This document shows, in pieces, positions 1-64,000 of a DNA stretch of 64,000 nucleotides. Numbering within the stretch: position 1 is the first letter of the stretch; every line of letters begins with the position of its first letter. This DNA is from Leucobacter ruminantium (lineage in GTDB: Bacteria; Actinomycetota; Actinomycetes; Actinomycetales; Microbacteriaceae): NCBI RefSeq assembly GCF_017565705.1, contig NZ_JAGDYL010000014.1:1-64000 (forward strand). Reading direction: 5' to 3'. A program made the position numbers and the translations under genes. The notes under the pieces were generated by a model. That model saw nothing but the letters and a program-made list of their open reading frames with translations, searched no databases and had not been told where the DNA came from.

Positions 1-111
1 GCGCGAGATACCCATCGCGGCAGCGATATGGGATTGTTTCCAGCCCTGCTGATGACGTTGAATGATCAATCGCCTACCAGCAGGAGTCAGACGGGCGTTA
101 CGGTGGGTCAC
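1..111 (-). CDS. IS481-type transposase, N-terminal fragment cut by window edge
   Basis: Reading leftwards from a GTG at 111, 37 codons stay open to the window edge. The product opens VTHRNARLTPAGRR and runs into a helix-turn-helix (QGWKQSHIAAAMGISR), the usual start of IS481-family DDE transposases, whose HTH binds the element ends. A GGAGG ribosome site lies five bases before the start. The catalytic DDE core would lie outside the window, so activity cannot be judged. The ribosome site sits in one arm of a 13-bp inverted repeat (112-169). The element's outer end must lie between about 145 and 230; I could not fix it. The family call is confident; completeness is unknown. Confidence 0.75.
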   Translation of the reverse strand, partial: MTHRNARLTPAGRRLIIQRHQQGWKQSHIAAAMGISR

Positions 112-169
112 GAGAACCTCCGGGAATAGGTGAAGACGTTAGACATCTCCACTAAGCCCGGAGGTTCTC
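112..169. repeat. 13-bp inverted repeat over the transposase ribosome site
   Basis: Bases 112-124 (gagaacctccggg) are the exact reverse complement of 157-169, with a 32-base loop. On the transposase strand the GGAGG ribosome site is inside the downstream arm. A transcript entering from outside the element would fold and hide it, while one starting inside the loop would not. This is the logic known from other insertion sequences that block read-through translation. Confidence 0.7.
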
Positions 170-251
170 CTGTTTCACAAGCCCGTCGCTGCTACCAACC
201 TCCTGACCGGGTACAAGTAGCCCGGCGCGGCCGCTGTGGGAGAATCGGGGG

Positions 252-1016
252 ATGCCGCAGATCCCTCGCCTCATCGCCTTCGATCTCGACGACACTCTGG
301 CGCCCTCGAAGTCGCCGGTCGACCCGCGCATGCTCGCGGTGTTCGCCCGTCTTCTCGCCCGCACGAACGTCGCCGTGATCTCCGGCGGCAACTTCGAGCA
401 GTTCGAGGCGCAGCTCGTCGACCGGCTCGACGCCTTCGAGGGTGTCGACGAGACCGCGCTCGAGCGGCTGCACCTGCTGCCCACCTGCGGCACGCGCTAC
501 GAGCGTCGGGCCGGTGGCCGCTGGGAGACGGTGTACCGCGAACACCTCGATGCGGCCGAGCGCGACGCCGCGCTCGCTGCGCTGCGCGAGGAGGCCGAGC
601 GGCTCGGACTCTGGGAGACCGCGCCCTGGGGCGAGATCCTCGAGGATCGCGGCTCGCAGGTGACGTTCTCGGCGCTCGGGCAGCGGGCACCCGTCGAGGT
701 GAAGCAGGCGTGGGATCCCGACGGATCGAAGAAGAACGCGCTGCGCGCGGCCGTCGCCGAGCGCCTGCCGGGGCTCGAGGTGCGCAGCGGCGGTTCGACG
801 TCAGTCGACATCACGCGCCGCGGCATCGACAAGGCCTATGGCATGCGCAAACTCGAGGAACACACGGGCATCCCCCTCGACGACATGCTGTTCGTGGGCG
901 ACCGCCTCGATCCCGACGGCAACGACTACCCCGTGCTGGCGCTCGGCGTCACCTGCCAGGCCGTCGACGGCTGGGAGGACACCGCGGCATTCCTGGAGGA
1001 ACTGCTCGCCGATTGA
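252..1016 (+). CDS. HAD-IIB family hydrolase
   Basis: A 254-residue protein with the HAD phosphatase signature near its N terminus (FDLDDTLAPSKSP; nucleophile D11, acid D13), a motif II stretch (VISGGNF), a motif III lysine region (GSKKNALRAAV) and motif IV (FVGDRLDPDGND). The spacing between motif II and motif III leaves room for a large cap, as in the Cof/phosphomannomutase-like IIB group. Family members dephosphorylate sugar phosphates or similar metabolites in the cytosol; the substrate cannot be told from sequence. The ATG at 252 has a GGGAG ribosome site. It stands alone and converges on mqo with a 4-base gap. It could be annotated as phosphomannomutase-like, but I would not claim that activity. 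Confidence 0.85.
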   Translation: MPQIPRLIAFDLDDTLAPSKSPVDPRMLAVFARLLARTNVAVISGGNFEQFEAQLVDRLDAFEGVDETALERLHLLPTCGTRYERRAGGRWETVYREHLDAAERDAALAALREEAERLGLWETAPWGEILEDRGSQVTFSALGQRAPVEVKQAWDPDGSKKNALRAAVAERLPGLEVRSGGSTSVDITRRGIDKAYGMRKLEEHTGIPLDDMLFVGDRLDPDGNDYPVLALGVTCQAVDGWEDTAAFLEELLAD

Positions 1017-1020
1017 GCGC

Positions 1021-2511
1021 TCAGGCGTCGGTCTTCGCGTTCAGGCCGAGCACCTCCGCGGTTTCGGCCAGCGAAGCGGCCGCAGCCGCGGGGTCGCTGT
1101 TCAATCCCTCGCCGAGCGCGGGCACCTGGGCCTTGAAGACCTGCTTCCACTGGCTCTCGAACTGCTCGGGGAAGCACTTCGCGAGCACTCCGAGCATCGC
1201 GTGCACGGCGGTCGAGGCTCCGGGCGAGGCGCCGAGCAGGCCGGCGATGGATCCCTCGGCGCCGGTGATCACCTCGGTGCCGAACTGGAGGATGCCGCCC
1301 TTCTCCGGGTCATTCTTCATGACCTGCACGCGCTGACCCGCGGTGATCATCTCCCAGTCGCGGGTGCGCGCGGTCGGCATGTACTCGCGCAGCGTCTGCA
1401 TCTGCTTCTCGCGGCTCGCGAGCACCTCGCCGAGGAGGTACTTCTCGAGCGAGAACTGGGTGACGCCGACCTTGAGCATGGGGCCGAGGTTGTGCACGCG
1501 AACGGATCCCGGCAGGTCCCACCAGCTGCTCTGCTTCAGGAAGTTCGGGCTGAAGCCGGCGTAGGGGCCGAAGAGCAGGCTCTCCTTGCCGTCGACGATG
1601 CGGGTGTCGAGGTGGGGCACCGACATCGGCGGCGCGCCGACCGCGGCTTTGCCGTAGACCTTGGCGCGGTGCTGCTTCACGATCTCGGGGTTGTCGCACT
1701 TGAGGAACTTGCCGCTGATCGGGAAGCCGCCGAAGCCCTCGATCTCGGGGATGCCCGACGACTGCAGCAGCGGAAGAGCGCCGCCGCCCGCCCCGACGAA
1801 CACGAACCGGGCGTTGACGCGCCGGTGCCCGGAGCCGGAGAAGGAGGGCAGGCAGACGTCCCAGGTGCCGTCGGCGCGGCGCCGCAGCTTCTTGACCGGC
1901 GTCTCGAGGTGGAGCTTCGCGCCGCCCTCGACGAGGTGGTGGATGAGCTGACGGGTGATCGAGCCGAAGTCGACGTCGGTGCCGCTCGCGGAGCGGGTCG
2001 CCGCGACGACCTCGTCCTTCGCGCGCCGGTCGATGAGTAGCGGGGCCCACTCGGCGATCTGCGCGGGGTCGTCGCTGAACTCCATGTCGGCGAAGAGCGG
2101 CTCGTTCTTGAGGATCTCGTAGCGCCGGCGCAGGTAGTCGACGTTCGCCTCGCCGCGCACGAAGGTCATGTGCGGGGTCGGGTTGATGAACCCGGAGGGA
2201 TCGCCCAGTACGCCGTCGCGTACGAGCGCCGACCACCACTGGCGCGAGAGCTGGAACTGCTCGTTGATCTGGATGGCCTTGTCGGCGGACAGGCTGCCGT
2301 CCTTGCCCTCGGGCATGTAGTTGAGCTCGCAGAGGGCTGCGTGGCCGGTGCCCGCGTTGTTCCAGGCGTTGGAACTCTCGGTCGCGACCCGGGTCGCCGA
2401 CTCGTAGATCTCGATCGACCAGTCCGGCTGCACCTGCCTGATCAGCGTGCCGAGGGTTGCGCTCATGATGCCGCCCCCGATGAGGACGACATCGACAGTG
2501 TTGTTGCTCAC
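1021..2511 (-). CDS. mqo: malate:quinone oxidoreductase
   Basis: The product is 496 residues, the normal length for Mqo. It oxidises malate to oxaloacetate and passes electrons to the quinone pool at the inner face of the membrane, serving the TCA cycle in place of, or beside, NAD-dependent malate dehydrogenase. The N terminus has the FAD-binding motif DVVLIGGGIMSATLG, followed by family landmarks such as SSNAWNNAGTGHAALCELNY and, near the end, a GASPGAST segment. The start is a GTG at 2511 with TAGACT eight bases upstream, suggesting a short-leader or leaderless transcript. It is a single gene between a convergent HAD hydrolase and radA. Confidence 0.95.
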   Translation of the reverse strand: MSNNTVDVVLIGGGIMSATLGTLIRQVQPDWSIEIYESATRVATESSNAWNNAGTGHAALCELNYMPEGKDGSLSADKAIQINEQFQLSRQWWSALVRDGVLGDPSGFINPTPHMTFVRGEANVDYLRRRYEILKNEPLFADMEFSDDPAQIAEWAPLLIDRRAKDEVVAATRSASGTDVDFGSITRQLIHHLVEGGAKLHLETPVKKLRRRADGTWDVCLPSFSGSGHRRVNARFVFVGAGGGALPLLQSSGIPEIEGFGGFPISGKFLKCDNPEIVKQHRAKVYGKAAVGAPPMSVPHLDTRIVDGKESLLFGPYAGFSPNFLKQSSWWDLPGSVRVHNLGPMLKVGVTQFSLEKYLLGEVLASREKQMQTLREYMPTARTRDWEMITAGQRVQVMKNDPEKGGILQFGTEVITGAEGSIAGLLGASPGASTAVHAMLGVLAKCFPEQFESQWKQVFKAQVPALGEGLNSDPAAAAASLAETAEVLGLNAKTDA

Positions 2512-2519
2512 GAGGCCCT

Positions 2520-2525
2520 AGTCTA
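2520..2525 (-). promoter_or_regulatory. -10 box of mqo
   Basis: TAGACT on the minus strand, eight bases before the GTG of mqo. No Shine-Dalgarno sequence lies between, so the transcript is probably leaderless or nearly so. Confidence 0.5.
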
Positions 2526-2575
2526 CTCTCCGGATCGGGTGCGACCGCCCACCGGCCCGTCGCCGCGGCACGGCT

Positions 2576-3949
2576 CTACAGGCCCGCGTGCTTGCGCGCC
2601 TGCTGCAGCGTCTCGGCGGCCGCGTCGAGGGTGCGGACGTAACCGAGTCTGGCCGCCTCGCTGCTGCGCTGAGCACCTCCGACGACGGGCCGCACCTCGC
2701 CGGCCAGACTGATCTCTCCGAACGCCGCGAGGTCGTGCGGCAGCGGCCGGTCGGTGATGGCGGAGAGCACGGCGAGCGCGATGGCGAGGTCGGCAGCGGG
2801 CTCGGCGAGTTTCACGCCGCCGACCGTCGACACGTAGACGTCCTGGTCGTGGAGGCGCGCACCCACCCGCCGCTCGAGCACGGCGAGGATCATGGCGACC
2901 CGGGAGGGATCGACCCCGCTCGTGACGCGCCGCGGGTTCGGCGTCGCGCTCTTCGCGACGAGCGCCTGCACCTCGACGGGCAGTGCGCGCCGGCCCTCGA
3001 GCGCGACCGTGGCGCAGGTTCCGCTCACGGGCGAGGCCGCCCGGCTGAGGAAGAGGCCGCTGGGGTCGGGCACCTCGACGATGCCGCGATCCCTCATCTC
3101 GAAGCAGCCGACCTCGTCGGTCGGCCCGAAGCGGTTCTTGAGGGTGCGCAGGAAGCGCAGCGACGTCTGACGGTCGCCCTCGAAATGGCAGACGACATCG
3201 ACGAGATGCTCGAGCAGTCGCGGGCCCGCCACCGAGCCGTCCTTCGTGACGTGCCCCACGAGGATCACGGGGGTGCCGCGCCCCTTCGCCGCGCGGATCA
3301 GCGCGCCCGCCACCTCGCGCACCTGGGCGGGCCCGCCCGCCGCCCCGTCGACCTCGCCGCTCGCGAGGGTCTGCACCGAGTCGACGATCACGAGCGCGGG
3401 ATCGACGGCCTCGATGTGCCCGAGCACGGTCGCGAGGTCGGTCTCGCTCACCAGGAAGAGGTCGTCGTGGAGGGCGCCCATGCGCTCGGCGCGCATGCGC
3501 ACCTGCCCCGTCGACTCCTCGCCGCTGGCATAGAGCACACGTGATCGGCCGTCGGAACCGGGCACACGCGGTCGCCCGTCACCGCCGCTCGACCGTCCGC
3601 CCGCTGCGGCCCGGGCCGCGGCGTCGAGCAGCAGCGTCGACTTGCCGACGCCGGGCTCGCCGGAGAACAGGATCGCGGCCCCGGGCACGATCCCTCCCCC
3701 GAGCACGCGGTCGAGCTCACCGATGCCCGTCGAGCGGTGCTGCAGCGACTCGCCCTCCAACCGCGTGATCGGTCGCGCCTCCCGCCCCGCGAGCGGCGCG
3801 ACGGCCCGGGTGGTGCGGGCGAGCGAGGCGCCCTGGTGGCCCCGTTCTTCGACGGTGCCCCACTGCTGGCACTCGCCGCAGCGGCCGACCCACTTCGAGG
3901 TCTGCCACCCGCACTCGGTGCATGTGTACGCGCTGATCGTCTTCGCCAT
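2576..3949 (-). CDS. radA: DNA repair protein RadA
   Basis: This 457-residue RadA/Sms protein is a branch-migration ATPase that processes recombination intermediates. All family parts are present: an N-terminal zinc finger (C10, C13, C24, C27), a RecA-like core with Walker A GEPGVGKST at 97-105, the RadA-specific KNRFG motif at 271-275, and a C-terminal Lon-protease-like domain. An insertion of about 15 residues around 120-136 holds a short internal duplication (GDGRPRVPG / SDGRSRV) just before the RVLYASGEES strand. The ATG at 3949 has no ribosome site but a TAGGCT box exactly six bases away. That box overlaps the stop codon of the upstream HTTM gene, so radA probably has its own leaderless promoter. 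Confidence 0.96.
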   Translation of the reverse strand: MAKTISAYTCTECGWQTSKWVGRCGECQQWGTVEERGHQGASLARTTRAVAPLAGREARPITRLEGESLQHRSTGIGELDRVLGGGIVPGAAILFSGEPGVGKSTLLLDAAARAAAGGRSSGGDGRPRVPGSDGRSRVLYASGEESTGQVRMRAERMGALHDDLFLVSETDLATVLGHIEAVDPALVIVDSVQTLASGEVDGAAGGPAQVREVAGALIRAAKGRGTPVILVGHVTKDGSVAGPRLLEHLVDVVCHFEGDRQTSLRFLRTLKNRFGPTDEVGCFEMRDRGIVEVPDPSGLFLSRAASPVSGTCATVALEGRRALPVEVQALVAKSATPNPRRVTSGVDPSRVAMILAVLERRVGARLHDQDVYVSTVGGVKLAEPAADLAIALAVLSAITDRPLPHDLAAFGEISLAGEVRPVVGGAQRSSEAARLGYVRTLDAAAETLQQARKHAGL

Positions 3950-3955
3950 GCGGCG

Positions 3956-3961
3956 AGCCTA
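3956..3961 (-). promoter_or_regulatory. -10 box of radA, leaderless start
   Basis: TAGGCT on the minus strand, then six bases (CGCCGC), then ATG. The same spacing recurs before six other genes in the window. The box overlaps the TAG stop of the upstream gene. Confidence 0.6.
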
Positions 3962-5131
3962 GCCCGCACCTCCGACATCGGCGGGACGACGGACCACGGC
4001 CGCTCGCCATCTGCGCGCTATCCCGGCGCTCAACCGCTTCCAGCTGCGGTCGCGGATGAAGATCGAGTCGATCGCGATCATGGTGAGCGAGAACCACGGC
4101 AGGCCCATGAGCACGCCGATCATGATGTGGAAGCCGAGAATGCCGAACAGGGCGATGAGTCGGGTGGGGCGCGACAGCAGCGCGAGCAGGAACGCGCCCT
4201 GCAGCAGGATCGAGCCCCAGGTGCCGATCGCGACCATCGGCCCCCAGGCGGTGATGAGGTCGCTGAGCACCGGCCAGGTGCCGAAGCGCATGGTCTGCAG
4301 CGGGTCGTAGACGGCGTAGCCGGAGGCCCACGGCGCGCCCTGCGCTTTGAAGAGTCCGCCCGATCCGTAGACGAATGCGACCTGGGCCGTCAGGGCGACG
4401 AGCGCGAGGTTGTGGAGCACGGTGCCGATCTGGTTCGGCGAGGATCCCTCGGGGAACCACTCCCGCTTCGCCCGGCGCCGCGCGTCGAGCGACCACCTGG
4501 CGGCAGCGTCGGTGAAGAACATCAGGATGAGGGCGATGCGGAACATGTTGTCGCCCTGATCGCCGACCATGTCGTTCATCTCGATGAAGCCGATCCACAT
4601 CACGAAGAAGACCGGCAGCACGATGCGGAAGCGCCAGCCGAGCATGAACAGCACGGCGAGCAGCATCAGGGCGATGTAGAGGAGAGTGAAGGCGACGTCG
4701 TTCGCCGCGACCGCGTGGAAGGCGCTGAACAGCCAGATCTTCGGGAAATCGCTCACGGGCTCGGCGATCTCGCCGTTCCAGGCCGACCCGGAGCCGAAGG
4801 TGTAGAGGCGGGTGCTGAAGTTCGACGCGAGCAGGCCGATCGCGATCACGCCGAACACGATGCGCGTGACGGCGATGCCGTAGAGCGCCTTCTTGCCGTT
4901 GAAGAGCCAGCGCTCGACGAAGGCGATCGAGTCGCCGATCGTGTTCGCGAAGGCCATCCACGCCGAGGCGATGATGCTGCCGAGGAAGGCGAAGAATCCC
5001 GCGACCGGGGTGCCGGGCGCGCTCGTCGAGCTCCGGGACGCATCGGGCGCGGCGGCGTCCTCGGTCTTCGGCGCTTCGGGAGCGGCCTTCTTCGCCGCGT
5101 CCTTCTCGAGGGTCGTGCGCTGCTGGCTCAT
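3959..5131 (-). CDS. HTTM-domain membrane protein (gamma-carboxylase-like)
   Basis: A 390-residue integral membrane protein. After a charged Ala/Lys-rich cytoplasmic tail of about 45 residues come many hydrophobic helices typical of the HTTM domain, the membrane part of vitamin K-dependent gamma-glutamyl carboxylase homologues. Recognisable stretches are KKALYGIAVTRIVFGV, GSAWNGEIA and a segment with WIGFIEMNDMVGDQGDNMFR. Bacterial HTTM proteins are mostly uncharacterised, and this one lacks the long C-terminal domain of the animal enzyme. The start ATG overlaps the stop of the DUF5819 gene (ATGA at 5128-5131), so the two are translationally coupled. They follow the surface-protein gene on the same strand with a 45-base gap, which suggests a shared transcript. 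The domain call is good; the activity is unknown. Confidence 0.8.
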   Translation of the reverse strand: MSQQRTTLEKDAAKKAAPEAPKTEDAAAPDASRSSTSAPGTPVAGFFAFLGSIIASAWMAFANTIGDSIAFVERWLFNGKKALYGIAVTRIVFGVIAIGLLASNFSTRLYTFGSGSAWNGEIAEPVSDFPKIWLFSAFHAVAANDVAFTLLYIALMLLAVLFMLGWRFRIVLPVFFVMWIGFIEMNDMVGDQGDNMFRIALILMFFTDAAARWSLDARRRAKREWFPEGSSPNQIGTVLHNLALVALTAQVAFVYGSGGLFKAQGAPWASGYAVYDPLQTMRFGTWPVLSDLITAWGPMVAIGTWGSILLQGAFLLALLSRPTRLIALFGILGFHIMIGVLMGLPWFSLTMIAIDSIFIRDRSWKRLSAGIARRWRAAVVRRPADVGGAG

Positions 5132-5907
5132 CGGGTGATCCTCTCGAACTGGCCGCGGAACACGTCGGCGAAGTTGCCCTCGTTCTGCCCCTCTTCGACG
5201 ATGGGGGCGGGCCATCCCGGCAGCACGACGGTCGGTTCCGGCCGCTGCGCCTGCGGGTCGTGCCGCTGGGCGAAGGGGATGATGTTCTGGCGGCTCACAC
5301 GGAACTGCACCTTCTCGACCTCGTCGCCCCAGATGGCCCGGGCGACCTGCGTGGCGTAGGCGGTGGTGCGGTGCTCCTCGGCGAGCAGCTGCTCGATCTC
5401 GGCCGTGTTGTCGACGGCGGGCGAGGGATCGGCGTCGCCTTCCCCGGCTTCTTCGTCGGCGGCCTTCTGCGGCGTCTCGAGGGCCGCTCTGAGGCCCTCC
5501 CAGTCGTCGACGGCGAAATCGCCGCCGACGACCGTGCGCTGCAGTTCGTCGACCGAGTCGTAGGCGTCCTTGTAGCTGGAGGCGACCTCGCTCGACTGGA
5601 TGCCGGCTCGCGGCGGGAAGAGGTTGTACTGGATCATCGACAGCTCGACGTCGGTGGCGCTGACCCAGCCGGTCTCGCTGCCGTCGGCGAGGGTGGCGCG
5701 CACGTTGAAGTGGTAGTCGCCGTTGATGGGTTCGGGGGCGAAGACGCTCCACGACTGTCCGAAGAAGGGGATCATGTAGGCCGTCAGGGTGTCCTGGGAG
5801 CCCGGGACGATCTCGCGCGCGTTCTCCGAGTACGGTGCGATCCAGAGGAACGAGGCGAGCACGTGCCATGCGGTGAAGAGCGCTGCGAGCAGTGCGACGA
5901 GGCGCAC
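5128..5907 (-). CDS. DUF5819 family protein
   Basis: A 259-residue protein with one N-terminal membrane helix (LVALLAALFTAWHVLASFLWIAPY) and an exported domain containing FFGQSWSVFAPEPINGDYHF, the hallmark of DUF5819. Proteins of this family usually sit next to HTTM-domain genes, as here, and are thought to be their partner subunit; no reaction is established. The start is a GTG at 5907. It is the only usable start after the in-frame TAA at 5953-5955, which is the stop of the preceding surface-protein gene, so the two genes share a reading frame separated by that stop. The middle of the protein (around residues 140-175) is acidic and low in complexity. Confidence 0.8.
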   Translation of the reverse strand: MRLVALLAALFTAWHVLASFLWIAPYSENAREIVPGSQDTLTAYMIPFFGQSWSVFAPEPINGDYHFNVRATLADGSETGWVSATDVELSMIQYNLFPPRAGIQSSEVASSYKDAYDSVDELQRTVVGGDFAVDDWEGLRAALETPQKAADEEAGEGDADPSPAVDNTAEIEQLLAEEHRTTAYATQVARAIWGDEVEKVQFRVSRQNIIPFAQRHDPQAQRPEPTVVLPGWPAPIVEEGQNEGNFADVFRGQFERITR

Positions 5908-5952
5908 CCAGGCCTTGGGCTTGGGGCGCGGCGCGGCCCCCTCATTAGCTCC

Positions 5953-8900
5953 TTACTGAGCCGCCTTCATCGAGCGCCGCTTGGCGATCGCGAAGGTGGC
6001 GGCGCCGGCGAGCAGCAGCAGGAGAGCGGCTGCGCCGAGGCCGTTCAGTGCGGCGCCCGTCTGCGCCAGCTTCGCGCCGCTCGCGTCGGCAGCGCCCTTG
6101 GCGGCGGCCTGCGCCGACGCCTCGTTCGAAGCCGATGCGGTGGCCTTCGCCGCGGCCGAGGCCGAGGCCGAGGCCGTCGAGTCGACGTTCGCACCCTGGC
6201 GGGCAGCAGCCTCAGCGGCGGCAGAGGCGTTGGCCGTAGCCGCGGCCTTGGCCTGCGCCGACGCTGCCGCGTTGACGCTCGCCGAGTGATCGGCGCTCGC
6301 CTGCGCGGCGACGTTCGCCGCGACGTTGGCCTGCGCCGAGGTCTCCTGCGACGCGTTCGCCGAAGCGTTCTGACGCACATCCGCGCGGGCCGCGATCTGC
6401 GCCGCCGCACGCGCCGCGGCCTCTGCGTTGGCCGTGGCCTGCGCCGACTGATCCGCCGAGGCGGTCGTCGAGGCATCCGCCATCGCAGCGGTCTCGGCAG
6501 CGGCCTGAGCCGCGGCGTTGGCCTTGCTGTCGGCCTTCGCCGAGGCGGAGGCCGACGCCGACGCGTTGACATCCGCGGCTGCGAGCGACGAGGCCTGCGT
6601 CGACGCCGTCGCCTGGGCGGCGGCGGCCGACGATGCCTCGGCGTTGACGTCGGCGGCAGCCGACGCCTGGGCGTCCTGCACCGCCGAGGCCTCGGCGGTG
6701 CTGGTCGCGGCGGCGAGAGCCGACGACCCGGCGTTCTGCGACGCGGTCGCCGTTGCCTCCGCATCGACGTTCGGACGTGCGGCTGCCTCGGCGGCGGCCT
6801 GCGCGTTCTGCGTCGCGGCTGCCTCGGCTGCCGACTCGTTGTTCGCCATCGCGGCGGCGAGGGCGGCGGCGACCGCAGCGGGGTTGCTGTGGTTGTCCGC
6901 GTCGGCCGATGCCGATGCCGAAGCCGAAGCGTTGGCATTGGCCTGCACCTCAGCGGCGGCGTCGACCGCAGCGTCGGCTGAGCCGGTCGTGTGCGCGTTC
7001 GAGGCCGAGGAGGCCTCGGCGGCCGAACGAGCAGCCGAACGCGAATCGAAGGAACCGTCGGCCTCCGAATCGGCGTTGTGATCCGCTGCGGCTTCCGCCT
7101 GAGCGCTCGCGGCGGCCTGAGCCGTCGACGAGGTCTGCGCTGCGGCCTGAGCCGCGACGTTGGCGTTGGTCGTCACGTCGGCGGAGGAGTTGGCCGAAGC
7201 GTCGTCCTCCACGTCGGCGTAGGCCGCAGCCTGAGCCGCGCTCGTGGCATCGACGTCAGCAGCAGCGCTCGCGTCGCTCTCGCTCTGCGAGAACGCCGCT
7301 GCCTGAGCCGCGACCTGAGCCGCAGCCTGGTTGTCGCCGTTCGCGCGGGCCGAGGCCGAAGCCGAAGCCGAAGCGTTGGCGTTCGCGCGCACGTTCGCGG
7401 TGGCGTCCGTGGACGCGTCGTTCGACGAGGTCGCGTTCGCTGCGACGTCGGCCGACGCCTGCGAAGCCGAGCGGGCGTCGACCGTGCCCGCGACCGATGC
7501 GGCGGCGCTCGCGTCGGCGTTCGCCGTCGCGGTGCTGTCGCTGCTGGCCTGGGCGGATGCCTGCGCCGCAGCGTTCGTCGCGGTGGTCGCGTCGACCGAG
7601 GCCTGCGTCGAAGCACCGGCGCGCACGCTGGCGCGTGCAGCCGACTCGGCAGCCGCCTCCGCGTTCGGCGTCGCCGCGGCCTCGGCAGCGGTCGAGTTGT
7701 CCGCCATCGCCGCGGCCTCAGCCGCCGCCTGAGCCGCGACCTCGTTGTTGCCGTTGGCCTGAGCCGAAGCCGCCGCCGATGCGGAGGCGTTCGTGTTCAC
7801 GTCGGCCTCGGGCTGGCTGTCGACCTCGGTCTGAGCCTCCGCGGCGCGTCCGCTCTGGTCGCCCTCCGCCTCGAAGCTCAGCGCCGCGCCGTCGGTGACA
7901 TCCTCGCCCACCGTGCAAGTGACCGTGAAGTTGCCGTCGGCGTCGGCGGTGGCGGGAATGCCGCTCGCTGCGACGCAGTCGGCGGGAAGCGTCACGGTGA
8001 CGGGCTCATTGGGGGCGAAGTTGCCGCCGGTGAGCGTTACCGTTCCGCCGGCCGCGACCGGGTTCGGCGAAGCGGTCAGTGTGGCGATCGCACGCGTGAT
8101 CGTCGACTCGGCGTTCGCTTCGCGACCCGTGTCGTTGCCGGTCGCCGTGAAGGTCACGGTGCCGGGCGCCTGGGTCTCGGGGACCGGCCAGGGGTACGTG
8201 AAGGCGCCGTTGTCATCGGCGGTCACGTCGACGGTGCCGCCACCCGGAAGGGTGATGGTCACGGTCTCTCCCGAACCGAAACCGCTGCCGGTCAGCGTCA
8301 CCGTGCCGCCCTGTTCGACGGGGCTCGTCGCGGTGAGGGCGGGCGCGACCACCGTGACGGTCGCGGTACGGGTGTTCCCCGACTCGTCGGTCGCGGTGAA
8401 CGTGATGACATCGCCCGGCTGGTAGGTGTCGGGAACCTCCCAGGTCACGTTGCCGAAGGAGCCGTCGGCTCCGGTCGTCGCCGTCAGGGTCGAGGGCTCG
8501 CCGTCGATCGTGAATGTGACGTCCTCATTGGGTCCGAAGAAGGTGCCGGCCAGCGTGACGGTCTCACCCACGGCGACATGAGACGGGGTCGCCGTCAGCG
8601 CTGCGGAGGGGTTCTCGGCCTTGACCGACGAGGACGCGAGCTCGACGCGGATCGCCGCATCCCCGGTGAGGATGGCGGGCAGCACGTCGACCGCGACCGC
8701 GCGAACGGTGGCGCTTCCCGCTCCCAGATCCGCCTGAGCTGCGGGGCGGGCGCCCGGCTGGTCGGGCTGCTCGTTGAGCGTGACCGTCGCAAGCGCGTCG
8801 AGCACCTGTTTGAGGAGCGCGCCGTCGTTGCCCAGCAGGCCGTCCACCAACGGGTTCAGCAGGCTCGACAGGCTCGTGGACAGGTTGGTCACGGCAGTAT

Positions 8901-10350
8901 TCACAACCGGCTGCAGAAGTGGTGCGATACCGCCGACCAGGTCCGTCGTCAGCGTGCTGAGGGCGCCCAGCAGCGGGTTGAGCAGACCCGCGAGGCCGCT
9001 TCCCGTGAGCTTCAGCGTGACGTCCTCGTAGCCGTCGGCCCCGAGCAGGCCGCCGACCGTGGCAGGTGCGCCGTTGACGTCTTCGAGCGCCGCGGAGACT
9101 CCCACGAGGGGAACACCGAGCAGTCGCGCGTCGAGATCGAGGTCGAGCTGCACCTCGAGGCCGTAGATGCCCTTGGTCAGCGCCTCGGTCGCCTTGGCGG
9201 ACAGCGAGTTCGGGTAGGTCGCCGCATCGCCGGTGAGCGCGTGCGTGAGGCCGCTCGCGAGCGCCTCGACCACAGCGGCCTGCAGCACATCGGTGTTCGC
9301 GGGCAGATCGTTCAGCGAGTGGCCGGCATAGGGGCCGTCAGGGCCGACGAGCAGCTGGGCGAGATCCACCTCGACCAGACCGCTCTCCAGGTCGACGTTG
9401 ATCGACGCGGGGTCCGTCGCGGTCGCGTTGTTGAGAGGCGACTGCAGCAGCTCGGCACGAACGGTGTTCACGAGGCTGGAGGTGTCGATGACCAGGCCGT
9501 TCGCGGTCGATGCCGTGACGGTGCCCACACCCAGCACGTTGACATCGAGGGCGTTCACGAGGTTCGTCACGAGCGTGTTCACCGAGCCGCCGGGTCCGGT
9601 GAGGCCGTTGATCGCCGTGCCGGCAGAGCCCGCCACCTGATCGACGGCGGTGGTCACGTCGCCGAGGATCGGCGAACTCAGCTCGGCGCGCAGGTCGGCG
9701 AGGGCGTAGGCACGCGAGGTCGCCGTATCGGTGTCCTTCTCGGCCTGCGAGGCGACGGCGCCGAGCTCGATCCGGGCGCCGTTCAGCACCTGATCGGTGA
9801 GACCGGCGATCTGCAGCTGCTGGAACAGCTCGGTCAGATCGAAGTAGGCCGGGCTGTAGCCGGCGTCACCGGTGACCGCGTCGAGATTGATCGCGCCGGT
9901 GTCGGCGATCGCGCCGGAGGCAGCCAGCGAGCTCAGCTCGGACGGCGACGACGAGTAGCTCTTCACCGCTCCGACGTTGCTTCCGAGGTTGAGCAGGCCG
10001 GGAGCGCTGCCGTCGGTGAGCAGGGGCAGCGTGATTCCGCCGCCGAGGTCCAGGTTGACAAGGCCGTTCAACACTGACGCGTTGAGCGGTTCACGCACCG
10101 GTCCCGGCTCGGCCGGGTACTCAGTGGTGGCCCGCGCCGCACCCGCTACGTTCAGGCCGAGCCCGGACGCATTCAGGAAGTGCCCGTGCCCTGCCGAAAC
10201 GGCAGTCGTGGGAGCGACATCGGCAGTCGCGGTGAGCGGCGCGATGAGCACTCCGCCCGCGACGACCGTGGCCGCGGCCGCTCCGGCCGCCAGGGCCCGG
10301 ACGCCGCGTCTGCGGTGTCTGACCCCTCGTAATTCGTTCTTCGTATCCAA
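5953..10350 (-). CDS. Giant LAQTG-anchored surface protein, choice-of-anchor G type, with Ala/Ser stalk
   Basis: A 1465-residue secreted, wall-anchored protein. Order of parts: a basic signal peptide (about 1-44), a conserved N-terminal region rich in Leu/Gly/Asn to about 580 that resembles the choice-of-anchor G family, three Ig-like repeats (about 585-840, each opening LTA...VTLxGxxF), and then about 580 residues almost wholly Ala, Ser, Asn, Asp, Thr, Gln and Glu. The end is a sorting signal LAQTG at 1428-1432, a hydrophobic helix and KRR. A sortase would cut LAQTG; none is in the window. The stalk has four blocks of about 130-150 residues, each starting with an NASASASASA-like run. The start is TTG with GGGGAG upstream. 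A DUF5819/HTTM pair follows; a LuxR-family gene is divergent. The role is probably adhesion or surface coating. Confidence 0.85.
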   Translation of the reverse strand: MDTKNELRGVRHRRRGVRALAAGAAAATVVAGGVLIAPLTATADVAPTTAVSAGHGHFLNASGLGLNVAGAARATTEYPAEPGPVREPLNASVLNGLVNLDLGGGITLPLLTDGSAPGLLNLGSNVGAVKSYSSSPSELSSLAASGAIADTGAINLDAVTGDAGYSPAYFDLTELFQQLQIAGLTDQVLNGARIELGAVASQAEKDTDTATSRAYALADLRAELSSPILGDVTTAVDQVAGSAGTAINGLTGPGGSVNTLVTNLVNALDVNVLGVGTVTASTANGLVIDTSSLVNTVRAELLQSPLNNATATDPASINVDLESGLVEVDLAQLLVGPDGPYAGHSLNDLPANTDVLQAAVVEALASGLTHALTGDAATYPNSLSAKATEALTKGIYGLEVQLDLDLDARLLGVPLVGVSAALEDVNGAPATVGGLLGADGYEDVTLKLTGSGLAGLLNPLLGALSTLTTDLVGGIAPLLQPVVNTAVTNLSTSLSSLLNPLVDGLLGNDGALLKQVLDALATVTLNEQPDQPGARPAAQADLGAGSATVRAVAVDVLPAILTGDAAIRVELASSSVKAENPSAALTATPSHVAVGETVTLAGTFFGPNEDVTFTIDGEPSTLTATTGADGSFGNVTWEVPDTYQPGDVITFTATDESGNTRTATVTVVAPALTATSPVEQGGTVTLTGSGFGSGETVTITLPGGGTVDVTADDNGAFTYPWPVPETQAPGTVTFTATGNDTGREANAESTITRAIATLTASPNPVAAGGTVTLTGGNFAPNEPVTVTLPADCVAASGIPATADADGNFTVTCTVGEDVTDGAALSFEAEGDQSGRAAEAQTEVDSQPEADVNTNASASAAASAQANGNNEVAAQAAAEAAAMADNSTAAEAAATPNAEAAAESAARASVRAGASTQASVDATTATNAAAQASAQASSDSTATANADASAAASVAGTVDARSASQASADVAANATSSNDASTDATANVRANANASASASASARANGDNQAAAQVAAQAAAFSQSESDASAAADVDATSAAQAAAYADVEDDASANSSADVTTNANVAAQAAAQTSSTAQAAASAQAEAAADHNADSEADGSFDSRSAARSAAEASSASNAHTTGSADAAVDAAAEVQANANASASASASADADNHSNPAAVAAALAAAMANNESAAEAAATQNAQAAAEAAARPNVDAEATATASQNAGSSALAAATSTAEASAVQDAQASAAADVNAEASSAAAAQATASTQASSLAAADVNASASASASAKADSKANAAAQAAAETAAMADASTTASADQSAQATANAEAAARAAAQIAARADVRQNASANASQETSAQANVAANVAAQASADHSASVNAAASAQAKAAATANASAAAEAAARQGANVDSTASASASAAAKATASASNEASAQAAAKGAADASGAKLAQTGAALNGLGAAALLLLLAGAATFAIAKRRSMKAAQ
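6080..7810. repeat. Imperfect long repeats encoding the Ala/Ser stalk
   Basis: Low-complexity GC-rich DNA within the surface-protein gene. Four protein-level blocks of roughly 400-450 bases can be aligned on their NASASASASA openings. The copies are diverged, so this is an old amplification rather than a fresh one. Long open frames on the opposite strand here are composition artefacts. Confidence 0.7.
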
Positions 10351-10735
10351 GAGACTCCCCAGTCATCTCGTCGTGCCTTGCCATGGGAACGCGTGCCTGC
10401 CCCGCCGCACGCGCGACAAGAGGTACAGACACCCGATCAGAAGACTCCCAGCAAAGCCGCACAGGGTCCACGGGTCTCCGTGGCCCTCGATGCCGCCCTC
10501 CGTACCCCTGCGCGATCGGCATCGTGATGCGTACTTCGGACGTCGCAGATACTCATTCACAAGAACTTGGATACTGAGATGAGAAGAGATGAGTACTGTG
10601 ATACTGCGCTCTTTCTCCGCAACAAAACACCACCCCTCGCTCAGAAGAGCAGGCGCCGCTCCTCTAGTCTGGATAGTGGGGAAAGAAGCCCGGCACGCAG
10701 TTCTCGGATCTGGCCGGGTCGGAGGGGGGAGCTCA
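10351..10735. other. Divergent intergenic region, 385 bases
   Basis: Separates the surface-protein gene from the divergent LuxR-family gene. It is clearly more AT-rich than its flanks around 10540-10640. It holds three GATACT direct repeats (10548, 10570, 10600) and a small hairpin at 10464-10486 (CCACGG/CCGTGG core). A possible -10 box for the LuxR gene is TAGTCT at 10665-10670. No RNA gene or extra coding frame is convincing. Confidence 0.6.
10548..10605. promoter_or_regulatory. Three GATACT direct repeats, candidate operator
   Basis: GATACT occurs at 10548-10553, 10570-10575 and 10600-10605. TACTCAT near the first and ATGAGTA near the third also form an inverted pair. The cluster lies between the divergent LuxR-family and surface-protein promoters, a natural site for a shared operator. 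The binding protein is unknown. Confidence 0.4.
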
Positions 10736-13300
10736 ATGCAGAGCGCGACGAACGCACACATCGAACACCTTCCGCACGAGCTCTTGGGAGGCCTCGAGGA
10801 TCCGTATCCCACCATGCTCATCGGCCCCGATGGCAGCGGCAAGACGCATGTGCTGCGCACCTTCGCCTCGCTGCTCGAGGAGCGAGGGATCCCTCACGTC
10901 TACGTCGACGCCACCGCTGACGATGCCGCCGAGCGTATCGAGAACGCGCCGCCCCGCGCCGTGCTGCTCTTCGACAATTACGAGGTCGCACCCTTCGAGG
11001 TGCTGCAGCGCGCGGCAGCACACCTGCTCGACGGCGCGCCTGCCGTCGGGGCCGCGGCGGAGAGCCACGTCGATTCGGTATACGGCACACGGCTGAGCCG
11101 GCTCTACGATCAGATGCCCCACCTCGCCGACACCCTCGGGCGCGCACGTACCCTCTGGATCCAGCCCACGAGCGATGAGCAGATCGCGCGGATCATCCAC
11201 CGCGCCAGCCCTGAACGCCTGGACGCCGTCACGGTGGCCACCATCCAGCAACTCGCCTGGGGCAGACCCGGATGGGCGCTCGACCTGCTGCAGCTGCACC
11301 GCAGCGGATCCCTCGCCCATTCACCGAGACCACGCATCAGACGCCCCTACGCCGGCGATCTGCACCTCTCCTCGCTCCGCCACCCGGCGCGCATCGCCGA
11401 GACCGAACTCGATGCGCCCGCCATCGCCGCCGCGGTGGTGCTCTCGGAGATCGGCCCGCGCAGCCGCAGCGGCGTCTTCGACGTCGTGGGCGCGCACGCC
11501 GAGAAGATGCTGTCGACGACCGGCATGCTGCTGCCCGTGCCGGGATCGCCCGAGCTCCTCGGAGTTCCCGAGCTCTACGCCGCCGCGATGCAGCGCCGCG
11601 CCGATCCCGAACTGTTGGACGCCACGAGGCGACGCACCGCCGCGCACCTCCTCTCGCAGGAGGTCTTCGGGATCCCTCTCGCCGACCGAGAAGCGATCTT
11701 CTGCTCGCGCGTGCTCTCGCGGCGCGACGACAGCATCAGCACCGACCCCGTGCTCGGCGAGCACCACGCCCGCTTCCAGCAGCGCATCATCGGCGACCTC
11801 GTCTCGTTCGGCGAGGGCGAGCGCGCCCGCGACCTGCTGCTGCGCCTCGGGCAGGACGGGCCGGGGCTCAGCCCGCTCGCCCGCGCCCGCCTCACCGCCG
11901 TGCTGCGCGACGCCCGCACCGGCCTGCAGGTGCTCATGGTCGCCAACCCGCCGCGCGGCAACTGCGACCTCCCCTCCGTCGACCCGGAGGTCAGGTTCGC
12001 CACCCTCCTGCTGCGCGCGAGGCTGGCAGCCGAGGCCGGGATCCCTCTCGAACACGATCCCGACATCGCGCCCGACGACGAGCAGTGGAACGATGCGCAG
12101 CTCGTGGCCCGGCGCTGGAACGACGACCGTCCGCTCGGATCGGACGCGCCCCTGCTGCTGCGCATCGCCCTCACCCACCCACTCCCCGAGGTCGCTCTGC
12201 TCGCCGAACAGCTCCTCTCACTCGAGGCGACCACGGTGGGGCTTCGCTACAGGGCTTTCTCGGGCAGCCCCGTCGATCAGCGGATCTCTCGCCTCGCGAT
12301 CAACGCCTCCGACGCGCAGCGCGACACCCTCGAATGCGCGGTCGCGGCGCAGAGCATCATCCGCTTCCTCTCCGCCGATCGCGCCGGTCGCGCCCCCTAC
12401 CTGCTCGGTCTGGTCGGCTGCCTGCCCGGCGCCTCCCGCCACCGCATCTGGGCCACGCATCTCCACGCGGCCCGCACAGCGATCATCTGCGGAGACATCG
12501 ACCGCGCGCGCTTCGAGTGGGTGCGAACCTCGAGCGCCGTGCCGCGGTTCATACCGTGGCGGCTCCGATCGCTCTTCGCGAGCCTCGAGCAGATGGCCCC
12601 GGGCGAGACGAGGGATCCCGACCCGCTCTGCGGGTACAGCGCACAGATCACCGCCTACTTTTCGGGCCAGCTCGATCGGGTGAGCCCGGCGGCGTTCGCC
12701 GAACCCGTCGAGCAGTTCGCTCAGCTCGGCGGCATCGGAGGGATCGACCCGGGCGAACTCACCGAGATGCCCGAGCGCCTCGCCATCCGGGCGCACCTGG
12801 AGGCGCTGCATGCGCAGAACCCGCTCGCGCTCATGCGTGCGGCCGACACCCTCGAGTCCCACGGATTCTGGGCGCCCGCCGCCTACGCGATGCAGGAGGC
12901 ACGGCGCATATTCCTGCGACGTCGCGCGGCGGGAAGCGTCACCGCGACGGATGCGCGCATCGCAGCGCTGCAGGCCGAGACCGCGAAACGGGTGCCCTGG
13001 TTCGACGCCGGAGTACTTCCGAGCGCGCCGCGCGAGAAGCTCACGCCGCGCGAAGCCGAGACGGCGAAGCTCGCCGCCGAGGGGCTCACCAACCGCGAGA
13101 TCGCCGAGCGTCTGCGCTGCAGCGTGCGCACGGTCGAGTCGCACGTCTCGCAGGCTCGTGCCAAGCTGGGCGTCACGAGCCGCGAAGAACTCGGGTCTCG
13201 GTTGAACGCAGCGGGCGCAGCCGACTTCCCGTCGGGCGTCACGCCGGTCTTCCCCGCTCCAGCCCGGCACTCGGCACGGGGCGTGCAACACGCCCGGTGA
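10736..13300 (+). CDS. LAL-type LuxR-family transcriptional regulator with N-terminal ATPase
   Basis: An 854-residue regulator of the MalT/LAL type. A P-loop lies near the N terminus (GPDGSGKT, 30-37) with a Walker B strand (AVLLFDNYE). A long helical middle follows, and the last 80 residues hold a LuxR helix-turn-helix (LTPREAETAKLAAEGLTNREIAERL, shown in part). Such proteins bind ATP and an inducer and then activate transcription. I chose the ATG at 10736 because GGAGGGGGGAG precedes it; an upstream in-frame ATG at 10589 has no such site. It is divergent from the wall-anchored protein gene, which is the obvious candidate target, together with three GATACT repeats between them. The inducer is unknown. 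Confidence 0.88.
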   Translation: MQSATNAHIEHLPHELLGGLEDPYPTMLIGPDGSGKTHVLRTFASLLEERGIPHVYVDATADDAAERIENAPPRAVLLFDNYEVAPFEVLQRAAAHLLDGAPAVGAAAESHVDSVYGTRLSRLYDQMPHLADTLGRARTLWIQPTSDEQIARIIHRASPERLDAVTVATIQQLAWGRPGWALDLLQLHRSGSLAHSPRPRIRRPYAGDLHLSSLRHPARIAETELDAPAIAAAVVLSEIGPRSRSGVFDVVGAHAEKMLSTTGMLLPVPGSPELLGVPELYAAAMQRRADPELLDATRRRTAAHLLSQEVFGIPLADREAIFCSRVLSRRDDSISTDPVLGEHHARFQQRIIGDLVSFGEGERARDLLLRLGQDGPGLSPLARARLTAVLRDARTGLQVLMVANPPRGNCDLPSVDPEVRFATLLLRARLAAEAGIPLEHDPDIAPDDEQWNDAQLVARRWNDDRPLGSDAPLLLRIALTHPLPEVALLAEQLLSLEATTVGLRYRAFSGSPVDQRISRLAINASDAQRDTLECAVAAQSIIRFLSADRAGRAPYLLGLVGCLPGASRHRIWATHLHAARTAIICGDIDRARFEWVRTSSAVPRFIPWRLRSLFASLEQMAPGETRDPDPLCGYSAQITAYFSGQLDRVSPAAFAEPVEQFAQLGGIGGIDPGELTEMPERLAIRAHLEALHAQNPLALMRAADTLESHGFWAPAAYAMQEARRIFLRRRAAGSVTATDARIAALQAETAKRVPWFDAGVLPSAPREKLTPREAETAKLAAEGLTNREIAERLRCSVRTVESHVSQARAKLGVTSREELGSRLNAAGAADFPSGVTPVFPAPARHSARGVQHAR

Positions 13301-13348
13301 CCGGGCCGCGATTCGCATCTCGCCTGCGGATGTCGTATTCTTTTTCGC

Positions 13349-13439
13349 GGTGACGTGTCCGAGCGGCCGAAGGTGCGACTCTCGAAAAGTCGTGTAGGGT
13401 AACCCCCTACCGTGGGTTCAAATCCCACCGTCACCGCCA
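13349..13439 (+). tRNA. tRNA-Ser (anticodon CGA)
   Basis: The acceptor stem GGTGACG (13349-13355) pairs with CGTCACC (13429-13435), followed by G and an encoded CCA. The anticodon stem GACT/AGTC encloses the loop CTCGAAA, giving anticodon CGA for UCG codons. A long variable arm (GTAGGG/CCCTAC) and the T-arm GTGGGTTCAAATCCCAC are typical of class II serine tRNA. Such tRNAs are frequent integration sites, and accessory genes follow. I found no copy of its 3' end downstream. Confidence 0.97.
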
Positions 13440-13442
13440 CAG

Positions 13443-13488
13443 CGAAGGCCCCGAGATCCTTGAGAAATCAATGGATCCGGGGCCTTCG
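13443..13488 (+). terminator. Terminator hairpin after tRNA-Ser
   Basis: The 11-base arm cgaaggccccg (13443-13453) is perfectly complementary to 13478-13488. Five further pairs (GATCC/GGATC) lie inside across a one-base bulge. A short T-poor tail follows, so it may need a factor to work. Confidence 0.75.
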
Positions 13489-13516
13489 TCATGCCCGCCC
13501 CACCCGCTTCCTCCGC

Positions 13517-13572
13517 CGGTTGGGCGAGCCTCGGGCTGAGCGAGCGAAGCGAGTCGAAACCCAATCCGCCTC
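13517..13572. repeat. GGTTG...CGAAACCC intergenic repeat copy
   Basis: The segment contains GAGCGAGCGAAGCGAGTCGA followed by AACCC. It resembles the left half of the palindromic element at 58870-59013, which has GGTTGAGCGA and GGAGTCGAAACCC. It is probably a member of a dispersed intergenic palindrome family. Confidence 0.5.
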
Positions 13573-13628
13573 CCCACCGGAACCCTCCACTGTTCAGCGG
13601 TTACGGGAGAAACGAGGCTCCCCTCGGC

Positions 13629-14669
13629 TCAGGTCCTGAGGACTGGGGACCGCACTCCGGCGAGTTCGGGCCTGACCCGCAAAGTGCTCAGCCTCTCCAC
13701 GAGGGGCATGTGCCCGACAGGAATCCTGAACCGACGATGCAGCAGAACGAAAGCGAGCAGCACGATCACTCCGGTGATGAGCTTGTCGATGATGCTTGTG
13801 ACGATGTTGGTGGAGAACAGGGAAACGAGCGTCGGCAAGCCATCGGCTTCGAGGGACAGGACAGCCCCGACTGAGGCATGCCCGTTGTACCCTCCGAAGG
13901 CGATGAGCAGAATCGGCACGGCGACAGCCGAGCAGACTGCGGCAACGATCAGGTCGAGGGTCACGAATCGGCCGAGGTCAGCGCCCATGCGGAACCTCCG
14001 GACTCCGTAGCCCCAGACGAGCGCCCCGGCGATGTTGACCAAGGTGAACGGATTGGTAGCGGGATCCCCGGTGAGGAAGCCCAGGTTGCTCGATGCGATG
14101 CCGACAGCAACCCCATGCCAGGGGCCGAGGACGATCGACGCGATCGCCGTGCCCACCATGTCGAGGTAGACCGAGAGCTTGAAGACAGCGGTGACCCAGA
14201 GGCCGAGGAGGTTGAGCGCGACACAGCCCACCATGAGCAGACCGGTGGTGCCGAGAGACAGAGGCGAGGCCGTCGGGACCATGAGGTCCGGCACCGGCAG
14301 GGGCTGAGGCTTCGCGGCTTCCGGTGTTTCTCTCTTCGCCTGTCGCTCTGCGACTCTGCGGACCTCCCGGCACCGGAGCACCCAGGCATCGGCTTCTTCG
14401 GTCGTCGCACCGAGTGCGAGCACGATGTCTCGGAGGAGGCCGGTATCCATCCGCGCGCGGCCCGTCTTGAAGGCGTTGTAGACGGTAGATCGAGCGGGGA
14501 TCGCGGCGGCGGTATGGATACCGCGCTGGAGCCGCAGGGCGGTGATGCGACGCACCAACTCGGCGTAGGACACTTCGCCCGCTGACTCGCGGAGGTTCTG
14601 GAGGTCGAGGGCGATCCGGTCGAAGGACTCATCGGAGGTTCCTTGGGCTCGCTCGCTCGCTTCTGTCAT
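13629..14669 (-). CDS. HTH domain fused to an ECF-S-like membrane domain
   Basis: 346 residues in two unlike parts. Residues 1-95 look like the actinobacterial Xre-like DNA-binding module (LRESAGEVSYAELVRR ... STVYNAFKTGRARMD ... VLALGATTEEADAWV). Residues about 120-330 are a membrane domain with roughly six helices, including SVYLDMVGTAIASIVLGPW and HGVAVGIASSNLG, which resembles substrate-binding (S) subunits of ECF transporters. This would be a membrane-tethered DNA-binding protein that could read a vitamin-like ligand; that role is inference. I prefer ATG 14669 over the GTG one codon earlier, since GAGGGGG lies before it. It stands alone, convergent towards the tRNA, in a stretch less GC-rich than its flanks and lacking the common GAGGGATC octamer. 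Confidence 0.65.
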   Translation of the reverse strand: MTEASERAQGTSDESFDRIALDLQNLRESAGEVSYAELVRRITALRLQRGIHTAAAIPARSTVYNAFKTGRARMDTGLLRDIVLALGATTEEADAWVLRCREVRRVAERQAKRETPEAAKPQPLPVPDLMVPTASPLSLGTTGLLMVGCVALNLLGLWVTAVFKLSVYLDMVGTAIASIVLGPWHGVAVGIASSNLGFLTGDPATNPFTLVNIAGALVWGYGVRRFRMGADLGRFVTLDLIVAAVCSAVAVPILLIAFGGYNGHASVGAVLSLEADGLPTLVSLFSTNIVTSIIDKLITGVIVLLAFVLLHRRFRIPVGHMPLVERLSTLRVRPELAGVRSPVLRT

Positions 14670-14939
14670 CACTGCCCCCTCACCGCTGAGCTCTCATATG
14701 GCGCCTCCGGCATACGAGGCGGACGCGCCACGCGCTCCGCGTTTTCAACCTTATACGCGACCTCCACTGCTGTTCAAAGTTGTGCGAGAACCCCGGAATC
14801 ATGCGGATCTCGGGTGTCGGCTGAATAGCGTCGATACATGGGCAGTTTCGATGGCCGCTCCCTCTGCGCCGTCCTACCCCGGGAGCCCACATCACGAGCG
14901 AGGCATATCTGCCGCGCCTCAGAGAAAGGAAGAACCTTC

Positions 14940-15707
14940 GTGTCGCGGAGCAAGGACTTCAAGGTGGCGATTGCCGCTGCCACAGCAGACAAGCGCGGGT
15001 GGGTGGTCGACGGCTACAACGAGGTGCTGGAGGTGCTGAACCGCATCGACCGCTCGCGGCTCGACGCAGGCCAGAGCGCCGAGTACCAGACCATCGCGGA
15101 GACGATGCAGAACACGCTCGCGGCCTTCGACACTCAGAACCCTGGCCAGTCGGCTACTGCGGTGGCGGAGGCGAAGCAGTTGAAGAACCTCGGCTTGATC
15201 CGGGTTCTCGGGTTCACGGTCCTCCTCTTCGTGGCGTTCCTCATGCTGTTCACCGGGAACACCTGGTGGCTCTGCCTCGTGTTCGCTGCCATCGCCTTCA
15301 TCGGCAACGCTGTTTTCGGGAGCATTCTGGGCGGTAAGGCGCAGGCGCTCGCGCAGGCCTCTCGAACGGCCGCCGATCATGCAGCGGGAGTATTCGGACG
15401 CGGTGAAACCCTCGACGCTCCGGCGTCCGGGCTTGTGCTGCGCGCAGACAACCTCTGGCTGAGCACACTCTCCGAGGTGGAGCGCATGACGGAGCACCAG
15501 CGACGCCAGGCCGAGAAGCAGATGGCGATGCAGCAGCGGCAGCACGAGGCGCAGATGGCGGCGATGCAGCAGCAGATGGAGCATCAGAAGGCGGTGCTTG
15601 CCGAGACCCGGGCACAGAACGATGCGCTGTTCGGTCAGCAGAGAGGCTTCATCGGGCAGGTGATGGAGAACCGCGACCGGATCAAGCAGGATCGGAAGCT
15701 CCAGTAG
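14940..15707 (+). CDS. Membrane protein with C-terminal coiled coil, unknown function
   Basis: I do not recognise this 255-residue protein. It has a soluble helical N terminus (1-82), two adjacent membrane helices (about 87-104 and 108-128), and a C-terminal half that becomes a Gln/Met/Glu-rich coiled coil (about 175-250; repeated KQMAMQQRQHEAQMAAMQQQ-like heptads). The GTG at 14940 has GAAAGGA upstream and fits better than an in-frame ATG at 14838, which would add 34 residues of poor composition. Its TAG stop overlaps the start of the lipoprotein gene by one base (TAGTG), so the two form an operon. Both belong to the lower-GC stretch behind tRNA-Ser. Confidence 0.65.
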   Translation: MSRSKDFKVAIAAATADKRGWVVDGYNEVLEVLNRIDRSRLDAGQSAEYQTIAETMQNTLAAFDTQNPGQSATAVAEAKQLKNLGLIRVLGFTVLLFVAFLMLFTGNTWWLCLVFAAIAFIGNAVFGSILGGKAQALAQASRTAADHAAGVFGRGETLDAPASGLVLRADNLWLSTLSEVERMTEHQRRQAEKQMAMQQRQHEAQMAAMQQQMEHQKAVLAETRAQNDALFGQQRGFIGQVMENRDRIKQDRKLQ

Positions 15708-16786
15708 TGCGCGGCGAAGGGACGAACTCGGCTCGGAAATCGCTGCTCGCCGCCATCGCTCTCGCTCTGGGCGTCTCCATGCTCTTCACCGGCTGCGCCG
15801 GGGACGCGAAGCCGCAGACTGCGCCGAAGCCGGCGGCTGCCGAAGTAGCGAAGACGCCGCCCCCGGTGCCCGAGCCTGTCGTGCTGCCCACCTGCGACGC
15901 TATGAACGCGGCGGCGCACCAGGAGTACGAAGACTATGGGCCGGAGAACTTCAGCGCTCCTGCTGGCGAGACCGATCTGACGGTGTTCAACCAGGTTGCG
16001 GGGGAAGCCGCGAAGACGGCGATGGGTAAGGCCGTGCAGCAGCGGGGATGCCGTTGGCCGGTGCACATGCAGGGAGCGGTCACAGGGTATGTCGCCGAGC
16101 TGGCCGAAGCCGATCGGGCTTCTCTCATCGAAGCGCTGAAGGTCGACAGCGGTGTGCAAGCGAGCGCACTCGGAGATGCGGAGAGCTTCAGCTACACGAT
16201 CCCCGCCGACAACCCGATGGCCAACGATACGAAGGTCACATACCTCTTCATCGGGGATATCTGGGTGCTGATCTTCGACTACGCCGGTCAGCGGGAATAT
16301 GCACAGGCGGCACTCGATGGCATCCTCGCCGCGAACCCCTCGCTCGCAGGCAAGGGCGAAGGCTCCGCGGCATCGGGAAGCCCGAAGTGCTCTGGACTCT
16401 CGGGCAACGAAGCACTCGGGAAGTGGGGAGCCGGAATCTCCGGTGGCCCATGGGATCTCACGGGACAGTTCAGCGATGTGAAGGGCTACGACGAGTGCGC
16501 GGCGCTCTCCTGGATCGTGCTTCGCCCCGAGCCCTGCTGCACCCGGTTCTCGATCACTCCGGTGCTGTTCTTCCACAACGGCGAGTATGTCTCCTCCGCC
16601 ACCTCGACCGGCCACGCCGTGGACTCCGAGAAGGGAGTTCAGCGCTTGTCCGACGAGGAACTCTCGGTGACCTACATGTGGCAGGGCGACGACATCGCGG
16701 GCCCCGCGAACACGGCGACCTCCACCTATCGATGGGACGAGGCGAGCGGGACGGTCACTCGAACCGGCGAACTGCCGCCGAGCTGA
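15707..16786 (+). CDS. Lipoprotein with LppP/LprE-like C-terminal region
   Basis: A 359-residue exported lipoprotein. It has an Arg/Lys start, a hydrophobic stretch and the lipobox LFTGC with lipidated C30, then a Pro/Ala/Lys linker. The last 150 residues (CSGLSGNEALGKWGAG ... PCCTRFSITPVLFFHNGEYV) resemble the LppP/LprE lipoprotein family of actinobacteria, whose function is not settled. Six or more cysteines in the mature part suggest disulphides. Translation starts at GTG 15707, overlapping the stop of the membrane/coiled-coil gene, so the two products may act together at the membrane. A strong terminator follows at 16798-16840. Confidence 0.7.
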   Translation: MRGEGTNSARKSLLAAIALALGVSMLFTGCAGDAKPQTAPKPAAAEVAKTPPPVPEPVVLPTCDAMNAAAHQEYEDYGPENFSAPAGETDLTVFNQVAGEAAKTAMGKAVQQRGCRWPVHMQGAVTGYVAELAEADRASLIEALKVDSGVQASALGDAESFSYTIPADNPMANDTKVTYLFIGDIWVLIFDYAGQREYAQAALDGILAANPSLAGKGEGSAASGSPKCSGLSGNEALGKWGAGISGGPWDLTGQFSDVKGYDECAALSWIVLRPEPCCTRFSITPVLFFHNGEYVSSATSTGHAVDSEKGVQRLSDEELSVTYMWQGDDIAGPANTATSTYRWDEASGTVTRTGELPPS

Positions 16787-16797
16787 TCGGCTCCGTT

Positions 16798-16840
16798 CCG
16801 GGCGCGGCAGGCGCGCTAGTGATGCTCCTGCCGCGCCCGG
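16798..16840 (+). terminator. Terminator hairpin after the lipoprotein gene
   Basis: A 14-base arm (16798-16811, ccgggcgcggcagg) is perfectly complementary to 16827-16840 with a 15-base loop. It starts 12 bases after the stop codon of the lipoprotein gene. No clear T-run follows. Confidence 0.75.
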
Positions 16841-16908
16841 GCTGTTCAGCCTTGTGCGGAAACGCCTGTTGACTCGGGCATTACGATCTTCGCCGCCACC
16901 CTTGAAGG

Positions 16909-17904
16909 ATGGAGCTTTCACCGATCTACACCACCGAACCGATGGCGACCCGCGCGCTGGCCGCTGAGATCCGCCAGGACGCCCGCCGCTTCCTGAACCT
17001 GCTCAGACACCGGAGCGGCGCGCGGAGCTTCGGTGCCCTGCAGCGGGTACGGTGCGAAGCCCTCGAGCAGGTCGACGTGCTCCTCGAGTTCGAACGCGAC
17101 GGCGAACCCTACCTGGTCGGCATCGAAGCGAAGTTCAACCACGAGTTGGGCCGCGACCAGATCTCGCGGGAGAGCTCGGCCCTCGACACGCTCTTCGTGC
17201 TCGTCCCCGACTTCGATGCCGTGCCCGAGTGGCTCCACGACGAGTTCCCCGAGGTTCCGGTGATCGGCTGGAAGGAGACCCTGGAGTGTTTTATCGCCCC
17301 TCGGATCACGATCGATGATCTCGCCGCGATCAAGGTCCCCAAGGTCGCCATCGAGGCGCAGCTCAACGGGCTCTCCTTCGAGGGGCGGCTGGTCGGTTGG
17401 CGCATCGAGACGGAGCGCAACGGCAACGGCAATCCCTCCATCGTCTTCGAGTCGCCCGAACTGCCCGACGGCCGCACGCTCCGGGGGCAGATCCAGGTCG
17501 TGGGCCGCGGTGTGCCGGATCAGGTGGAGGACGTGCGCCTCGAGAGCCACATCGGCATCGCAGTATCCGAGGACGAGACGAGTTACTTCGACCCCGAGCG
17601 GTCGGATTCCGTGCCCATCTGGATCGAGAACCTGAAGACGCTTCAGCGCGAAGTGCTCACGGGAGAGGAGGACCGGCTGCTCATCAGCCGACGCGCACCG
17701 GGCACGAGCCGGCGAGCGCTCGGGAGGTGGAAGAAGCCGCTGGCGCAGAAGCACCTCGGCGAGCACGCCTACCTCGCGAAAGGGTACACGGACGGCTGGG
17801 CGATCGGCCCGAAGACCAAGAACGTTCCTCTGGAACGGCTCGAAGAGCTTGCAACGGTCACCGCCGAGATCTTCGAGCGCTGGTACGCCGCCGAAACCAG
17901 CTGA
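16909..17904 (+). CDS. PD-(D/E)XK nuclease-like protein, orphan
   Basis: A 331-residue protein. Residues about 50-80 carry a restriction-endonuclease-like core: VDVLLEFERDG...YLVGIEAKF gives D56, E73 and K75 in the D...ExK order that binds metal and cuts DNA in the PD-(D/E)XK superfamily. The next 40 residues (SALDTLFVLVPDFDAVPEW) fit the core strands. The C-terminal 200 residues are unrecognised and end in a basic, possibly DNA-binding region (RRAPGTSRRALGRWKK). No methyltransferase or specificity subunit lies nearby, so this is not an ordinary restriction system; a defence, mobile-element or repair role is open. The ATG at 16909 has GAAGG directly against it, so the start is not certain. 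Confidence 0.6.
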   Translation: MELSPIYTTEPMATRALAAEIRQDARRFLNLLRHRSGARSFGALQRVRCEALEQVDVLLEFERDGEPYLVGIEAKFNHELGRDQISRESSALDTLFVLVPDFDAVPEWLHDEFPEVPVIGWKETLECFIAPRITIDDLAAIKVPKVAIEAQLNGLSFEGRLVGWRIETERNGNGNPSIVFESPELPDGRTLRGQIQVVGRGVPDQVEDVRLESHIGIAVSEDETSYFDPERSDSVPIWIENLKTLQREVLTGEEDRLLISRRAPGTSRRALGRWKKPLAQKHLGEHAYLAKGYTDGWAIGPKTKNVPLERLEELATVTAEIFERWYAAETS

Positions 17905-17983
17905 ACCCCGACACGAGTGACGCGGAGCGATCGGCGGCACCAGCGGTGCGGTCGCCAGGAGCCTTCTGAGCGCGCGGCCCCGG

Positions 17984-18526
17984 TCAGCCGGCGCGGTGCT
18001 CGTGGATCGGCGTGTTCAGCACGGCATCGCCCAGTTCGAGGTAGAGCTGCCCCTCCGTCACCGAGACCGACACGGCGTTGCGCCGCGCGAGCGCTGCAAC
18101 GGCTCCGTCGATGAATCCCTGATCGAACGAGCGCAGCACGATGTCCTCCGCGCGGTGGATCGTCTTGCCCTCCCACGAGGCGAGCAGTTTCGCGGGGTCG
18201 CGGTGCGTATAGACGGCGACGCGGTCGGCGAGCTTGCTGCCGAAGTGCAGACGCTGGGCTTCGGGTGCACCGATCTCGATCCACGCGGTGACGCTGCCCG
18301 TGAGATCCCTCACGAGCACGGCAGGCTCCTCGGTCGAGGAGATCCCTCCCGCACCGAACGCGATACCCTCCTCGTATTCGAGGCAGTAGGCGAGCACCCG
18401 GGTCACCATGAACGCTTCGGTCTCCGAGGGATGCCGCGCCGCGCGCAGCGAGAACTCCTCGTAGACCCCGCGGTCGACGTCGGCCAGCTGCACCTCGAAG
18501 GTGTGGATCGTCGCACCAATCGCCAT
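17984..18526 (-). CDS. YaeQ family protein
   Basis: 180 residues, the normal size of YaeQ. The N terminus has the family pattern (ATIHTFEVQLADVDRGVYEE, then LRAARHPSETEAFMVTRVLA). Structures of this family show a PD-(D/E)XK-type fold, but the cellular role is unclear; early reports of a link to RfaH in enterobacteria are not general. The ATG at 18526 lies eight bases after a TAGGCT box and has no good ribosome site, pointing to a near-leaderless transcript. It is the downstream neighbour of the polymerase gene (18-base gap) but seems to have its own promoter. It contains the GAGGGATC octamer as AGG-GAT codons. Confidence 0.85.
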   Translation of the reverse strand: MAIGATIHTFEVQLADVDRGVYEEFSLRAARHPSETEAFMVTRVLAYCLEYEEGIAFGAGGISSTEEPAVLVRDLTGSVTAWIEIGAPEAQRLHFGSKLADRVAVYTHRDPAKLLASWEGKTIHRAEDIVLRSFDQGFIDGAVAALARRNAVSVSVTEGQLYLELGDAVLNTPIHEHRAG

Positions 18527-18534
18527 GACTCACG

Positions 18535-18540
18535 AGCCTA
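18535..18540 (-). promoter_or_regulatory. -10 box of the yaeQ-like gene
   Basis: TAGGCT on the minus strand, eight bases before ATG. It sits in the 18-base gap behind the polymerase gene. Confidence 0.45.
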
Positions 18541-18544
18541 CCTC

Positions 18545-20317
18545 TCAGTGCTTCGCCGCGCGCTCCGCGACTCTGACATCGAGCGGGAAATCGACGTCGG
18601 TGCTCCCGAACAGCAGCCGGCCGGCGGCCGCAGCAGCGGCCTCCACCGCCGCCGCCGCGTCCTCCGCCTGCTCGATCGGGGTGTGCACGATGACCTCGTC
18701 GTGCAGGAAGAACGCGAGGTGCGCACGACTCGAGAACGCGGAGCCCGAGGCGGTCGCCCGCGCCCCGCGGGCCTCGGGGAGGCGCGACAACCGCAGCCTC
18801 GTCTCGGCGAGCCAGGCGAGCGCCCACTCCGCGGCGGTGCCCTGCACGATGAAATTCCGCGTGAAGCGGCCGAAGTCGCGGGCCGAGCGGCGGGCACGGG
18901 CCTCGTCGGCCGCCGTCGCCCCGCTCCTCTGCGCTCGGGCCTGCACCTCGAACCATTCCGCGCTCGGCGCGGGCGACGAACGCCCGAGCCAGGTCGTCAC
19001 GATCCCTCCCCGCTCGCCCGCCGCGGCCGCCTCGTCGACCAGCCGCATCGCACGCGGAAAGCTCCGCCGCAGGCGCGGTACGAGCCGACCGCTGTCTCCG
19101 GTCGTCGACCCGTACATCGCGCCGAGCACCGCGATCTTCGCCTCCTGTCGGGTCTCAACGATCCCGCTCTCGACGATACCGTCGTAGAGATCCCTCCCCC
19201 GCCCCGCTGCCGCCATCGCCCGATCTCCCGACATCGCGGCGAGTACGCGCGGCTCCAGCTGCGAGACATCGGCCGAGACGAGCATCCACCCCGGATCGGC
19301 GCGGATCACCGGCCTCAGCAGGCGAGGGATCTGCAGCGCCCCACCACCGCTCGATGCCCAACGGCCGGTGACGACGCCCCCTGGCACGTAGACGGGACGG
19401 TACCGGCCCTCGCGCACCCAGTCGTCGATCCAGGCCCATCCGTTGGCCGACAGCAGGCGCGCCAGCTTCTTGTACTGCAGCAGCGGGGCGATCGCCGGAT
19501 GCTCATGCTCCGCGAGCTCCCACCTGGATGTGGACCCCACATCGATACCGGCGCGCCGCAGCGCACCCAGCAGCTTCGGCTGCGAGTCGATCGAGAGGTT
19601 GCGCGCACCGAGCTCCCTGCCGATCGCCTCGGCGAGCTCCCCCATCCTCGCGGGCTTCGCACCCCTGGCCGGGCGGGGTCCGAGAGCGTCCCGGAGGATC
19701 CTGTCGTGCTCCTCGGAGTCCCACGGCAGCCCGGCCGCGCGCATCTCGGCCGCAACGAGCGCCCCGGCGGATTCCGCGGCGAGCAGGAGGCGCAAACGTG
19801 CGCCGGGCTCTCCCGAGACGGCGTCGAGCACCGCGCGCTGACGGGCGAACTCCTCGCGCGCCTCCGCGAGGCCGTGCGGCACCGTGCGTGCGGAGTCGGC
19901 GGCCTCCTCGAGGTCGAAAAGCGCCGCCCCGCGCGACTCCGGTTCCGTCTCCACGGGCGCACGGCTCCACTCGGTCGCCTCGGCGAGCGCCAAACGGTCG
20001 GACACGAACTCCGAGCCCCGGAGGATCGCGTGCGTCAGCCGGAGGTCGTGGCAGCGCTCGATCCGCACCCCCTCGTCGAGCAGCCGCGGGAGCCAGTGCA
20101 CGGTGTCGCTCCACACCCAGCGAGGCGCGGAGCACGCCTCACGATCCCTCACGAACGCGGCCAACTCGGCCGGGGTGAACTCGACGGGCTCGCCCGCTCG
20201 ACCGGAGGCATCGACATCCACGGCCCCGATGCGGTCGCCCGCACCGCGCCCGAGCACGCACCAGCGCCCGGGCGCGACGGGCGCGTCGGAAGCATCGGGT
20301 GAGGGATCCGCGGTCAC
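18545..20317 (-). CDS. Bifunctional 3'-5' exonuclease/DNA polymerase, Pol I-like
   Basis: A 590-residue family A polymerase of the short actinobacterial type, distinct from full-length PolA because it lacks a 5' nuclease domain. The polymerase motifs are visible: motif A VSADVSQLEPRVLAAMSGD, motif B with RQEAKIAVLGAMYG, and motif C FFLHDEVIVHTP. The N-terminal 200 residues are an exonuclease-like domain whose acidic catalytic residues look poorly kept, so proofreading is doubtful. It probably works in DNA repair or gap filling. The start is GTG 20317, exactly six bases after TAACGT, so it is probably leaderless. It holds several copies of the GAGGGATC octamer. Confidence 0.88.
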   Translation of the reverse strand: MTADPSPDASDAPVAPGRWCVLGRGAGDRIGAVDVDASGRAGEPVEFTPAELAAFVRDREACSAPRWVWSDTVHWLPRLLDEGVRIERCHDLRLTHAILRGSEFVSDRLALAEATEWSRAPVETEPESRGAALFDLEEAADSARTVPHGLAEAREEFARQRAVLDAVSGEPGARLRLLLAAESAGALVAAEMRAAGLPWDSEEHDRILRDALGPRPARGAKPARMGELAEAIGRELGARNLSIDSQPKLLGALRRAGIDVGSTSRWELAEHEHPAIAPLLQYKKLARLLSANGWAWIDDWVREGRYRPVYVPGGVVTGRWASSGGGALQIPRLLRPVIRADPGWMLVSADVSQLEPRVLAAMSGDRAMAAAGRGRDLYDGIVESGIVETRQEAKIAVLGAMYGSTTGDSGRLVPRLRRSFPRAMRLVDEAAAAGERGGIVTTWLGRSSPAPSAEWFEVQARAQRSGATAADEARARRSARDFGRFTRNFIVQGTAAEWALAWLAETRLRLSRLPEARGARATASGSAFSSRAHLAFFLHDEVIVHTPIEQAEDAAAAVEAAAAAAGRLLFGSTDVDFPLDVRVAERAAKH

Positions 20318-20323
20318 GCGACC

Positions 20324-20329
20324 ACGTTA
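20324..20329 (-). promoter_or_regulatory. -10 box of the Pol I-like gene, leaderless start
   Basis: TAACGT on the minus strand, six bases (GGTCGC), then GTG. No ribosome site is present. Confidence 0.5.
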
Positions 20330-20398
20330 CCGCCGGCCGGCGACATCGACGCCTCCCGTTCCCGACTCAACCGCCGGCTGGCCAGGCGCAGGCGCGGC

Positions 20399-20959
20399 TT
20401 ATCGGAGGCGCCGCTCCCAGAACTCGCGCAGCTGCTCGCTCTTGCGGAAGACGACCTCGTCCCATTCGGCGTCGGTCGTGGAACTGTCGGCGAAGTCCGA
20501 TGGGATCTTGAAGATCTGCAGGGCCGTGCCGAATCGCGCGCATACGGCGGCGTAGGCGTAGCCCTCCATGTCGACGAGCGCCGCGCCCAGCCCCGCGATG
20601 CGGGATCGCTGCTCGTCGCTCTTCACGAACACGTCGCCCGTCGCCATCACGGTGCGCTGCGCATCCGGCAGCAACGCCTCGCCCGCGGGGCGCAGGGTCG
20701 GCGACGGCAGTGAGAAGTCGTGCTGCACGAGCCCCGTCACCTGGTAGACGGTGTCGAGATCGAGGCGGCTCGCGCCGTCTCCGACGACGCCGGCCGTACC
20801 GAGCACCACCACCCGCTCGATGCCGCCCGCGGCGAGCGCCGCGGACAGCGCCGTGGCGGCGTTGACCTTTCCGACGCCCGTTACCAGGTGCTCGACGTCG
20901 GCGAACGCCGTCGCCTCGTCGCCGTGCGCGAATACGAGCAGCGTGCCCGGCTCAGCCAT
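20399..20959 (-). CDS. MTA/SAH nucleosidase-like protein (phosphorylase superfamily)
   Basis: A 186-residue protein of the PNP/UDP phosphorylase superfamily. The fold markers are VTGVGKVNAATALSAAL, VVVLGTAGV, the DMEGYAYAAVCARFG stretch that holds the ribose-contacting Met-Glu, and KIPSDFADSS with the catalytic Asp region. It is shorter than typical MTA/SAH nucleosidase (about 230), mostly at the N terminus. The gene lies 760 bases from luxS, the next enzyme after SAH nucleosidase in the methyl cycle, which favours an SAH/MTA substrate over another nucleoside. The ATG at 20959 has GGGAGAA before it. A TAGTGT box (21007-21012) and a LexA-box-like sequence lie upstream. Confidence 0.72.
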   Translation of the reverse strand: MAEPGTLLVFAHGDEATAFADVEHLVTGVGKVNAATALSAALAAGGIERVVVLGTAGVVGDGASRLDLDTVYQVTGLVQHDFSLPSPTLRPAGEALLPDAQRTVMATGDVFVKSDEQRSRIAGLGAALVDMEGYAYAAVCARFGTALQIFKIPSDFADSSTTDAEWDEVVFRKSEQLREFWERRLR

Positions 20960-21315
20960 GTCTTCTCCCAGCGGCGCGGCGCGCCCGTCGAAACGAATTC
21001 GAACCCACACTAGCGTTTCTCGAAAGAATGTTCTAAACTGAACTGCTGAGCACGCAGCAGACCCGCGTTTTCCGCCCCGGCGCCACCGGCACCAGCCGTC
21101 CCGGGCGATGCAGAAATCGACTCCCGCGGAGGTCGCAGCGGCTCTCAGTAGGCGGCTACCGCTGTGCCGCCCGAAACCGGCGTTCCGATGCCACAACGAC
21201 GAGCCGTGAGACAACCGGCCCGAGGATCGGCGCGCCGACATCCGTCGCGATCCGCAACGGATGCCGCACCACACCGCTCGCGAGCGTCGTCGCCGCGAGC
21301 GCAGAAAGGACCATC
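20960..21315. other. Divergent intergenic region, 356 bases
   Basis: Lies between the nucleosidase-like gene (leftwards) and a small-protein gene (rightwards). It holds TAGTGT (minus strand, 21007-21012), a possible LexA box at 21020-21035 and a GAAAGGA ribosome site for the small gene. The remainder (about 21050-21300) shows no convincing coding frame or RNA structure. Confidence 0.6.
21020..21035. promoter_or_regulatory. LexA-box-like sequence
   Basis: TCGAAAGAATGTTCTA differs at two symmetric positions from the actinobacterial SOS box TCGAAC-N4-GTTCGA. It lies about 8 bases upstream of the TAGTGT box of the nucleosidase-like gene, that is, in its -35 region. A weak candidate. Confidence 0.3.
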
Positions 21316-21603
21316 ATGACGAACCAGAACCGAATCCGACCGGGCACGACCGCGCCGAAGCGCACGCCCTACCACTCGCTGGGAGACGGCGACATGCGCA
21401 TCCCCGAGTGGGCGCAGCACCGCTCCGTCTACCGCTCCTCGGGGCGCACCCTCTATCTCGTCGACACCGACAGCCTGGGCGAGGCCCGCAGCGACCTCGC
21501 CCGACTCGACCGCGCAGGTTGGGAGGTGCGCATCGCGGAGTCCCCCGAGGGATCCGGCGCGCGCATCGCGCTCACTCGCCGCGAGCTCGCCCGAGCGGCA
21601 TGA
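21316..21603 (+). CDS. Small protein of unknown function, 95 aa
   Basis: I do not recognise this 95-residue protein. It is soluble and basic at the N terminus ([21 protein letters not shown]), with a compact C-terminal half ([20 protein letters not shown] then GWEVRIAES) that reads like an alpha/beta fold. The start at 21316 is well supported by AGAAAGGA ten bases upstream, and codon use is normal for the genome. It precedes luxS on the same strand with a 115-base gap holding a strong 22-bp palindrome, so the two are probably separate units. The GAGGGATC octamer occurs near its end. Confidence 0.6.
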
Positions 21604-21652
21604 CCGCGGTGGCGCTGCGGCCGCCGCGCCGCCGCACCCGCGCACCACGGCA

Positions 21653-21701
21653 GAGGCCGAGGCGACTTCCCGCGTCACACGCGGGAAGTCGCCCCGGCCT
21701 C
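21653..21701. promoter_or_regulatory. 22-bp-arm palindrome upstream of luxS
   Basis: Bases 21653-21674 pair with 21680-21701 with one A-C mismatch and a five-base loop (tcaca). The right arm ends five bases before the TACACT -10 box of luxS, so the palindrome covers the -35 region. It could be an operator, or the terminator of the upstream small gene, or both. No T-run follows, which weakens the terminator reading. Confidence 0.6.
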
Positions 21702-21706
21702 GTCGC

Positions 21707-21712
21707 TACACT
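21707..21712 (+). promoter_or_regulatory. -10 box of luxS, leaderless start
   Basis: TACACT, six bases (GGCCGC), then ATG of luxS at 21719. There is no ribosome site. The same TACACTGG-N4-ATG layout precedes mutY at 57980. Confidence 0.6.
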
Positions 21713-21718
21713 GGCCGC

Positions 21719-22210
21719 ATGAGCGACGTCGAACTTGCCGAGGTTGAGAGCTTCTCCCTGGACCACACGAAGGTGCTGGCCCCCTACGTGCGCCTCATCG
21801 GCGTGGAGCACGGCCCGAAGGGCGATGCGATCTCGAACTACGACATCAGGCTCGTGCAGCCGAACGCCGGCGAGATCCCGACCGCGGGGCTGCACACGAT
21901 CGAGCACACGATCGCCGGCCTGCTGCGCACCCGCTTCGACGGCCTGATCGACATCTCGCCGTTCGGCTGCCGCACCGGCTTCCACATGATCGCGTGGGGC
22001 GAGCCGACCCCGGCCGAGGTCGCCGCGGCGATCAAGAGCTCGCTCGAGGACCTCGTCGAGCGCGTCACCTGGGAGGATGTGCCCGGCACCACCGCCGAGA
22101 GCTGCGGCAACTACCGCGACCACAGCCTGCACTCGGCGAAGGAGTGGGCGAAGCAGGTGCTCGACCAGGGCATCAGTCTCGACGCGTTCGATCGCTCCGA
22201 GATCGCGTAA
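21719..22210 (+). CDS. luxS: S-ribosylhomocysteine lyase LuxS
   Basis: 163 residues, normal for LuxS. It splits S-ribosylhomocysteine into homocysteine and DPD, the AI-2 precursor, closing the two-step recycling of S-adenosylhomocysteine. The metal site is intact: H59 and H63 in HTIEH and C129 in [12 protein letters not shown]; the catalytic C84 is in PFGCRTG. The start at 21719 is six bases from a TACACT box, so translation is probably leaderless. The nucleosidase-like gene that would supply its substrate lies to the left on the other strand, and an MTA/SAH deaminase-like gene to the right. AI-2 signalling itself is not shown by the sequence; metabolic recycling is the safe reading. Confidence 0.97.
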
Positions 22211-22290
22211 GAGGGAGCGCCCAACTCCAGCTTCAGTCAGCTGGTGCGTGATGCCTCCTGCCTCTTCGCACCGCCGAGGGCGAGGGATCC

Positions 22291-22629
22291 CTACTCTCCC
22301 TGAGACTCCACCGTGCGCGGGGCGTATCCGTTGCGCCGCTCGAAGTCGGCGATGAGCTCGAATTCCTCGACCCGCCCTCCGGCCTGCAGCCGCAGCAGAT
22401 ACGGCAGGAGCCATTCAGCCTCGGCCTTCGCGAAGTGCTCGTCCCACCGCCCGGAGAGCGCCTCATCGAGGCAGACCACGCTCCCGTGCGCGCCGTGGGC
22501 GTCACCCTCGGAGAAGCCGACCTTCGCGGGCAGCGGGCTCACGCTCACGTCGACCGAGTACGGGTAGAGGTAAGGCGCACCCGGCTCGAGGACCAGCCGG
22601 TTCGAGGCGAGCATCAGGAAGCGGCGCAC
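22291..22629 (-). CDS. Conserved small protein, unknown function
   Basis: I do not recognise this 112-residue soluble protein. It opens VRRFLMLASNRLVLEPGAPYLYPYS and has an acidic, helical C terminus ending in QGE. A weak AGGGA lies eight bases before the GTG at 22629; an internal ATG at 22614 is a possible alternative. It begins eight bases after the stop codon of the amidohydrolase, so the two are very likely one transcript, and its job may relate to that enzyme. The mix of Tyr/Trp/Leu residues and the ribosome site argue that it is translated. Confidence 0.55.
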   Translation of the reverse strand: MRRFLMLASNRLVLEPGAPYLYPYSVDVSVSPLPAKVGFSEGDAHGAHGSVVCLDEALSGRWDEHFAKAEAEWLLPYLLRLQAGGRVEEFELIADFERRNGYAPRTVESQGE

Positions 22630-22637
22630 GGCGATCC

Positions 22638-23951
22638 CTATTCCGTCGGCACAAGGCGCTCGCGCGCCGCCCGCGCCCGATGCCTGATATCGGCGGCATC
22701 GAGAGTCAGGTGCTCGCCGTCGGCGTAGAGGTGGCGCCCGCCGACGAACACGTGCCGCACATCGGCGCCGCGCGCCGCGAACACGAGGTGCGAGACCAAC
22801 CGTTCGGGAGTGAACGGCGCCGCCGAGGCCCCCGTCACGTCGAGCGCGATCACATCCGCGAACGCGCCGACCCGCAGCGCTCCCGACTCCGGGAAGCCGA
22901 TCGCCTCCGCTCCCCCGCGCGTCGCGATGTCGAGCACGGTCGGAGCCAGGACGGCCGCCGCGTCCTCCCGGGCTCCCCGGTGCAGGATGGCGGAGAGCTT
23001 GAGCTCCTCGAAGAGGTCGAGGGAGTTGTTGCTCGCGACCGAATCGGTGCCGATGCTCAGCCTGGCGCCGGCGTCGATCATCTCGGGCAGCGGAGCGATG
23101 CCGTTGCCGAGCTTGAGGTTGGAAACCGGGTTGTGGCTGATCGACGTGCGCGTCTCGGCGAACCGCGCGATCTCTCCGCCCGTCAGGTGCACGCAGTGCG
23201 CCGCGTGCACCTCCGCGTCGAAGAAGTCGAGCGAATCGAGATAGGCGCCGGGCGTCATGCCGTGCTGCTCGGTGATCTGCGCGACCTCGGCCGCGGACTC
23301 GGAGATATGGGTGTGGACTGGGATGCCGAGCCGCAGCGACCGCTCCCGCACGTCGCGCAGGAACTCGGGCGTGCACGTGTACGGCGCGTGCGGAGCGTAA
23401 CCGATGCGCACGAGCGGGTCGTCGGCGTAGCGGGCGGCGAGGCGTTCCGTCTCCGCGAGCACCTCGGCGCCGGTCCAGCTCGACACCGACGGGTAGGCGA
23501 CGTGCTCCGCGTTCGAGCAGGCGAGCGAGGCGAACACGCGCAGGCCCGCGGCGCGCACGCGCTCTACCAGCGCCTCATCCCAGAAGTACATGTCGGCGAA
23601 CGCGACCGTGCCCGTCTCGATCATCTCGAGCAGCGCGAGTTCGAGCCCGGCCACCAGGTCGTCGTGGGTCAGCCGCTGCTCGATGCCCTGCACGATCGCA
23701 AGCCACGGCATGAAGCCCTCGTCGTCCGAGACGCCCCGCTGCAGCGTCATCGCGGAGTGGGTGTGTCCGTTCACGAGGCCGGGCATGAGCACATGGCCCG
23801 TGAGGTCGTGGGTCACGGCCGATCCCGTCCTGAGGGATCCCGCGTAGGTGATGCGGCCGCTCGCGTCGAATGCGAGTTCCGCGTTTGCGATCGGCCCATC
23901 CGGGGTCAGCATCGCATCGGCGCGGATGACGGTCTCGGGTGCAGGATTCAT
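22638..23951 (-). CDS. Amidohydrolase, MTA/SAH deaminase-like
   Basis: A 437-residue member of the metal-dependent amidohydrolase (ATZ/TRZ) group. It shows the metal ligands HTH in VNGHTHSAMTLQRG, HTHISE, HCVHL and the late Asp in GTDSVASNNSLDLFEE. The SNN-L-D-F segment after the metal Asp is characteristic of 5'-methylthioadenosine/S-adenosylhomocysteine deaminases, which produce inosine analogues. The neighbourhood (nucleosidase-like gene and luxS within 4 kb) supports an SAH/MTA substrate, but guanine or other purine-ring deaminases share the fold. The ATG at 23951 has a weak GGAACG site. The start is chosen to give the normal N terminus (MNPAPETVIRADAMLTPDG). Confidence 0.8.
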   Translation of the reverse strand: MNPAPETVIRADAMLTPDGPIANAELAFDASGRITYAGSLRTGSAVTHDLTGHVLMPGLVNGHTHSAMTLQRGVSDDEGFMPWLAIVQGIEQRLTHDDLVAGLELALLEMIETGTVAFADMYFWDEALVERVRAAGLRVFASLACSNAEHVAYPSVSSWTGAEVLAETERLAARYADDPLVRIGYAPHAPYTCTPEFLRDVRERSLRLGIPVHTHISESAAEVAQITEQHGMTPGAYLDSLDFFDAEVHAAHCVHLTGGEIARFAETRTSISHNPVSNLKLGNGIAPLPEMIDAGARLSIGTDSVASNNSLDLFEELKLSAILHRGAREDAAAVLAPTVLDIATRGGAEAIGFPESGALRVGAFADVIALDVTGASAAPFTPERLVSHLVFAARGADVRHVFVGGRHLYADGEHLTLDAADIRHRARAARERLVPTE

Positions 23952-24072
23952 CGTTCCATCATCGCCGATCTTCCGCTCCCGCGTCGACGTGCGGGCCCGC
24001 CGCGCCGCCCGCCGCCTGCGCCGACACGCGGCCTTCCGCGTCGCCCGCCAGCCGCCCGACATGCGGCCTTCC

Positions 24073-24119
24073 GCACGAGATGGGGGCTGATGCAACGTGC
24101 AGAGACCCTCATCTCGTGC
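24073..24119. repeat. Inverted repeat of the GCACGAGATG-GGG unit
   Basis: Bases 24073-24086 (gcacgagatggggg) match the reverse complement of 24106-24119 with one mismatch. A third related unit (ctcacctcgtgc) lies at about 24127-24138. It may terminate uppS transcripts. Confidence 0.6.
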
Positions 24120-24181
24120 ATAAGCCCTCACCTCGTGCGTGAATGGGGCAGCGCGGGGAGGGGTTGGCGCGGGAGAGGACC

Positions 24182-24253
24182 GACGCGGGAGCAGGCCGGC
24201 GGGGGCAGGCAGACGCGGGCAGGCCGGCGGGGGGCAGACGCGGGCAGGCCGGC
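24182..24253. repeat. Tandem repeat, unit about 25 bp, three copies
   Basis: Each copy contains GACGCGGGcAGGCCGGC followed by a G-run, except the last, which runs into TCCG. The two downstream copies are nearly identical, so duplication is recent. Confidence 0.7.
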
Positions 24254-24261
24254 TCCGCCGA

Positions 24262-24293
24262 GCGCCTACGCGCCTACGCGCCTACGCGCCTAC
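24262..24293. repeat. Four tandem copies of GCGCCTAC at the uppS stop
   Basis: Perfect 8-bp units; the uppS TAG stop (24290-24292) lies in the first copy met by the ribosome. Gain or loss of units would therefore not change the protein. Confidence 0.8.
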
Positions 24294-25120
24294 GCGCCGA
24301 GCCTGCGCTGCCGCGACGAGTAGTCGCGCAGCGCCCGCAGCAGATCGACCTGCCGCAGATCCGGGTACAGCGCCTCGACGAAGTAGAACTCGGAGTGCGC
24401 CGACTGCCAGATCATGAAGTCGGAGAGCCGCTGCTCGCCCGAGGTGCGGATCACGAGGTCGGGGTCCGCCTGACCGCGCGTCCACAGGTGCTCGCCGATC
24501 ATCTCGGGGGTGAGCCGCTCGGCGAGCGTGTCGATCGTGCCGCCCTCCGCCTGGTGCGCGGCGATCACGCTGCGCATCGCCTCCGTGATCTCGCTGCGCC
24601 CGCCGTAGCCGACGGCGAGGTTCACGTGCAGCCCGTCGTGGTCGGCGGTCGCCTCCTCGGCCGACCGGAGCGCAGCGGTGAGCTCGGGAGACAGCCCCTC
24701 GCACGATCCGACGTGCTTCACCCGCCAGCGCGGGTTCGCGGCGAGCTCGGCGGCGAGATCGCCGATGATGCCGAGCAGGTCCTCGAGCTCCTGGCGATCC
24801 CTCGCCCTGAGATTGTCGGCCGAGAGCAGGTAGAGGGTGACCGTTCCGACACCGGCCTCCTCGCACCATTCGAGGAACTCGGGCACCTTGCGCGCCCCGG
24901 CGCGATGGCCGAACGACGCCCGCTCCTGCAACCGCTGCTTGGCCCAGCGACGGTTGCCGTCCACGATCACCGCGATGTGGTGGGGTACACGGGCCGGGTC
25001 GATCTCTCGGCGCAGACGCCGCTGATAGAGCCGGTACAGCAGTCCGGTGCGCGGCGTCGGCGGCTGGGGATTCACCCTCAGAGTGTATCGCCCGAATCGC
25101 GGCGTTCGTTTCCTGGCCAT
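24290..25120 (-). CDS. uppS: Isoprenyl transferase (undecaprenyl diphosphate synthase family)
   Basis: A 276-residue cis-prenyltransferase. It extends allylic diphosphates with isopentenyl diphosphate to make the polyprenyl carrier for cell-wall synthesis. The signature blocks are HHIAVIVDGNRRWAKQRL (catalytic Asp in VDGN), SADNL, NLAVGYGGRSEI and the C-terminal DPDLVIRTSGEQRLSDFMIWQ and YFVEALYPD. Actinobacteria often carry two paralogues of different chain length; sequence alone does not say which this is. The ATG at 25120 gives the usual basic N terminus. The C terminus ends inside an 8-bp tandem repeat array. It is divergent from trhA, with about 50 bases between. Confidence 0.93.
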   Translation of the reverse strand: MARKRTPRFGRYTLRVNPQPPTPRTGLLYRLYQRRLRREIDPARVPHHIAVIVDGNRRWAKQRLQERASFGHRAGARKVPEFLEWCEEAGVGTVTLYLLSADNLRARDRQELEDLLGIIGDLAAELAANPRWRVKHVGSCEGLSPELTAALRSAEEATADHDGLHVNLAVGYGGRSEITEAMRSVIAAHQAEGGTIDTLAERLTPEMIGEHLWTRGQADPDLVIRTSGEQRLSDFMIWQSAHSEFYFVEALYPDLRQVDLLRALRDYSSRQRRLGA

Positions 25121-25170
25121 CCCCTACATATATGCCGACGTCGATCTGTCGTGAACATACACTCGGAGCT

Positions 25171-25971
25171 ATGACCCCGCACGGCGCAGCCCAGCACGAC
25201 CACGACGCGGAGCGCCCGCACGTCGAACGCCCCTTCCCAGAGCCCGACAGCCTCTCGCTGCCTCTGCTCGCAGACGCCCTCGAGCACTCCCGCGGCCGCC
25301 CCGGCGCTCCCGACGCCGCTCCCACGAACGACGCGAAGCCCCGCTGGCGCGGGTGGATCCACGCCGGAATGTTCCCCATCGCCGTCGCGGCGGGCATCGT
25401 GCTCATCTGCCTCGCGCACGGGGCCGTCGCGAAGTGGGCATCGGCGGTCTACATGCTCTCGAGCATGCTGCTCTTCGGCGTATCCGCGCTCTACCACCGC
25501 TTCAATTGGAAGCCGACCACGAAGCAGGTGTTCCGCCGCCTGGACCACGCGAACATCTTCCTGCTGATCGCGGGCACCTACACCCCGATCGCGCTGCTCG
25601 CCCTCCCCCTCGACAAAGGGGTGCTGCTGCTCGTGCTGGTATGGGCAGGCGCGCTCCTCGGCATCGGCTTCCGCGTATTCTGGATCGGCTCGCCGCGCTG
25701 GCTCTACGTGCCCCTCTACGTGCTGCTCGGGTGGGCTGCGGTGATGTTCGTCGTCGACATCTACCACGCCAACGCCGCTGCGATGGTGCTCGTGATCGTG
25801 GGTGGCCTGCTCTACACGCTCGGCTCGGTCGTCTACGGCGTCAAACGCCCGAATCCGGTACCCGGAGTCTTCGGCTTCCACGAGATCTTCCACTCGCTCA
25901 CAGTCATCGCGTTCCTGTGCCACTGGACCGCGGCACTGCTCGTGGCACTCGACCCCGTCTACCTGAGGTAG
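25171..25971 (+). CDS. trhA: Hemolysin III / TrhA family membrane protein
   Basis: A 266-residue protein of the PAQR/hemolysin III family with seven predicted membrane helices. Family markers are SALYHRFNW with the conserved His, RRLDHANIFLLIAGTYTPIA and FGFHEIFHSLTVIAF with the C-terminal His pair, which together bind a metal and suggest hydrolase activity on membrane lipids. The bacterial TrhA has been linked to membrane-energy homeostasis; the haemolysin name is historical. The N-terminal 65 residues are a hydrophilic extension not usual in the family. The ATG at 25171 has CGGAG five bases before it and TACACT just upstream. Confidence 0.88.
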   Translation: MTPHGAAQHDHDAERPHVERPFPEPDSLSLPLLADALEHSRGRPGAPDAAPTNDAKPRWRGWIHAGMFPIAVAAGIVLICLAHGAVAKWASAVYMLSSMLLFGVSALYHRFNWKPTTKQVFRRLDHANIFLLIAGTYTPIALLALPLDKGVLLLVLVWAGALLGIGFRVFWIGSPRWLYVPLYVLLGWAAVMFVVDIYHANAAAMVLVIVGGLLYTLGSVVYGVKRPNPVPGVFGFHEIFHSLTVIAFLCHWTAALLVALDPVYLR

Positions 25972-26053
25972 CGCCGGTTCCGAGACATTCTCCCCTCACA
26001 GCCGCCGAGAGAGCGCGATTCGGAGAGAGTTATCCCGACTGCGATTCGAGCAG

Positions 26054-26281
26054 GTGGATCAGCAGTTCAGGCAGGTCGACCAGCAGTTCGAGAAGGTGCG
26101 CGAGGAGTTCAAGGCGGTGCGCGAGGAGATCAAGGACGTGCGCGGAGAGATCAAGGACGTGCGCGGAGAGGTGAAGGAGGTGCGCGACGAGGCGCGCGCC
26201 CTCGCCGCAGACCTCAACGAGGTGAAGGTGTCGGTCGCGCGACTCGAAGGGCCCCGACCGCAGCTCCTCCGGGCCACCTAG
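26054..26281 (+). CDS. Small coiled-coil protein built from heptad repeats
   Basis: A 75-residue protein, nearly all one coiled coil. Near-identical seven-residue units (VREEFKA, VREEIKD, VRGEIKD, VRGEVKE, VRDEARA) follow each other, matched by 21-base tandem repeats in the DNA. The start is uncertain: a GTG at 26054 lacks a good ribosome site, and GGAGAGAG lies 19 bases upstream without a standard start. It may be the remnant of a longer gene or a genuine small oligomerising protein. It lies 82 bases behind trhA on the same strand and ends at a terminator shared with the facing lipoprotein gene. No function can be named. Confidence 0.45.
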   Translation: MDQQFRQVDQQFEKVREEFKAVREEIKDVRGEIKDVRGEVKEVRDEARALAADLNEVKVSVARLEGPRPQLLRAT

Positions 26282-26293
26282 GCGCCGACAGAC

Positions 26294-26330
26294 CTCGGCC
26301 CCATCCACCGGGAAGGCGGACGGGGCCGAG
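26294..26330. terminator. Bidirectional terminator hairpin
   Basis: ctcggcccc (26294-26302) pairs perfectly with ggggccgag (26322-26330). It sits between the convergent ends of the coiled-coil gene and the lipoprotein gene. Confidence 0.7.
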
Positions 26331-26350
26331 TGCGTGCAGCGGTCGCTCGA

Positions 26351-26836
26351 TCAGCCTGCGCTGCAGACCTCGGTGAGGTTCTGACCTGCCTTGGTGAGGG
26401 CGTCCGCGCGCTCCTGGATCGAGGTGGAGGCGGCCTCCATGTCGGCCTGCATCTGGTTGAGCTTCTCCATCGCCGCCGGATCCGTCGGATCGATGTCATC
26501 CATCTTCGGGATCTCGAGGCCCGAGAGCTCATCTACGAGCCCGTCGAACTCGGTGCTGACGTCGCCGAGGGCGGCCGACACCTCCTCGTTCGTGACCTGC
26601 GACTCGGCGTTGTCAAGCGCCTCCTGCACGGGCTTGAACAGCTCGGCGTAGTCGGCGTCGCCCGACATGGCCTCCTGCAGCATGGTGCTGGTGTTCGCGT
26701 TGACCTCCTGCATGGCGTTGTCTGCCGTCTTGCAGGCCTCCGCGACGCTCTGACCGCCGGAGCACGCCGCCAGGGAGACGGTGAGCGCGGCCGCGGCGAG
26801 CGCGCCGCCGATACGGGCAATCGAGGTGTTCCTCAT
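26351..26836 (-). CDS. Lipoprotein of unknown function, helical
   Basis: A 161-residue exported lipoprotein. The signal peptide ends in the lipobox LAAC (C25), followed by SGGQSVAEACK. The mature part is predicted almost wholly alpha-helical, acidic and rich in Ala/Glu/Asp/Gln/Met, with two cysteines (near residue 35 and near the C terminus) that could form a disulphide holding a helical hairpin. It resembles the small helical lipoproteins common in Microbacteriaceae, but I do not recognise a named family. The ATG at 26836 has GGAGAGA upstream. It stands alone, convergent with the coiled-coil gene. Confidence 0.75.
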   Translation of the reverse strand: MRNTSIARIGGALAAAALTVSLAACSGGQSVAEACKTADNAMQEVNANTSTMLQEAMSGDADYAELFKPVQEALDNAESQVTNEEVSAALGDVSTEFDGLVDELSGLEIPKMDDIDPTDPAAMEKLNQMQADMEAASTSIQERADALTKAGQNLTEVCSAG

Positions 26837-26907
26837 CTGTTCTCTCCATCCGGTGTGGTTTCCGCCCGATGCTCATCAGACGAGGGGTGAACCCTCGGAC
26901 AGTCTAG

Positions 26908-27666
26908 TCAGTCGTCGAGGGATCCCCGCAGCGCGAAGCGGTCGGCCGTCGTCGCGATCCAGCGTTCGAGCAGTTCGGAGCCGTGGCGGGCGAGGTCGGG
27001 GCCGAGCTGCTGGAAGACCTCGGCACTGACGAGCCCGACGAGTCCCGTCCACGCCTCGACGGCGTCGGCCGCGAACCCGGGGTCCGCCGCGGCTGCATCG
27101 GCGTCGCCCTCGCCCCCCTCCTCGAAGCCGAGCTCCGCTGCTCCCGCGGCGATCTCGGCGGCCAGCCCGGGCGACACCGGCGGCGAGACCCGAAAGGCCG
27201 ACGCCCGGCCCGCACCCTTTCGCTGCTCACGACCGAGCAGCAGCACCTCCATGAACGCCGCCATGACCCGCGTACCGGGTCCCGTCGTCTGCTCGGCGGG
27301 CGCGGCGTAGCCCGGAACGGGTGAGCCGTAGGCGAGCGCCCAGCTCGCGGGATGGACGACCGCCCAGTCGCGCATCCCGCGCGCGATCGTGGCAAGCCGC
27401 TCGATGGGAGGAGCCGCCGGGTCGACGTCCGCCAGGGCGGCCTCGGCGAGCGCCGTGTAGGCGTCGACGAGCAGCAGCGTCAGCAGTTCATCGCGACTCG
27501 CGACGTGCCGATAGATGGCCGAGGAGGCGACCCCGAGTCCGCGTGCGATCTCGCGCACGGAGAGCCCTGCGGCGCCCGACTGCGCCAGCTGCTCCCGGCC
27601 CAGCCTGAGGATCCCCTCGCGCATGCGCGCCCGGGCTTCGGCATGCGTGCGACGAGGACGGTCCAT
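26908..27666 (-). CDS. TetR family transcriptional regulator
   Basis: A 252-residue repressor-type regulator. The N-terminal HTH is clear (LSVREIARGLGVASSAIYRHVASRDELL). The C-terminal ligand domain, with LATIARGMRDWAVVHPASWALAYGSPVPGY, matches the WHG/TetR_C_13-like group. I start at ATG 27666 (MDRPRRTHAEAR) rather than further upstream. It is divergent from an NAD(P)-binding epimerase gene, and two GAGC-N3-GCTC palindromes lie between them, so it probably represses itself and that neighbour. An acidic Gly/Glu/Ala loop near residue 185 is an insertion relative to close relatives. The ligand is unknown. Confidence 0.9.
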   Translation of the reverse strand: MDRPRRTHAEARARMREGILRLGREQLAQSGAAGLSVREIARGLGVASSAIYRHVASRDELLTLLLVDAYTALAEAALADVDPAAPPIERLATIARGMRDWAVVHPASWALAYGSPVPGYAAPAEQTTGPGTRVMAAFMEVLLLGREQRKGAGRASAFRVSPPVSPGLAAEIAAGAAELGFEEGGEGDADAAAADPGFAADAVEAWTGLVGLVSAEVFQQLGPDLARHGSELLERWIATTADRFALRGSLDD

Positions 27667-27705
27667 CCCGCCAGTCTGGCACTCCTGAGACTCCCGATGC
27701 AATTC

Positions 27706-27720
27706 AGAGAGCGCTGCTCT
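27706..27720. promoter_or_regulatory. TetR operator candidate, copy 1
   Basis: AGAGAGCGCTGCTCT, an imperfect palindrome with core GAGC-N3-GCTC, placed 40 bases before the tetR start. A second copy is at 27764. Confidence 0.55.
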
Positions 27721-27763
27721 TGATTTTACCCCGGGACCCCATTACCGTGATGCTCGGCCTAAT

Positions 27764-27778
27764 AGAGAGCATTGCTCA
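27764..27778. promoter_or_regulatory. TetR operator candidate, copy 2
   Basis: AGAGAGCATTGCTCA shares 11 of 15 bases and the GAGC-N3-GCTC core with copy 1, 58 bases away. It lies 13 bases before the start of the epimerase gene and would block its transcription start. Confidence 0.6.
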
Positions 27779-27791
27779 CAGAAGGAGACCC

Positions 27792-28697
27792 ATGCGCGCC
27801 CTCATCACCGGAGCCGGCCAGATCGGCACCCAACTCGCCCACGACCTCTCCGCTACCGGCCACGAGGTCGTCGTGCTGCGACGAAGCGCCACAGCGGTGC
27901 GAGGTGCCCGCGTCGTGAGCGGCGACGCGGGCGACGGCGAAACCCTCCGTGCCGCCGCCGCGGGCGCCGACGCGATCTTCCACTGCATCCACGCGCCCTA
28001 CTCCGAGGCGGCCTGGCGGCGCGAACTGCCGCATCGGGAGCGGGTGGTGATGGATGTCGCGTCAGAGCTCGGCATCCCGGTGATCTTCCCGGAATCGGTC
28101 TATGCCTTCGGTCACGGAGCGCGCGACCTCCGGGAGAGCGCCCCGCTCGCTCCGGTCTCCCCGCTCGGGCGGGTCCGCGCCGAGCTCCTCGCGGCCCGCG
28201 CCGCGCACCCTGCCCGCACGGCGAGCATCGTCGCCTCGGATCTCGTGGGGCCCACGGCGGACCCGAAGGCGTCGGTGATCCTCGCGACGGTCCTCGGGCC
28301 GGCCGCGGCGGGGCGCACGACCTGGGTTCTGGGAGATCCGGATGCTCCCCACGCCGTCACCTTCATCCCGGACCTCACCCGCGCGATGGCAGCCGCTGTT
28401 CCCCTCGCGTCGGCCGGCGACACGGTCCTCATGGCGCCGGTCCCGCCCGCGCTGTCCCAACGACAGATGGCCCGGGACGCCGCAGCGGCCGCAGGCAGGA
28501 CCGCGGGGCCGGTCCGCAGGATCCCTGCCGCGGCGCTCGCGCTCGGCGGCGCGGTCTCGCCCCTCGCGCGCGAGCTGTTCCGGCAGCGCTATCTCTGGTC
28601 GGCGCCGAGCGAGCTGCGTCCAGGCCGGCTCACAGCCGAACTCGGGCTCGAGCCGACGCCCTGGGGCGACGTGCTCGCCGCCTCGGATAGGCGGTAG
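27792..28697 (+). CDS. NAD(P)-binding epimerase/reductase (extended SDR-like)
   Basis: A 301-residue protein with a Rossmann fold. The glycine motif GAGQIGTQLA follows MRALIT, and an NmrA/epimerase-like body follows with FPESVYAFGHG in the place of the usual Tyr-x3-Lys site; the lysine is not evident, so the activity may be reductase-like or non-canonical. Relatives are annotated as NAD-dependent epimerase/dehydratase. The ATG at 27792 has AAGGAGA six bases upstream. It is divergent from the TetR gene and carries an operator-like palindrome over its promoter, so it is probably its regulated target. The substrate is unknown. Confidence 0.8.
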   Translation: MRALITGAGQIGTQLAHDLSATGHEVVVLRRSATAVRGARVVSGDAGDGETLRAAAAGADAIFHCIHAPYSEAAWRRELPHRERVVMDVASELGIPVIFPESVYAFGHGARDLRESAPLAPVSPLGRVRAELLAARAAHPARTASIVASDLVGPTADPKASVILATVLGPAAAGRTTWVLGDPDAPHAVTFIPDLTRAMAAAVPLASAGDTVLMAPVPPALSQRQMARDAAAAAGRTAGPVRRIPAAALALGGAVSPLARELFRQRYLWSAPSELRPGRLTAELGLEPTPWGDVLAASDRR

Positions 28698-28836
28698 ATG
28701 TCCTAGGCTCGAGGATCTCGAGTATCTACTGCCGACCGCAAAGGGCCATCGAGCGCAGAAACTCAGAGGGCCGTCGAGCGCAGAGAAGCACGAGCCGACG
28801 CTGAGAGGAGGACCGACAACGCGCCGGGGCCTCCGC

Positions 28837-30903
<2,067 letters not shown>

Positions 30904-30914
30904 GGAGGCCCGCC

Positions 30915-31241
30915 TTACTTGTCGGCGCCGGGCGCCTCGGCGGATCCCTCGCCGGAATCGCGCCCGGCATCCGCATCCTCGCCGGCCCCAGCGTCAGAGG
31001 CATCGCCCGCGCCCTCGCCGCGCCCCGCCAGCTCCTCGGCGATCTGCTCGCGCACCTCGGCGCGGTAGGCGTTGCGGCGCAGTCTGCGCACGAGCACGAT
31101 GCCGAGCACGATCACCGCGGCAGCGAACAGCCCCGTGAAGATGAAGCCCTCGACGCCCGGCGTCACGATCGCCGGATCGAACTCCGTGTCGTCCTCGGCC
31201 ATCCGTGCGACGGCCGCCCACGCGGTCTGCAGCGCGCTCAT
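30915..31241 (-). CDS. Small single-helix membrane protein downstream of mca
   Basis: A 108-residue protein with one central membrane helix ([20 protein letters not shown]) followed by [20 protein letters not shown], so the C terminus is cytoplasmic. The tail is an acidic Gly/Ala/Asp/Ser-rich low-complexity region. Its ATG overlaps the stop of mca (ATGA at 31238-31241), a sign of translational coupling. Similar small membrane proteins sit beside mca in related genomes as far as I recall, but no function is known to me. A role at the membrane linked with mycothiol conjugate handling is possible but unproven. Confidence 0.75.
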
Positions 31242-32107
31242 TCGCTCTCCTCCTCGATGCCCTGGAACAGGTCGGCCTCGAACTCGCTCGTCGCGACCCG
31301 CGACGCCGCGAGCCGGTAATCCTCGAACGGCCACGCCTCGCGCTGCAGCTCGTTGGGCCAGAAGAAGAACGGGCTGTCGGGCGGCACCTGGCTCGCGTGC
31401 GCGCGCAGCGCCTCGTCGCGGCGCTCGAAGAAACGACCGACGTCGATCTTCGCGGTGCTGTCGGAGGGGCGCAGCGCGAAGCGCTCGGCCAGGTCGGCGA
31501 ACTGTGCGACGAGCGGCGACTCGGGCTCGCGGTCGCGCAGCGCCTCGAGCATGCGGTTCACTCGGTCGGCATTGAAGATCGCCTCGTAGTACAGCTTCTT
31601 GATGGTCCAGGGCTCGCCCGCATCGGGGTAGCTCTCGGCGTCGCCAGACAGCTCCCAGGCGCGCTTCGAGATCTCGTGGCAGCGGATGTGGTCGGGGTGC
31701 GGGTAGCCGCCCTGCTCGTTGTAGGTGATCATGACGTGCGGGCGGAACTCGCGCACCACCCGCACGAGCGCCTCGGCCGAGACCTCGATCGGGATATCGG
31801 CGAAGGAGCCGGGCGGAACCGGCTCGCCGCTCTCGGGCAGGCCCGAATCCTGGTACCCGAGCCAGCGGTGCTGGAAGCCGATGATGTCGCGGGCGCGGGC
31901 CATCTCCTCGCGGCGCAGGCCGGCGAGGTCGCGGCGGCTCTTCGGGTCGCGCGCGACGAGCTCGTTGAGCACATCGCCCCGCTCGCCGCCCGTGCAGCTG
32001 ACGATGAGCACCTCGGCGCCCTGGTCGACGTAGTGCGCGTACGTCGCGGCACCCTTGCTCGATTCGTCATCGGGGTGCGCGTGTACGGCGATCAGCCTGA
32101 GCGTCAT
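31238..32107 (-). CDS. mca: Mycothiol S-conjugate amidase
   Basis: A 289-residue zinc-dependent deacetylase of the Mca/MshB (LmbE-like) family. It cleaves mycothiol S-conjugates to a mercapturic acid and GlcN-Ins, removing electrophiles and drugs. The metal site is AHPDDES near residue 10 plus HPDH in YNEQGGYPHPDHI; CTGGERGDVLN is also family-typical. The KLYYEAIFNADRVNRMLEAL stretch and length fit Mca better than MshB. The ATG at 32107 has AAAGGA before it. The mca / DUF4307 / greA neighbourhood is a well-known actinobacterial arrangement, and mycoredoxin at 49.7 kb confirms that the cell uses mycothiol. Confidence 0.93.
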   Translation of the reverse strand: MTLRLIAVHAHPDDESSKGAATYAHYVDQGAEVLIVSCTGGERGDVLNELVARDPKSRRDLAGLRREEMARARDIIGFQHRWLGYQDSGLPESGEPVPPGSFADIPIEVSAEALVRVVREFRPHVMITYNEQGGYPHPDHIRCHEISKRAWELSGDAESYPDAGEPWTIKKLYYEAIFNADRVNRMLEALRDREPESPLVAQFADLAERFALRPSDSTAKIDVGRFFERRDEALRAHASQVPPDSPFFFWPNELQREAWPFEDYRLAASRVATSEFEADLFQGIEEESE

Positions 32108-32192
32108 GCGCGTCCTTTCACAAGTGCCTCCCGGGCGTTCCCGATACGCTGGCACAGGCACACAGTCTACCCAGCGGAGTTCGGAGGTTCCC

Positions 32193-32657
32193 GTGTCAGA
32201 GGCGCTCGGCACAGCGGCCCCCGACGAACCCCGGACCGGGGCTCCGCAGGGCTCTGCGACATCCGGGAACGGTCTCGACGACCGCTACGGCACGGGCCGA
32301 AGGGTCCGCGTCGACCGGCGCTTCGGCTGGGGTGCGGCGGCACTGCTGGTGCTCGCCGGCGTCGTGTTCCTGCTCTGGAGCGGCTGGGAAGAGGGCGGCC
32401 GCATCGAAACCCAGAGCATCGGCTTCGCGAAGCAGGGCGACTTCGAGGTATCGGTGAAGTTCGCGGTGAGCGCTCCGCCCGGCGCGCCGGTCGCGTGCGC
32501 GGTCGAGGCGCTCAGCACGTCCAAGGCCGTCGTGGGGTGGAACGTGATCGAGCTCCCCGTCACCGAGCAGCGCTCGCACACGATCACGACGAAGCTGCTC
32601 ACGATCGGCCCGGCCACCGCCGCGCACGTCAGAGAGTGCTGGGTCCTCGAGGGCTAA
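32193..32657 (+). CDS. DUF4307 domain membrane protein
   Basis: A 154-residue protein with one membrane helix (WGAAALLVLAGVVFLLW) after an N-terminal tail of about 45 residues, and an exported beta-rich domain (FEVSVKFAVSAPPGAPVACAVEAL, shown in part) typical of DUF4307. Its function is unknown, but the family is regularly divergent from mca, as here, so a link with thiol or envelope biology has been suspected. The GTG at 32193 follows GGAGG by six bases. The 85 bases between it and mca must hold both promoters. The lone exported cysteines (CAVE and ECWV) could form a disulphide. Confidence 0.85.
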   Translation: MSEALGTAAPDEPRTGAPQGSATSGNGLDDRYGTGRRVRVDRRFGWGAAALLVLAGVVFLLWSGWEEGGRIETQSIGFAKQGDFEVSVKFAVSAPPGAPVACAVEALSTSKAVVGWNVIELPVTEQRSHTITTKLLTIGPATAAHVRECWVLEG

Positions 32658-32810
32658 CACAGGGGCGAGGGATCGCAACCCGCGAGCCTCAGCGCCTTCT
32701 GCGCGCCGCCTGCTACCCTGAACGGGCGCCCTGAGCTTCTCGGGGCGTTCGTGTTATCCGCGCACGCGGCCCCGCACGCATCGACACCCGAACGGAAACG
32801 AGGACCGACG

Positions 32811-33296
32811 ATGGCCGAGCCCACACAGACCTGGTTGACGCAGGAGGCGTACGACCGGCTGAAGAGCGAACTCGACGAGCTCACCGGAACCGGTCGCCGC
32901 GAGATCGCGGCCCGCATCGAGGCCGCCCGCGAGGAGGGCGACCTCAAGGAGAACGGCGGCTACCACGCGGCGAAGGACGAGCAGGGCAAGATGGAGGCGC
33001 GCATCCGCGACCTCGAGGAGCTGCTGAAGCACGCCGTTGTGGGCGAGGCGCCCGAGGCGAGCGGCGTCGTGGAGATCGGCACGGTCGTCACGGCCGAGGT
33101 CTTCGGCGACGAAGAGCGCTTCCTGCTCGGCAGCCGCGAGCTCGCCGACGGATCCGACCTCGACGTCTACAGCGCCGACAGCCCGCTCGGCGTCGCGATC
33201 CTCGGCATGAAGGTCGGCGAGGAGACGAGCTACGCCGCTCCCAACGGCAAGCAGATCCCGGTGAAGGTGCTCGCGGTCGAGACCTACACGGGCTGA
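32811..33296 (+). CDS. greA: Transcription elongation factor GreA
   Basis: 161 residues, the normal length. GreA inserts its N-terminal coiled coil into the RNA polymerase secondary channel and stimulates cleavage of backtracked RNA. The signature is present: LTQEAYDRLKSELDEL and AAREEGDLKENGGYHAAKDEQG, with the tip acidic pair in EEGDLKEN, then the C-terminal FKBP-like domain ending ISTYTG-like (VLAVETYTG). The start at 32811 is preceded by a leader of roughly 90 bases. That leader begins after TACCCT (about 32713) and contains a small CGCCC/GGGCG hairpin. The gene ends 35 bases before a 29-bp-arm palindrome that should stop transcription. Confidence 0.96.
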   Translation: MAEPTQTWLTQEAYDRLKSELDELTGTGRREIAARIEAAREEGDLKENGGYHAAKDEQGKMEARIRDLEELLKHAVVGEAPEASGVVEIGTVVTAEVFGDEERFLLGSRELADGSDLDVYSADSPLGVAILGMKVGEETSYAAPNGKQIPVKVLAVETYTG

Positions 33297-33330
33297 GGCG
33301 CCGGCCGGGTCCGCCGGCCATCGACTCTTC

Positions 33331-33393
33331 GCGCAAGGGGTCGCGTTCTGGGGTTTCGACCAGCTCGAAACCCCCGAACGCGACCCCTTGCGC
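33331..33393. repeat. 29-bp-arm palindrome between convergent genes
   Basis: Bases 33331-33359 pair with 33365-33393 with a single mismatch (position 33349) and a five-base loop. It lies between the ends of greA and the TSUP gene, so it would terminate both. The arms contain GGGTTTCGA, as in other intergenic palindromes of the window. Confidence 0.85.
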
Positions 33394-33441
33394 GCGTAAC
33401 GGCGCGGGCGGGGCGGTCGGTCGGGAGCGTCCGCCGATCCC

Positions 33442-34263
33442 TCACCCCCTGCTCTCGTTCCAGATGTCGAAGCCGAGCTTCACGATCAGCACGGCGACGA
33501 TCACGAGGAACAGCGCTCGCACGAATCGGGCGCCCCGGGCGATGGCCATGCGCGAGCCGAGCAGGCTTCCGGCGACGTTCGCCGCGCCCATCAGCAGTCC
33601 GAGCGGCCACAGCACGGCGCCGAGCGGGATGAAGAACAGCAGCGCACCCAGGTTCGTCGCGAAGTTCACGATCTTGGCCTGCGCGCTCGCCATCAGGAAG
33701 TCGTAGCCGAGCAGCCCGACGAGCGCGATGACGAGGAAGGTGCCGGTGCCTGGCCCGAGCATGCCGTCGTAGAAGCCGATCGCTGCGCCGGTCGCCCCGG
33801 CGAGCACGACGTGGCGGGAGCCGCGATGCTTGAGCCGCGTCACGGCCCCCATCGCCGGTTTGAACAGCGTGATGAGTGCGACCGCGATCAGCGCGAACAC
33901 GATGATCGGTTTGAACACCTGCGCGGGCAGGTATGCGGCGACCGACGCGCCGCCGAACGAACCGAGCAGTGCCACCGCAGCCATCGGCAGCGCCGTGCGC
34001 AGGCCCGGCCTCACGCTGCGGTAGTAGCTGACGCTGCTCGTCGCCGTGCCGAACACCGAGGCGAGCTTGTTCGTCGCGAGCGCCTGCACGGGCGTGATGC
34101 CGGGGAGCAGCAGGAGCGCCGGCAGCTGCAGCAGACCGCCGCCTCCGACCACTGCGTCGACCCAGCCCGCGGCGAATGCAGCGGCCAGGAGCAGCGCGAG
34201 CGCGGTCCAGTCCCCGCCCTCGGGGAGCAGGAGGGGCGCAGCGGTCGTCGGATCCACCAGCAC
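33442..34263 (-). CDS. TSUP family permease (TauE/SafE-like)
   Basis: A 273-residue membrane protein with about eight helices. The two half-repeats of the family are visible: LLAAAFAAGWVDAVVGGGGLLQLPAL followed by TPVQALATNKLASVFGT, and later GATGAAIGFYDGMLGPGTGTF followed by KIVNFATNLGALLFF. TSUP proteins move sulphite, sulphonates or other small anions across the membrane; the substrate is not readable. The GTG at 34263 has GAAAGGCT upstream. It is downstream of the glutamate importer genes on the same strand, 44 bases beyond gluD reading the other way round, and has no obvious functional link with them. Confidence 0.88.
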   Translation of the reverse strand: MLVDPTTAAPLLLPEGGDWTALALLLAAAFAAGWVDAVVGGGGLLQLPALLLLPGITPVQALATNKLASVFGTATSSVSYYRSVRPGLRTALPMAAVALLGSFGGASVAAYLPAQVFKPIIVFALIAVALITLFKPAMGAVTRLKHRGSRHVVLAGATGAAIGFYDGMLGPGTGTFLVIALVGLLGYDFLMASAQAKIVNFATNLGALLFFIPLGAVLWPLGLLMGAANVAGSLLGSRMAIARGARFVRALFLVIVAVLIVKLGFDIWNESRG

Positions 34264-34307
34264 AGCCTTTCACACTCGCTCGCGATCCCTCATCGAGCGC
34301 TCGGGGG

Positions 34308-35240
34308 TCAGGGAGCCCTGCCCTCGTCCCGCTGCGTCGCGATCACCTCCGTGACCGTGCCGGGGTGGAGCCTCGGGTCTCCGGGCTGCACCGGCACCGT
34401 GGCCGTCGAGGTGCCCGCGCGCGCCTTCGCCCTCGGGCTGCGGCTCAGGCGCTTCTCCAGCCACCTCGCGAGCCCCGAGAGGATCAGGCACATCACGATG
34501 TAGATGCCGCCGATGACGAACGCCGACTGCAGCAGGGGGCGCCCGAACTGCACGTTGCTCGAGAGCTGCTTCGCGAGATAGAGCAGTTCGGGGTAGGTGA
34601 TGATGAAACCGAGCGCGGTGTCCTTCATCGTCACGACCAGCTGCGATACGATCACCGGCAGCATCGCGCGCACTGCCTGGGGCAGCAGCACGAGACGCAT
34701 CACGCCGCTCTTGCGCAGGCCGATCGCGTAGCCGGCCTCCTTCTGTCCCCGCGGCAGCGACTCGATGCCCGCACGCAGGGCCTCGGCGAGCACCGAGCCG
34801 TTGTAGACGACGAGCGCGATGACCACGGCCCAGTAGGGCTCCATCTTCACGCCGACGGAGGGCAGGCCGTAGTAGAGCAGCATCATCATGACCAGCACGG
34901 GCACCGCGCGGAATACCTCGGTGACCGCGGTGAACGGCGCGCGCACCCAGGCATGGTCGGAGAGCCTGCCGATCGCGAGCACGAAGCCGAGCGCCACGCT
35001 CAGCACCGCCGCGAGGCCGAAGGCCGCGAGGGTCTTGCCGAGCGCGCGGAGGATCTGCTCCCAGATGGCCGTGTAGGTGAAGATGCCCCACTTCGTCGCG
35101 GAGAACTGCCCCGAGAGCGCGAAGCGGTAGAGGATGAAGGCGACGATCGCTCCTACGCCGACCACCGTGATCACCGCGATCACGCGGTTGCGGAGGATGG
35201 CGCGCGGGCCGGGTACGTCATACAGGACCGAGGTGCTCAT
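34308..35240 (-). CDS. gluD: Glutamate-type ABC transporter permease GluD
   Basis: A 310-residue inner-membrane permease of the polar amino acid (HisMQ) family. The EAA loop that docks to the ATPase is YAIGLRKSGVMRLVLLPQAVRAMLP. It is longer than its partner because of an N-terminal helix region and a Pro/Thr-rich C-terminal tail of 40 residues. The ATG at 35240 overlaps the gluC stop (ATGA), so the two permeases are co-translated, consistent with a heterodimeric channel. It is the last gene of gluA-gluB-gluC-gluD, in the same order as the Corynebacterium glutamate importer, which is the basis for the symbol. Confidence 0.85.
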   Translation of the reverse strand: MSTSVLYDVPGPRAILRNRVIAVITVVGVGAIVAFILYRFALSGQFSATKWGIFTYTAIWEQILRALGKTLAAFGLAAVLSVALGFVLAIGRLSDHAWVRAPFTAVTEVFRAVPVLVMMMLLYYGLPSVGVKMEPYWAVVIALVVYNGSVLAEALRAGIESLPRGQKEAGYAIGLRKSGVMRLVLLPQAVRAMLPVIVSQLVVTMKDTALGFIITYPELLYLAKQLSSNVQFGRPLLQSAFVIGGIYIVMCLILSGLARWLEKRLSRSPRAKARAGTSTATVPVQPGDPRLHPGTVTEVIATQRDEGRAP

Positions 35241-35893
35241 CGCGCGATCCTCCACTTCTTCTCGAGGCGGTTCTGGGCGAAACTCAGGATCATCACCAGC
35301 ACCACGAAGACGAGCGCGACCCAGAGCAGCACCTCCATGGGGCTGCCCGGGCGGCCCGCGGCGTCGTTGATCGTGGCGCGCAGCGCACCGAGCTCGGCCA
35401 CCGAGAATCCTGCGGCGACCGTCGTGTTCTTGAGCAGTGCAATGAACACGCTCATCATGGGCGGCACGACCGAGCGGAAGGCCTGCGGCAGCACGACGAG
35501 CGACATGACCTGCCCGAACGGCAGCCCGATCGCGCGTGCCGCCTCGGCCTGCCCGACCGGCACCGTGTTGATGCCGGCCCTCAGCACCTCGGCCACGTAG
35601 GTCGCCGTGTAGATGCCGATCGCGAGGATGCCGAGCACGAGCGTGCTCATCTTGGGCAGTCCCAGCGCGGGGTAGCCGAGCACGAAGAAGAAGAAGACGA
35701 GCGTCAGCGGCGTATTGCGGACGAGGGTCACGTAGAGCGTGCCCACGCCCCGCGCGATCGGCACCGGCGAGACGCGCATGGCCCCGACGATGATGCCCAG
35801 CCCGAGGGCGAGCAGGCCACCGCCGAAGAACACGAGCAGCGTGTTCTTGATCGCGGTTCCCCAGAGGTCGAGGTTCCCGAAGATGACGTCCAT
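35237..35893 (-). CDS. gluC: Glutamate-type ABC transporter permease GluC
   Basis: A 218-residue permease of the polar amino acid ABC family. The HisMQ signature VRNTPLTLVFFFFVLGYPALGL and the ATPase-docking EAA loop AARAIGLPFGQVMSLVVLPQAFRSVVPP are clear. It pairs with GluD. A strong AAGGAGG ribosome site precedes the ATG at 35893. Between gluB and gluC lies a 14-bp-stem, four-base-loop hairpin (35915-35946) that should lower transcription into the permeases relative to the binding protein, a common arrangement for ABC importers. Substrate specificity rests on gene order and the binding protein. Confidence 0.87.
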   Translation of the reverse strand: MDVIFGNLDLWGTAIKNTLLVFFGGGLLALGLGIIVGAMRVSPVPIARGVGTLYVTLVRNTPLTLVFFFFVLGYPALGLPKMSTLVLGILAIGIYTATYVAEVLRAGINTVPVGQAEAARAIGLPFGQVMSLVVLPQAFRSVVPPMMSVFIALLKNTTVAAGFSVAELGALRATINDAAGRPGSPMEVLLWVALVFVVLVMILSFAQNRLEKKWRIAR

Positions 35894-35914
35894 GCGTCTT
35901 CCTCCTTAGGCAGT

Positions 35915-35946
35915 GCGTCCGGGGGCGGTGGCCCGCCCCCGGACGC
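35915..35946 (-). terminator. Attenuator hairpin between gluB and gluC
   Basis: gcgtccgggggcgg (35915-35928) pairs perfectly with 35933-35946 across the loop tggc. It begins six bases after the gluB stop. There is no T-run, so it may act as a partial terminator and as an RNA stabiliser for gluB. Confidence 0.7.
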
Positions 35947-35951
35947 GCGGA

Positions 35952-36860
35952 TCAGTAGGCGTCCACCTCGGGCTGCTCGACCTTGATGCCCGAGTCGCCG
36001 AGGTTCCGCTCGAAGACCGCATCCCAGACGTCGCCGCCGTCGGTGAAGAGGTCGTTGATGTGCGCGCGCAGCACGTCGTCGCCCTTGGGCAGGCCCACGC
36101 CGTACTTCTCCTCGGTGAGCAGCGGGCCGCTCGTCACCATGAGGTTGTCGGGATCCTGCGCGGCGTAGCCGATGAGGATGGCCTGGTCGGTCGTCACGGC
36201 ATCCACCTGCCCGTTCAGCAGGCTCTCGACGCACGCCGAGTAAAGGTCGAACTCCTGGGTCTTGATACCGGGGAAGTTCTCCTTGATGTTCTGAATGGGC
36301 GTCGACCCCGTCGCCGAGCACACCGTCTTGCCGTCGAGCTCCTCGAGCGACTGGTAGTCGGTGTCGCCCTGCTTCACGAGCAGACCCTGGCCGGTGATGA
36401 AGTAGGGACCGGCGAAGTCGATGTCGGCCTTGCGCTTGTCGTTGATCGAGTAGGTGCCGACGTAGTAGTCGATGTCGCCGTTCACGATCGCCTGCTCGCG
36501 GTTGGCGGAGGCGATCGCCTTGTACTCGATCTGATCCTCGTCGAAGCCGAGCGAGGCGGCGATCCAGCGGGCGATGTCGACGTCGAAGCCGCTGCGCTCG
36601 CCCGTGACATTGTCGAGGTATCCGAGGTTCGGCTGATCCTCCTTGACGCCGATCACGACCTTGCCGCGCTCCTCCATCTTGTCGAAGGTGGGGCTGCCCT
36701 CGAGCGTGAAGCCCTCGGCGACCTCCCACGGCGTCTCACTGCTCGCCGCGTCGTCTCCCGAGCCGCCCGGGGCCGCCGGGCTGCCGCTGTTGCAGCCCGC
36801 GAGCGTCAGCGTCGCGGCGGCGAGGAGGCCGACTGCGGCGAGTGCTTTCTTGAATCGCAT
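35952..36860 (-). CDS. gluB: Glutamate-type ABC transporter substrate-binding lipoprotein GluB
   Basis: A 302-residue lipoprotein, lipidated at C23 (lipobox LAGC), with the family 3 solute-binding fold. GKVVIGVKEDQPNLGYLDNVTGERSGFDVDIARWIAA is typical of glutamate-binding proteins and carries the Arg/Asp region that grips the amino acid. TYSINDKRKADIDFAGPYF and VDAVTTDQAILIGYA are further family blocks. It captures the ligand at the outer face and delivers it to GluCD. The ATG at 36860 has GAAAGGA upstream. It follows gluA with a 57-base gap that holds a short GGGATCGC hairpin. Confidence 0.9.
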   Translation of the reverse strand: MRFKKALAAVGLLAAATLTLAGCNSGSPAAPGGSGDDAASSETPWEVAEGFTLEGSPTFDKMEERGKVVIGVKEDQPNLGYLDNVTGERSGFDVDIARWIAASLGFDEDQIEYKAIASANREQAIVNGDIDYYVGTYSINDKRKADIDFAGPYFITGQGLLVKQGDTDYQSLEELDGKTVCSATGSTPIQNIKENFPGIKTQEFDLYSACVESLLNGQVDAVTTDQAILIGYAAQDPDNLMVTSGPLLTEEKYGVGLPKGDDVLRAHINDLFTDGGDVWDAVFERNLGDSGIKVEQPEVDAY

Positions 36861-36917
36861 GGTGCGTTCCTTTCGATCGGTGGCGAGGGATCGCACCGCG
36901 GCGCGATCCCCTGAGCC

Positions 36918-37667
36918 TCAGTTGGTGATGAGCTTGGAGAGGAAGTCTTTGGCGCGGCTGCTCTTCGGGTTGGTGAAGAACTCCTCGGGCGTCGCCTGCT
37001 CGACGATCTGCCCGTCCGCCATGAAGACCACGCGGTCGGCGGCCTTGCGCGCGAAGCCCATCTCGTGGGTGACGACGATCATCGTCATGCCCTCCTTGGC
37101 GAGGCCGACCATGACGTCGAGCACCTCGTTGATCATCTCGGGGTCGAGCGCGCTGGTGGGCTCGTCGAAGAGCATGACCTTGGGGTGCATGGCGAGGGAT
37201 CGTGCGATCGCGACGCGCTGCTGCTGGCCGCCGGAGAGCTGGGCCGGAAGCTTCGAAGCCTGCTTCTCCACGCCGACGCGTGTGAGCAGCTCCATCGCCT
37301 CCCGCTCGGCGTCGGCCTTCTTCATGCCGCGCACCTTGATCGGGCCGAGTGTGACGTTCTCGAGGATCGTGAGGTGCGCGAAGAGGTTGAACGACTGGAA
37401 GACCATGCCGACCTCGGCGCGCAGCTTCGCAAGCTCCCTGCCCTCCGCCGGAAGCTCCCTGCCGTCGATGCGGATCGAGCCGCTGGTGATGGTCTCGAGG
37501 CGATTGATCGAGCGGCACAGGGTCGACTTGCCCGAGCCGGACGGGCCGATGATCACGACGACCTCGCCCCGTTCGATCGTGAGATCGATGTCGGTCAGCG
37601 CCTGGAAGTCGCCGTAGTGCTTCTGCACGTTCTCCACGACGACCAGCGGTTCGCTCGCACTCATCAT
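36918..37667 (-). CDS. gluA: Glutamate-type ABC transporter ATP-binding protein GluA
   Basis: A 249-residue ABC ATPase of the polar amino acid class. It has Walker [10 protein letters not shown], the Q-loop region [14 protein letters not shown], signature [15 protein letters not shown], Walker [14 protein letters not shown] and the switch His in VVTHEMGF. It powers import through GluCD. The start is MM at 37667/37664 after AAAGGTGG. It is the first gene of gluABCD. The promoter region upstream has ATGACG-17-TAGCTT and four CTTGAG repeats, so control by an OmpR-type regulator is likely, and a regulator of that class is encoded 2.6 kb upstream. Confidence 0.92.
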
Positions 37668-37794
37668 GTCCACCTTTGGATCCTGACCTGCCGCGCGGGA
37701 CGCTTCAGGTGTGTTGCCGGGCTGCGCCGATTCCGATGAGCATCCGCCCCGTCTCCGGGTGCGGCGTCTGCTCCTCGTCGAACCGATCAGCCCC

Positions 37795-37823
37795 AAGCTA
37801 GGGGAGGGATCCCTCGCCGTCAT
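37795..37823 (-). promoter_or_regulatory. Predicted gluABCD promoter
   Basis: On the minus strand ATGACG (37818-37823) and TAGCTT (37795-37800) are separated by 17 bases, leaving a leader of about 120 bases to gluA. The -35 is poor, as expected of an activator-dependent promoter. The spacer contains GAGGGATCCCTC. Confidence 0.5.
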
Positions 37824-37827
37824 GGGC

Positions 37828-37867
37828 CTTGAGGTTTTCTTGAGTGTGTGCTTGAGCGTTTCTTGAG
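37828..37867. promoter_or_regulatory. Four CTTGAG direct repeats, OmpR-type binding site candidate
   Basis: CTTGAG occurs at 37828, 37839, 37851 and 37862, that is at steps of 11, 12 and 11 bases, on one face of the helix. The array ends four bases upstream of the predicted -35 of gluABCD. Tandem hexamers at about 11-base spacing are how PhoB/OmpR-family dimers bind. Confidence 0.65.
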
Positions 37868-37930
37868 CTTCGCCCGTTCGAGCGCTCGCGACGCCCTATC
37901 GCGCGTCCCGCGGGCGCGCTGAGGCGCCCC

Positions 37931-38887
37931 TCATCGGCGTGTGTCGACGTAGTAGTCGGCTGCGCCGGGGTGCAGCGCCATGGGCTCCGTGAAGATCGCC
38001 TGTCGCCTGTCGAGGAAGGCCGCAGCGGGCACCGAGCGCGCGATCGACGCCCGCGATGCGAAGAGCACCCCCGCGACGTCGTAGACGAGATCGTGCGGGG
38101 CGCTCTCCGAGGTGACGAGGTAGTTCGGCACGGTCATCGTCTCGCTCGAGGTCTCGATGCCGTAGGCGCCGATCGGGAAGTCGGCGATCCGGTAGACCCC
38201 GGCATGCCCCGCGTTGACGGCCTCGACGGTGTCGGCCCCAATCGACAGCATCCGCACCGGCATGGCCTCCGAGAGCCGTTCGATGCCCGGGGTCGGCAGA
38301 CCCCCGACCCAGAAGAACGCGTCGATCTCCCCCGCCTCCATCGCCCGGATCGAGTCGTCGAGACCGAGGGCCGGGTTGTCCAAGGCGTCGACCGGTACGC
38401 CCGAGGAGTCGAGCACGCGCTCGGCGATGACGGCGACCCCCGAGTTCAAGGCTCCGAGCGATACCCGACGGCCACGCAGCTCGGCGATCCCGCGTATCTC
38501 GGAGTCGGCGGGCACCACGATGTGCACGTACTCGTCGTAGACGCGCGCGACCGCCCGCACCGGGAGCGGCTCGTCGAAGGCGCCGACGCCCGCGATCGCA
38601 TCCGCCGCGGTGTCGCCCTGGGCGAATCCGAGCAGGGCGTCGCCCGAGCCGACGCGCAGCAGGTTGTCGACCGAGCCGCGAGTCTCGGACACCGAGATAT
38701 CGAGGCCCAGGCCGCGGTGCAGCTCCTCGGCGAAGCGCTCCCCGTAGGCGTAGTAGACCCCCGCCGTGCCGCCTCCCGCTATCCGGTACGACTTCCCATC
38801 GGCGTACTGCGCGCCGCCGCACCCCGCCAGCGCGGCCAGGACGACCGTCGCGGCGAGCGCCGCGACCATCCGCACGAGCCTCCGCAT
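37931..38887 (-). CDS. TAXI-family solute-binding lipoprotein
   Basis: A 318-residue lipoprotein (signal peptide, lipidated C23 in LAGC) of the TAXI family, the binding proteins of one TRAP transporter class. Family stretches are YRIAGGGTAGVYYAYGERFA, SVDNLLRVGSGDALLGFAQGD, LRGRRVSLGALNSGVAVIAE and DAFFWVGGLPTPGIERL. Structures of relatives hold glutamate-like ligands. No TRAP membrane subunit is near. Instead its start overlaps the stop of a histidine kinase (TGATG at 38885-38889), with a response regulator before that, so it is more likely a sensor subunit that presents its ligand to the kinase. The neighbouring gluABCD operon points to an acidic amino acid. The family call is firm; the role is inference. 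Confidence 0.85.
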   Translation of the reverse strand: MRRLVRMVAALAATVVLAALAGCGGAQYADGKSYRIAGGGTAGVYYAYGERFAEELHRGLGLDISVSETRGSVDNLLRVGSGDALLGFAQGDTAADAIAGVGAFDEPLPVRAVARVYDEYVHIVVPADSEIRGIAELRGRRVSLGALNSGVAVIAERVLDSSGVPVDALDNPALGLDDSIRAMEAGEIDAFFWVGGLPTPGIERLSEAMPVRMLSIGADTVEAVNAGHAGVYRIADFPIGAYGIETSSETMTVPNYLVTSESAPHDLVYDVAGVLFASRASIARSVPAAAFLDRRQAIFTEPMALHPGAADYYVDTRR

Positions 38888-40260
38888 CACACCTCCCCCG
38901 CCGGAAGATGCAGCGCGACCCTGAGCCCGCCGCCACCGGGGGCCGAGACCTCGATCCGGCCTCCCAGCGCGTGCATCAGATCCGTCGCGATGGCGAGCCC
39001 CAGCCCGGACCCCGGAACGTTCTGATCGCGCGCGCTGCGCCAGAAGCGGCGGGTCGCCCGCTCCAGCTCCTCCGGTTCGAGGCCGCGGCCGCGATCCCTC
39101 ACCGCGATCTCGCACTCCTCGCCCGGCACCGCGACCGTCACATCGACCTCCGTGCCGCGCGGCGCGAACTTCAGCGCGTTGTCGATCACCGCGTCGAAGG
39201 CGCTCTCGACCGCCGTGCGGTCGGTGAGCGCCGGTGCGGCGGCCGGAGCGCTCACGGCGATCCGTACCCCGCGCTCGCGGGCGACGTGGCGCCACGCGGC
39301 GACCCTGGCCGTGACGACGTCGACCAGGTCCACGACCGCGAATACGGAGTCCGCCCGACCCGCGCGCGCCATGCCGAGCAGCGTGTCGAGGATGCGAGAC
39401 ATGCGCCTGCCCTCCTCGCGGGTCTTCTCGACGTCGTCGTCCCAGCTCTCGTCGAGCCCCGTCGCCAGGTACTCGACCCGCATGAGCAGCGCGCCCAGTG
39501 GGTTGCGCAGCTCGTGGGAGGCGTTCATCGCGAACTCCTGCTGCCGCGAGATGACACGCTCGATCTCCTCGGCCATCTGATTGAAGATCCGCGTCATGCT
39601 GCGGGTCTCCGGAGGCCCCGTGTCGTCGGAGATCCTGGCGTTCATCTCGCCGTGCTCGATCGCGGCCATGGCTTCGTCGAGCCGATGCATCGGCTGCAGC
39701 ACCCAGCTGGCGAGCCTGAACACCGCGAGCACCAGCAGCGCCACGATCGCGATGCACACGGCGATGAGCGCCAGCCAGTGGGTCAGGATCTCGCTGCGCG
39801 GCTGCTCCGCGCTCGCGGAGATCACCACCGCGCCGATCACGATGCCGTCGTCGAACACCGGCTCGACCACCGTCGTCTCGCCGAGCGACCACGGCAGCAC
39901 CGTCTGCACCGGCTCGCTGCGGCGGCCCGAGAGCGCCAGGCCGAGCTGCGCGGTCGCCTCCTCCCCCAGCTCGCCCGGCTCCAGACCGCCCGACGCCCAC
40001 AGCGCACCCGAGCGGTCGAACACGGCGACCTCGGCGTCGTAGAGCTCGCTGTAGCGTCTGAGCTCGCCCTCGATCACATCGGGTGCGCCGGCGCGGAGCG
40101 CCTGCCTGGCGCCGGTCAGGAAGTAGCTGAGATCGCCGAGCTGCTGGTTCGAGACCTCCTGCTGGATGCTGCGCGCGACGCTCCACGCGTAGGCGCCGGC
40201 GAGCGCCAGGAGGATCACGGTCATCGGCACGAGGAAGACGATGATCAGCCGCTTGCGCAC
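38887..40260 (-). CDS. Sensor histidine kinase
   Basis: A 457-residue membrane kinase. Helix 1 (about 6-28) and helix 2 (about 163-185) enclose an exported sensing domain of about 130 residues with a PAS/Cache-like look (VAVFDRSGALWAS). A HAMP linker follows, then the HisKA dimer with phospho-acceptor H249 in NASHELRNPLGAL, and the ATPase domain with an N-box (FDAVIDNALKFAP), a G1 box (DRGRGLEPEEL) and a G2 box (GSGLGLAI). GTG 40260 starts one base after the regulator stop, and its own stop overlaps the TAXI gene, so the three are one operon. Its stimulus is probably delivered by the TAXI lipoprotein. Confidence 0.92.
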   Translation of the reverse strand: MRKRLIIVFLVPMTVILLALAGAYAWSVARSIQQEVSNQQLGDLSYFLTGARQALRAGAPDVIEGELRRYSELYDAEVAVFDRSGALWASGGLEPGELGEEATAQLGLALSGRRSEPVQTVLPWSLGETTVVEPVFDDGIVIGAVVISASAEQPRSEILTHWLALIAVCIAIVALLVLAVFRLASWVLQPMHRLDEAMAAIEHGEMNARISDDTGPPETRSMTRIFNQMAEEIERVISRQQEFAMNASHELRNPLGALLMRVEYLATGLDESWDDDVEKTREEGRRMSRILDTLLGMARAGRADSVFAVVDLVDVVTARVAAWRHVARERGVRIAVSAPAAAPALTDRTAVESAFDAVIDNALKFAPRGTEVDVTVAVPGEECEIAVRDRGRGLEPEELERATRRFWRSARDQNVPGSGLGLAIATDLMHALGGRIEVSAPGGGGLRVALHLPAGEV

Positions 40261-40261
40261 C

Positions 40262-40933
40262 TCACACCCCGGTCAATCGGTAGCCCACGCCGCGCACCGT
40301 CGCGATGAGGGACGGCCTGTCGAGCTTGCGCCTGATCGAGCCGACGTGCACCTCGAGGGATCTGCTGAAGCCGTTCCAGTCGGTGCCCCAGACCTCGCGG
40401 ATGATGCGATCCCTCGGCACCACTACGCCCGGGTACCGCGCGAGCACCGCGACGATGTCGAACTCCTTCGGTGTGAGATCGACCGGGGTGTCGCCCGCGA
40501 GCACGAGGCGATTCACGAAGTCGAAGTAGATGCCGTCGATGTCGATGCCCGACGTCTCCTCGGAGTCCACAGGCAGGGCGTGCGTTCGACGCGTCACCGC
40601 CTCGATCCGCGCGATGAGCTCGCGCACATCGTAGGGCTTCACCACGAAGTCGTCGGCCCCCGCGTGCAGGCCCCTGATCCGCTCCTCCACGTGGCTGCGG
40701 GCCGTCGCCACGATGATCGGCACGCCCGAGAAGCCGCGGATGCGCCGGCACACGTCGAGGCCGTCCATGTCCGGCAGGCCGAGATCGAGCAGCACGGCCT
40801 CGGTGTCGGGACCGACGGCCTCGAGCGCGGAAGCGCCGTCCGCCGCGCGGACCGTCGTGTAGCCGGCCTGACGCAGATAGGCGCCGAGCGCGTCGGCGAC
40901 GCGCTCGTCATCTTCCACGATCAGGATCTTCAT
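40262..40933 (-). CDS. OmpR-family response regulator
   Basis: A 223-residue regulator. The receiver domain has the acidic pair D8/D9, phospho-acceptor D50 in LLDLGLPDMDG, and K99. The C-terminal winged helix (LTPKEFDIVAVLARYPGVVV, then VHVGSIRRKLDRPSLIATVRGVGYRL) binds tandem direct repeats in this family. It is the first gene of the regulator-kinase-TAXI operon; the ATG at 40933 has GGAGACC upstream. The only matching tandem repeat array I see nearby is the CTTGAG set before gluABCD. That makes glutamate import its likely target. The octamer GAGGGATC appears twice, once in each orientation. Confidence 0.93.
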   Translation of the reverse strand: MKILIVEDDERVADALGAYLRQAGYTTVRAADGASALEAVGPDTEAVLLDLGLPDMDGLDVCRRIRGFSGVPIIVATARSHVEERIRGLHAGADDFVVKPYDVRELIARIEAVTRRTHALPVDSEETSGIDIDGIYFDFVNRLVLAGDTPVDLTPKEFDIVAVLARYPGVVVPRDRIIREVWGTDWNGFSRSLEVHVGSIRRKLDRPSLIATVRGVGYRLTGV

Positions 40934-41035
40934 CTCGGTCTCCAGCGGTTCCCGGGCACGCCGGGTGTTGCCCGACACCCCCAGATTAGCCTCCGCCGGC
41001 CCGGCGCCTCTCCCCCGCGCCTCTTGCGCCGACTC

Positions 41036-41100
41036 CGACGCTTTCAGCGAGACCGACGGTTCCCGTGGCTCTGAAACAGTCGGTCTCGCTGAAAGCGTCG
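41036..41100. repeat. Perfect 22-bp-arm inverted repeat
   Basis: Bases 41036-41057 are the exact reverse complement of 41079-41100, with a 21-base loop. It lies between the end of the APC permease gene (41153) and the start of the regulator operon (40933), both leftward, so it probably terminates the permease transcript. Confidence 0.85.
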
Positions 41101-41152
41101 ATCTCGTCGGGGTGGGCCGGGGCGTCCCGCGGACGGAGAGCTCGGGATCCGG

Positions 41153-42565
41153 TTACTCGTACATCGAGATGTTGACGGGGCCCGTGAGGTCGGGCGCGGG
41201 CGCCCGGAAGCCGCGCGTCTTCACCACGAGGAAGAGCAGACCGGCGACCAGCCAGATCCCTCCGATGACCTTCGAGAGCGGATCGAGGCTGAGCCACAGC
41301 CACACGTTGATCGCCACGCCGACCGCGGGCACGGCGACGAAGCCGAGCCAGAGCCCGAGGCTGCGGCGCTTCAGGAAGCGGAAGAAGACGAAGATGACCG
41401 ACAGGTTCACGAAGGTGAAGGCGAGGAACGCGCCGAAGTTCGCCATCGCGGTCGCCTGATCGAGATCGACGAAGGTCGCCGTCAGCGCGACGAGTGCGAT
41501 GAGCAGCACGTTCGCCACGGGAACGCCGGTGCGCGGGTTCACCTTCCCGAACAGGCGCTTCGGCAGTGCCCCGTCGCGACCCATCGCGTAGAGCAGCCGT
41601 GCGGCGCTCATCTGCTGCGTGATGCCGCAGGCCAGCACGGCCATCATGTAGCCGCCGACGAATACGGCCTGGAAGGCGGCGCCGCCGATGTACTTCGCGA
41701 TCTCGGGCGAGGCGCCCACGACGTCCTCGAGCAGCGACACATCGGGGAACAGCACCTGCATCACGTACGAGACCGAGAGGAAGAACGCGCCAGCGACGAG
41801 GACGATGATGAAGATCGCGCGCGGGATGTCGCGGGTCGGCCGCTCGGCCTCCTCCGCGAGGGTCGACACCGCGTCGAAACCGAGGAAGGAGAGCGCGAGC
41901 AGTGCCGCGCCGGCCGTGATCGAGACCAGCTGGATGTCCTCCGAGAAGAACGGGCGCACGCTGAACTCCGCGCCGTTCGCGCCGTTCGAGATGTTGACGA
42001 CCGTGAGCACCACGAACACGACGGCGACGATCAGCTGGATCACGACGAAGGCCATGTTGAGGTTCGCCGAGAGCTTCACCCCGACGAGGTTGAGCACCGT
42101 GCAGATCGCGACGGTGAGCGCCACCCAGATCCAGAACGGCACATCGGGGAAGATCGCGCCCATGTAGATGCCCGAGAGGATCGCGTTGACCATCGGCAGG
42201 AGGATGTAGTCGAGCGTCGCCGCCCAGCCCACGAGGAAGCCGAGGTGCGCGTTGATCGCCTCCTTCGCATAGGTGTAGGCGGAGCCCGCGATCGGGAAGA
42301 AGCGCACCATGCGCGAATAGCTGAAGGCGGTGAACAGCACGGCGACCATCACGACGAGGTACGCGAGCGGCACGTGGCCGTCGGTCTCGTCGGAGACGAT
42401 GCCGAAGAGGTCGAACACCGCGACCGGGGCCATGTAGGCGAGGCCGATGAAGACCAGGTGGCGCAGCTTCAGCGTGCGCTTCAACTGTCCGGGCTCGCCG
42501 GTGATGGCGTGCGCGATCTGGTCATCACCCGCGGCGACTCCGGAGTGGGAGGGGAGAGTGGACAT
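41153..42565 (-). CDS. APC family amino acid/amine permease
   Basis: A 470-residue permease with about twelve helices. The APC signature is in KLRHLVFIGLAYMAPVAVFDLFGIV and, in helix 6, ALLALSFLGFDAVSTLAEEAERPTRDIPRAI. It imports an amino acid, amine or related compound with protons. Next to it, upstream in transcription order, is an amidohydrolase on the same strand, so the pair may import and hydrolyse one N-acyl or formyl compound. I use ATG 42565, which has AAGGA six bases before it; a GTG four codons earlier is possible. A 17-bp-arm palindrome separates it from the amidohydrolase gene. Confidence 0.88.
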   Translation of the reverse strand: MSTLPSHSGVAAGDDQIAHAITGEPGQLKRTLKLRHLVFIGLAYMAPVAVFDLFGIVSDETDGHVPLAYLVVMVAVLFTAFSYSRMVRFFPIAGSAYTYAKEAINAHLGFLVGWAATLDYILLPMVNAILSGIYMGAIFPDVPFWIWVALTVAICTVLNLVGVKLSANLNMAFVVIQLIVAVVFVVLTVVNISNGANGAEFSVRPFFSEDIQLVSITAGAALLALSFLGFDAVSTLAEEAERPTRDIPRAIFIIVLVAGAFFLSVSYVMQVLFPDVSLLEDVVGASPEIAKYIGGAAFQAVFVGGYMMAVLACGITQQMSAARLLYAMGRDGALPKRLFGKVNPRTGVPVANVLLIALVALTATFVDLDQATAMANFGAFLAFTFVNLSVIFVFFRFLKRRSLGLWLGFVAVPAVGVAINVWLWLSLDPLSKVIGGIWLVAGLLFLVVKTRGFRAPAPDLTGPVNISMYE

Positions 42566-42607
42566 GGATTCCTTCACTTCGTTGTGGCTGCTCTGTCATT
42601 TCGGGTT

Positions 42608-42652
42608 CCGGGCTCTCGTTCCCTGAGCCTGTCGAAGGGAGCGAGAGCCCGG
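42608..42652. repeat. REP-like palindrome with CCTGAGCCTGTCGAAGGG core
   Basis: Bases 42608-42624 pair with 42636-42652 (one mismatch) around an 11-base loop. The core ccctgagcctgtcgaaggg is a widespread bacterial REP-type sequence. A second partial copy, ccgacaagctcagggg, follows at 42663-42678. Confidence 0.8.
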
Positions 42653-42695
42653 ACTCGCCCCTCCGACAAGCTCAGGGGACGAGCGCAGGAACGGA

Positions 42696-44411
42696 TCAGT
42701 GGTTGTGGCAGTGGTGGTCGTCGCCGGGCTCGCTGCAGCTCTGCCCCGTGCCCGCGGGATCCTGTGCGTGCGCGGCTGCCGCCGCCCCGCCCAGCTCGCC
42801 GCGCGCGTCGTGGATCGCGGTGCCGCCGACGACCGTGAGGTCTGCGCTCTGCGCGAGGATCTCGGCGGGCTCCATGCCGTAGAGGTCGCCCGACCAGACG
42901 ACGAGGTCGGCGAGGTAGCCTTCGCGCAGCATGCCGAGCGCGTTCTCGTGGTGGAAGGCCTCGGCGCCGCCCTTCGTGTAGGCCTCGAGCGCGGCGTCGA
43001 GCCCGACGCGCTCGTGAGCCGTCCAGGCCTGGGAGCCGTCGAGGCCGGCGCGGGTCATCGCGCTGTAGACCCCGACGAGGGGATCCATCTCGCCGACCTG
43101 CCAGTCGCTCGAGAAGGTGACACGGGCGCCCGAGTCGATCATGGAGCGGAAGCGCCAGGCCTGATCCCAGCGCGCCTCGCCGACGTTCTCCATCCAAGTA
43201 CCGGCGACGAGGTCGGGCGAGGCGTGGCGGGGCTGCATCGCTGCGACGACGCCGAGCTCGCGGAAGCGCGGCAGGTCCTCGGGTGCGAGGCATTCGACGT
43301 GCACGATGCCGTGGCGGGTGTCGGTGCGGCCGTTCGCCCGCTGCGCCGCCTCGATCGAGTCGAGCGTGAGCCTGATCCCCCAGTCGCCCGTGGCGTGCGT
43401 GTGCACCTGGTAGCCGAGGCGGTCGAGCTCGGTGAAGAGCTTCGTGAACTCGGTGGGCTCGAGGCTCGTGTGGCCGCGGTGGCCCGGGCGGTTCGCGTAG
43501 TCCTCGAGCATCGCGGCGGTGTGCGGCTCGATCACGTCGTCGGCGTAGAGCTTGACCGGGCCGAGCTTGAAGCGGTCGTGCTGCGGGGTCTCGCGGATCG
43601 CCTCGGTGATGCGGGCGCGGAAGTCGCCGTCGGCGCCGACCGGGTGGTAGATTGCGGCGATCGTGCGGCTCGTGAGGCGCCCCTCGCGCTCGGCGCGGGC
43701 GAAGAGGTCGAGCTCGGCGAGCGGCACCTGCGGCTCGACGACGGTCGTGATGCCGAAGCGGGCGGCCATGTCGAGGCTGTTCGCGATCTTCGCGTAGCGG
43801 CGATCCGGCGAGTACATGGGGATGTCGCGCTGGAGTTCGGCGAGGCCGTCGATCGTCATCGCGCTCGTGTAGAAGTCGGTGACCCACCCCGTCGGCTCGC
43901 CGGTCGTCGCATCGATCTCGGGGTTGCCCCAGGCGATGTCGCCGCCGTTCAGAATGCCGAGCTTCGCGAGGGCGGGGCGGTTGAGCCAGACGGAGTGCTG
44001 GTCGTAGGTGGTGATGAAGACCGGCTTGTCCGTGACGCCGACCAGGTCGTCGGCGTTGGGGCGGCGGCCCTCGACCACGGAGTAGAGCGCGTTCTCGGCG
44101 CAGATCCACTCGAGCTCGGGGTGGGTCTCGGCGAACTCCGCGATGCGGGCGCGCACGACGTCGAGGCTCGTCACCTGGTCGAGGCTCACGGCGAGGTCGT
44201 CGAAGCCGAGCAGCAGGTGGTTGTGGGTGTCAGCGACACCGGGGGTGAGGAGGCGTCCCTCCAGCTGCACCGTGCGGCGGGCGGCGGGAGCATCGGCGGC
44301 GCTGCCGACGTAGCTGATGCGGTCGCCCATCACGCCGAGCGCCTCGGCCCAGGGACGTTCGGGGTCGAAGGTGCGGATCTTGCCGCCGGTGTAGAGCGTG
44401 TCGACTGCCAT
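42696..44411 (-). CDS. Amidohydrolase family 3 protein (YtcJ-like) with His-rich tail
   Basis: A 571-residue metal-dependent hydrolase of the Amidohydro_3/YtcJ group, which includes N-substituted formamide deformylase and exoenzyme-regulator homologues. Metal ligands appear in GVADTHNHLLLGFDDL, the carbamylated-lysine region FKLGPVKLYADDVIEPHTA, VHTHATGDWGIRLTLD, GIVHVECL and FSSDWQVGEMDP. The last residues (CSEPGDDHHCHNH) form a metal-binding tail not usual for the family. It lies before the APC permease on the same strand and is divergent from a TetR gene with an 18-bp palindrome between. It is probably inducible by its substrate, which is unknown. Confidence 0.85.
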   Translation of the reverse strand: MAVDTLYTGGKIRTFDPERPWAEALGVMGDRISYVGSAADAPAARRTVQLEGRLLTPGVADTHNHLLLGFDDLAVSLDQVTSLDVVRARIAEFAETHPELEWICAENALYSVVEGRRPNADDLVGVTDKPVFITTYDQHSVWLNRPALAKLGILNGGDIAWGNPEIDATTGEPTGWVTDFYTSAMTIDGLAELQRDIPMYSPDRRYAKIANSLDMAARFGITTVVEPQVPLAELDLFARAEREGRLTSRTIAAIYHPVGADGDFRARITEAIRETPQHDRFKLGPVKLYADDVIEPHTAAMLEDYANRPGHRGHTSLEPTEFTKLFTELDRLGYQVHTHATGDWGIRLTLDSIEAAQRANGRTDTRHGIVHVECLAPEDLPRFRELGVVAAMQPRHASPDLVAGTWMENVGEARWDQAWRFRSMIDSGARVTFSSDWQVGEMDPLVGVYSAMTRAGLDGSQAWTAHERVGLDAALEAYTKGGAEAFHHENALGMLREGYLADLVVWSGDLYGMEPAEILAQSADLTVVGGTAIHDARGELGGAAAAAHAQDPAGTGQSCSEPGDDHHCHNH

Positions 44412-44468
44412 GTCATCTCCCGGATCTCGCGCGGGCTCCGTCGCCGCCCGATCAGTTATTTAACTCAA

Positions 44469-44486
44469 GAGTAAATTAATTTACTC
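44469..44486. promoter_or_regulatory. 18-bp perfect palindrome, TetR operator candidate
   Basis: GAGTAAATTAATTTACTC is a perfect palindrome in a short AT-rich patch between the amidohydrolase and the divergent TetR gene. TTTAACTC just upstream gives a third half-site that forms an overlapping ACTC-AA-GAGT palindrome. It lies 58 bases before the amidohydrolase start, over its likely promoter. Confidence 0.7.
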
Positions 44487-44617
44487 GATTGTCAAGAAAC
44501 TGGTTCGCATTCTTCCGCGAGGGATCCCTCGGCTTCTCTCCCCGGCATCGCCGCTCGGGAGCACCGCGCCGCGCGTGCCCCGACGAGGGATCCCTCGCGA
44601 CTGGCATACTGGCAGGC

Positions 44618-45226
44618 ATGGCCAGACCGAGCACGCAGCAGCGACGACGCCGAGAGGTCATCGCGGCAGCGCTCGAAGCGGCGGCCGAGCACGGCCTCCG
44701 CGACCTCTCGCTCACCGACGTCGCGAACCAGGCGGGTGTCACCCGCGGCGCACTGCTCTACTACTACGACGACCTCGACGCGATCCTCGTCGAGGCGCAC
44801 GCCGCCGGCATGCAGCGCGTCGGTTCCGAGCGCGCCGCACTCGTGGCGCAGCAGGAGGGGGCACGGGCGAAACTCGCGACCGCGGTAGCCGCAGGTCTGC
44901 CGAACGGGCCCGAGGACGCACTCATGCGCCTGCTCTACGAGTTCGATGTGCTGGCGGGCAAGTCGCCCCTGCACGACGAACTCGTGCAGCAGCTCTACGC
45001 CGAACAGCTCGCGCTGTTCCGCTCGATCCTCTCCGAGGGAGTCGAGTCCGGCGAGTTCGCGCTCACAGGGCCCCTCGACGATATCGCGATGAACTTCGTG
45101 GCGCTCGAGGACGCGTACGGGCTGCACATCGTCGCGGGAGGCAGCATCACCCTCGAGGACGCGCACCGCGCGATCGCGCTCTTCGCCGCGCAGGCCGGAG
45201 CGGACTACATGAGCCGGGCGGCCTAG
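44618..45226 (+). CDS. TetR family transcriptional regulator
   Basis: A 202-residue regulator. The HTH is LSLTDVANQAGVTRGALLYYYDDLDAILVE, with the YYYxD tail common in BetI-like members. The C-terminal domain (QLYAEQLALFRSILSEGVESGEFAL) is a TetR ligand pocket of the same type. The ATG at 44618 follows CATACT by seven bases and lacks a ribosome site, so the transcript is probably leaderless. It is divergent from the amidohydrolase/permease genes and is their probable repressor through the 18-bp palindrome. Its TAG stop shares the sequence CTAG with the facing stop of ilvA (45223-45226), an extreme case of tight packing. Confidence 0.9.
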   Translation: MARPSTQQRRRREVIAAALEAAAEHGLRDLSLTDVANQAGVTRGALLYYYDDLDAILVEAHAAGMQRVGSERAALVAQQEGARAKLATAVAAGLPNGPEDALMRLLYEFDVLAGKSPLHDELVQQLYAEQLALFRSILSEGVESGEFALTGPLDDIAMNFVALEDAYGLHIVAGGSITLEDAHRAIALFAAQAGADYMSRAA

Positions 45227-46461
45227 TACCGCTCGCCCACCCGCACGACGTAGCCGGCGTCGCGCAGCGCCTGGGCGACGGCATCTCCGTGCTCGTGCCC
45301 GCGCGTCTCGATGTGCAGCTCGAGCTCGACCTCGCTGATCGGCAACTCGGTGGCGTGGCGCGTGTGGATCACCTCGACCACGTTCGCGTTCTGCGAGGCG
45401 ACGATCGACGCCGTGCGCACGAGCTGACCCGGAATGTCGGGCAGCAGGATGCGGAGCTTCATGTAGCGAGCCGACGCAGCGAGACCGTGCCCGATCACGC
45501 GCTGCAGCAGCAGCGGATCGATGTTGCCGCCTGACAGCACGCTCGCGGTCACGCCCTTCGCCTTCGCCTTGCCGGAGAGGATCGCGGCGACGCCCGCCGC
45601 ACCGGCAGGCTCGACCACGAGCTTCGCGCGCTCGAGCAGCATGACGATCGCGCGGGCGATGTCGTCGTCGCTCACCGTGACGACCTCGTCGACGTACTCG
45701 CGCACCATCTCGAAGGTCAGATCACCGGGTCGTGCGACGGCGATGCCGTCGGCGATCGTCGGCCGCGTCTCGATCGTCACGGGCCGACCCACGTCGAGCG
45801 AAGGCTTGAACGGCGCGGCGTTCTCCGACTGCACGCCGATCACGCGCATCGTGCGGCCCTCGCGCGCGGCCCACTGCTTCGCGGCCGCCGCGACGCCCGA
45901 GATGAGCCCTCCCCCGCCGATCGGCACGATGATCGTCTCGATGTCGGGGCGCGCCTCGAGCATCTCCAGCGCGACGGTGCCCTGCCCCTCGATGATCGCG
46001 GGGTGGTCGAAGGGCGGCACGAACAGTGCGCCCGTCTCGGCGACGAAGGCCTGCGCGGCACGATTGGTCTCGTCGAAGGTCGCCCCCTCGAGCACGACGT
46101 CCGCGCCGTATCCGCGGGTGGCCTGCAGCTTCGGGAGGGCGACGCCGAGGGGCATGAAGATGGTGGCCTTGACGCCGAGCTCGCGCGCGGCGAAGGCGAC
46201 TCCCTGCGCGTGGTTGCCGGCTGAGGCGGCGACCACGCCCCGCTTGCGCTCCTCGTCGCTCAGCTGCAGCAGGCGGTTGTAGGCGCCCCGCAGCTTGTAG
46301 GCGCCCGTTCGCTGCAGGTTCTCGCACTTCAGGTAGACGCTCGGCACGCCGAGCACCTCGGCCAGATAGCGGGATGACTCGAGAGGCGTGCGCTGCGTGA
46401 TGCGGTGCACGACGTCGAGCGCGCGTTCGAAGTCTTCGAGCCGGGGGGCTGCCTCGATCAT
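45223..46461 (-). CDS. ilvA: Threonine ammonia-lyase (serine/threonine dehydratase)
   Basis: A 412-residue PLP enzyme that turns threonine into 2-oxobutanoate, the first step to isoleucine or, in the degradative form, a catabolic step. The PLP lysine is K56 in RTGAYKLRGAYN; the phosphate-binding loop is PIGGGGLISG and the late Ser is in VLSGGNID. A single C-terminal ACT-like domain (about 335-412, ILLPDIPGQLVRTASIVAS) replaces the two regulatory domains of E. coli IlvA, so feedback control differs. The ATG at 46461 overlaps the stop of the membrane-protein gene (ATGA), so the two are translated together. Confidence 0.93.
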   Translation of the reverse strand: MIEAAPRLEDFERALDVVHRITQRTPLESSRYLAEVLGVPSVYLKCENLQRTGAYKLRGAYNRLLQLSDEERKRGVVAASAGNHAQGVAFAARELGVKATIFMPLGVALPKLQATRGYGADVVLEGATFDETNRAAQAFVAETGALFVPPFDHPAIIEGQGTVALEMLEARPDIETIIVPIGGGGLISGVAAAAKQWAAREGRTMRVIGVQSENAAPFKPSLDVGRPVTIETRPTIADGIAVARPGDLTFEMVREYVDEVVTVSDDDIARAIVMLLERAKLVVEPAGAAGVAAILSGKAKAKGVTASVLSGGNIDPLLLQRVIGHGLAASARYMKLRILLPDIPGQLVRTASIVASQNANVVEVIHTRHATELPISEVELELHIETRGHEHGDAVAQALRDAGYVVRVGERY

Positions 46462-47654
46462 GAGCTTCCTTCCTTGCGCCGCAGACGCGCGAGGGCGCGG
46501 GCGCGGTGCTTGGCCTTCTGGTGTGTCTTCTCACGCCGGTGGTAGTCGGCGACCGGATCCGTTCCGCCATCCCATCGCCTGCCGACGAGCGTGTTGACGA
46601 TGGAGTTCGCGGCCGCCGCGACCGGCACCGCGAACAGAGCGCCGGGAACGCCCGCGAGCAGCGCTCCGGTCGACACCGCGAGCACGACGCCGAGCGGGTG
46701 CACGCGCACGGCGCTGCCCATGACGAGGGGCTGAAGCACGTGCCCCTCGATCTGGTTCACGAGGATCACGACGCCGAGCATCACAGCGGCGTTGACCGGT
46801 CCGTTGTAGACGAGCGCGATGAACACGGCGAGGGCACCCGTCGAGATCGCGCCGAGGAACGGGATGAACGATCCGAGGAAGACGAGCACGGCGATCGGGA
46901 TCGGCAGCGGCACGCCGAGCAGCGCGGCGCCGAGACCGATGCCGACGGCGTCGACGAAGGCCACGAAGATCTGCACCCGCACGTACTGCCCGACCGAAAC
47001 CCAGCCCGCGCGCCCCGCGGCATCGACCGGGGCGTGCGCCCGTGCGGGAAGGAAGCCCAGCACCCAGTACCAGATGCGCTTCCCGTCGATCAGCATGAAG
47101 ATCAGCGAGAAGAGGGTCAGCAGCGCGCCCGCGACGAACTGTCCGGCGCTCGTGGCGACGCCAAGCGCGCCGTTCCAGATCGCGGACTGGTGCTCCTCGA
47201 CCGTCTTCATGAGCTGGGCGACGAAGCCGTCGATCTGATCGGCCGAGAGCCCGAGCTTGTTGCTCTCGACCCAGTTCAGCAGATCCCACCAGACCGCTTC
47301 GGAACGCTTGGCGACGTCGTCGAATCCGTTGCGCAGCTGCGTCACGATCAGCGTGACGAGCACCCAGACGAAGGCGACGAACATCAGCAGCGATGTGAGT
47401 ATGCCGACCCAGCGGGGTGCACCCTGGCGCTCGAACCAGTGCACGACCGGGGCGAGCAGGGCGGTCAGCAGGATCGCGACGAGCAGCGGGATCACGATGA
47501 TGCGCACCTGGACGATGAGCCAGAGCACCCCCGCGCAGGCGAGCCCGATGAGGATCAGGCGCCAGGACCACGCCGCCGCGATGCGCACCCCGAGCGGCAG
47601 CTCCTGCTCGGCGTTCGCATTCGCGGCCGCCTCCTCGCCTCTACGCTCTTCCAC
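46458..47654 (-). CDS. AI-2E family transporter
   Basis: A 398-residue membrane protein of the AI-2E (YdiK/TqsA-like) family with about eight helices: a pair near the N terminus, a long amphipathic stretch, then LGSFIPFLGAISTGALAVFIAL and IEGHVLQPLVMGSAVRVHPLGVVLAV, the family signature. Members export small molecules or act as Na+/H+ antiporters; the AI-2 link is proven for few, though luxS is present in this genome. The GTG at 47654 is six bases after TAGGAT, so the transcript is likely leaderless. It is translationally coupled to ilvA downstream, a pairing without clear logic. Confidence 0.9.
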   Translation of the reverse strand: MEERRGEEAAANANAEQELPLGVRIAAAWSWRLILIGLACAGVLWLIVQVRIIVIPLLVAILLTALLAPVVHWFERQGAPRWVGILTSLLMFVAFVWVLVTLIVTQLRNGFDDVAKRSEAVWWDLLNWVESNKLGLSADQIDGFVAQLMKTVEEHQSAIWNGALGVATSAGQFVAGALLTLFSLIFMLIDGKRIWYWVLGFLPARAHAPVDAAGRAGWVSVGQYVRVQIFVAFVDAVGIGLGAALLGVPLPIPIAVLVFLGSFIPFLGAISTGALAVFIALVYNGPVNAAVMLGVVILVNQIEGHVLQPLVMGSAVRVHPLGVVLAVSTGALLAGVPGALFAVPVAAAANSIVNTLVGRRWDGGTDPVADYHRREKTHQKAKHRARALARLRRKEGSS

Positions 47655-47660
47655 GGCACA

Positions 47661-47666
47661 ATCCTA
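47661..47666 (-). promoter_or_regulatory. -10 box of the AI-2E gene, leaderless start
   Basis: TAGGAT on the minus strand, six bases (TGTGCC), then GTG. Confidence 0.5.
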
Positions 47667-47785
47667 GCGAGGGGCAGGTGTGCACCTGCCATATATCCCG
47701 TGAGGGACCGCGAGGGATCACGCACGAGAGTCCGCGAGGCGTCGAGCGTGCGCGGCGGCGAGGGATCCCTCGCGAACCGTCCCGC

Positions 47786-48085
47786 CTACCAGAAGTGCAG
47801 CGCGGGCACGATGAGGAAGATGCCGACCAGCACCGCGAGCACCGAGAACGCGAAGCAGATGTTCGCGGCGACGGTCGCCCAGCGGGGGCGTCCCACGCCC
47901 TCGACGTCGTCGTCCTCGTCGTCGCGCGACGGTCCTTTCGGTTCGAAGGTGCCGTCCTCCCTGCGCACCGGAGGGGCCGGGGTCGCGAGGAAGCGGATGC
48001 CGAGCGAGTAGAGCGCGACCACGAACACCGCGGAGCCGAGTGCCGCGGCGAAGACGATCAGGAAGGCCGTCCAGTCGATGTTCAT
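47786..48085 (-). CDS. Small two-helix membrane protein downstream of the phosphate transporter
   Basis: A 99-residue protein with membrane helices at both ends (AFLIVFAAALGSAVFVVALYSLGIRFL and NICFAFSVLAVLVGIFLIVPAL) and an acidic cytoplasmic loop between them (SRDDEDDDVEG). Its ATG overlaps the stop of the phosphate transporter (ATGA at 48082-48085), so it is co-translated and probably an accessory of that transporter. I know similar unnamed proteins beside Pit genes in actinobacteria, but no tested function. The start is certain from the overlap and spacing. Confidence 0.8.
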   Translation of the reverse strand: MNIDWTAFLIVFAAALGSAVFVVALYSLGIRFLATPAPPVRREDGTFEPKGPSRDDEDDDVEGVGRPRWATVAANICFAFSVLAVLVGIFLIVPALHFW

Positions 48086-49455
48086 CGTTCGTCACCCTTC
48101 GCAGATCCGCCGGCTTCCTCGGCCTCGCGCGCAGCTCTCTCCGCGGCCTCCTCCGCCTCGCGGGCGGCCTTCTCGGCTTCGCGGGCGGCCTTCTCCGCTT
48201 CCCGCGCGGCCTGGTCGGCGCGTACTGCCGACTGGGCGACCGGGGTGAGCGGAGGGATGGATCCCGTCTGCGTCTTGACCGGCTTGACCTTGCCCTTGCG
48301 GATGCGCACCGCGTAGCCCGACTCGGCGACATCGGAGGGTGCCGGCGCCGGCAGCGCGTTCGAGTGATCGACCTTGTTGCGGCTCGAGCGCCAGAAGATG
48401 AAGAGGATGAAGCCGAGACCGAGCACGGCGTCGGCGATCACACCGATCACGCCGAGGTGCGCGATGCCCGCCGCGAGCGCTCCGACCGCTCCGGCCGCGG
48501 GCAGGGTGAAGAGCCAGCCCGAGGCGATGCGTCCGACGGTGCGCCAGCGCACGCTCGAACCGCGGCGGCCGAGCCCGGAGCCGATGACCGAGCCGGAGGC
48601 GACCTGGGTCGTCGAGAGCGCGAAGCCGAGGTGGCTCGAGGCGAGGATGGTGGCCGCCGTCGAGGTCTCGGCGGCGAAGCCCTGAGCGGGCTTCACCTGA
48701 GTGAGGCCCGCGCCGAGCGTGCGGATGATGCGCCAGCCGCCGGAGTAGGTGCCGATCGCGATCGCGAGGGCGCACGCGACGACGACCCAGAGGTGCGGGC
48801 CGGTGCCGGGATCCTGCATGTTCGCGGCGACGAGGGTGAGCGTGATGACGCCCATGGTCTTCTGCGCGTCGTTGGTGCCGTGGGCGAGCGCGATGAGCGA
48901 GGAGGAGGCGATCTGCGCGTAGCGGAAGCGGCCGCGGCCGTCCTTCTTGCCGTCGTGGCGTCGCGTGATCGCGTAGGCGACCTTCGTCGCGGTGAAGGCG
49001 ACGATGCCCGCGGTGAGCGGGGCGGCGACCATGGGGATCAGGATCTTCGACATGAACACGCCGCCGTTGATCGCCGCGACTCCCGCACCCACGATCGCAG
49101 CGCCGATGAGGCCGCCGAAGAGGGCGTGCGACGAGCTCGACGGCAGCCCGTAGAGCCAGGTCACGAGATTCCAGACGATCGCTCCGATGAGGCCGGCGAA
49201 GATCATCTCGGGGGTGATCAGCACGCCCCCGTCGCCCTCGTTGATGAGACCTCCCGAGATCGTCTTCGCGACCTCCGTCGAGAGGAAGGCGCCGACCAGG
49301 TTGAGGATCGCTGCGAGCAGCACCGCGGTCTTCGGCTTCAGCGCACCGGTGGCGATGGGCGTCGCCATCGCGTTGGCGGTGTCGTGGAAACCGTTCGTGA
49401 AGTCGAAGAAGAGCGCCAGCACGATGACCAGCAGCACGATGAGGGTGAGTTCCAC
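48082..49455 (-). CDS. Inorganic phosphate transporter, PiT family
   Basis: A 457-residue low-affinity phosphate symporter. The two PiT repeats are clear: FFDFTNGFHDTANAMATPIATGALKPK near the N terminus and IALAHGTNDAQKTMGVI in the second half, with LPSSSSHALFGGLIGA. The C-terminal 50 residues are a charged coiled coil of AREAEKA-type repeats, mirrored by 21-base repeats in the DNA, and are not part of the transporter core. I start at GTG 49455 to match the family N terminus; a GTG at 49500 would add 15 residues (SWPPPEPDPERKTP) and cannot be excluded. It is first in an operon with the two-helix protein. Confidence 0.88.
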   Translation of the reverse strand: MELTLIVLLVIVLALFFDFTNGFHDTANAMATPIATGALKPKTAVLLAAILNLVGAFLSTEVAKTISGGLINEGDGGVLITPEMIFAGLIGAIVWNLVTWLYGLPSSSSHALFGGLIGAAIVGAGVAAINGGVFMSKILIPMVAAPLTAGIVAFTATKVAYAITRRHDGKKDGRGRFRYAQIASSSLIALAHGTNDAQKTMGVITLTLVAANMQDPGTGPHLWVVVACALAIAIGTYSGGWRIIRTLGAGLTQVKPAQGFAAETSTAATILASSHLGFALSTTQVASGSVIGSGLGRRGSSVRWRTVGRIASGWLFTLPAAGAVGALAAGIAHLGVIGVIADAVLGLGFILFIFWRSSRNKVDHSNALPAPAPSDVAESGYAVRIRKGKVKPVKTQTGSIPPLTPVAQSAVRADQAAREAEKAAREAEKAAREAEEAAERAAREAEEAGGSAKGDER

Positions 49456-49720
49456 CGGCGTCTTTCGTTCGGGGTCGGGCTCGGGAGGAGGCCAGCTCAC
49501 CTGCCCTCACTGCTTCACCGTTCGTTCAGCATCGACGGAGGACCTGCGCGCGCCGTTATCATGGTTCCACCTCACCGGGACTCGGTCAAGCTGAGGCAGG
49601 CGAGTTCACCAGCCGTTTACCCCGCGACGGAGGCCCGGGCGCAGTGGCGCGGGGCACCGGGAATAGCCCGGCTGGCGGCGGGGTTTCAGCCGGAGTACCG
49701 AACGCAGCACGAGGAGCACC

Positions 49721-49993
49721 ATGGACACCGCGCAGATCGCAGATTTCACCCCCGAAGCCGGCACCGTCACGATGTTCTCGACGGAGTGGTGCGGCTACTG
49801 CAAGCGGCTGAAGCTGATGCTCGACAAGACCGGCATCGGCTACACCATCGTCGACATCGAGCGAACCCCGGGCACCGAGGACCTCGTGAAGTCGATCAAC
49901 GGCGGCAACGCGGTGGTGCCGACCGTGATCTACCCCGATGGCACGACCGCGACGAATCCGTCGCTGAACGACGTCAAGCTCGCTCTCGCGTAG
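49721..49993 (+). CDS. Mycoredoxin-1 / glutaredoxin-like protein
   Basis: A 90-residue thioredoxin-fold protein. The active site is C24-GY-C27 in STEWCGYCKRL, and NGGNAVVPTVIYPDG holds the cis-Pro and the thiol-binding loop. CGYC and the VNGGN-VPT segment match mycoredoxin Mrx1, which reduces protein-mycothiol mixed disulphides in the cytosol. Mca at 31.2 kb agrees with a mycothiol-using cell. The ATG at 49721 has GAGGAG four bases before it. The 220 bases between it and the phosphate transporter contain a CCGGCTG/CAGCCGG inverted repeat near 49670-49695 but no recognised regulatory RNA. Confidence 0.9.
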   Translation: MDTAQIADFTPEAGTVTMFSTEWCGYCKRLKLMLDKTGIGYTIVDIERTPGTEDLVKSINGGNAVVPTVIYPDGTTATNPSLNDVKLALA

Positions 49994-50050
49994 GCCGCGA
50001 GACGCACCGGGCGCTGCGCTCCCGGTCGGGAGATGGGCGAGGGATCCGGC

Positions 50051-51088
50051 TCAGCCGAAGTTGAGGCGCGCCTGCTCGTAGCGGTCGGCGGGAACCGTCT
50101 TGAGCCGACTCACGGCCTCCTCGAGCGAGACGAACTCGATGGAGTCGCCGCGAAGAGCCATCATCGTGCCCCACAGTCCCTCCTTGACAGCGTCGGCGGC
50201 CGCGAGACCCGTGCGGGTGGCGAGCACCCGGTCGAAGGCGGTGGGCGAGCCGCCGCGCTGCACGTGCCCGAGCACCGTGGCGCGGGTCTCGATCCCAGTC
50301 CGGCTCTCGATGAGCGGCGCGAGCACCTCCGCGATGCCCCCCAGCCGCGGGCGCCCGAAGCCGTCGAGGCCCTCGCGCGTCACCTCGTCGTCGAAGCCGG
50401 TGGGTTTGAAACCCTCGGCGACCACCACGAGGGAGGAGCGACCGCGGTTGCGCACGCTCAGCACCCACTCGCAGATCTGCTCGATCGACTCGGGGTGCTC
50501 GGGGATCAGGGTGACCTGAGCGCCGCCGGCCATGCCGGCGTGCAGGGCGATCCAGCCGGCATTGCGCCCCATCACCTCGAGCACCATGCACCGACGGTGC
50601 GACTCGCCCGTGGTGCGCAGCCGGTCGACGGCCTCGCAGGCGATCGACACCGCGGTATCGAAGCCGAAGGTGTAGTCGGTGCCTCCGAGGTCGTTGTCGA
50701 TGGTCTTGGGCAGGCCGATCGCCCTGATGCCGGCGTCGTTCAGCATCTTCGCGACGGTCTGCGTGCCGTTGCCGCCGATGAGCAGGAAGCCGTCGAGGCC
50801 GTACTCGGCCATGCGCTCCCTGATCACCCGCATGTCGGACTCGTCGCCGTCGCCGTGCACGAACGGGCGCGCGCGGCTCGTGCCGAGCATGACGCCGCCG
50901 AGAGGCGAGAGACCCCGCACCGTCGAACGGTCGAGCGGGATCCACTCCCCCTCGTGGAAGCCGCGCCAGCCGTCCATGAACCCGACCATGTCGAATCCGT
51001 GCACGTCGACCCCGCGGAGCACCGCCCCTCGGATCGCCGCGTTCATCCCCGGGCTGTCGCCTCCCGAGCAGAGGACACCGATGCGCAT
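50051..51088 (-). CDS. pfkA: 6-phosphofructokinase
   Basis: A 345-residue phosphofructokinase, phosphorylating fructose 6-phosphate in glycolysis. The Mg/nucleotide loop near the start is CSGGDSPGMNAAIRG, and EVMGRNAGWIALHAG and GHVQRGGSPTAFDR hold the sugar site. Two residues deserve care. The phosphate-donor motif reads GGNGT (105-109), with Asn where Asp or Glu is usual. The catalytic loop is PKTIDND (127-133), with Lys as in PPi-dependent and actinobacterial mixed-type enzymes. The retained Gly after Asn favours ATP over PPi, but the donor is not settled. The ATG at 51088 is preceded by GGGAGAG. Confidence 0.9.
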   Translation of the reverse strand: MRIGVLCSGGDSPGMNAAIRGAVLRGVDVHGFDMVGFMDGWRGFHEGEWIPLDRSTVRGLSPLGGVMLGTSRARPFVHGDGDESDMRVIRERMAEYGLDGFLLIGGNGTQTVAKMLNDAGIRAIGLPKTIDNDLGGTDYTFGFDTAVSIACEAVDRLRTTGESHRRCMVLEVMGRNAGWIALHAGMAGGAQVTLIPEHPESIEQICEWVLSVRNRGRSSLVVVAEGFKPTGFDDEVTREGLDGFGRPRLGGIAEVLAPLIESRTGIETRATVLGHVQRGGSPTAFDRVLATRTGLAAADAVKEGLWGTMMALRGDSIEFVSLEEAVSRLKTVPADRYEQARLNFG

Positions 51089-51276
51089 GACTCTCCCGCT
51101 GTTCCGACTCGCGAGGCGAAGCGCCTCGCCTGACACGACCATGCTAGCGATGGCAGGATCATGACGAACAGTTCCGTTCCTGCCAAAATGGGCACCGAAT
51201 CGGCCAGGCACTCGGGCGTGCCGCGGCCATCGTCGGTACCAGGCCGTGAGACCTTCCGATCACGTCCCGCCGAGCC

Positions 51277-53400
51277 CTACAGCGCCGAGCGCAGCACCTC
51301 CATGAGGGCGCGCAGCTGCACGGAGTCCTCGTCCTCGGCGGGCGCCGCGGCGCCGTCGAGCGCACGGGCGGCGAGGCCGGCCTTGCCGTCGATGAGCTCC
51401 GCGATCTTCGCGTCGATCGTCTGCGCGGCGATGATGCGCCATGCGGTCACCGGCTCCTCCTGGCCGATGCGGTGCACACGGTCGATCGCCTGAGTCTGCT
51501 CGGCGTCGGTCCACGACAGCTCGGCGAGCACCACGTTCGACGCGGCCTGCAGATTGACGCCGACGCCCGCTGCGGTGAGCGAGCACACCGCGACCGAGAC
51601 CGAGTCGTCCTTGTTGAAGGCGTCGATCTGCTCCTGGCGGAACGCGGCGGTCTGGTCTCCGCGGATCGAGACCGTGCGCAGCCCCGCCTCCGCGAGCTGC
51701 GCCTCGGCGCGGTCCATGACGTCGACGTGCTTGGCGAAGAAGACGACCTTGCCGACCGAGCGGGCGAGCTGCGCCGTGTAGTCGACCGCGAGGCCGGCCT
51801 TGGCCTGGCCGATCTGGCGCACCATGGTGAACACGTTCATGCCGTCCGCCGAGGCGTTCGACTCCTCGAGTTCCTGCGCGCAGACCATGCGGATGATCGC
51901 CTCATCGCCCAGCTTCTCCCCCAGCTTGCCGTTCTTGACCGCGAGGAAGCGATCGAGCAGCTTGCGCGCGAGCTTCGCCTCGGCGTCGCGAATGCCCCGA
52001 CCCAGCTCGTCGTCGAGTTCGACGGGCAGATCGACCACGCGCTTCGCCGGCAGGTCGGCTGCGACGTCGATCTTGCGGCGGCGCACGATGCCCATGTCGA
52101 TGACGCTCTGCCGCGCCTCGGGATAGAACGAGGGATCGGCCGGCGTCCAGCCGTTGTTCTCGAGCTTCGCCATGAGCTCGGGCCCCGGCTTGTCGGCGCC
52201 GGCCCAGCCCAGGAAACGCCAGATGGCGCGGAAATCGTCGATGTCGTTAATGAGCGGCGTGCCCGTTAGCGCGATCAACAGCGGCGATACGCCGGGCGTG
52301 CGCTCGCGGATGCTCTCTGCGATCGCGAGCACGTTGCGGGAGCGCTGCGACTGCACGTTCTTGATCATGTGGGCCTCGTCGACGACCATGCCTTTGAATC
52401 CGAACCGCGAGATCCAGCTCAGGTGGCGATCGAGGATGTCGTAGTTCACCACGAATACGTCGGCGAAGGCGTCGATGTCGTCGCCGTCTCCGTGGATCAC
52501 GGTGACGCGCCGCTGCGGCGTCCACCGCTCGACCTCGCGCGCCCAGTTCATCTTCACGACGTTGGGCACGACCACGAGCAGCGGGTAGGACTCGGCCACG
52601 GATGCGGCGAGCACCGACTGCGCCGTCTTGCCAAGACCGGGCTCGTCGGCGAGCAGGAAGCTGCGGTGCCCCTCGGCCACGCTCGCGAGGAAGCGGGCCT
52701 GGTGCGGCATGAGCTCGCGCCCGGGAGGGGCGAGACGGTCGGGCACCGGGGGCTCCGGCAGCTCCATGCACGCCGAACCGCCGCCGCCCTGCTCGAAGGC
52801 CTTGAGCAGCGGGGAGAGCAGCTCCCAGTTGGCGAGGCGCACGACCGGGGTGGGCTGCTTCGGCGGCGTGAGGTCGGGGGTGAGGAACGGGTTCGCGAGC
52901 ATCCGCACCTCGACGCCCGCCGGCTCGACCTGCCGCTCGGCGAGCTCGGGCGGCACGAACGCCTGCGCCGGCTCGGGGGCGGCCTTCTCCTCCTCGGGCA
53001 GCTCGATGCCCGCCTGGGCGAGCATCTTGCGCTTGAGCAGACGGGTGGCCTCGGTGATCGGGGCGGCGGGCTCGAGCAGCGTGATGAGGCTCGTGTCGCG
53101 GGCCGCGGTCTTCGCGAGGATCGCGGCGACGCCGTCGAGGCGCTTGAGGGTCTCGGTGCGCTCGGCCTCGCTCACGCTCTCGTCGGTCTTCACCCGGGCC
53201 CGCTCCTCGCGCATGAGCAGCGCGATCACGTGGAACTTGGTGCGATTCGCCGGGGTCGCCTTGCCCCGCTGCGCCGAGGCCTCGACCTCCCGCACCGCCC
53301 GGGCGAGCAGCGGGATGATGCCCTCGTTGTGGCTGTGCTTGCGGCGAGCGCCCGTGCGCCCCTTCGCGCTCGACTGGCGCGTGGCAGTGGTGGTTGCCAA
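51277..53400 (-). CDS. SNF2-type DEAD/DEAH helicase
   Basis: A 707-residue ATPase of the SNF2/Rad54-like group. After 230 residues of poorly conserved, Lys/Ala/Glu-rich N terminus come the motor motifs: RELMPHQARFLASV, LLADEPGLGKTAQSVLAA (Walker A), VVDEAHMIKN (DEAH), ALTGTPLINDIDDF, then the second lobe with VVFFAKHVDVMDRAEAQL and DAEQTQAIDRVHRIGQEEPV. Such proteins translocate on double-stranded DNA to remodel protein-DNA complexes; some belong to repair or phage defence. No partner gene is adjacent. TTG 53400 is the start, supported by GGAG six bases before it. Family clear, role open. Confidence 0.85.
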   Translation of the reverse strand: MATTTATRQSSAKGRTGARRKHSHNEGIIPLLARAVREVEASAQRGKATPANRTKFHVIALLMREERARVKTDESVSEAERTETLKRLDGVAAILAKTAARDTSLITLLEPAAPITEATRLLKRKMLAQAGIELPEEEKAAPEPAQAFVPPELAERQVEPAGVEVRMLANPFLTPDLTPPKQPTPVVRLANWELLSPLLKAFEQGGGGSACMELPEPPVPDRLAPPGRELMPHQARFLASVAEGHRSFLLADEPGLGKTAQSVLAASVAESYPLLVVVPNVVKMNWAREVERWTPQRRVTVIHGDGDDIDAFADVFVVNYDILDRHLSWISRFGFKGMVVDEAHMIKNVQSQRSRNVLAIAESIRERTPGVSPLLIALTGTPLINDIDDFRAIWRFLGWAGADKPGPELMAKLENNGWTPADPSFYPEARQSVIDMGIVRRRKIDVAADLPAKRVVDLPVELDDELGRGIRDAEAKLARKLLDRFLAVKNGKLGEKLGDEAIIRMVCAQELEESNASADGMNVFTMVRQIGQAKAGLAVDYTAQLARSVGKVVFFAKHVDVMDRAEAQLAEAGLRTVSIRGDQTAAFRQEQIDAFNKDDSVSVAVCSLTAAGVGVNLQAASNVVLAELSWTDAEQTQAIDRVHRIGQEEPVTAWRIIAAQTIDAKIAELIDGKAGLAARALDGAAAPAEDEDSVQLRALMEVLRSAL

Positions 53401-53581
53401 TGCATCTCCTGATCAGAGTGATTCGCCCCGGAAGTCTCACCGAGACGAGAACGGCCTGCGATCCCTGGCCTGACAGCGTGCGTAGCACGGGGCCGATGAA
53501 GAATGCGCAGGGCACGACCTGGCGACTACTCTACCATTCGTATCCGTGAACGGGTGAGTGACCGCCGCGAGCGAACACCGC

Positions 53582-54511
53582 CTACGATCGCGTGAGCGCC
53601 CTGGTGCGTTCGACGTCGGTGCGCATCTGCGCCACGAGCGCGTCGAGCGAGTCGAAGCGCTCCATCCCGCGCAGCCGTTCGGCGAAGCGCACCTCGATGC
53701 GCTCGCCGTACAGGTCGCCCGAGAAGTCGAGCAGATACGCCTCGACCCGCGGCTCTCCGTCGGGCTCGAAGGTGAGGTTGACGCCCACGGAGATCGCCGC
53801 GGGATGCGCGACGCCGCCGATGACGGCCCGGCCCGCGTAGACGCCGTCGGCCGGCACCAGCCCTTCGATGCGCCCGCCGAGGTTCGCGGTCGGGAAGCCG
53901 AGCTCGCGCCCGCGCGCATCGCCGTGCACGACCTCGCCGCGCACCGAGGGCTCGCGTCCCAGCATGCGCGTCGCGGCGACGACGTCACCCGCGAGGATCA
54001 CCTCGCGGATGCGGGAGGAGGAGACCTGCTGCGGCCCCTCATCGGTCACCCAGCCCACGACATCGACCGAGAAGCCGAGCCGTTCTCCCATCCGCCGCAG
54101 CAGGTCGGGGTCGCCCGCCCCGCCCCGCCCGAAGCGGAAGTCGCCGCCCAGCACCACGAGCTTCGCGTTCAGCCGACCGACGAGCACCCGCTCCACGAAC
54201 TCCTCCGCGGGGATCGCCGCGAGGTCGGCGTCGAACTCGACCATCGCGCAGCAGTCGATCCCGGCGGTCTCGAAGGCCTCGATGCGCTGCTCCCGGCTCG
54301 TCAGCGGGCGCGGACAGCGCTCGGGCCGCAGCAGGCTCAGGGGGTTGTTGGCGAAGGTGAACACGACCGAGCGAAGGGGAGCAGCCCCCCGCACGCGTTC
54401 GAGGATGGCGCGGTGCCCCAGGTGGATGCCGTCGAACTTGCCGATCGCCACCGCGGATCCCTCCGGGAAATCCGCGGGGTCGATCGCCTCGAGCGTTTCG
54501 ATGATCCGCAT
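53582..54511 (-). CDS. ribF: Bifunctional riboflavin kinase/FAD synthetase
   Basis: A 309-residue RibF that converts riboflavin to FMN and then FAD. The N-terminal adenylyltransferase domain has GKFDGIHLGHRAIL (the HxGH nucleotidyl-transfer motif) and SSSRIREVILAGDV; the C-terminal kinase domain has the GRELGFPTANL loop that binds ATP and Mg. It is the last gene of the usual infB-rbfA-truB-ribF neighbourhood. The ATG at 54511 overlaps the stop of the membrane-protein gene (TGATG), so the two are coupled. A single GAGGGATC copy, in the antisense direction, lies near the start. Confidence 0.95.
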   Translation of the reverse strand: MRIIETLEAIDPADFPEGSAVAIGKFDGIHLGHRAILERVRGAAPLRSVVFTFANNPLSLLRPERCPRPLTSREQRIEAFETAGIDCCAMVEFDADLAAIPAEEFVERVLVGRLNAKLVVLGGDFRFGRGGAGDPDLLRRMGERLGFSVDVVGWVTDEGPQQVSSSRIREVILAGDVVAATRMLGREPSVRGEVVHGDARGRELGFPTANLGGRIEGLVPADGVYAGRAVIGGVAHPAAISVGVNLTFEPDGEPRVEAYLLDFSGDLYGERIEVRFAERLRGMERFDSLDALVAQMRTDVERTRALTRS

Positions 54512-54978
54512 CAGTAGAGACTCTCGTTCGGGTTCGGGGCGGTTTGGAGCGATTCCTCCTCGCGGCCGAGGCCGCGCAGCCACAGCATGCCGAGCACCGG
54601 CAGCACCAGAGGGATCCAGAGATAGCCCGCGCCGTACATCGACCAGACGGTGTCGTCGTGGCCGAACGCATCCGTGTGCGTCACGCTGAGGGTGCCGACG
54701 GTCAGCACGCCGAGCAGTTCGAAGCCGAGCGCGGCCCACGCGACCGTCCGCCACCGCTTGACGAGCGCGACGGCGGCCACGATGTAGACGAGGCCGGCGG
54801 CCGCGGAGAGCGCGTAGGCGACGGGCGCCTCGTCGAACCGGGTGATGATCTGGTAGACCGAGCGGCACGTCGCGGCGATCGCGAGCACGATGTAGACCGC
54901 GACGAGCACGTTGCCGAGTCCCCCGTGTCGTTCGGGCGCCCCGGGCTCGTCGGGGTGGCGGAACTGGGCGTCTGACAC
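54511..54978 (-). CDS. Four-helix membrane protein coupled to ribF
   Basis: A 155-residue protein with about four membrane helices (VLVAVYIVLAIAATCRSVYQ; YALSAAAGLVYIVAAVALV; VAWAALGFELLGVLTVGTLS; YLWIPLVLPVLGMLWLRGL) and short polar ends. I do not recognise a named family, though similar genes stand before ribF in related genomes as far as I recall. The GTG at 54978 is seven bases after TACACT, so the transcript starts at or near it; GGAG within that gap may also act as a ribosome site. Its last codon overlaps the ribF start, so this promoter probably drives ribF too. Confidence 0.75.
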   Translation of the reverse strand: MSDAQFRHPDEPGAPERHGGLGNVLVAVYIVLAIAATCRSVYQIITRFDEAPVAYALSAAAGLVYIVAAVALVKRWRTVAWAALGFELLGVLTVGTLSVTHTDAFGHDDTVWSMYGAGYLWIPLVLPVLGMLWLRGLGREEESLQTAPNPNESLY

Positions 54979-54985
54979 GCGCTCC

Positions 54986-54991
54986 AGTGTA
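54986..54991 (-). promoter_or_regulatory. -10 box before the membrane protein-ribF pair
   Basis: TACACT on the minus strand, then GGAGCGC and GTG: the TACACTGG pattern also seen before luxS and mutY, with a seven-base gap. Confidence 0.5.
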
Positions 54992-55105
54992 CCGCGGGCA
55001 CGGGGAGCATCCGCTGCGTCCGCAGCGGCGCCCCGGTGCTCGAGGCGCCGGTGCTCGGCCGGGATGCCTCTCCGCGAGGGATCCCGGCCCCACCGTCGCG
55101 GCGCC

Positions 55106-56395
55106 CTACACGGCCTCGGACTGGTCCTCGACGACGCTGCCGTCGGCACGCTTCAGCGGCGAGGTGCCGCCGTCGGGCTCGATGCGCCCCTCGGTCGAGC
55201 AGGCGTAGCCCTCCTCGTTCGGCTCCTTCGGGTCGATGAACATCGGCACCACGACCCACTTGCCGTCCTCGTTGTCGAGCGCGCGGCACATGAGCTCGGT
55301 CTTGTTCCGGTTGATGACGAGACGGAGCTCCGTCGCATCCTCCATGAAGGTGACGTCGGTGTCCGAGTCGCCCGCGCCGAAGATCTGCCGCACGTCGGCC
55401 GGCGCCTGCTCGAACGCAGCGGCCCCCGTGATGCCGAAGATCTCCTGGTTCGCCCAGCAGCGCTTGCCGTCGATGTAGGTCATGACGGCGTCCTCGCCGT
55501 CGGCGATGTCGCCGCAGCCCTCTAGGTGCGCGGTGATCCGGCCCTCGCCGTCGAGCAGGTTGCGCACGCCGATCGAGTGCTCGGCGTCGATGCCGACCTC
55601 GTCGCTCCATGCGAGCACCACGGGCTGCGACGACGCCGAGACGATCCAGGGCTCGATGCCGTTCTCGTGCATGGCGCCGATGAGGTCGTCGATCTGCTCG
55701 TAGACGTGCACGTAGCCGTCGACCTCGGTGGTGCCGACGGTCCAGCTCGCCCCCTCGTCGGCGGCGAGCAGCTCTTCCTTCGCCTGCGCCGCGAGGTCCT
55801 GCGCCTCCTCGGGCGTGTACCCGGCGAGCAGGGCCGCGCTCCACGCGTAGGCCGCGTTGATGCGGCGCGCATCGTAGCCGTCGAAGGCCTCCTCGCCGCC
55901 CGTCGTCTCACCATCGAGCACCGCGACGATCTCGTCGGCGCAGGCGGTGTCGGTCGACGTGGGCAGCGGCTCGCCCGCGGGCGTCTCGGTGCCGCACGCC
56001 TCGCCGAGGGCCGTCACTGCGGCCGGGGTGAGGTATCGGCTGGTCGTGCCCCAGTCCTGCCCCTCGGGCTGCAGGATCTTGTCGTTGTTGAGCATCCAGT
56101 AGTTGGTGCCGTAGCCGATGTCGTTCTTCACGACCGTGTTGTCCCAGTCGAAGATGGCGACGGGCGCGTCGTTGCCCGCGTCATCGCCGGCGCACGCGCC
56201 CTGCGAGGTGAGCAGCTCATCGAGGGCGGTGCGGGCCTCGTCGGGCCACTCGACCTGCTCGTCGAGGGTGCGACAGCCGGTGGCTTCGGCGGGTTCGTCC
56301 TCGCCGCTCGGGGAGGGGGCCGAGCAGGCGGTGAGCCCGGAGGCGAAGACCGCCGCTGCGGCCAGGCCGATCAGGGGGCGTGCGATGTGCGGCAT
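55106..56395 (-). CDS. Exported HAD-superfamily phosphatase lipoprotein
   Basis: A 429-residue lipoprotein: signal peptide with lipobox LTAC (C24), then an acidic linker and a HAD domain. The nucleophile motif is VAIFDWDNTVVKND; motif II lies near WIVSASSQPVV; the final motif is GAGDSDTDVTFMEDA. This resembles extracytoplasmic phosphoserine-phosphatase-like HAD proteins, so it probably releases phosphate from small organic phosphates outside the cell; the substrate is unknown. The ATG at 56395 has a modest AAGGA upstream. A 10-bp inverted repeat in AT-rich DNA (56459-56486) lies before it and may be an operator. Confidence 0.82.
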   Translation of the reverse strand: MPHIARPLIGLAAAAVFASGLTACSAPSPSGEDEPAEATGCRTLDEQVEWPDEARTALDELLTSQGACAGDDAGNDAPVAIFDWDNTVVKNDIGYGTNYWMLNNDKILQPEGQDWGTTSRYLTPAAVTALGEACGTETPAGEPLPTSTDTACADEIVAVLDGETTGGEEAFDGYDARRINAAYAWSAALLAGYTPEEAQDLAAQAKEELLAADEGASWTVGTTEVDGYVHVYEQIDDLIGAMHENGIEPWIVSASSQPVVLAWSDEVGIDAEHSIGVRNLLDGEGRITAHLEGCGDIADGEDAVMTYIDGKRCWANQEIFGITGAAAFEQAPADVRQIFGAGDSDTDVTFMEDATELRLVINRNKTELMCRALDNEDGKWVVVPMFIDPKEPNEEGYACSTEGRIEPDGGTSPLKRADGSVVEDQSEAV

Positions 56396-56458
56396 GTGTA
56401 TCCTTACTGCCGAGGCGGTCGTCGATTCGCCCCGGCCTCGTCATTGAGGGACAGCAAC

Positions 56459-56486
56459 CTTAATGGTCGGTTTTTAGACCATTAAG
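56459..56486. promoter_or_regulatory. CTTAATGGTC inverted repeat upstream of the HAD lipoprotein
   Basis: CTTAATGGTC (56459-56468) and GACCATTAAG (56477-56486) are exact inverted copies around the eight-base loop ggttttta. The AT-rich patch is unusual here. It lies 64 bases before the start codon of the lipoprotein gene, a typical operator position. Confidence 0.6.
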
Positions 56487-56527
56487 TTCACCACAGTCTT
56501 CCGGAACGCGCGCCCCGGGTCAAGAGG

Positions 56528-56884
56528 TCAGCCCCAGATGACGAGCATGCGGTACGTCATCACCGCGACCGAGAGGTTCACCACCGCGAGCACGTAGTTC
56601 GCCCAGCGGGAGCGGTCGACGAGCGCCCAGAACACCGCGGCGAGCGGCATGATGAACGCCACGATCAGGTACATCCAGAACTCGAGGGGGTCGCCCCGCG
56701 CGTCGTTGCCCGCCAGCGGCGCGAAGATCGAGATCACGATCTGCACGAGCAGCAGCACCGCCCCCAGCAGCGTGACGCCGAGCGTGTAGTCGTTCGGCCC
56801 CTGCTTGCGGAGAGCGACGACGAGGCAGACGACGCCCGCGACGATGCCCACCGCGATGGTCGCGACCCCGAACCACAGGATCAC
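56528..56884 (-). CDS. Four-helix membrane protein coupled to truB
   Basis: A 118-residue protein made of about four membrane helices (VATIAVGIVAGVVCLVVAL; LGVTLLGAVLLLVQIVISIF; EFWMYLIVAFIMPLAAVFWALV; YVLAVVNLSVAVMTYRMLV). I cannot assign a family. Its GTG at 56884 overlaps the TGA of truB (GTGA at 56881-56884), so it is co-translated with truB. The ends DRSRWANY and VIWG are conserved-looking, but I cannot confirm this without a search. It probably resides in the cytoplasmic membrane; no function can be named. Confidence 0.75.
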   Translation of the reverse strand: MILWFGVATIAVGIVAGVVCLVVALRKQGPNDYTLGVTLLGAVLLLVQIVISIFAPLAGNDARGDPLEFWMYLIVAFIMPLAAVFWALVDRSRWANYVLAVVNLSVAVMTYRMLVIWG

Positions 56885-57888
56885 CGCGCGGCTCCCCCGG
56901 TCTGCGCCGCGCTCCCCGCGGACGCGGCGGGCACCGGGAAGTTCGTAACGACCCGCGTGCGCCCCCGCTTCACCTCGACGAGGCCGACCAGACGCCCGTC
57001 GGGAGCCACGGCCGCCGCGAGCCTCGCATCGGCGTGCCGATCGGCGTCGACCTCCACGCGCTTGCCGTTGCCGAGGTCGACCGCCTGCTCGGCGGTGAGC
57101 GGCAGCTCGGGGAACAGCGACCGCGCGACGTCGGCCGGCTCGAGCAGCGCGCCGACGCGCCCCTCGACCAGCTGCTCCGTGGTCGTGGCGGCTGCAAGAT
57201 CGAAGGGACCCACCTCGGTGCGCCGCAGCGCGACCAGGTGCCCGCCCACGCCGAGCGCCTCGCCCAGATCCCTCGCGAGCGCGCGGATGTAGGTACCCGA
57301 CGAGCACCGCACGACCGCGTCGATGTCGACCACGTCGACCGGCGTCTCACCGCCCGAGAGTCCCACGGCCGCGACCAGCCTGGGCTCCTCGATCTCGAAC
57401 GACTCGATGCGCACCGGCCGCTTCTTCAGCTCCACCTGCTCGCCGGCTCGCACCCGATCGTAGGCCCGGCGGCCGTCGACCTTGATCGCGCTCACGGCGC
57501 TCGGTGCCTGCTCGATATCGCCCGTGAGCGCCTCCACCGCTCGCGCGATGCGCCCCGGATCGGCCGCGAGCGCCTCGACGTCGGCCGGAGCCGCGATGTC
57601 GAGGATCGACCCCTCGCGGTCGTCGGAGACGGTCGAGACGCCGAGCCGGATCGTCGTCGTGTAGGTCTTCTCGAGGCCCACGAGGTGGGTGAGCAGCCGC
57701 GTCGCCGGCCCGGCCCCGAGCACGAGCAGGCCGGTCGCCATCGGGTCGAGCGTGCCGGCGTGGCCGACCTTGCGAGTGCCGAGCGCCCGGCGCGCCTTCG
57801 CGACGACATCGTGGCTCGTCCACCCCTCGGCCTTGTCGACCAGCAGAACCGCGCCCTGCTCGGGCAGTCTCGAGAGCTCGTTCGTCAC
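56881..57888 (-). CDS. truB: tRNA pseudouridine(55) synthase TruB
   Basis: A 335-residue enzyme that makes pseudouridine 55 in the T-loop of tRNAs. The catalytic block is VGHAGTLDPMATGLLVLGAGPATRLL, with Asp in TLDP; KTYTTTIRLGVSTVSDDREG and YIRALARDLGEALG are further family blocks. A C-terminal PUA-like region follows. The GTG at 57888 is six bases after TAGGCT, so it is probably leaderless. It is convergently isolated from rbfA by the oppositely oriented mutY gene, although the two are normally adjacent. The octamer GAGGGATC appears as AGG-GAT in ALARDLG. Confidence 0.95.
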   Translation of the reverse strand: MTNELSRLPEQGAVLLVDKAEGWTSHDVVAKARRALGTRKVGHAGTLDPMATGLLVLGAGPATRLLTHLVGLEKTYTTTIRLGVSTVSDDREGSILDIAAPADVEALAADPGRIARAVEALTGDIEQAPSAVSAIKVDGRRAYDRVRAGEQVELKKRPVRIESFEIEEPRLVAAVGLSGGETPVDVVDIDAVVRCSSGTYIRALARDLGEALGVGGHLVALRRTEVGPFDLAAATTTEQLVEGRVGALLEPADVARSLFPELPLTAEQAVDLGNGKRVEVDADRHADARLAAAVAPDGRLVGLVEVKRGRTRVVTNFPVPAASAGSAAQTGGAAR

Positions 57889-57894
57889 TCCCCC

Positions 57895-57900
57895 AGCCTA
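57895..57900 (-). promoter_or_regulatory. -10 box of truB, leaderless start
   Basis: TAGGCT on the minus strand, six bases (GGGGGA), then GTG. Confidence 0.6.
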
Positions 57901-57967
57901 GCGAGCGCGGGCCGTGCCGCGAACGCCGGCCGTGCCGTCTGCGCACGCGACGGGCCCGGCGCTTCCC

Positions 57968-57973
57968 TACACT
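57968..57973 (+). promoter_or_regulatory. -10 box of mutY, leaderless start
   Basis: TACACT, six bases (GGACCG), then ATG at 57980; identical in layout to the luxS start region. Confidence 0.6.
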
Positions 57974-57979
57974 GGACCG

Positions 57980-58864
57980 ATGGATGCGCGGCAGATCTCG
58001 GAGGCGATGAACGCCTGGTACGCGCGTGCGGCGAGGGATCTGCCCTGGCGCTCCCCCGACATCGACCCCTGGGGCGTGCTCGTCTCGGAGTTCATGTTGC
58101 AGCAGACCCAGGTCGACCGCGTGCTGCCCCGCTGGCTCGAGTGGATGGAGCGGTGGCCGCGCCCCTCGGCGCTCGCGGCGGAGGAGGCGGGCGAGGCCGT
58201 GCGCGCCTGGGGTCGGCTCGGCTACCCCCGACGCGCGCTCTGGCTGCATCGGGCGGCGGTCGAGATCGCCGAACGGCACGGCGACCGCGTACCCTCCGAC
58301 ATCGACGGGCTGCTCGCACTCACGGGCATCGGGCCGTACACGGCGCGCGCCGTCGCGGCCTTCGCCTTCGGCGACCGCCACCCCGTGGTGGACACCAACA
58401 CCCGGCGGGTCATCGCGCGGCTCGTGCACGGGCGAGCGGCGGCGGGCATGCCATCGCCTCGCGATCTCGCCGACATGGAGGCGCTGCTGCCCGAGGATAC
58501 CCGAGAGGCCGCCGTGTTCAACGCCGCCGCGATGGAGTTGGGTGCGACGGTGTGCACGGCCCGCGCTCCCCGCTGCGCGGAGTGCCCCGTGGCGCAGTGG
58601 TGCGAGTGGCGCGGAGCCGGCTACCCCGACAACGCCCCGCAGAAGCGGCCGAGGCAGGCGAGGTTCGAGGGCAGCGACCGGCAGGTGCGGGGGCGCATCA
58701 TGGCGCTGCTGCGAGGGGCGAGGGATCCCATCGCCGTCGACGAGGTGATCGCCGCCGCGGGCGAGGGCGGCGTGCGCGACGCGGCGCAGCCGAGGCGCGC
58801 CTACGACTCGCTCATCGCCGACGGTCTCGTGGTCGAGTTCGAGGGCGCCGCGCGCTTGCCGTAG
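57980..58864 (+). CDS. mutY: A/G-specific adenine glycosylase MutY
   Basis: A 294-residue base-excision enzyme that removes adenine mispaired with 8-oxoguanine. It shows E37 in LVSEFMLQQTQVDRV, the helix-hairpin-helix LLALTGIGPYTARAVAAFAF, catalytic D137 in PVVDTNTRRV, and the iron-sulphur cysteines C191, C198, C201 and C207 (spacing 6-2-5). It lacks the NUDIX-like C-terminal domain of E. coli MutY, as is usual for short actinobacterial forms; recognition of 8-oxoG may therefore differ. TACACT six bases before the ATG suggests a leaderless transcript. Two copies of GAGGGATC are read as Ala-Arg-Asp with an AGG codon. Confidence 0.93.
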   Translation: MDARQISEAMNAWYARAARDLPWRSPDIDPWGVLVSEFMLQQTQVDRVLPRWLEWMERWPRPSALAAEEAGEAVRAWGRLGYPRRALWLHRAAVEIAERHGDRVPSDIDGLLALTGIGPYTARAVAAFAFGDRHPVVDTNTRRVIARLVHGRAAAGMPSPRDLADMEALLPEDTREAAVFNAAAMELGATVCTARAPRCAECPVAQWCEWRGAGYPDNAPQKRPRQARFEGSDRQVRGRIMALLRGARDPIAVDEVIAAAGEGGVRDAAQPRRAYDSLIADGLVVEFEGAARLP

Positions 58865-58869
58865 AGCCC

Positions 58870-59013
58870 CGCTGGTTGAGCGACGAGCCTGCGAGGAGTC
58901 GAAACCCAGACACAATCCTCGATTTCGACTCCGACGCGGTGGCGTCGGCGCGGATAGTGAGAAATCGCTGTCGCGATTTCTTCTTTACGATCCGCGCACT
59001 CGCTCAATCAGCG
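58870..59013. repeat. Nested palindromic intergenic element
   Basis: Outer arms 58870-58883 and 59000-59013 match with one mismatch. Inside lie GGAGTCGAAA/TTTCGACTCC (58895-58904, 58923-58932), GCGCGGAT/ATCCGCGC (58948-58955, 58990-58997) and GAAATCGC/GCGATTTC (58961-58968, 58973-58980). It fills the gap between the convergent mutY and rbfA genes. Confidence 0.75.
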
Positions 59014-59033
59014 GAGGAGCGACGGAGCCTCGC

Positions 59034-59471
59034 TCAGTCGTCCTCTTCGTCGTCCTCGCGCGGCTTCACGTAGGGGTCGGCGTCGCCCGCGTATCGCGCG
59101 TTCGCCGCGAGCGCGGCCGCCTCCTCGTCGCGGCGCTTCGCCTCGGCGAGCAGATCGGAGAGGTGCTGCGCGCTCTCCGGAAGCTCGTCGTGGATGAACT
59201 CGAGCGCCGGCGTGAGGCGCGTACCGAGCTGCTTGCCGACCTCGCTGCGCAGCATGCCGGTCGCCGCCTTCAGCGCCGCGGCCGAGTCGGCCTGCTCCTG
59301 CTCGTCGCCGTAGACCGTGTAGAACACGCTGGCCTGCTGCAGATCGCCCGTGACCCGCACGTCGGTGATCGTGACGAAGCCGAGGCGCGGATCCCTCAGG
59401 CCCTTCTCGAGTCGCCTCGCGATGATCTGCTGGATCCGCTCCGCGACCTTGCCCGCACGTGGATTGCTCAT
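59034..59471 (-). CDS. rbfA: Ribosome-binding factor A
   Basis: A 145-residue RbfA, which binds the 30S subunit during late 16S rRNA maturation and aids cold adaptation. The KH-like fold is recognisable from [41 protein letters not shown] and the Tyr/Val strand [13 protein letters not shown]. The C-terminal tail is acidic (REDDEEDD), as in other actinobacteria. ATG 59471 lies six bases from TAGGCT and is probably leaderless. It normally follows infB directly; here four genes on the other strand separate it from infB. Confidence 0.95.
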
Positions 59472-59477
59472 GCTTCA

Positions 59478-59483
59478 AGCCTA
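59478..59483 (-). promoter_or_regulatory. -10 box of rbfA, leaderless start
   Basis: TAGGCT on the minus strand, six bases (TGAAGC), then ATG. This gives rbfA a promoter of its own, in line with its separation from infB. Confidence 0.6.
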
Positions 59484-59601
59484 GCGCCGGTATCGGGCGC
59501 CGCGCCCCGTCACCGAGGACGTCCGAGTCGCGATCGAGTGAGAATGAGAATAGCCTGGTATATCGACGCGGCCCGGAAGCCGCCACGAAAGGACACGACA
59601 G

Positions 59602-60195
59602 ATGAGCTATCAGCCGCAGAACCCGAACCAGCCGGGGCAGCCTTACCAGGCCGCACCCGCCTACGCCACCGGCGTGCCCGGCCCGGGAGAGCCCTACGAT
59701 GGGGCGAGCAGCCCCGACGATCTCACCCGCCCGCTCTACGGCGCCGGCTTCGGCCAGGCCGTCAAGCGCTTCTTCAAGAACTACGCCAACTTCAAGGGAC
59801 GCGCCTCGCGCAGCGAGTACTGGTTCGCCCAGCTCTTCGTCTTCCTGCTGCAGGTGATCCCCGGCATCCTCTACTTCATCGGCGTCGGCAGCGTCGCGGC
59901 GACCGCGGCGACGAGCATGTCGGTCGACGAGTACGGACAGGTCACCGCCGCTCCCGGGGCCGAGGCGGCCGCGGGCGGTGGCGTCGCGATGATGGCCATC
60001 GGCGGCATCCTGATGCTCATCATCGGTCTCGCCGTGCTGGTGCCGTCGCTGGCCATCGCGTGGCGTCGCCTGCACGACGCCAACTTCGCGGGCCCCTTCT
60101 GGTTCCTGTCGCTCACCTCCATCGGCAGCATCGTCGTGCTCGTCTTCACGATCATGCCTCCGAAGCCCGAGGGTCGCCGCTTCGACGCGCGCTGA
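59602..60195 (+). CDS. DUF805 membrane protein, first of a tandem pair
   Basis: A 197-residue protein. The N-terminal 50 residues are Pro/Gln/Gly-rich and probably unfolded. The rest is a DUF805 domain: KRFFKNYANFKGRASRSEYWFAQLFVF, two to three further helices, and the ending AWRRLHDANFAGPFWF ... PPKPEGRRFD. The family is widespread in bacteria with no settled function; it is a small cytoplasmic-membrane protein. GAAAGGA precedes the ATG at 59602. The next gene is a clear paralogue, so the pair arose by duplication. A 34-bp perfect palindrome lies between them. Confidence 0.85.
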   Translation: MSYQPQNPNQPGQPYQAAPAYATGVPGPGEPYDGASSPDDLTRPLYGAGFGQAVKRFFKNYANFKGRASRSEYWFAQLFVFLLQVIPGILYFIGVGSVAATAATSMSVDEYGQVTAAPGAEAAAGGGVAMMAIGGILMLIIGLAVLVPSLAIAWRRLHDANFAGPFWFLSLTSIGSIVVLVFTIMPPKPEGRRFDAR

Positions 60196-60248
60196 TCCGA
60201 GCCCGACGGCCAGGCGTCCCCGACGCCGAGAGGACGTCGGCCTACGAT

Positions 60249-60282
60249 GGAACGGTGAGGGATCGCGATCCCTCACCGTTCC
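60249..60282. repeat. 34-bp perfect palindrome between DUF805 paralogues
   Basis: Every base from 60249 to 60282 pairs with its mirror, without spacer. It contains two GAGGGATC octamers head to head around GATCGCGATC. As RNA it would form a hairpin of about 15 pairs. TATATA and AGAAGGA follow, leading to the next start. Confidence 0.85.
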
Positions 60283-60307
60283 GCTATATAAGAAGGAAGT
60301 CAGAATC

Positions 60308-61213
60308 GTGACGCTCCCGCCGAACCCAGAACACCCCGAGCAGCCGAACGGCGGCTCCCAGCAGCAGGGCGACGGCCAGCAGTCGACGCCGGCGCAGTCG
60401 GAGGCGCCGGCCGCGCCGGGCAGGCCCGAATCGACGCAGCCGCAGCAGCCCGGCTATGCTCCGCAGCAGCCGCCGCAGTACGGTGCCCCGCAGCCGCCTC
60501 AGTCACCGCAGTACGGCGCTCCGCAGCAGCCGTACGGTGCGCCGCAGCCTCCGCAGTACGGAGCACCGCAGGCCGCGCCCCAGGCGCCCCAGTACGGCGG
60601 AGCGCCCCAGGCGCCCTCGTACGGAGCGCCCCAGTACCAGCAGCGATACGGGGCCCCGCAGTTCGCCTCCGCATACGGGGTCGAGCCTGGACCTGGCGGC
60701 CCCTACGACGGCGCCGTGAACCCGGACGACATGACCCGCCCGCTCTACGGCGCCAGCTTCGGCCAGGCGATCAGGCGGTTCTTCAAGGGATACGCGAAGT
60801 TCAGCGGGCGCGCCTCGCGCAGCGAGTACTGGTGGGTCGCACTCTTCTCATTCCTCGTGAGCCTCATCCCCTCGATCCTGCTCGTGATCGGCTTCGTCGC
60901 GGTGATGTCCTCCTCCGCCTACTCGTACTCCTACGATTACGACTACAGTCCCGGCGCCTCGGCGGGCGCCATCGCCCTGCTCGTAATCGGCGGCGGCCTC
61001 TACGTCCTGGTCTGGCTCGGCATGCTGCTGCCGACCTTCGCGATCGGCTGGCGCCGCCTCCACGACGCGAACTTCGCCGGCCCGCTGTACCTGCTGGTGC
61101 TCGGGTCCATGATCCCGTTCCTCAACTACATCGGCTGGATCGGCAGCATCGTCGTGCTCATCTTCACGCTCATGCCGTCGAAGGCCGAGGGGCGCCGCTT
61201 CGACTACAGCTGA
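60308..61213 (+). CDS. DUF805 membrane protein with PQYGAPQ-repeat N terminus
   Basis: A 301-residue paralogue of the preceding protein. The extra length is an N-terminal region of about 125 residues made of repeats of PQYGAPQ and similar Pro/Gln/Tyr/Gly units, a low-complexity segment of the kind that forms flexible cytoplasmic tails. The DUF805 domain follows (RRFFKGYAKFSGRASRSEYWW ... WRRLHDANFAGPLY ... PSKAEGRRFD), with an unusual Ser/Tyr-rich loop (SSSAYSYSYDYDYSPG). The start is GTG 60308 with AGAAGGAAG upstream. Both paralogues share the short motif GGPYDGAxxPDDxTRPLYGA just before the first helix. Confidence 0.85.
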   Translation: MTLPPNPEHPEQPNGGSQQQGDGQQSTPAQSEAPAAPGRPESTQPQQPGYAPQQPPQYGAPQPPQSPQYGAPQQPYGAPQPPQYGAPQAAPQAPQYGGAPQAPSYGAPQYQQRYGAPQFASAYGVEPGPGGPYDGAVNPDDMTRPLYGASFGQAIRRFFKGYAKFSGRASRSEYWWVALFSFLVSLIPSILLVIGFVAVMSSSAYSYSYDYDYSPGASAGAIALLVIGGGLYVLVWLGMLLPTFAIGWRRLHDANFAGPLYLLVLGSMIPFLNYIGWIGSIVVLIFTLMPSKAEGRRFDYS

Positions 61214-61252
61214 TCCCATGACGGCTGCGCCGATTCGGCGCGACCCGTGATG

Positions 61253-61282
61253 CGAGGGCGAGGGAGGGATCCCTCGCCCTCG
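61253..61282 (+). terminator. Terminator-like hairpin after the second DUF805 gene
   Basis: cgagggcgaggga (61253-61265) pairs with 61270-61282 across a four-base loop. The hairpin embeds GAGGGATCCCTC. It lies 40 bases after the DUF805 stop and 25 bases before the AraC-type gene. Confidence 0.6.
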
Positions 61283-61307
61283 GTCGTTCGTGGAGGAGAA
61301 TGAGACC

Positions 61308-61802
61308 GTGACGCTCCCATCCGAACCCAGCCCGTCCGGAGCCGACGACCGGAGCGCCCGGGCCTCCGCGGCGCGCTTCGAGCACCGCCTGCGCGATCTC
61401 GCGCTGCTGCGCCGCGTGCGCGACCGCATCGACCGGGAGTACGCGAGCCCCCTCGACGTCGAGTCGCTCGCCGGAGGCGTCGGACTGTCGGCGGGACACC
61501 TGAGCCGCGAGTTCCGCGCCGCCTACGGCGAATCGCCCTACAGCTACCTCATGACCAGGCGCATCGAGCGCGCCATGACACTGCTGCGCCGCGGCGACCT
61601 CAGCGTCACGGAGGTCTGCTTCGCGGTGGGATACGGATCCCTCGGCACCTTCACCACCCGCTTCACCGAACTCGTCGGCATGCCTCCCGGGCGATACCGA
61701 CGCGAGGGATCGCCACCCCTCACCGGGCTGCCCGGCATCATCACGATGCGGGTCACGAAACCGGTCAGGAATCGAGAAGTGCCGCAACGGTCGCACGAGT
61801 AG
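61308..61802 (+). CDS. AraC-type regulator, DNA-binding domain only
   Basis: A 164-residue protein holding one AraC double-HTH domain (about residues 35-140): LDVESLAGGVGLSAGHLSREFRAAYG, then SVTEVCFAVGYGSLGTFTTRFTELVGMPPGRYRR. No ligand or dimerisation domain is present, so it resembles the small single-domain AraC proteins that sit next to VOC genes. Its stop (61800-61802) overlaps a TAGCGT box seven bases from the start of the VOC gene 11 bases downstream, so the two are linked. I start at GTG 61308, with GGAGGAG 11 bases upstream; GTG 61290 would add six residues but has no ribosome site. Confidence 0.82.
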   Translation: MTLPSEPSPSGADDRSARASAARFEHRLRDLALLRRVRDRIDREYASPLDVESLAGGVGLSAGHLSREFRAAYGESPYSYLMTRRIERAMTLLRRGDLSVTEVCFAVGYGSLGTFTTRFTELVGMPPGRYRREGSPPLTGLPGIITMRVTKPVRNREVPQRSHE

Positions 61803-61812
61803 CGTTGCAGCC

Positions 61813-62223
61813 ATGAAGATCAACATCCACGTAACGTTCCTGCCCCACACCGATCCCGAGGCCTCGCTCGCGTTCTACCGCGACGTGCTCGGATTCGAGG
61901 TCCGCAACGATGTCGGCTACGGCGACATGCGCTGGATCACGGTCGGCCCCGCGAACCAGCCCGACACTTCCATCGTGCTCACCCCGCCCGCCGTCGACCC
62001 CGGTCTCACCGAGGACGAGAAGCGGGTGATCCACGAGCTGGTCGCGAAGGGATCCTACGCCTCCATCGTCTTCGCCACCGACGAGCTCCAGGAGCTCTTC
62101 GAGCGGGTCGAGGCCTCGACCGCGGAAGTGCTGCAGGAACCCATGGACCAGGACTGGGGAACCCGCGACTTCGCCTTCCGCGACCCCGCGGGCAACACGG
62201 TGCGCGTGCAGCAGCTCGCCTGA
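61813..62223 (+). CDS. VOC (glyoxalase/bleomycin-resistance) family protein
   Basis: A 136-residue protein with the paired beta-alpha-beta-beta-beta fold of the VOC superfamily: NIHVTFLPHTDPEASLAFYRDVLGFEVRND, ITVGPANQPDTSIVL, and the final FAFRDPAGNTVRVQQ with its Asp-Pro-x-Gly-Asn turn. Such proteins are metal-dependent isomerases or dioxygenases or bind drugs; too few residues are diagnostic to choose. The pairing with a single-domain AraC regulator is common in actinobacteria and suggests inducible detoxification. The ATG at 61813 has no ribosome site but TAGCGT seven bases before it. Confidence 0.85.
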   Translation: MKINIHVTFLPHTDPEASLAFYRDVLGFEVRNDVGYGDMRWITVGPANQPDTSIVLTPPAVDPGLTEDEKRVIHELVAKGSYASIVFATDELQELFERVEASTAEVLQEPMDQDWGTRDFAFRDPAGNTVRVQQLA

Positions 62224-62234
62224 GCGGCGGCGTC

Positions 62235-62306
62235 CAAGCAGGAGATCCTCACACGGGCAGGACGTATCTCGCGTTTCCATCCGCCTGAATGAGGATCTCC
62301 TACTTG
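62235..62306. repeat. 17-bp-arm inverted repeat after the VOC gene
   Basis: Bases 62235-62251 pair with 62290-62306 with one mismatch and a 38-base loop. The arms include AGGAGATCCTCA. It lies 12 bases after the VOC stop and next to the infB terminator. Confidence 0.75.
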
Positions 62307-62327
62307 TATCGTGCGGCGGGCACGCAA

Positions 62328-62369
62328 AAGGGCGGTCAGGATCAGCGCACGCCGATCCTGACCGCCCTT
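62328..62369 (-). terminator. Rho-independent terminator of infB
   Basis: A 16-base arm (62328-62343) pairs perfectly with 62354-62369 over a ten-base loop. On the infB strand the hairpin ends in TTTTGCG. It starts 11 bases after the infB stop. Confidence 0.9.
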
Positions 62370-62379
62370 CGCAAGCCGC

Positions 62380-64000
62380 TCAGGCGCGCGGCTTCTCGAC
62401 CATCTCAGTGGTCTCGATCTCGTCGCCGACCTGGATGTCGTTGAACTTGCCGAGGCCGATACCGCACTCGAAGTCGGTCTTGACCTCGGTCACGTCGTCC
62501 TTGAAGCGGCGCAGCGACTCGATGGCCAGGCCATCGGCGAGCACGACGCCCTCGCGGATCACGCGCGCCTTCGCGTTGCGCGTGATGGTGCCGCTGCGAA
62601 CGATGACACCGGCGATGTTGCCGAACTTCGAGGAGCGGAACACCTCGCGGATCTCGGCCACACCCGACTGGACCTCCTCGTACTCGGGCTTGAGCATGCC
62701 CTTGAGCGAGTTCTCGATGTCGTCGAGCGCGTTGTAGATGACGTTGTAGAAGCGGATGTCGATGCCCTCGCGCGCGGCGCGCTCGCGGGCCTTGACATCG
62801 GGGCGCACGTTGAAGCCGATGACGATCGCGTTGTCGATCGTGGCGAGATCCACGTCCGACTCGGTGATCGCGCCGACGCCGCGGTGCAGGATGCGCAGCT
62901 GCACCGAGTCGTCGACCTCGATCTTCATGAGCGATTCCTCGAGCGCCTCGACGGCACCCGACACGTCGCCCTTGATGATGAGGTTGAGCGACTCGACCTT
63001 GCCGTCCTCCAGCGCCTTCGTGAACTCCTCGAGGCTGATGCGCTTGCGGGCCTTCGCGAGCATCGCGTTGCGCTCGGCGGCCTCGCGCTTCTCCGCGATC
63101 TGGCGGGCCGTGCGGTCCTCGGAGGTGACGATGAAGTTGTCACCCGCGCGCGGCACGCTCGAGAGACCCTGCACCTGCACCGGACGCGAGGGCAGCGCCT
63201 CGAGCACGGCCTCGCCGTTCTCGTCGTGCATCGCGCGCACGCGGCCGTAGGCCGTGCCCGCGACGATGGCGTCTCCGACCCGGAGCGTGCCCGACTGGAT
63301 GAGCACGGTCGCGACCGCGCCGCGGCCCTTGTCGAGCTTCGCCTCGATGGCGACGCCGCGGGCGTCCTTGTCGGGGTTCGCCCGCAGGTCGAGACCCGCG
63401 TCGGCCGTGAGGAGCACCGCGTCGAGCAGCTCGGTGATACCGATGTTGTTCTTCGCCGAGACGTCGACGAACATCGTGTCGCCGCCCCAATCCTCGGAGA
63501 CGAGACCGAACTCGGTGAGCTGCTGGCGCACCTTGTCGGGGCTCGCGCCCTCCTTGTCGATCTTGTTGACCGCGACCACGACCGGCACACCGGCCGACTG
63601 AGCGTGGTTCAGCGCCTCGATCGTCTGGGGCATGATTCCGTCGTCGGCCGCGACCACGAGGATCGCGATATCGGTGACCTGCGCACCACGGGCGCGCATG
63701 GCGGTGAACGCCTCGTGACCCGGGGTATCGATGAAGGTCAGCGCGCGATCGACGCCCTCGTGCTGCGTGTGCACCTGGTAGGCGCCGATGTGCTGCGTGA
63801 TGCCGCCGGCCTCGCCGCCGCCCACGTCGGCCTTGCGGATGGCGTCGAGCAGACGGGTCTTGCCGTGATCGACGTGACCCATGACGGTGACCACCGGGGG
63901 CCGGGGCTGGAGGACGTCGTCCCCCTCCTCCTCGAGCTCCGCATCGATGTCGATGTCGAAGCCCTCGAGCAGCTCGCGGTCCTCGTCCTCGGGAGAGACG
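62380..64000 (-). CDS. infB: Translation initiation factor IF-2, C-terminal part (continues beyond window)
   Basis: About 540 codons of infB are inside the window; the frame stays open to base 64000, so the N terminus is missing. IF-2 is the GTPase that places initiator tRNA on the ribosome. The G-domain motifs are [16 protein letters not shown] (G1), [12 protein letters not shown] (G2), DTPGHEAF (G3) and NKID (G4); domains 2-4 follow, with [25 protein letters not shown] and [27 protein letters not shown] at the end. An acidic segment just before the G domain ([14 protein letters not shown]) is typical of actinobacteria. The next genes, normally rbfA and truB, are displaced by four genes on the other strand. 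Confidence 0.97.

Follow-up and report, generated by a model that had tools for sequence, protein, structure and literature searches.

Proteins of the TAXI type are known, according to PMC5812351, for transport via TRAP permeases. What is the role, then, of a TAXI lipoprotein encoded between a histidine kinase and an ABC importer in Leucobacter ruminantium? We examined this locus in a 64,000-nucleotide stretch of contig NZ_JAGDYL010000014.1 (the window) and compared it with related loci. The TAXI protein is probably part of a three-component nutrient sensor, in which it would bind an acidic amino acid and signal via the kinase, and the regulator would raise expression of gluABCD.

Organization of the locus

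All genes of the locus lie on the minus strand, in the order regulator, kinase, TAXI, a 263-bp gap, gluA, gluB, gluC and gluD, the first three being co-directional with gluABCD. The regulator (40262..40933, 223 aa) is a GluR-like, OmpR-type response regulator (Pfam Response_reg, 6.5e-26; Trans_reg_C, 3.4e-24), and the kinase (38887..40260, 457 aa) is a GluK-like sensor histidine kinase with HAMP, HisKA and HATPase_c domains. The TAXI solute-binding lipoprotein, our proposed sensor subunit (37931..38887, 318 aa), carries the lipoprotein motif LAGC at residues 20-23, and a single TAXI match spans the whole protein, above the curated family cut-offs of both PF16868 (E 9.2e-51; 173.6 bits versus 27) and TIGR02122 (E 5.5e-72; 242.3 versus 84.35). 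One base separates the regulator stop from the kinase gene, and the kinase stop and the TAXI gene share one base; the layout given in the initial annotation, including gluABCD beyond, is thus borne out by the coordinates. The importer comprises the ABC ATPase GluA (36918..37667; ABC_tran, 2e-39), its own solute-binding protein GluB (35952..36860; SBP_bac_3, 1.2e-20) and the permeases GluC (35237..35893; BPD_transp_1, 3.6e-15) and GluD (34308..35240; BPD_transp_1, 1.2e-21). The NCBIfam model closest to the gluA product is GlnQ, with a score under the GlnQ cut-off.

An OmpR-type regulator paired with a transmembrane HAMP kinase and adjoining gluABCD is the gene content of the GluR-GluK system, which is present at the window locus. 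In Streptomyces coelicolor, GluR-GluK corresponds to SCO5778/5779 and gluABCD to SCO5774-5777, the regulator binds upstream of gluA and the signal is glutamate, and the GluR-GluK accounts leave a TAXI component unmentioned in their available text (PMC9739842, PMC10345050). Direct glutamate binding by GluK, measured by biolayer interferometry, is told in a review, as is an effect of GluK on antibiotic production. The S. coelicolor units are divergent, whereas those of the window are co-directional. The regulator-kinase-gluABCD part of the locus matches the established GluR-GluK system, and the new part is the TAXI protein; from the synteny of named Streptomyces loci, a TAXI gene would be expected near gluK in S. 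coelicolor as well. The initial annotation had proposed the TAXI protein as a sensor only. Linkage to the kinase, a phylogenetic branch of its own and the lack of a permease speak for this view, but the two-component part was already known and, since GluK itself is reported to bind glutamate, what remains of the claim is that TAXI may be a third component that has gone unrecognised.

Fold and ligand pocket of the TAXI protein

The structure model of the TAXI protein (pLDDT 94.4) has as its best fold matches the L-glutamate-bound TAXI of Thermus thermophilus (1us4) and 8u79. Though the identity of the window protein with VcGluP and the T. thermophilus TAXI is 26-28%, it shares with them the fold and the key pocket residues, its Y45, S72, Q90 and E119 corresponding to Y45, S75, Q93 and E125 of VcGluP; these two homologues serve TRAP permeases, whereas no TAXI-type permease was found in the window genome. 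The fold matches also include AioX and ArrX, with TM-scores of only 0.52-0.63. These are binding proteins that serve the sensor kinases AioS and ArrS; they recognise arsenic ligands and belong to a sequence family other than TAXI.

In VcGluP, the most damaging mutations were Y45A and Q93A. The Y/S/Q/E set is kept in all 28 sensors of the Microbacteriaceae group, and every one of the 75 gluABCD-linked sensors has an acidic residue at the position of E125, whereas in 17 sensors linked to TAXI-TRAP systems the class of this residue follows the transporter's own TAXI; this argument from position 119 is weakened by the small effect of E125A in VcGluP, a mere 1.3-fold decrease of affinity, and by the relatedness of the compared loci. 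For these pocket counts, the tandem copy L116_10581, which sits next to a permease-linked TAXI, was reassigned from the sensors to the transport group, to which four rows labelled 'ot' were also counted. No more than 39 of 120 sensors have the glutamine equivalent to Q93; all 22 of the Streptomyces group lack it, with A or T in its place, and the ligand of the latter may therefore differ.

Linkage of TAXI to the kinase in actinobacteria

TAXI is encoded together with the kinase in many soil actinobacteria, Streptomyces included. Of 80 named loci, 24 (from Leucobacter, Microbacterium and two actinobacterial MAGs) have the order regulator-kinase-TAXI-gluABCD. In 21, with Streptomyces, Pseudonocardia and Kineosporia among them, gluABCD lies on one side of the regulator-kinase pair and a convergent TAXI gene on the other. 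Among 120 genomes of the window's family, each of the five top-scoring kinases is followed immediately by TAXI; a kinase at E 1e-40 occurs in 12 more genomes, all of which lack TAXI at E 1e-20. Coupling of a binding-protein gene to kinase and regulator genes is thus present as a trait, by the one-base spacing and overlap in the window and by linkage kept in relatives. In several loci of g80, a Streptomyces-like genus, TAXI lies 0.3-5.7 kb away from the kinase.

In a tree built from 139 of 174 TAXI rows (179 before near-identical ones were dropped; every second gluABCD-linked row was omitted), the kinase-linked proteins form one branch (SH-aLRT 97) of 90 rows, none of them permease-adjacent. 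The recurrence of the three-gene unit without TRAP permeases, raised in the initial annotation, is seen in 12 other genomes with a kinase-linked TAXI, none of which yielded a TAXI-type permease. At 17 loci, a kinase-linked TAXI is found near a TAXI-TRAP system, and a second TAXI, outside the sensor branch, adjoins the permease; the annotated Streptomyces record NZ_CP108555.1 has the same layout. In L055 and L156, kinase and TAXI share one open frame. As the C-terminus of the L156 kinase is unlike that of its relatives, the common frame may stem from this, and the fusions were not used as evidence of partnership.

The kinase as a possible autonomous sensor

The extracellular part of the kinase (approximately residues 30-150) has no Pfam match, and the same region of six kinase members gave nothing below E 0.03, with chance-level overlaps only. 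The kinase model (pLDDT 83.9, pTM 0.43) was uninformative on the sensor domain, the recognised fold matches being to the catalytic part or to whole kinases. Pairwise distances of TAXI and the kinase extracellular domain gave a partial r of 0.43 in a first comparison (111 loci) and 0.38 in a second one with controls (71 loci), L055 and L156 being omitted from both; since the controls GluB, GluC and GluD reached 0.28-0.33 (GluA, -0.04), this tie is not specific and was not counted in favour of an interaction.

Since GluK is reported to bind glutamate itself, TAXI may be only an accessory: the kinase would sense glutamate alone, and TAXI would help through local ligand concentration, kinase stability or tuning of affinity. 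We consider this unlikely. The reviewed interferometry of the S. coelicolor kinase, the kilobases that sometimes separate TAXI from the kinase and the loss of the key pocket glutamine from many sensors fit such an accessory role, but it accounts poorly for the retention of TAXI next to the kinase across many families, for its separate branch, and for a kinase extracellular part without a known ligand-binding domain in Pfam. An extracytoplasmic binding protein required for induction via a kinase has been described for citrate sensing by Bordetella BctC-BctDE (PMC5812351); BctC is a TctC homologue that also serves its transporter, whereas no permease was found for the window TAXI. In the reading that we favour, TAXI would capture glutamate or a similar amino acid and pass the signal on through the kinase; ligand, TAXI-kinase contact and sign of the signal are inferred.

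Direct repeats upstream of gluA

Four CTCAAG direct repeats (37828..37867, minus strand; CTTGAG on the plus strand) lie in the gap between TAXI and gluA. Their CTTGAG copies start at 37828, 37839, 37851 and 37862, hence steps of 11, 12 and 11 bases, and four bases (GCCC) 3' of the last repeat begins a promoter-like element, ATGACG-17 bases-TAGCTT (37795..37823, minus strand), in agreement with the array beside a weak -35 described earlier. A sigma-70 promoter scanner reported no sites at its own threshold. The pattern [TG]GAC plus TAnnnT, picked after the sequences had been inspected, occurs at a window-like distance in 42 of 77 loci versus 0.9% at random positions.

By counts alone, the CTTGAG repeat is unremarkable. 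It is found 21 times in the window versus 19.65 expected, without enrichment; pairs 4-7 bases apart occur four times in the genome, three of them at this locus (reversed control pattern, six), and exact CTCAAG-N5-CTCAAG twice, both at this locus (reversed control, also twice). A second CTTGAG pair (62689-62706) was taken as chance, as it falls within what is presumably an infB-like coding sequence. It is the array of four copies, retained in relatives at the corresponding position, that goes beyond chance. Of 77 loci having the regulator-kinase-TAXI unit, 63 carry the repeat ahead of gluA (shuffles, 1.1%) and the remaining 14 a variant, and the repeat was absent before gluA relatives without an adjoining unit in all 28 fetched loci (the control set drew on 30 of 75 family genomes with gluA). 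The retention of the repeats along with the operon, on which the initial annotation had staked its reading, was therefore observed. In gluABCD-linked unit genomes of the window's family, the only exact CTCAAG-N5-CTCAAG matches lie before gluA (5/5); one such match, counted genome-wide whatever its position, also occurs in 6 of 19 other genomes. None of 42 TAXI-type permeases had the looser pattern CTCA-N7-CTCA in front of it, and the operator is therefore not common to the TAXI-TRAP version. The pattern precedes the regulator gene in 31 of 121 loci, which by our reading of the list, except L150, represent a divergent region common with gluA. The window regulator gene has no such pattern upstream, thus no sign of self-regulation.

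PhoB/OmpR-family activators bind direct repeats next to the -35 element, and on comparative grounds the CTCAAG repeats are a putative operator of the regulator. In the proposed mechanism, TAXI, anchored outside the membrane as a lipoprotein, would close its cleft around bound glutamate or a closely related acidic amino acid. Thus closed, it would dock on the GluK-like kinase at the latter's short extracellular domain and alter the phosphorylation of the GluR-like regulator by the kinase. The phosphorylated regulator would then bind the repeats beside the gluA -35 element and presumably raise gluABCD expression. Import itself would be left to GluABCD, which has GluB as its binding protein, and TAXI would hand nothing to a permease.

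Binding proteins are able to keep a kinase in one state or the other, and the order of control could be the reverse: TAXI would be a brake that, ligand-free, holds the kinase in one state until ligand or transport releases it. The sequence does not fix the sign, and the repeat-promoter layout leaves it unfixed at the TAXI-kinase step; the repeat nevertheless lies just upstream of the promoter-like element in 42 of 77 loci, as activation would predict, and we regard the brake as distinctly improbable.

Search for a transport partner

The sensor reading, with TAXI acting on the kinase, agrees with the outcome of a genome-wide search for permeases. No TAXI-type fused DctQM permease was found in the window genome, where only a DctM of a DctP-like system scores (39 bits), and each of the two DctM permeases comes with a DctP-like protein and a DctQ of its own. 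Only one of 61 g80 genomes has a TAXI-type permease. GltS (PF03616) was detected in none of 31 genomes, the window's included; the same search did detect it in the control genomes of E. coli and C. glutamicum. The initial annotation had noted no TRAP membrane subunit at the locus, and neither a TAXI-type TRAP permease nor a GltS partner was found elsewhere; for the window TAXI, transport roles with TRAP or GltS were both rejected on these grounds. In Bordetella pertussis, BP0403 is reported to be a TAXI lipoprotein that binds L-glutamate, forms a three-domain dimer and is coupled to GltS. The window TAXI is likewise a lipoprotein without TRAP permease genes nearby, but it has 318 residues and one TAXI match. 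That it supplies GluCD or some unlinked permease, as TAXIs serving TRAP permeases or Bordetella GltS might suggest, is highly improbable given the occupied DctM permeases, the missing GltS, the GluB of gluABCD itself and the second, non-sensor-branch TAXI that adjoins the permease in the 17 loci near TAXI-TRAP systems.

Implications for actinobacterial TAXI proteins

A wider view seems to us evenly balanced between right and wrong: that an actinobacterial TAXI branch left transport and now does nothing but bind ligand for a single family of kinases, that this three-gene sensor was set before importers of two unrelated classes (the ABC system gluABCD, and TAXI-TRAP with a second TAXI), with a pocket that follows the importer's cargo, and that Streptomyces GluR-GluK is a three-component system with an overlooked sensor. 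The NCBI model TIGR02122 names these proteins TRAP transporter solute-binding subunits, and in the annotated Streptomyces record the kinase-linked and permease-linked copies both stand under that name, which, if the branch is sensory, would be misleading for many actinobacterial genes. The role of TAXI bears on how GluK perceives glutamate, and its direct test becomes possible in a standard laboratory strain. Furthermore, the paired sensor and transport TAXIs of a single locus would constitute a natural experiment on the switch from permease feeding to signalling.

Gene arrangement and the repeats preceding gluA

In the window, the OmpR-type regulator (40262-40933), the histidine kinase (38887-40260) and the TAXI lipoprotein (37931-38887) lie on the minus strand, followed downstream of TAXI by gluA, gluB, gluC and gluD, with a gap of 263 bases before gluA and the same orientation for all seven genes. 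The spacing was re-measured and agrees with the initial annotation: the kinase starts one base after the regulator and shares one base with TAXI. The nearest named TAXI proteins (up to 67%) come from Leucobacter. Upstream of the regulator and in the same direction, there is an APC-type amino acid permease gene (41153-42562), a neighbour also found in three Leucobacter loci (L146, L147 and L148). Between these two genes lies an inverted repeat with 22-base arms (41036-41100), possibly a terminator lacking a T tract; the stretch 41020-41125 has a folding energy of -59.8 kcal/mol (z -6.2), and a 16-base segment of the arm is absent from the rest of the window.

Four CTTGAG copies are present at 37828, 37839, 37851 and 37862, reading CTCAAG in the gluA direction, and the last is followed towards gluA by four bases, ATGACG, 17 bases and TAGCTT. 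Re-reading of these positions and of the ATGACG confirmed the earlier placement of four repeats four bases from a -35-like element. Within the 330 bases searched, only the window and Leucobacter chromiireducens showed four exact copies, many Leucobacter and Microbacterium relatives having two. Loss of the repeats in relatives that keep the unit, which the initial annotation named as a refutation, was not seen: in 63 of 77 loci, CTCA-N7-CTCA lies no more than 450 bases upstream of gluA (shuffles, 1.1%), always including a copy in gluA's direction, and a variant with CCTA as its first half occurs in all 14 others, a pattern defined after viewing them. These 14 loci belong to Pseudonocardia and related genera, which we take to be Pseudonocardiaceae. 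The CTCA-N7-CTCA box preceded none of 42 TRAP permeases.

A close gluA is present in 75 of 120 genomes of the window's family, and 30 of these were fetched with 1.5-kb flanks for box comparison. The box was found in both genomes where TAXI adjoins gluA and in none of the 28 lacking TAXI beside gluA, including G575, whose TAXI is located elsewhere. In all five family genomes with a gluABCD-linked unit, the only exact matches to CTCAAG-N5-CTCAAG precede gluA; one exact match occurs in 6 of 19 other genomes searched. Furthermore, [TG]GAC and TAnnnT, a pattern chosen post hoc, follow the repeat at promoter distance in 42 of 77 loci (random positions, 0.9%). Owing to these locus comparisons (box, gluA controls, exact matches and promoter-like pattern), the assignment of the CTCAAG repeats as a putative operator before gluA is well supported.

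Distribution of the regulator-kinase-TAXI unit

A search at E 0.001 matched TAXI in 44 of 149 genomes from the order and 173 of 393 from the class. We gathered 80 named loci by TAXI alignment and counted their layouts by hand from the locus listing. Regulator, kinase, TAXI and gluABCD are co-directional in 24 loci (Leucobacter, Microbacterium and two MAGs). In 21 (Streptomyces, Pseudonocardia, Kineosporia and others), gluABCD is divergent from the regulator-kinase pair and TAXI faces the kinase, sometimes separated from it by about 2 kb. Kinase and TAXI accompany a TAXI-TRAP system in 3 loci, and 15 have the kinase with neither transporter kind within the stretch. The remainder comprise a TRAP permease with TAXI alone (10), a TRAP-TAXI pair plus an additional TAXI (3, all Micromonospora) and none of these layouts (4). 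Since the sample consists of TAXIs near that of the window and sharing one motif, and some stretches stop at contig ends, these fractions are not valid for TAXIs overall.

Genus g80 has the layout and boxes of named Streptomyces loci and is therefore taken to be Streptomyces. In 18 of its 19 genomes with a fetched TAXI region, the neighbourhood of TAXI contains the kinase, the regulator and gluA or more of gluABCD; in the remaining one, the contig carrying TAXI is 12 kb long and gave no kinase match. Among the 120 genomes of the window's family, 6 have TAXI at E 1e-20 and 17 the kinase at E 1e-40. The five top-scoring kinases each have a TAXI at most about 110 bases downstream. In two of these genomes (G521 and G597) the TAXIs are only distant (32-34%) and gluA is elsewhere. 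The other 12 kinase-bearing genomes showed no TAXI at E 1e-20, and G575 has TAXI without a kinase at E 1e-40.

Several further arrangements were also observed. Units without a close gluABCD or TAXI-type permease match in the stretch occur in L100, L102, L103, L105, L106, L108, L170-L173 and L175 (family f33, Isoptericola and Krasilnikoviella), some with a 2 kb kinase-TAXI gap. In L055 (8251-10704), kinase and TAXI form a single uninterrupted open frame of 817 residues, whose TAXI part retains a signal-like stretch ending in LAAC. In L156 (6510-8903, Leucobacter coleopterorum), the kinase end is unlike that of relatives and the frame continues into TAXI, either by sequencing error or in reality. 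At the kinase-TAXI-gluA locus of G576 (contig C1, 1592242-1593172), the TAXI match consists of two overlapping pieces in different frames.

Permease partners and TAXI phylogeny

The window genome (3.3 Mb, 99.4% complete) encodes one PF16868 protein above the cut-off and two DctM permeases, each adjoining its own DctP-like binding protein and a separate DctQ, as named from sequence reading. A fused TAXI-type permease query matched one of these DctMs at 39 bits and nothing else in this genome; that DctM has its own DctP-like protein, in keeping with the earlier statement that no TRAP membrane subunit is present. When 12 further genomes whose TAXI is kinase-linked were searched, the query had no match, and such a permease was found at E 1e-15 in 1 of 61 g80 genomes. 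GltS, the other known TAXI partner, was found in none of 31 genomes. The gluABCD system includes its own binding protein.

We labelled 174 TAXIs by gene neighbours and built a quick tree from 139, without bootstrap or inferred root. One branch (SH-aLRT 97) holds 90 rows, 85 kinase-linked and 5 others, none of them labelled TRAP permease-adjacent. The permease-adjacent TAXIs form two further groups, one of 34 rows (30 plus 4 other) and one of 13 (12 plus a tandem copy labelled sensor by the neighbour rule); the last two rows carry neither label. The sensor label requires 2 changes without the 11 unlabelled rows and 7 if those count against. In the 17 loci having both TAXI kinds, the kinase-linked copy belongs to the sensor branch, whereas the permease-linked copy does not. 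A locus of this kind is annotated in the public record NZ_CP108555.1, in the order TAXI, sensor kinase, regulator, TRAP fused permease, TAXI. The additional TAXIs of L097, L176, L188 and L192 (three named Micromonospora), with a TRAP-TAXI pair roughly 4 kb away, constitute a separate branch and have no kinase match within the stretch.

Putative ligand pocket of the kinase-linked TAXI

The window TAXI model (pLDDT 94.4) has glutamate-bound proteins as its nearest folds, namely Thermus 1us4 and 8u79 (TM 0.84-0.90) and VcGluP (0.82-0.87). The accessible text on VcGluP names 13 residues as contacting glutamate; in the aligned window protein, eight are identical (V44, Y45, Y46, S75=S72, Q93=Q90, E125=E119, G156=G150 and G203=G196) and five are replaced (S40G, H123Y, D157V, Y200W and M201V). 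The same text gives affinity losses of 990-fold for Q93A, 213-fold for Y45A, 14-fold for S75A and only 1.3-fold for E125A.

Y45, S72, Q90 and E119 are kept in all 28 Microbacteriaceae-group sensors. Across all 120 sensors only 39 retain Q90, and position 90 is A or T in all 22 of the Streptomyces group. Position 119 is acidic in all 75 gluABCD-linked sensors and in 3 of 17 adjacent to TAXI-TRAP, where the neighbouring transport TAXI also has E; the other 14 have N or S, and their transport TAXI has N. The corresponding Fisher value of 5e-14 ignores kinship and reflects few independent changes. Separately, R212, R279, R295 and I298 of the window TAXI, frequent among kinase-linked TAXIs but seldom seen in transport TAXIs (R212, 99% versus 15%), are candidate kinase-contact residues.

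Relation to known systems

According to two reviews, gluABCD of S. coelicolor is controlled by GluR-GluK, and GluK was reported to bind glutamate (PMC9739842, PMC10345050). The regulator, kinase, putative operator and gluABCD of the window look like a fresh example of this system. Direct glutamate binding by GluK, as reported there, is a weak point of the reading of TAXI as the sensor, as are the loss of the glutamine (Q90) from most sensors beyond the group of the window and the lack of specificity in the distance comparison of TAXI with the kinase extracellular domain.

A binding protein coupled to a kinase is known, for example, from BctC-BctE (PMC5812351). The words "two-component" and "kinase" are absent from the accessible text of the VcGluP and TAXI-GltS papers, and a search of the TAXI literature, covering few subscription journals and texts available in part, found no TAXI protein with a two-component system. 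On the comparative evidence, a TAXI that is dedicated to sensing and has its own branch of the tree would be a new form of binding-protein-coupled two-component system.
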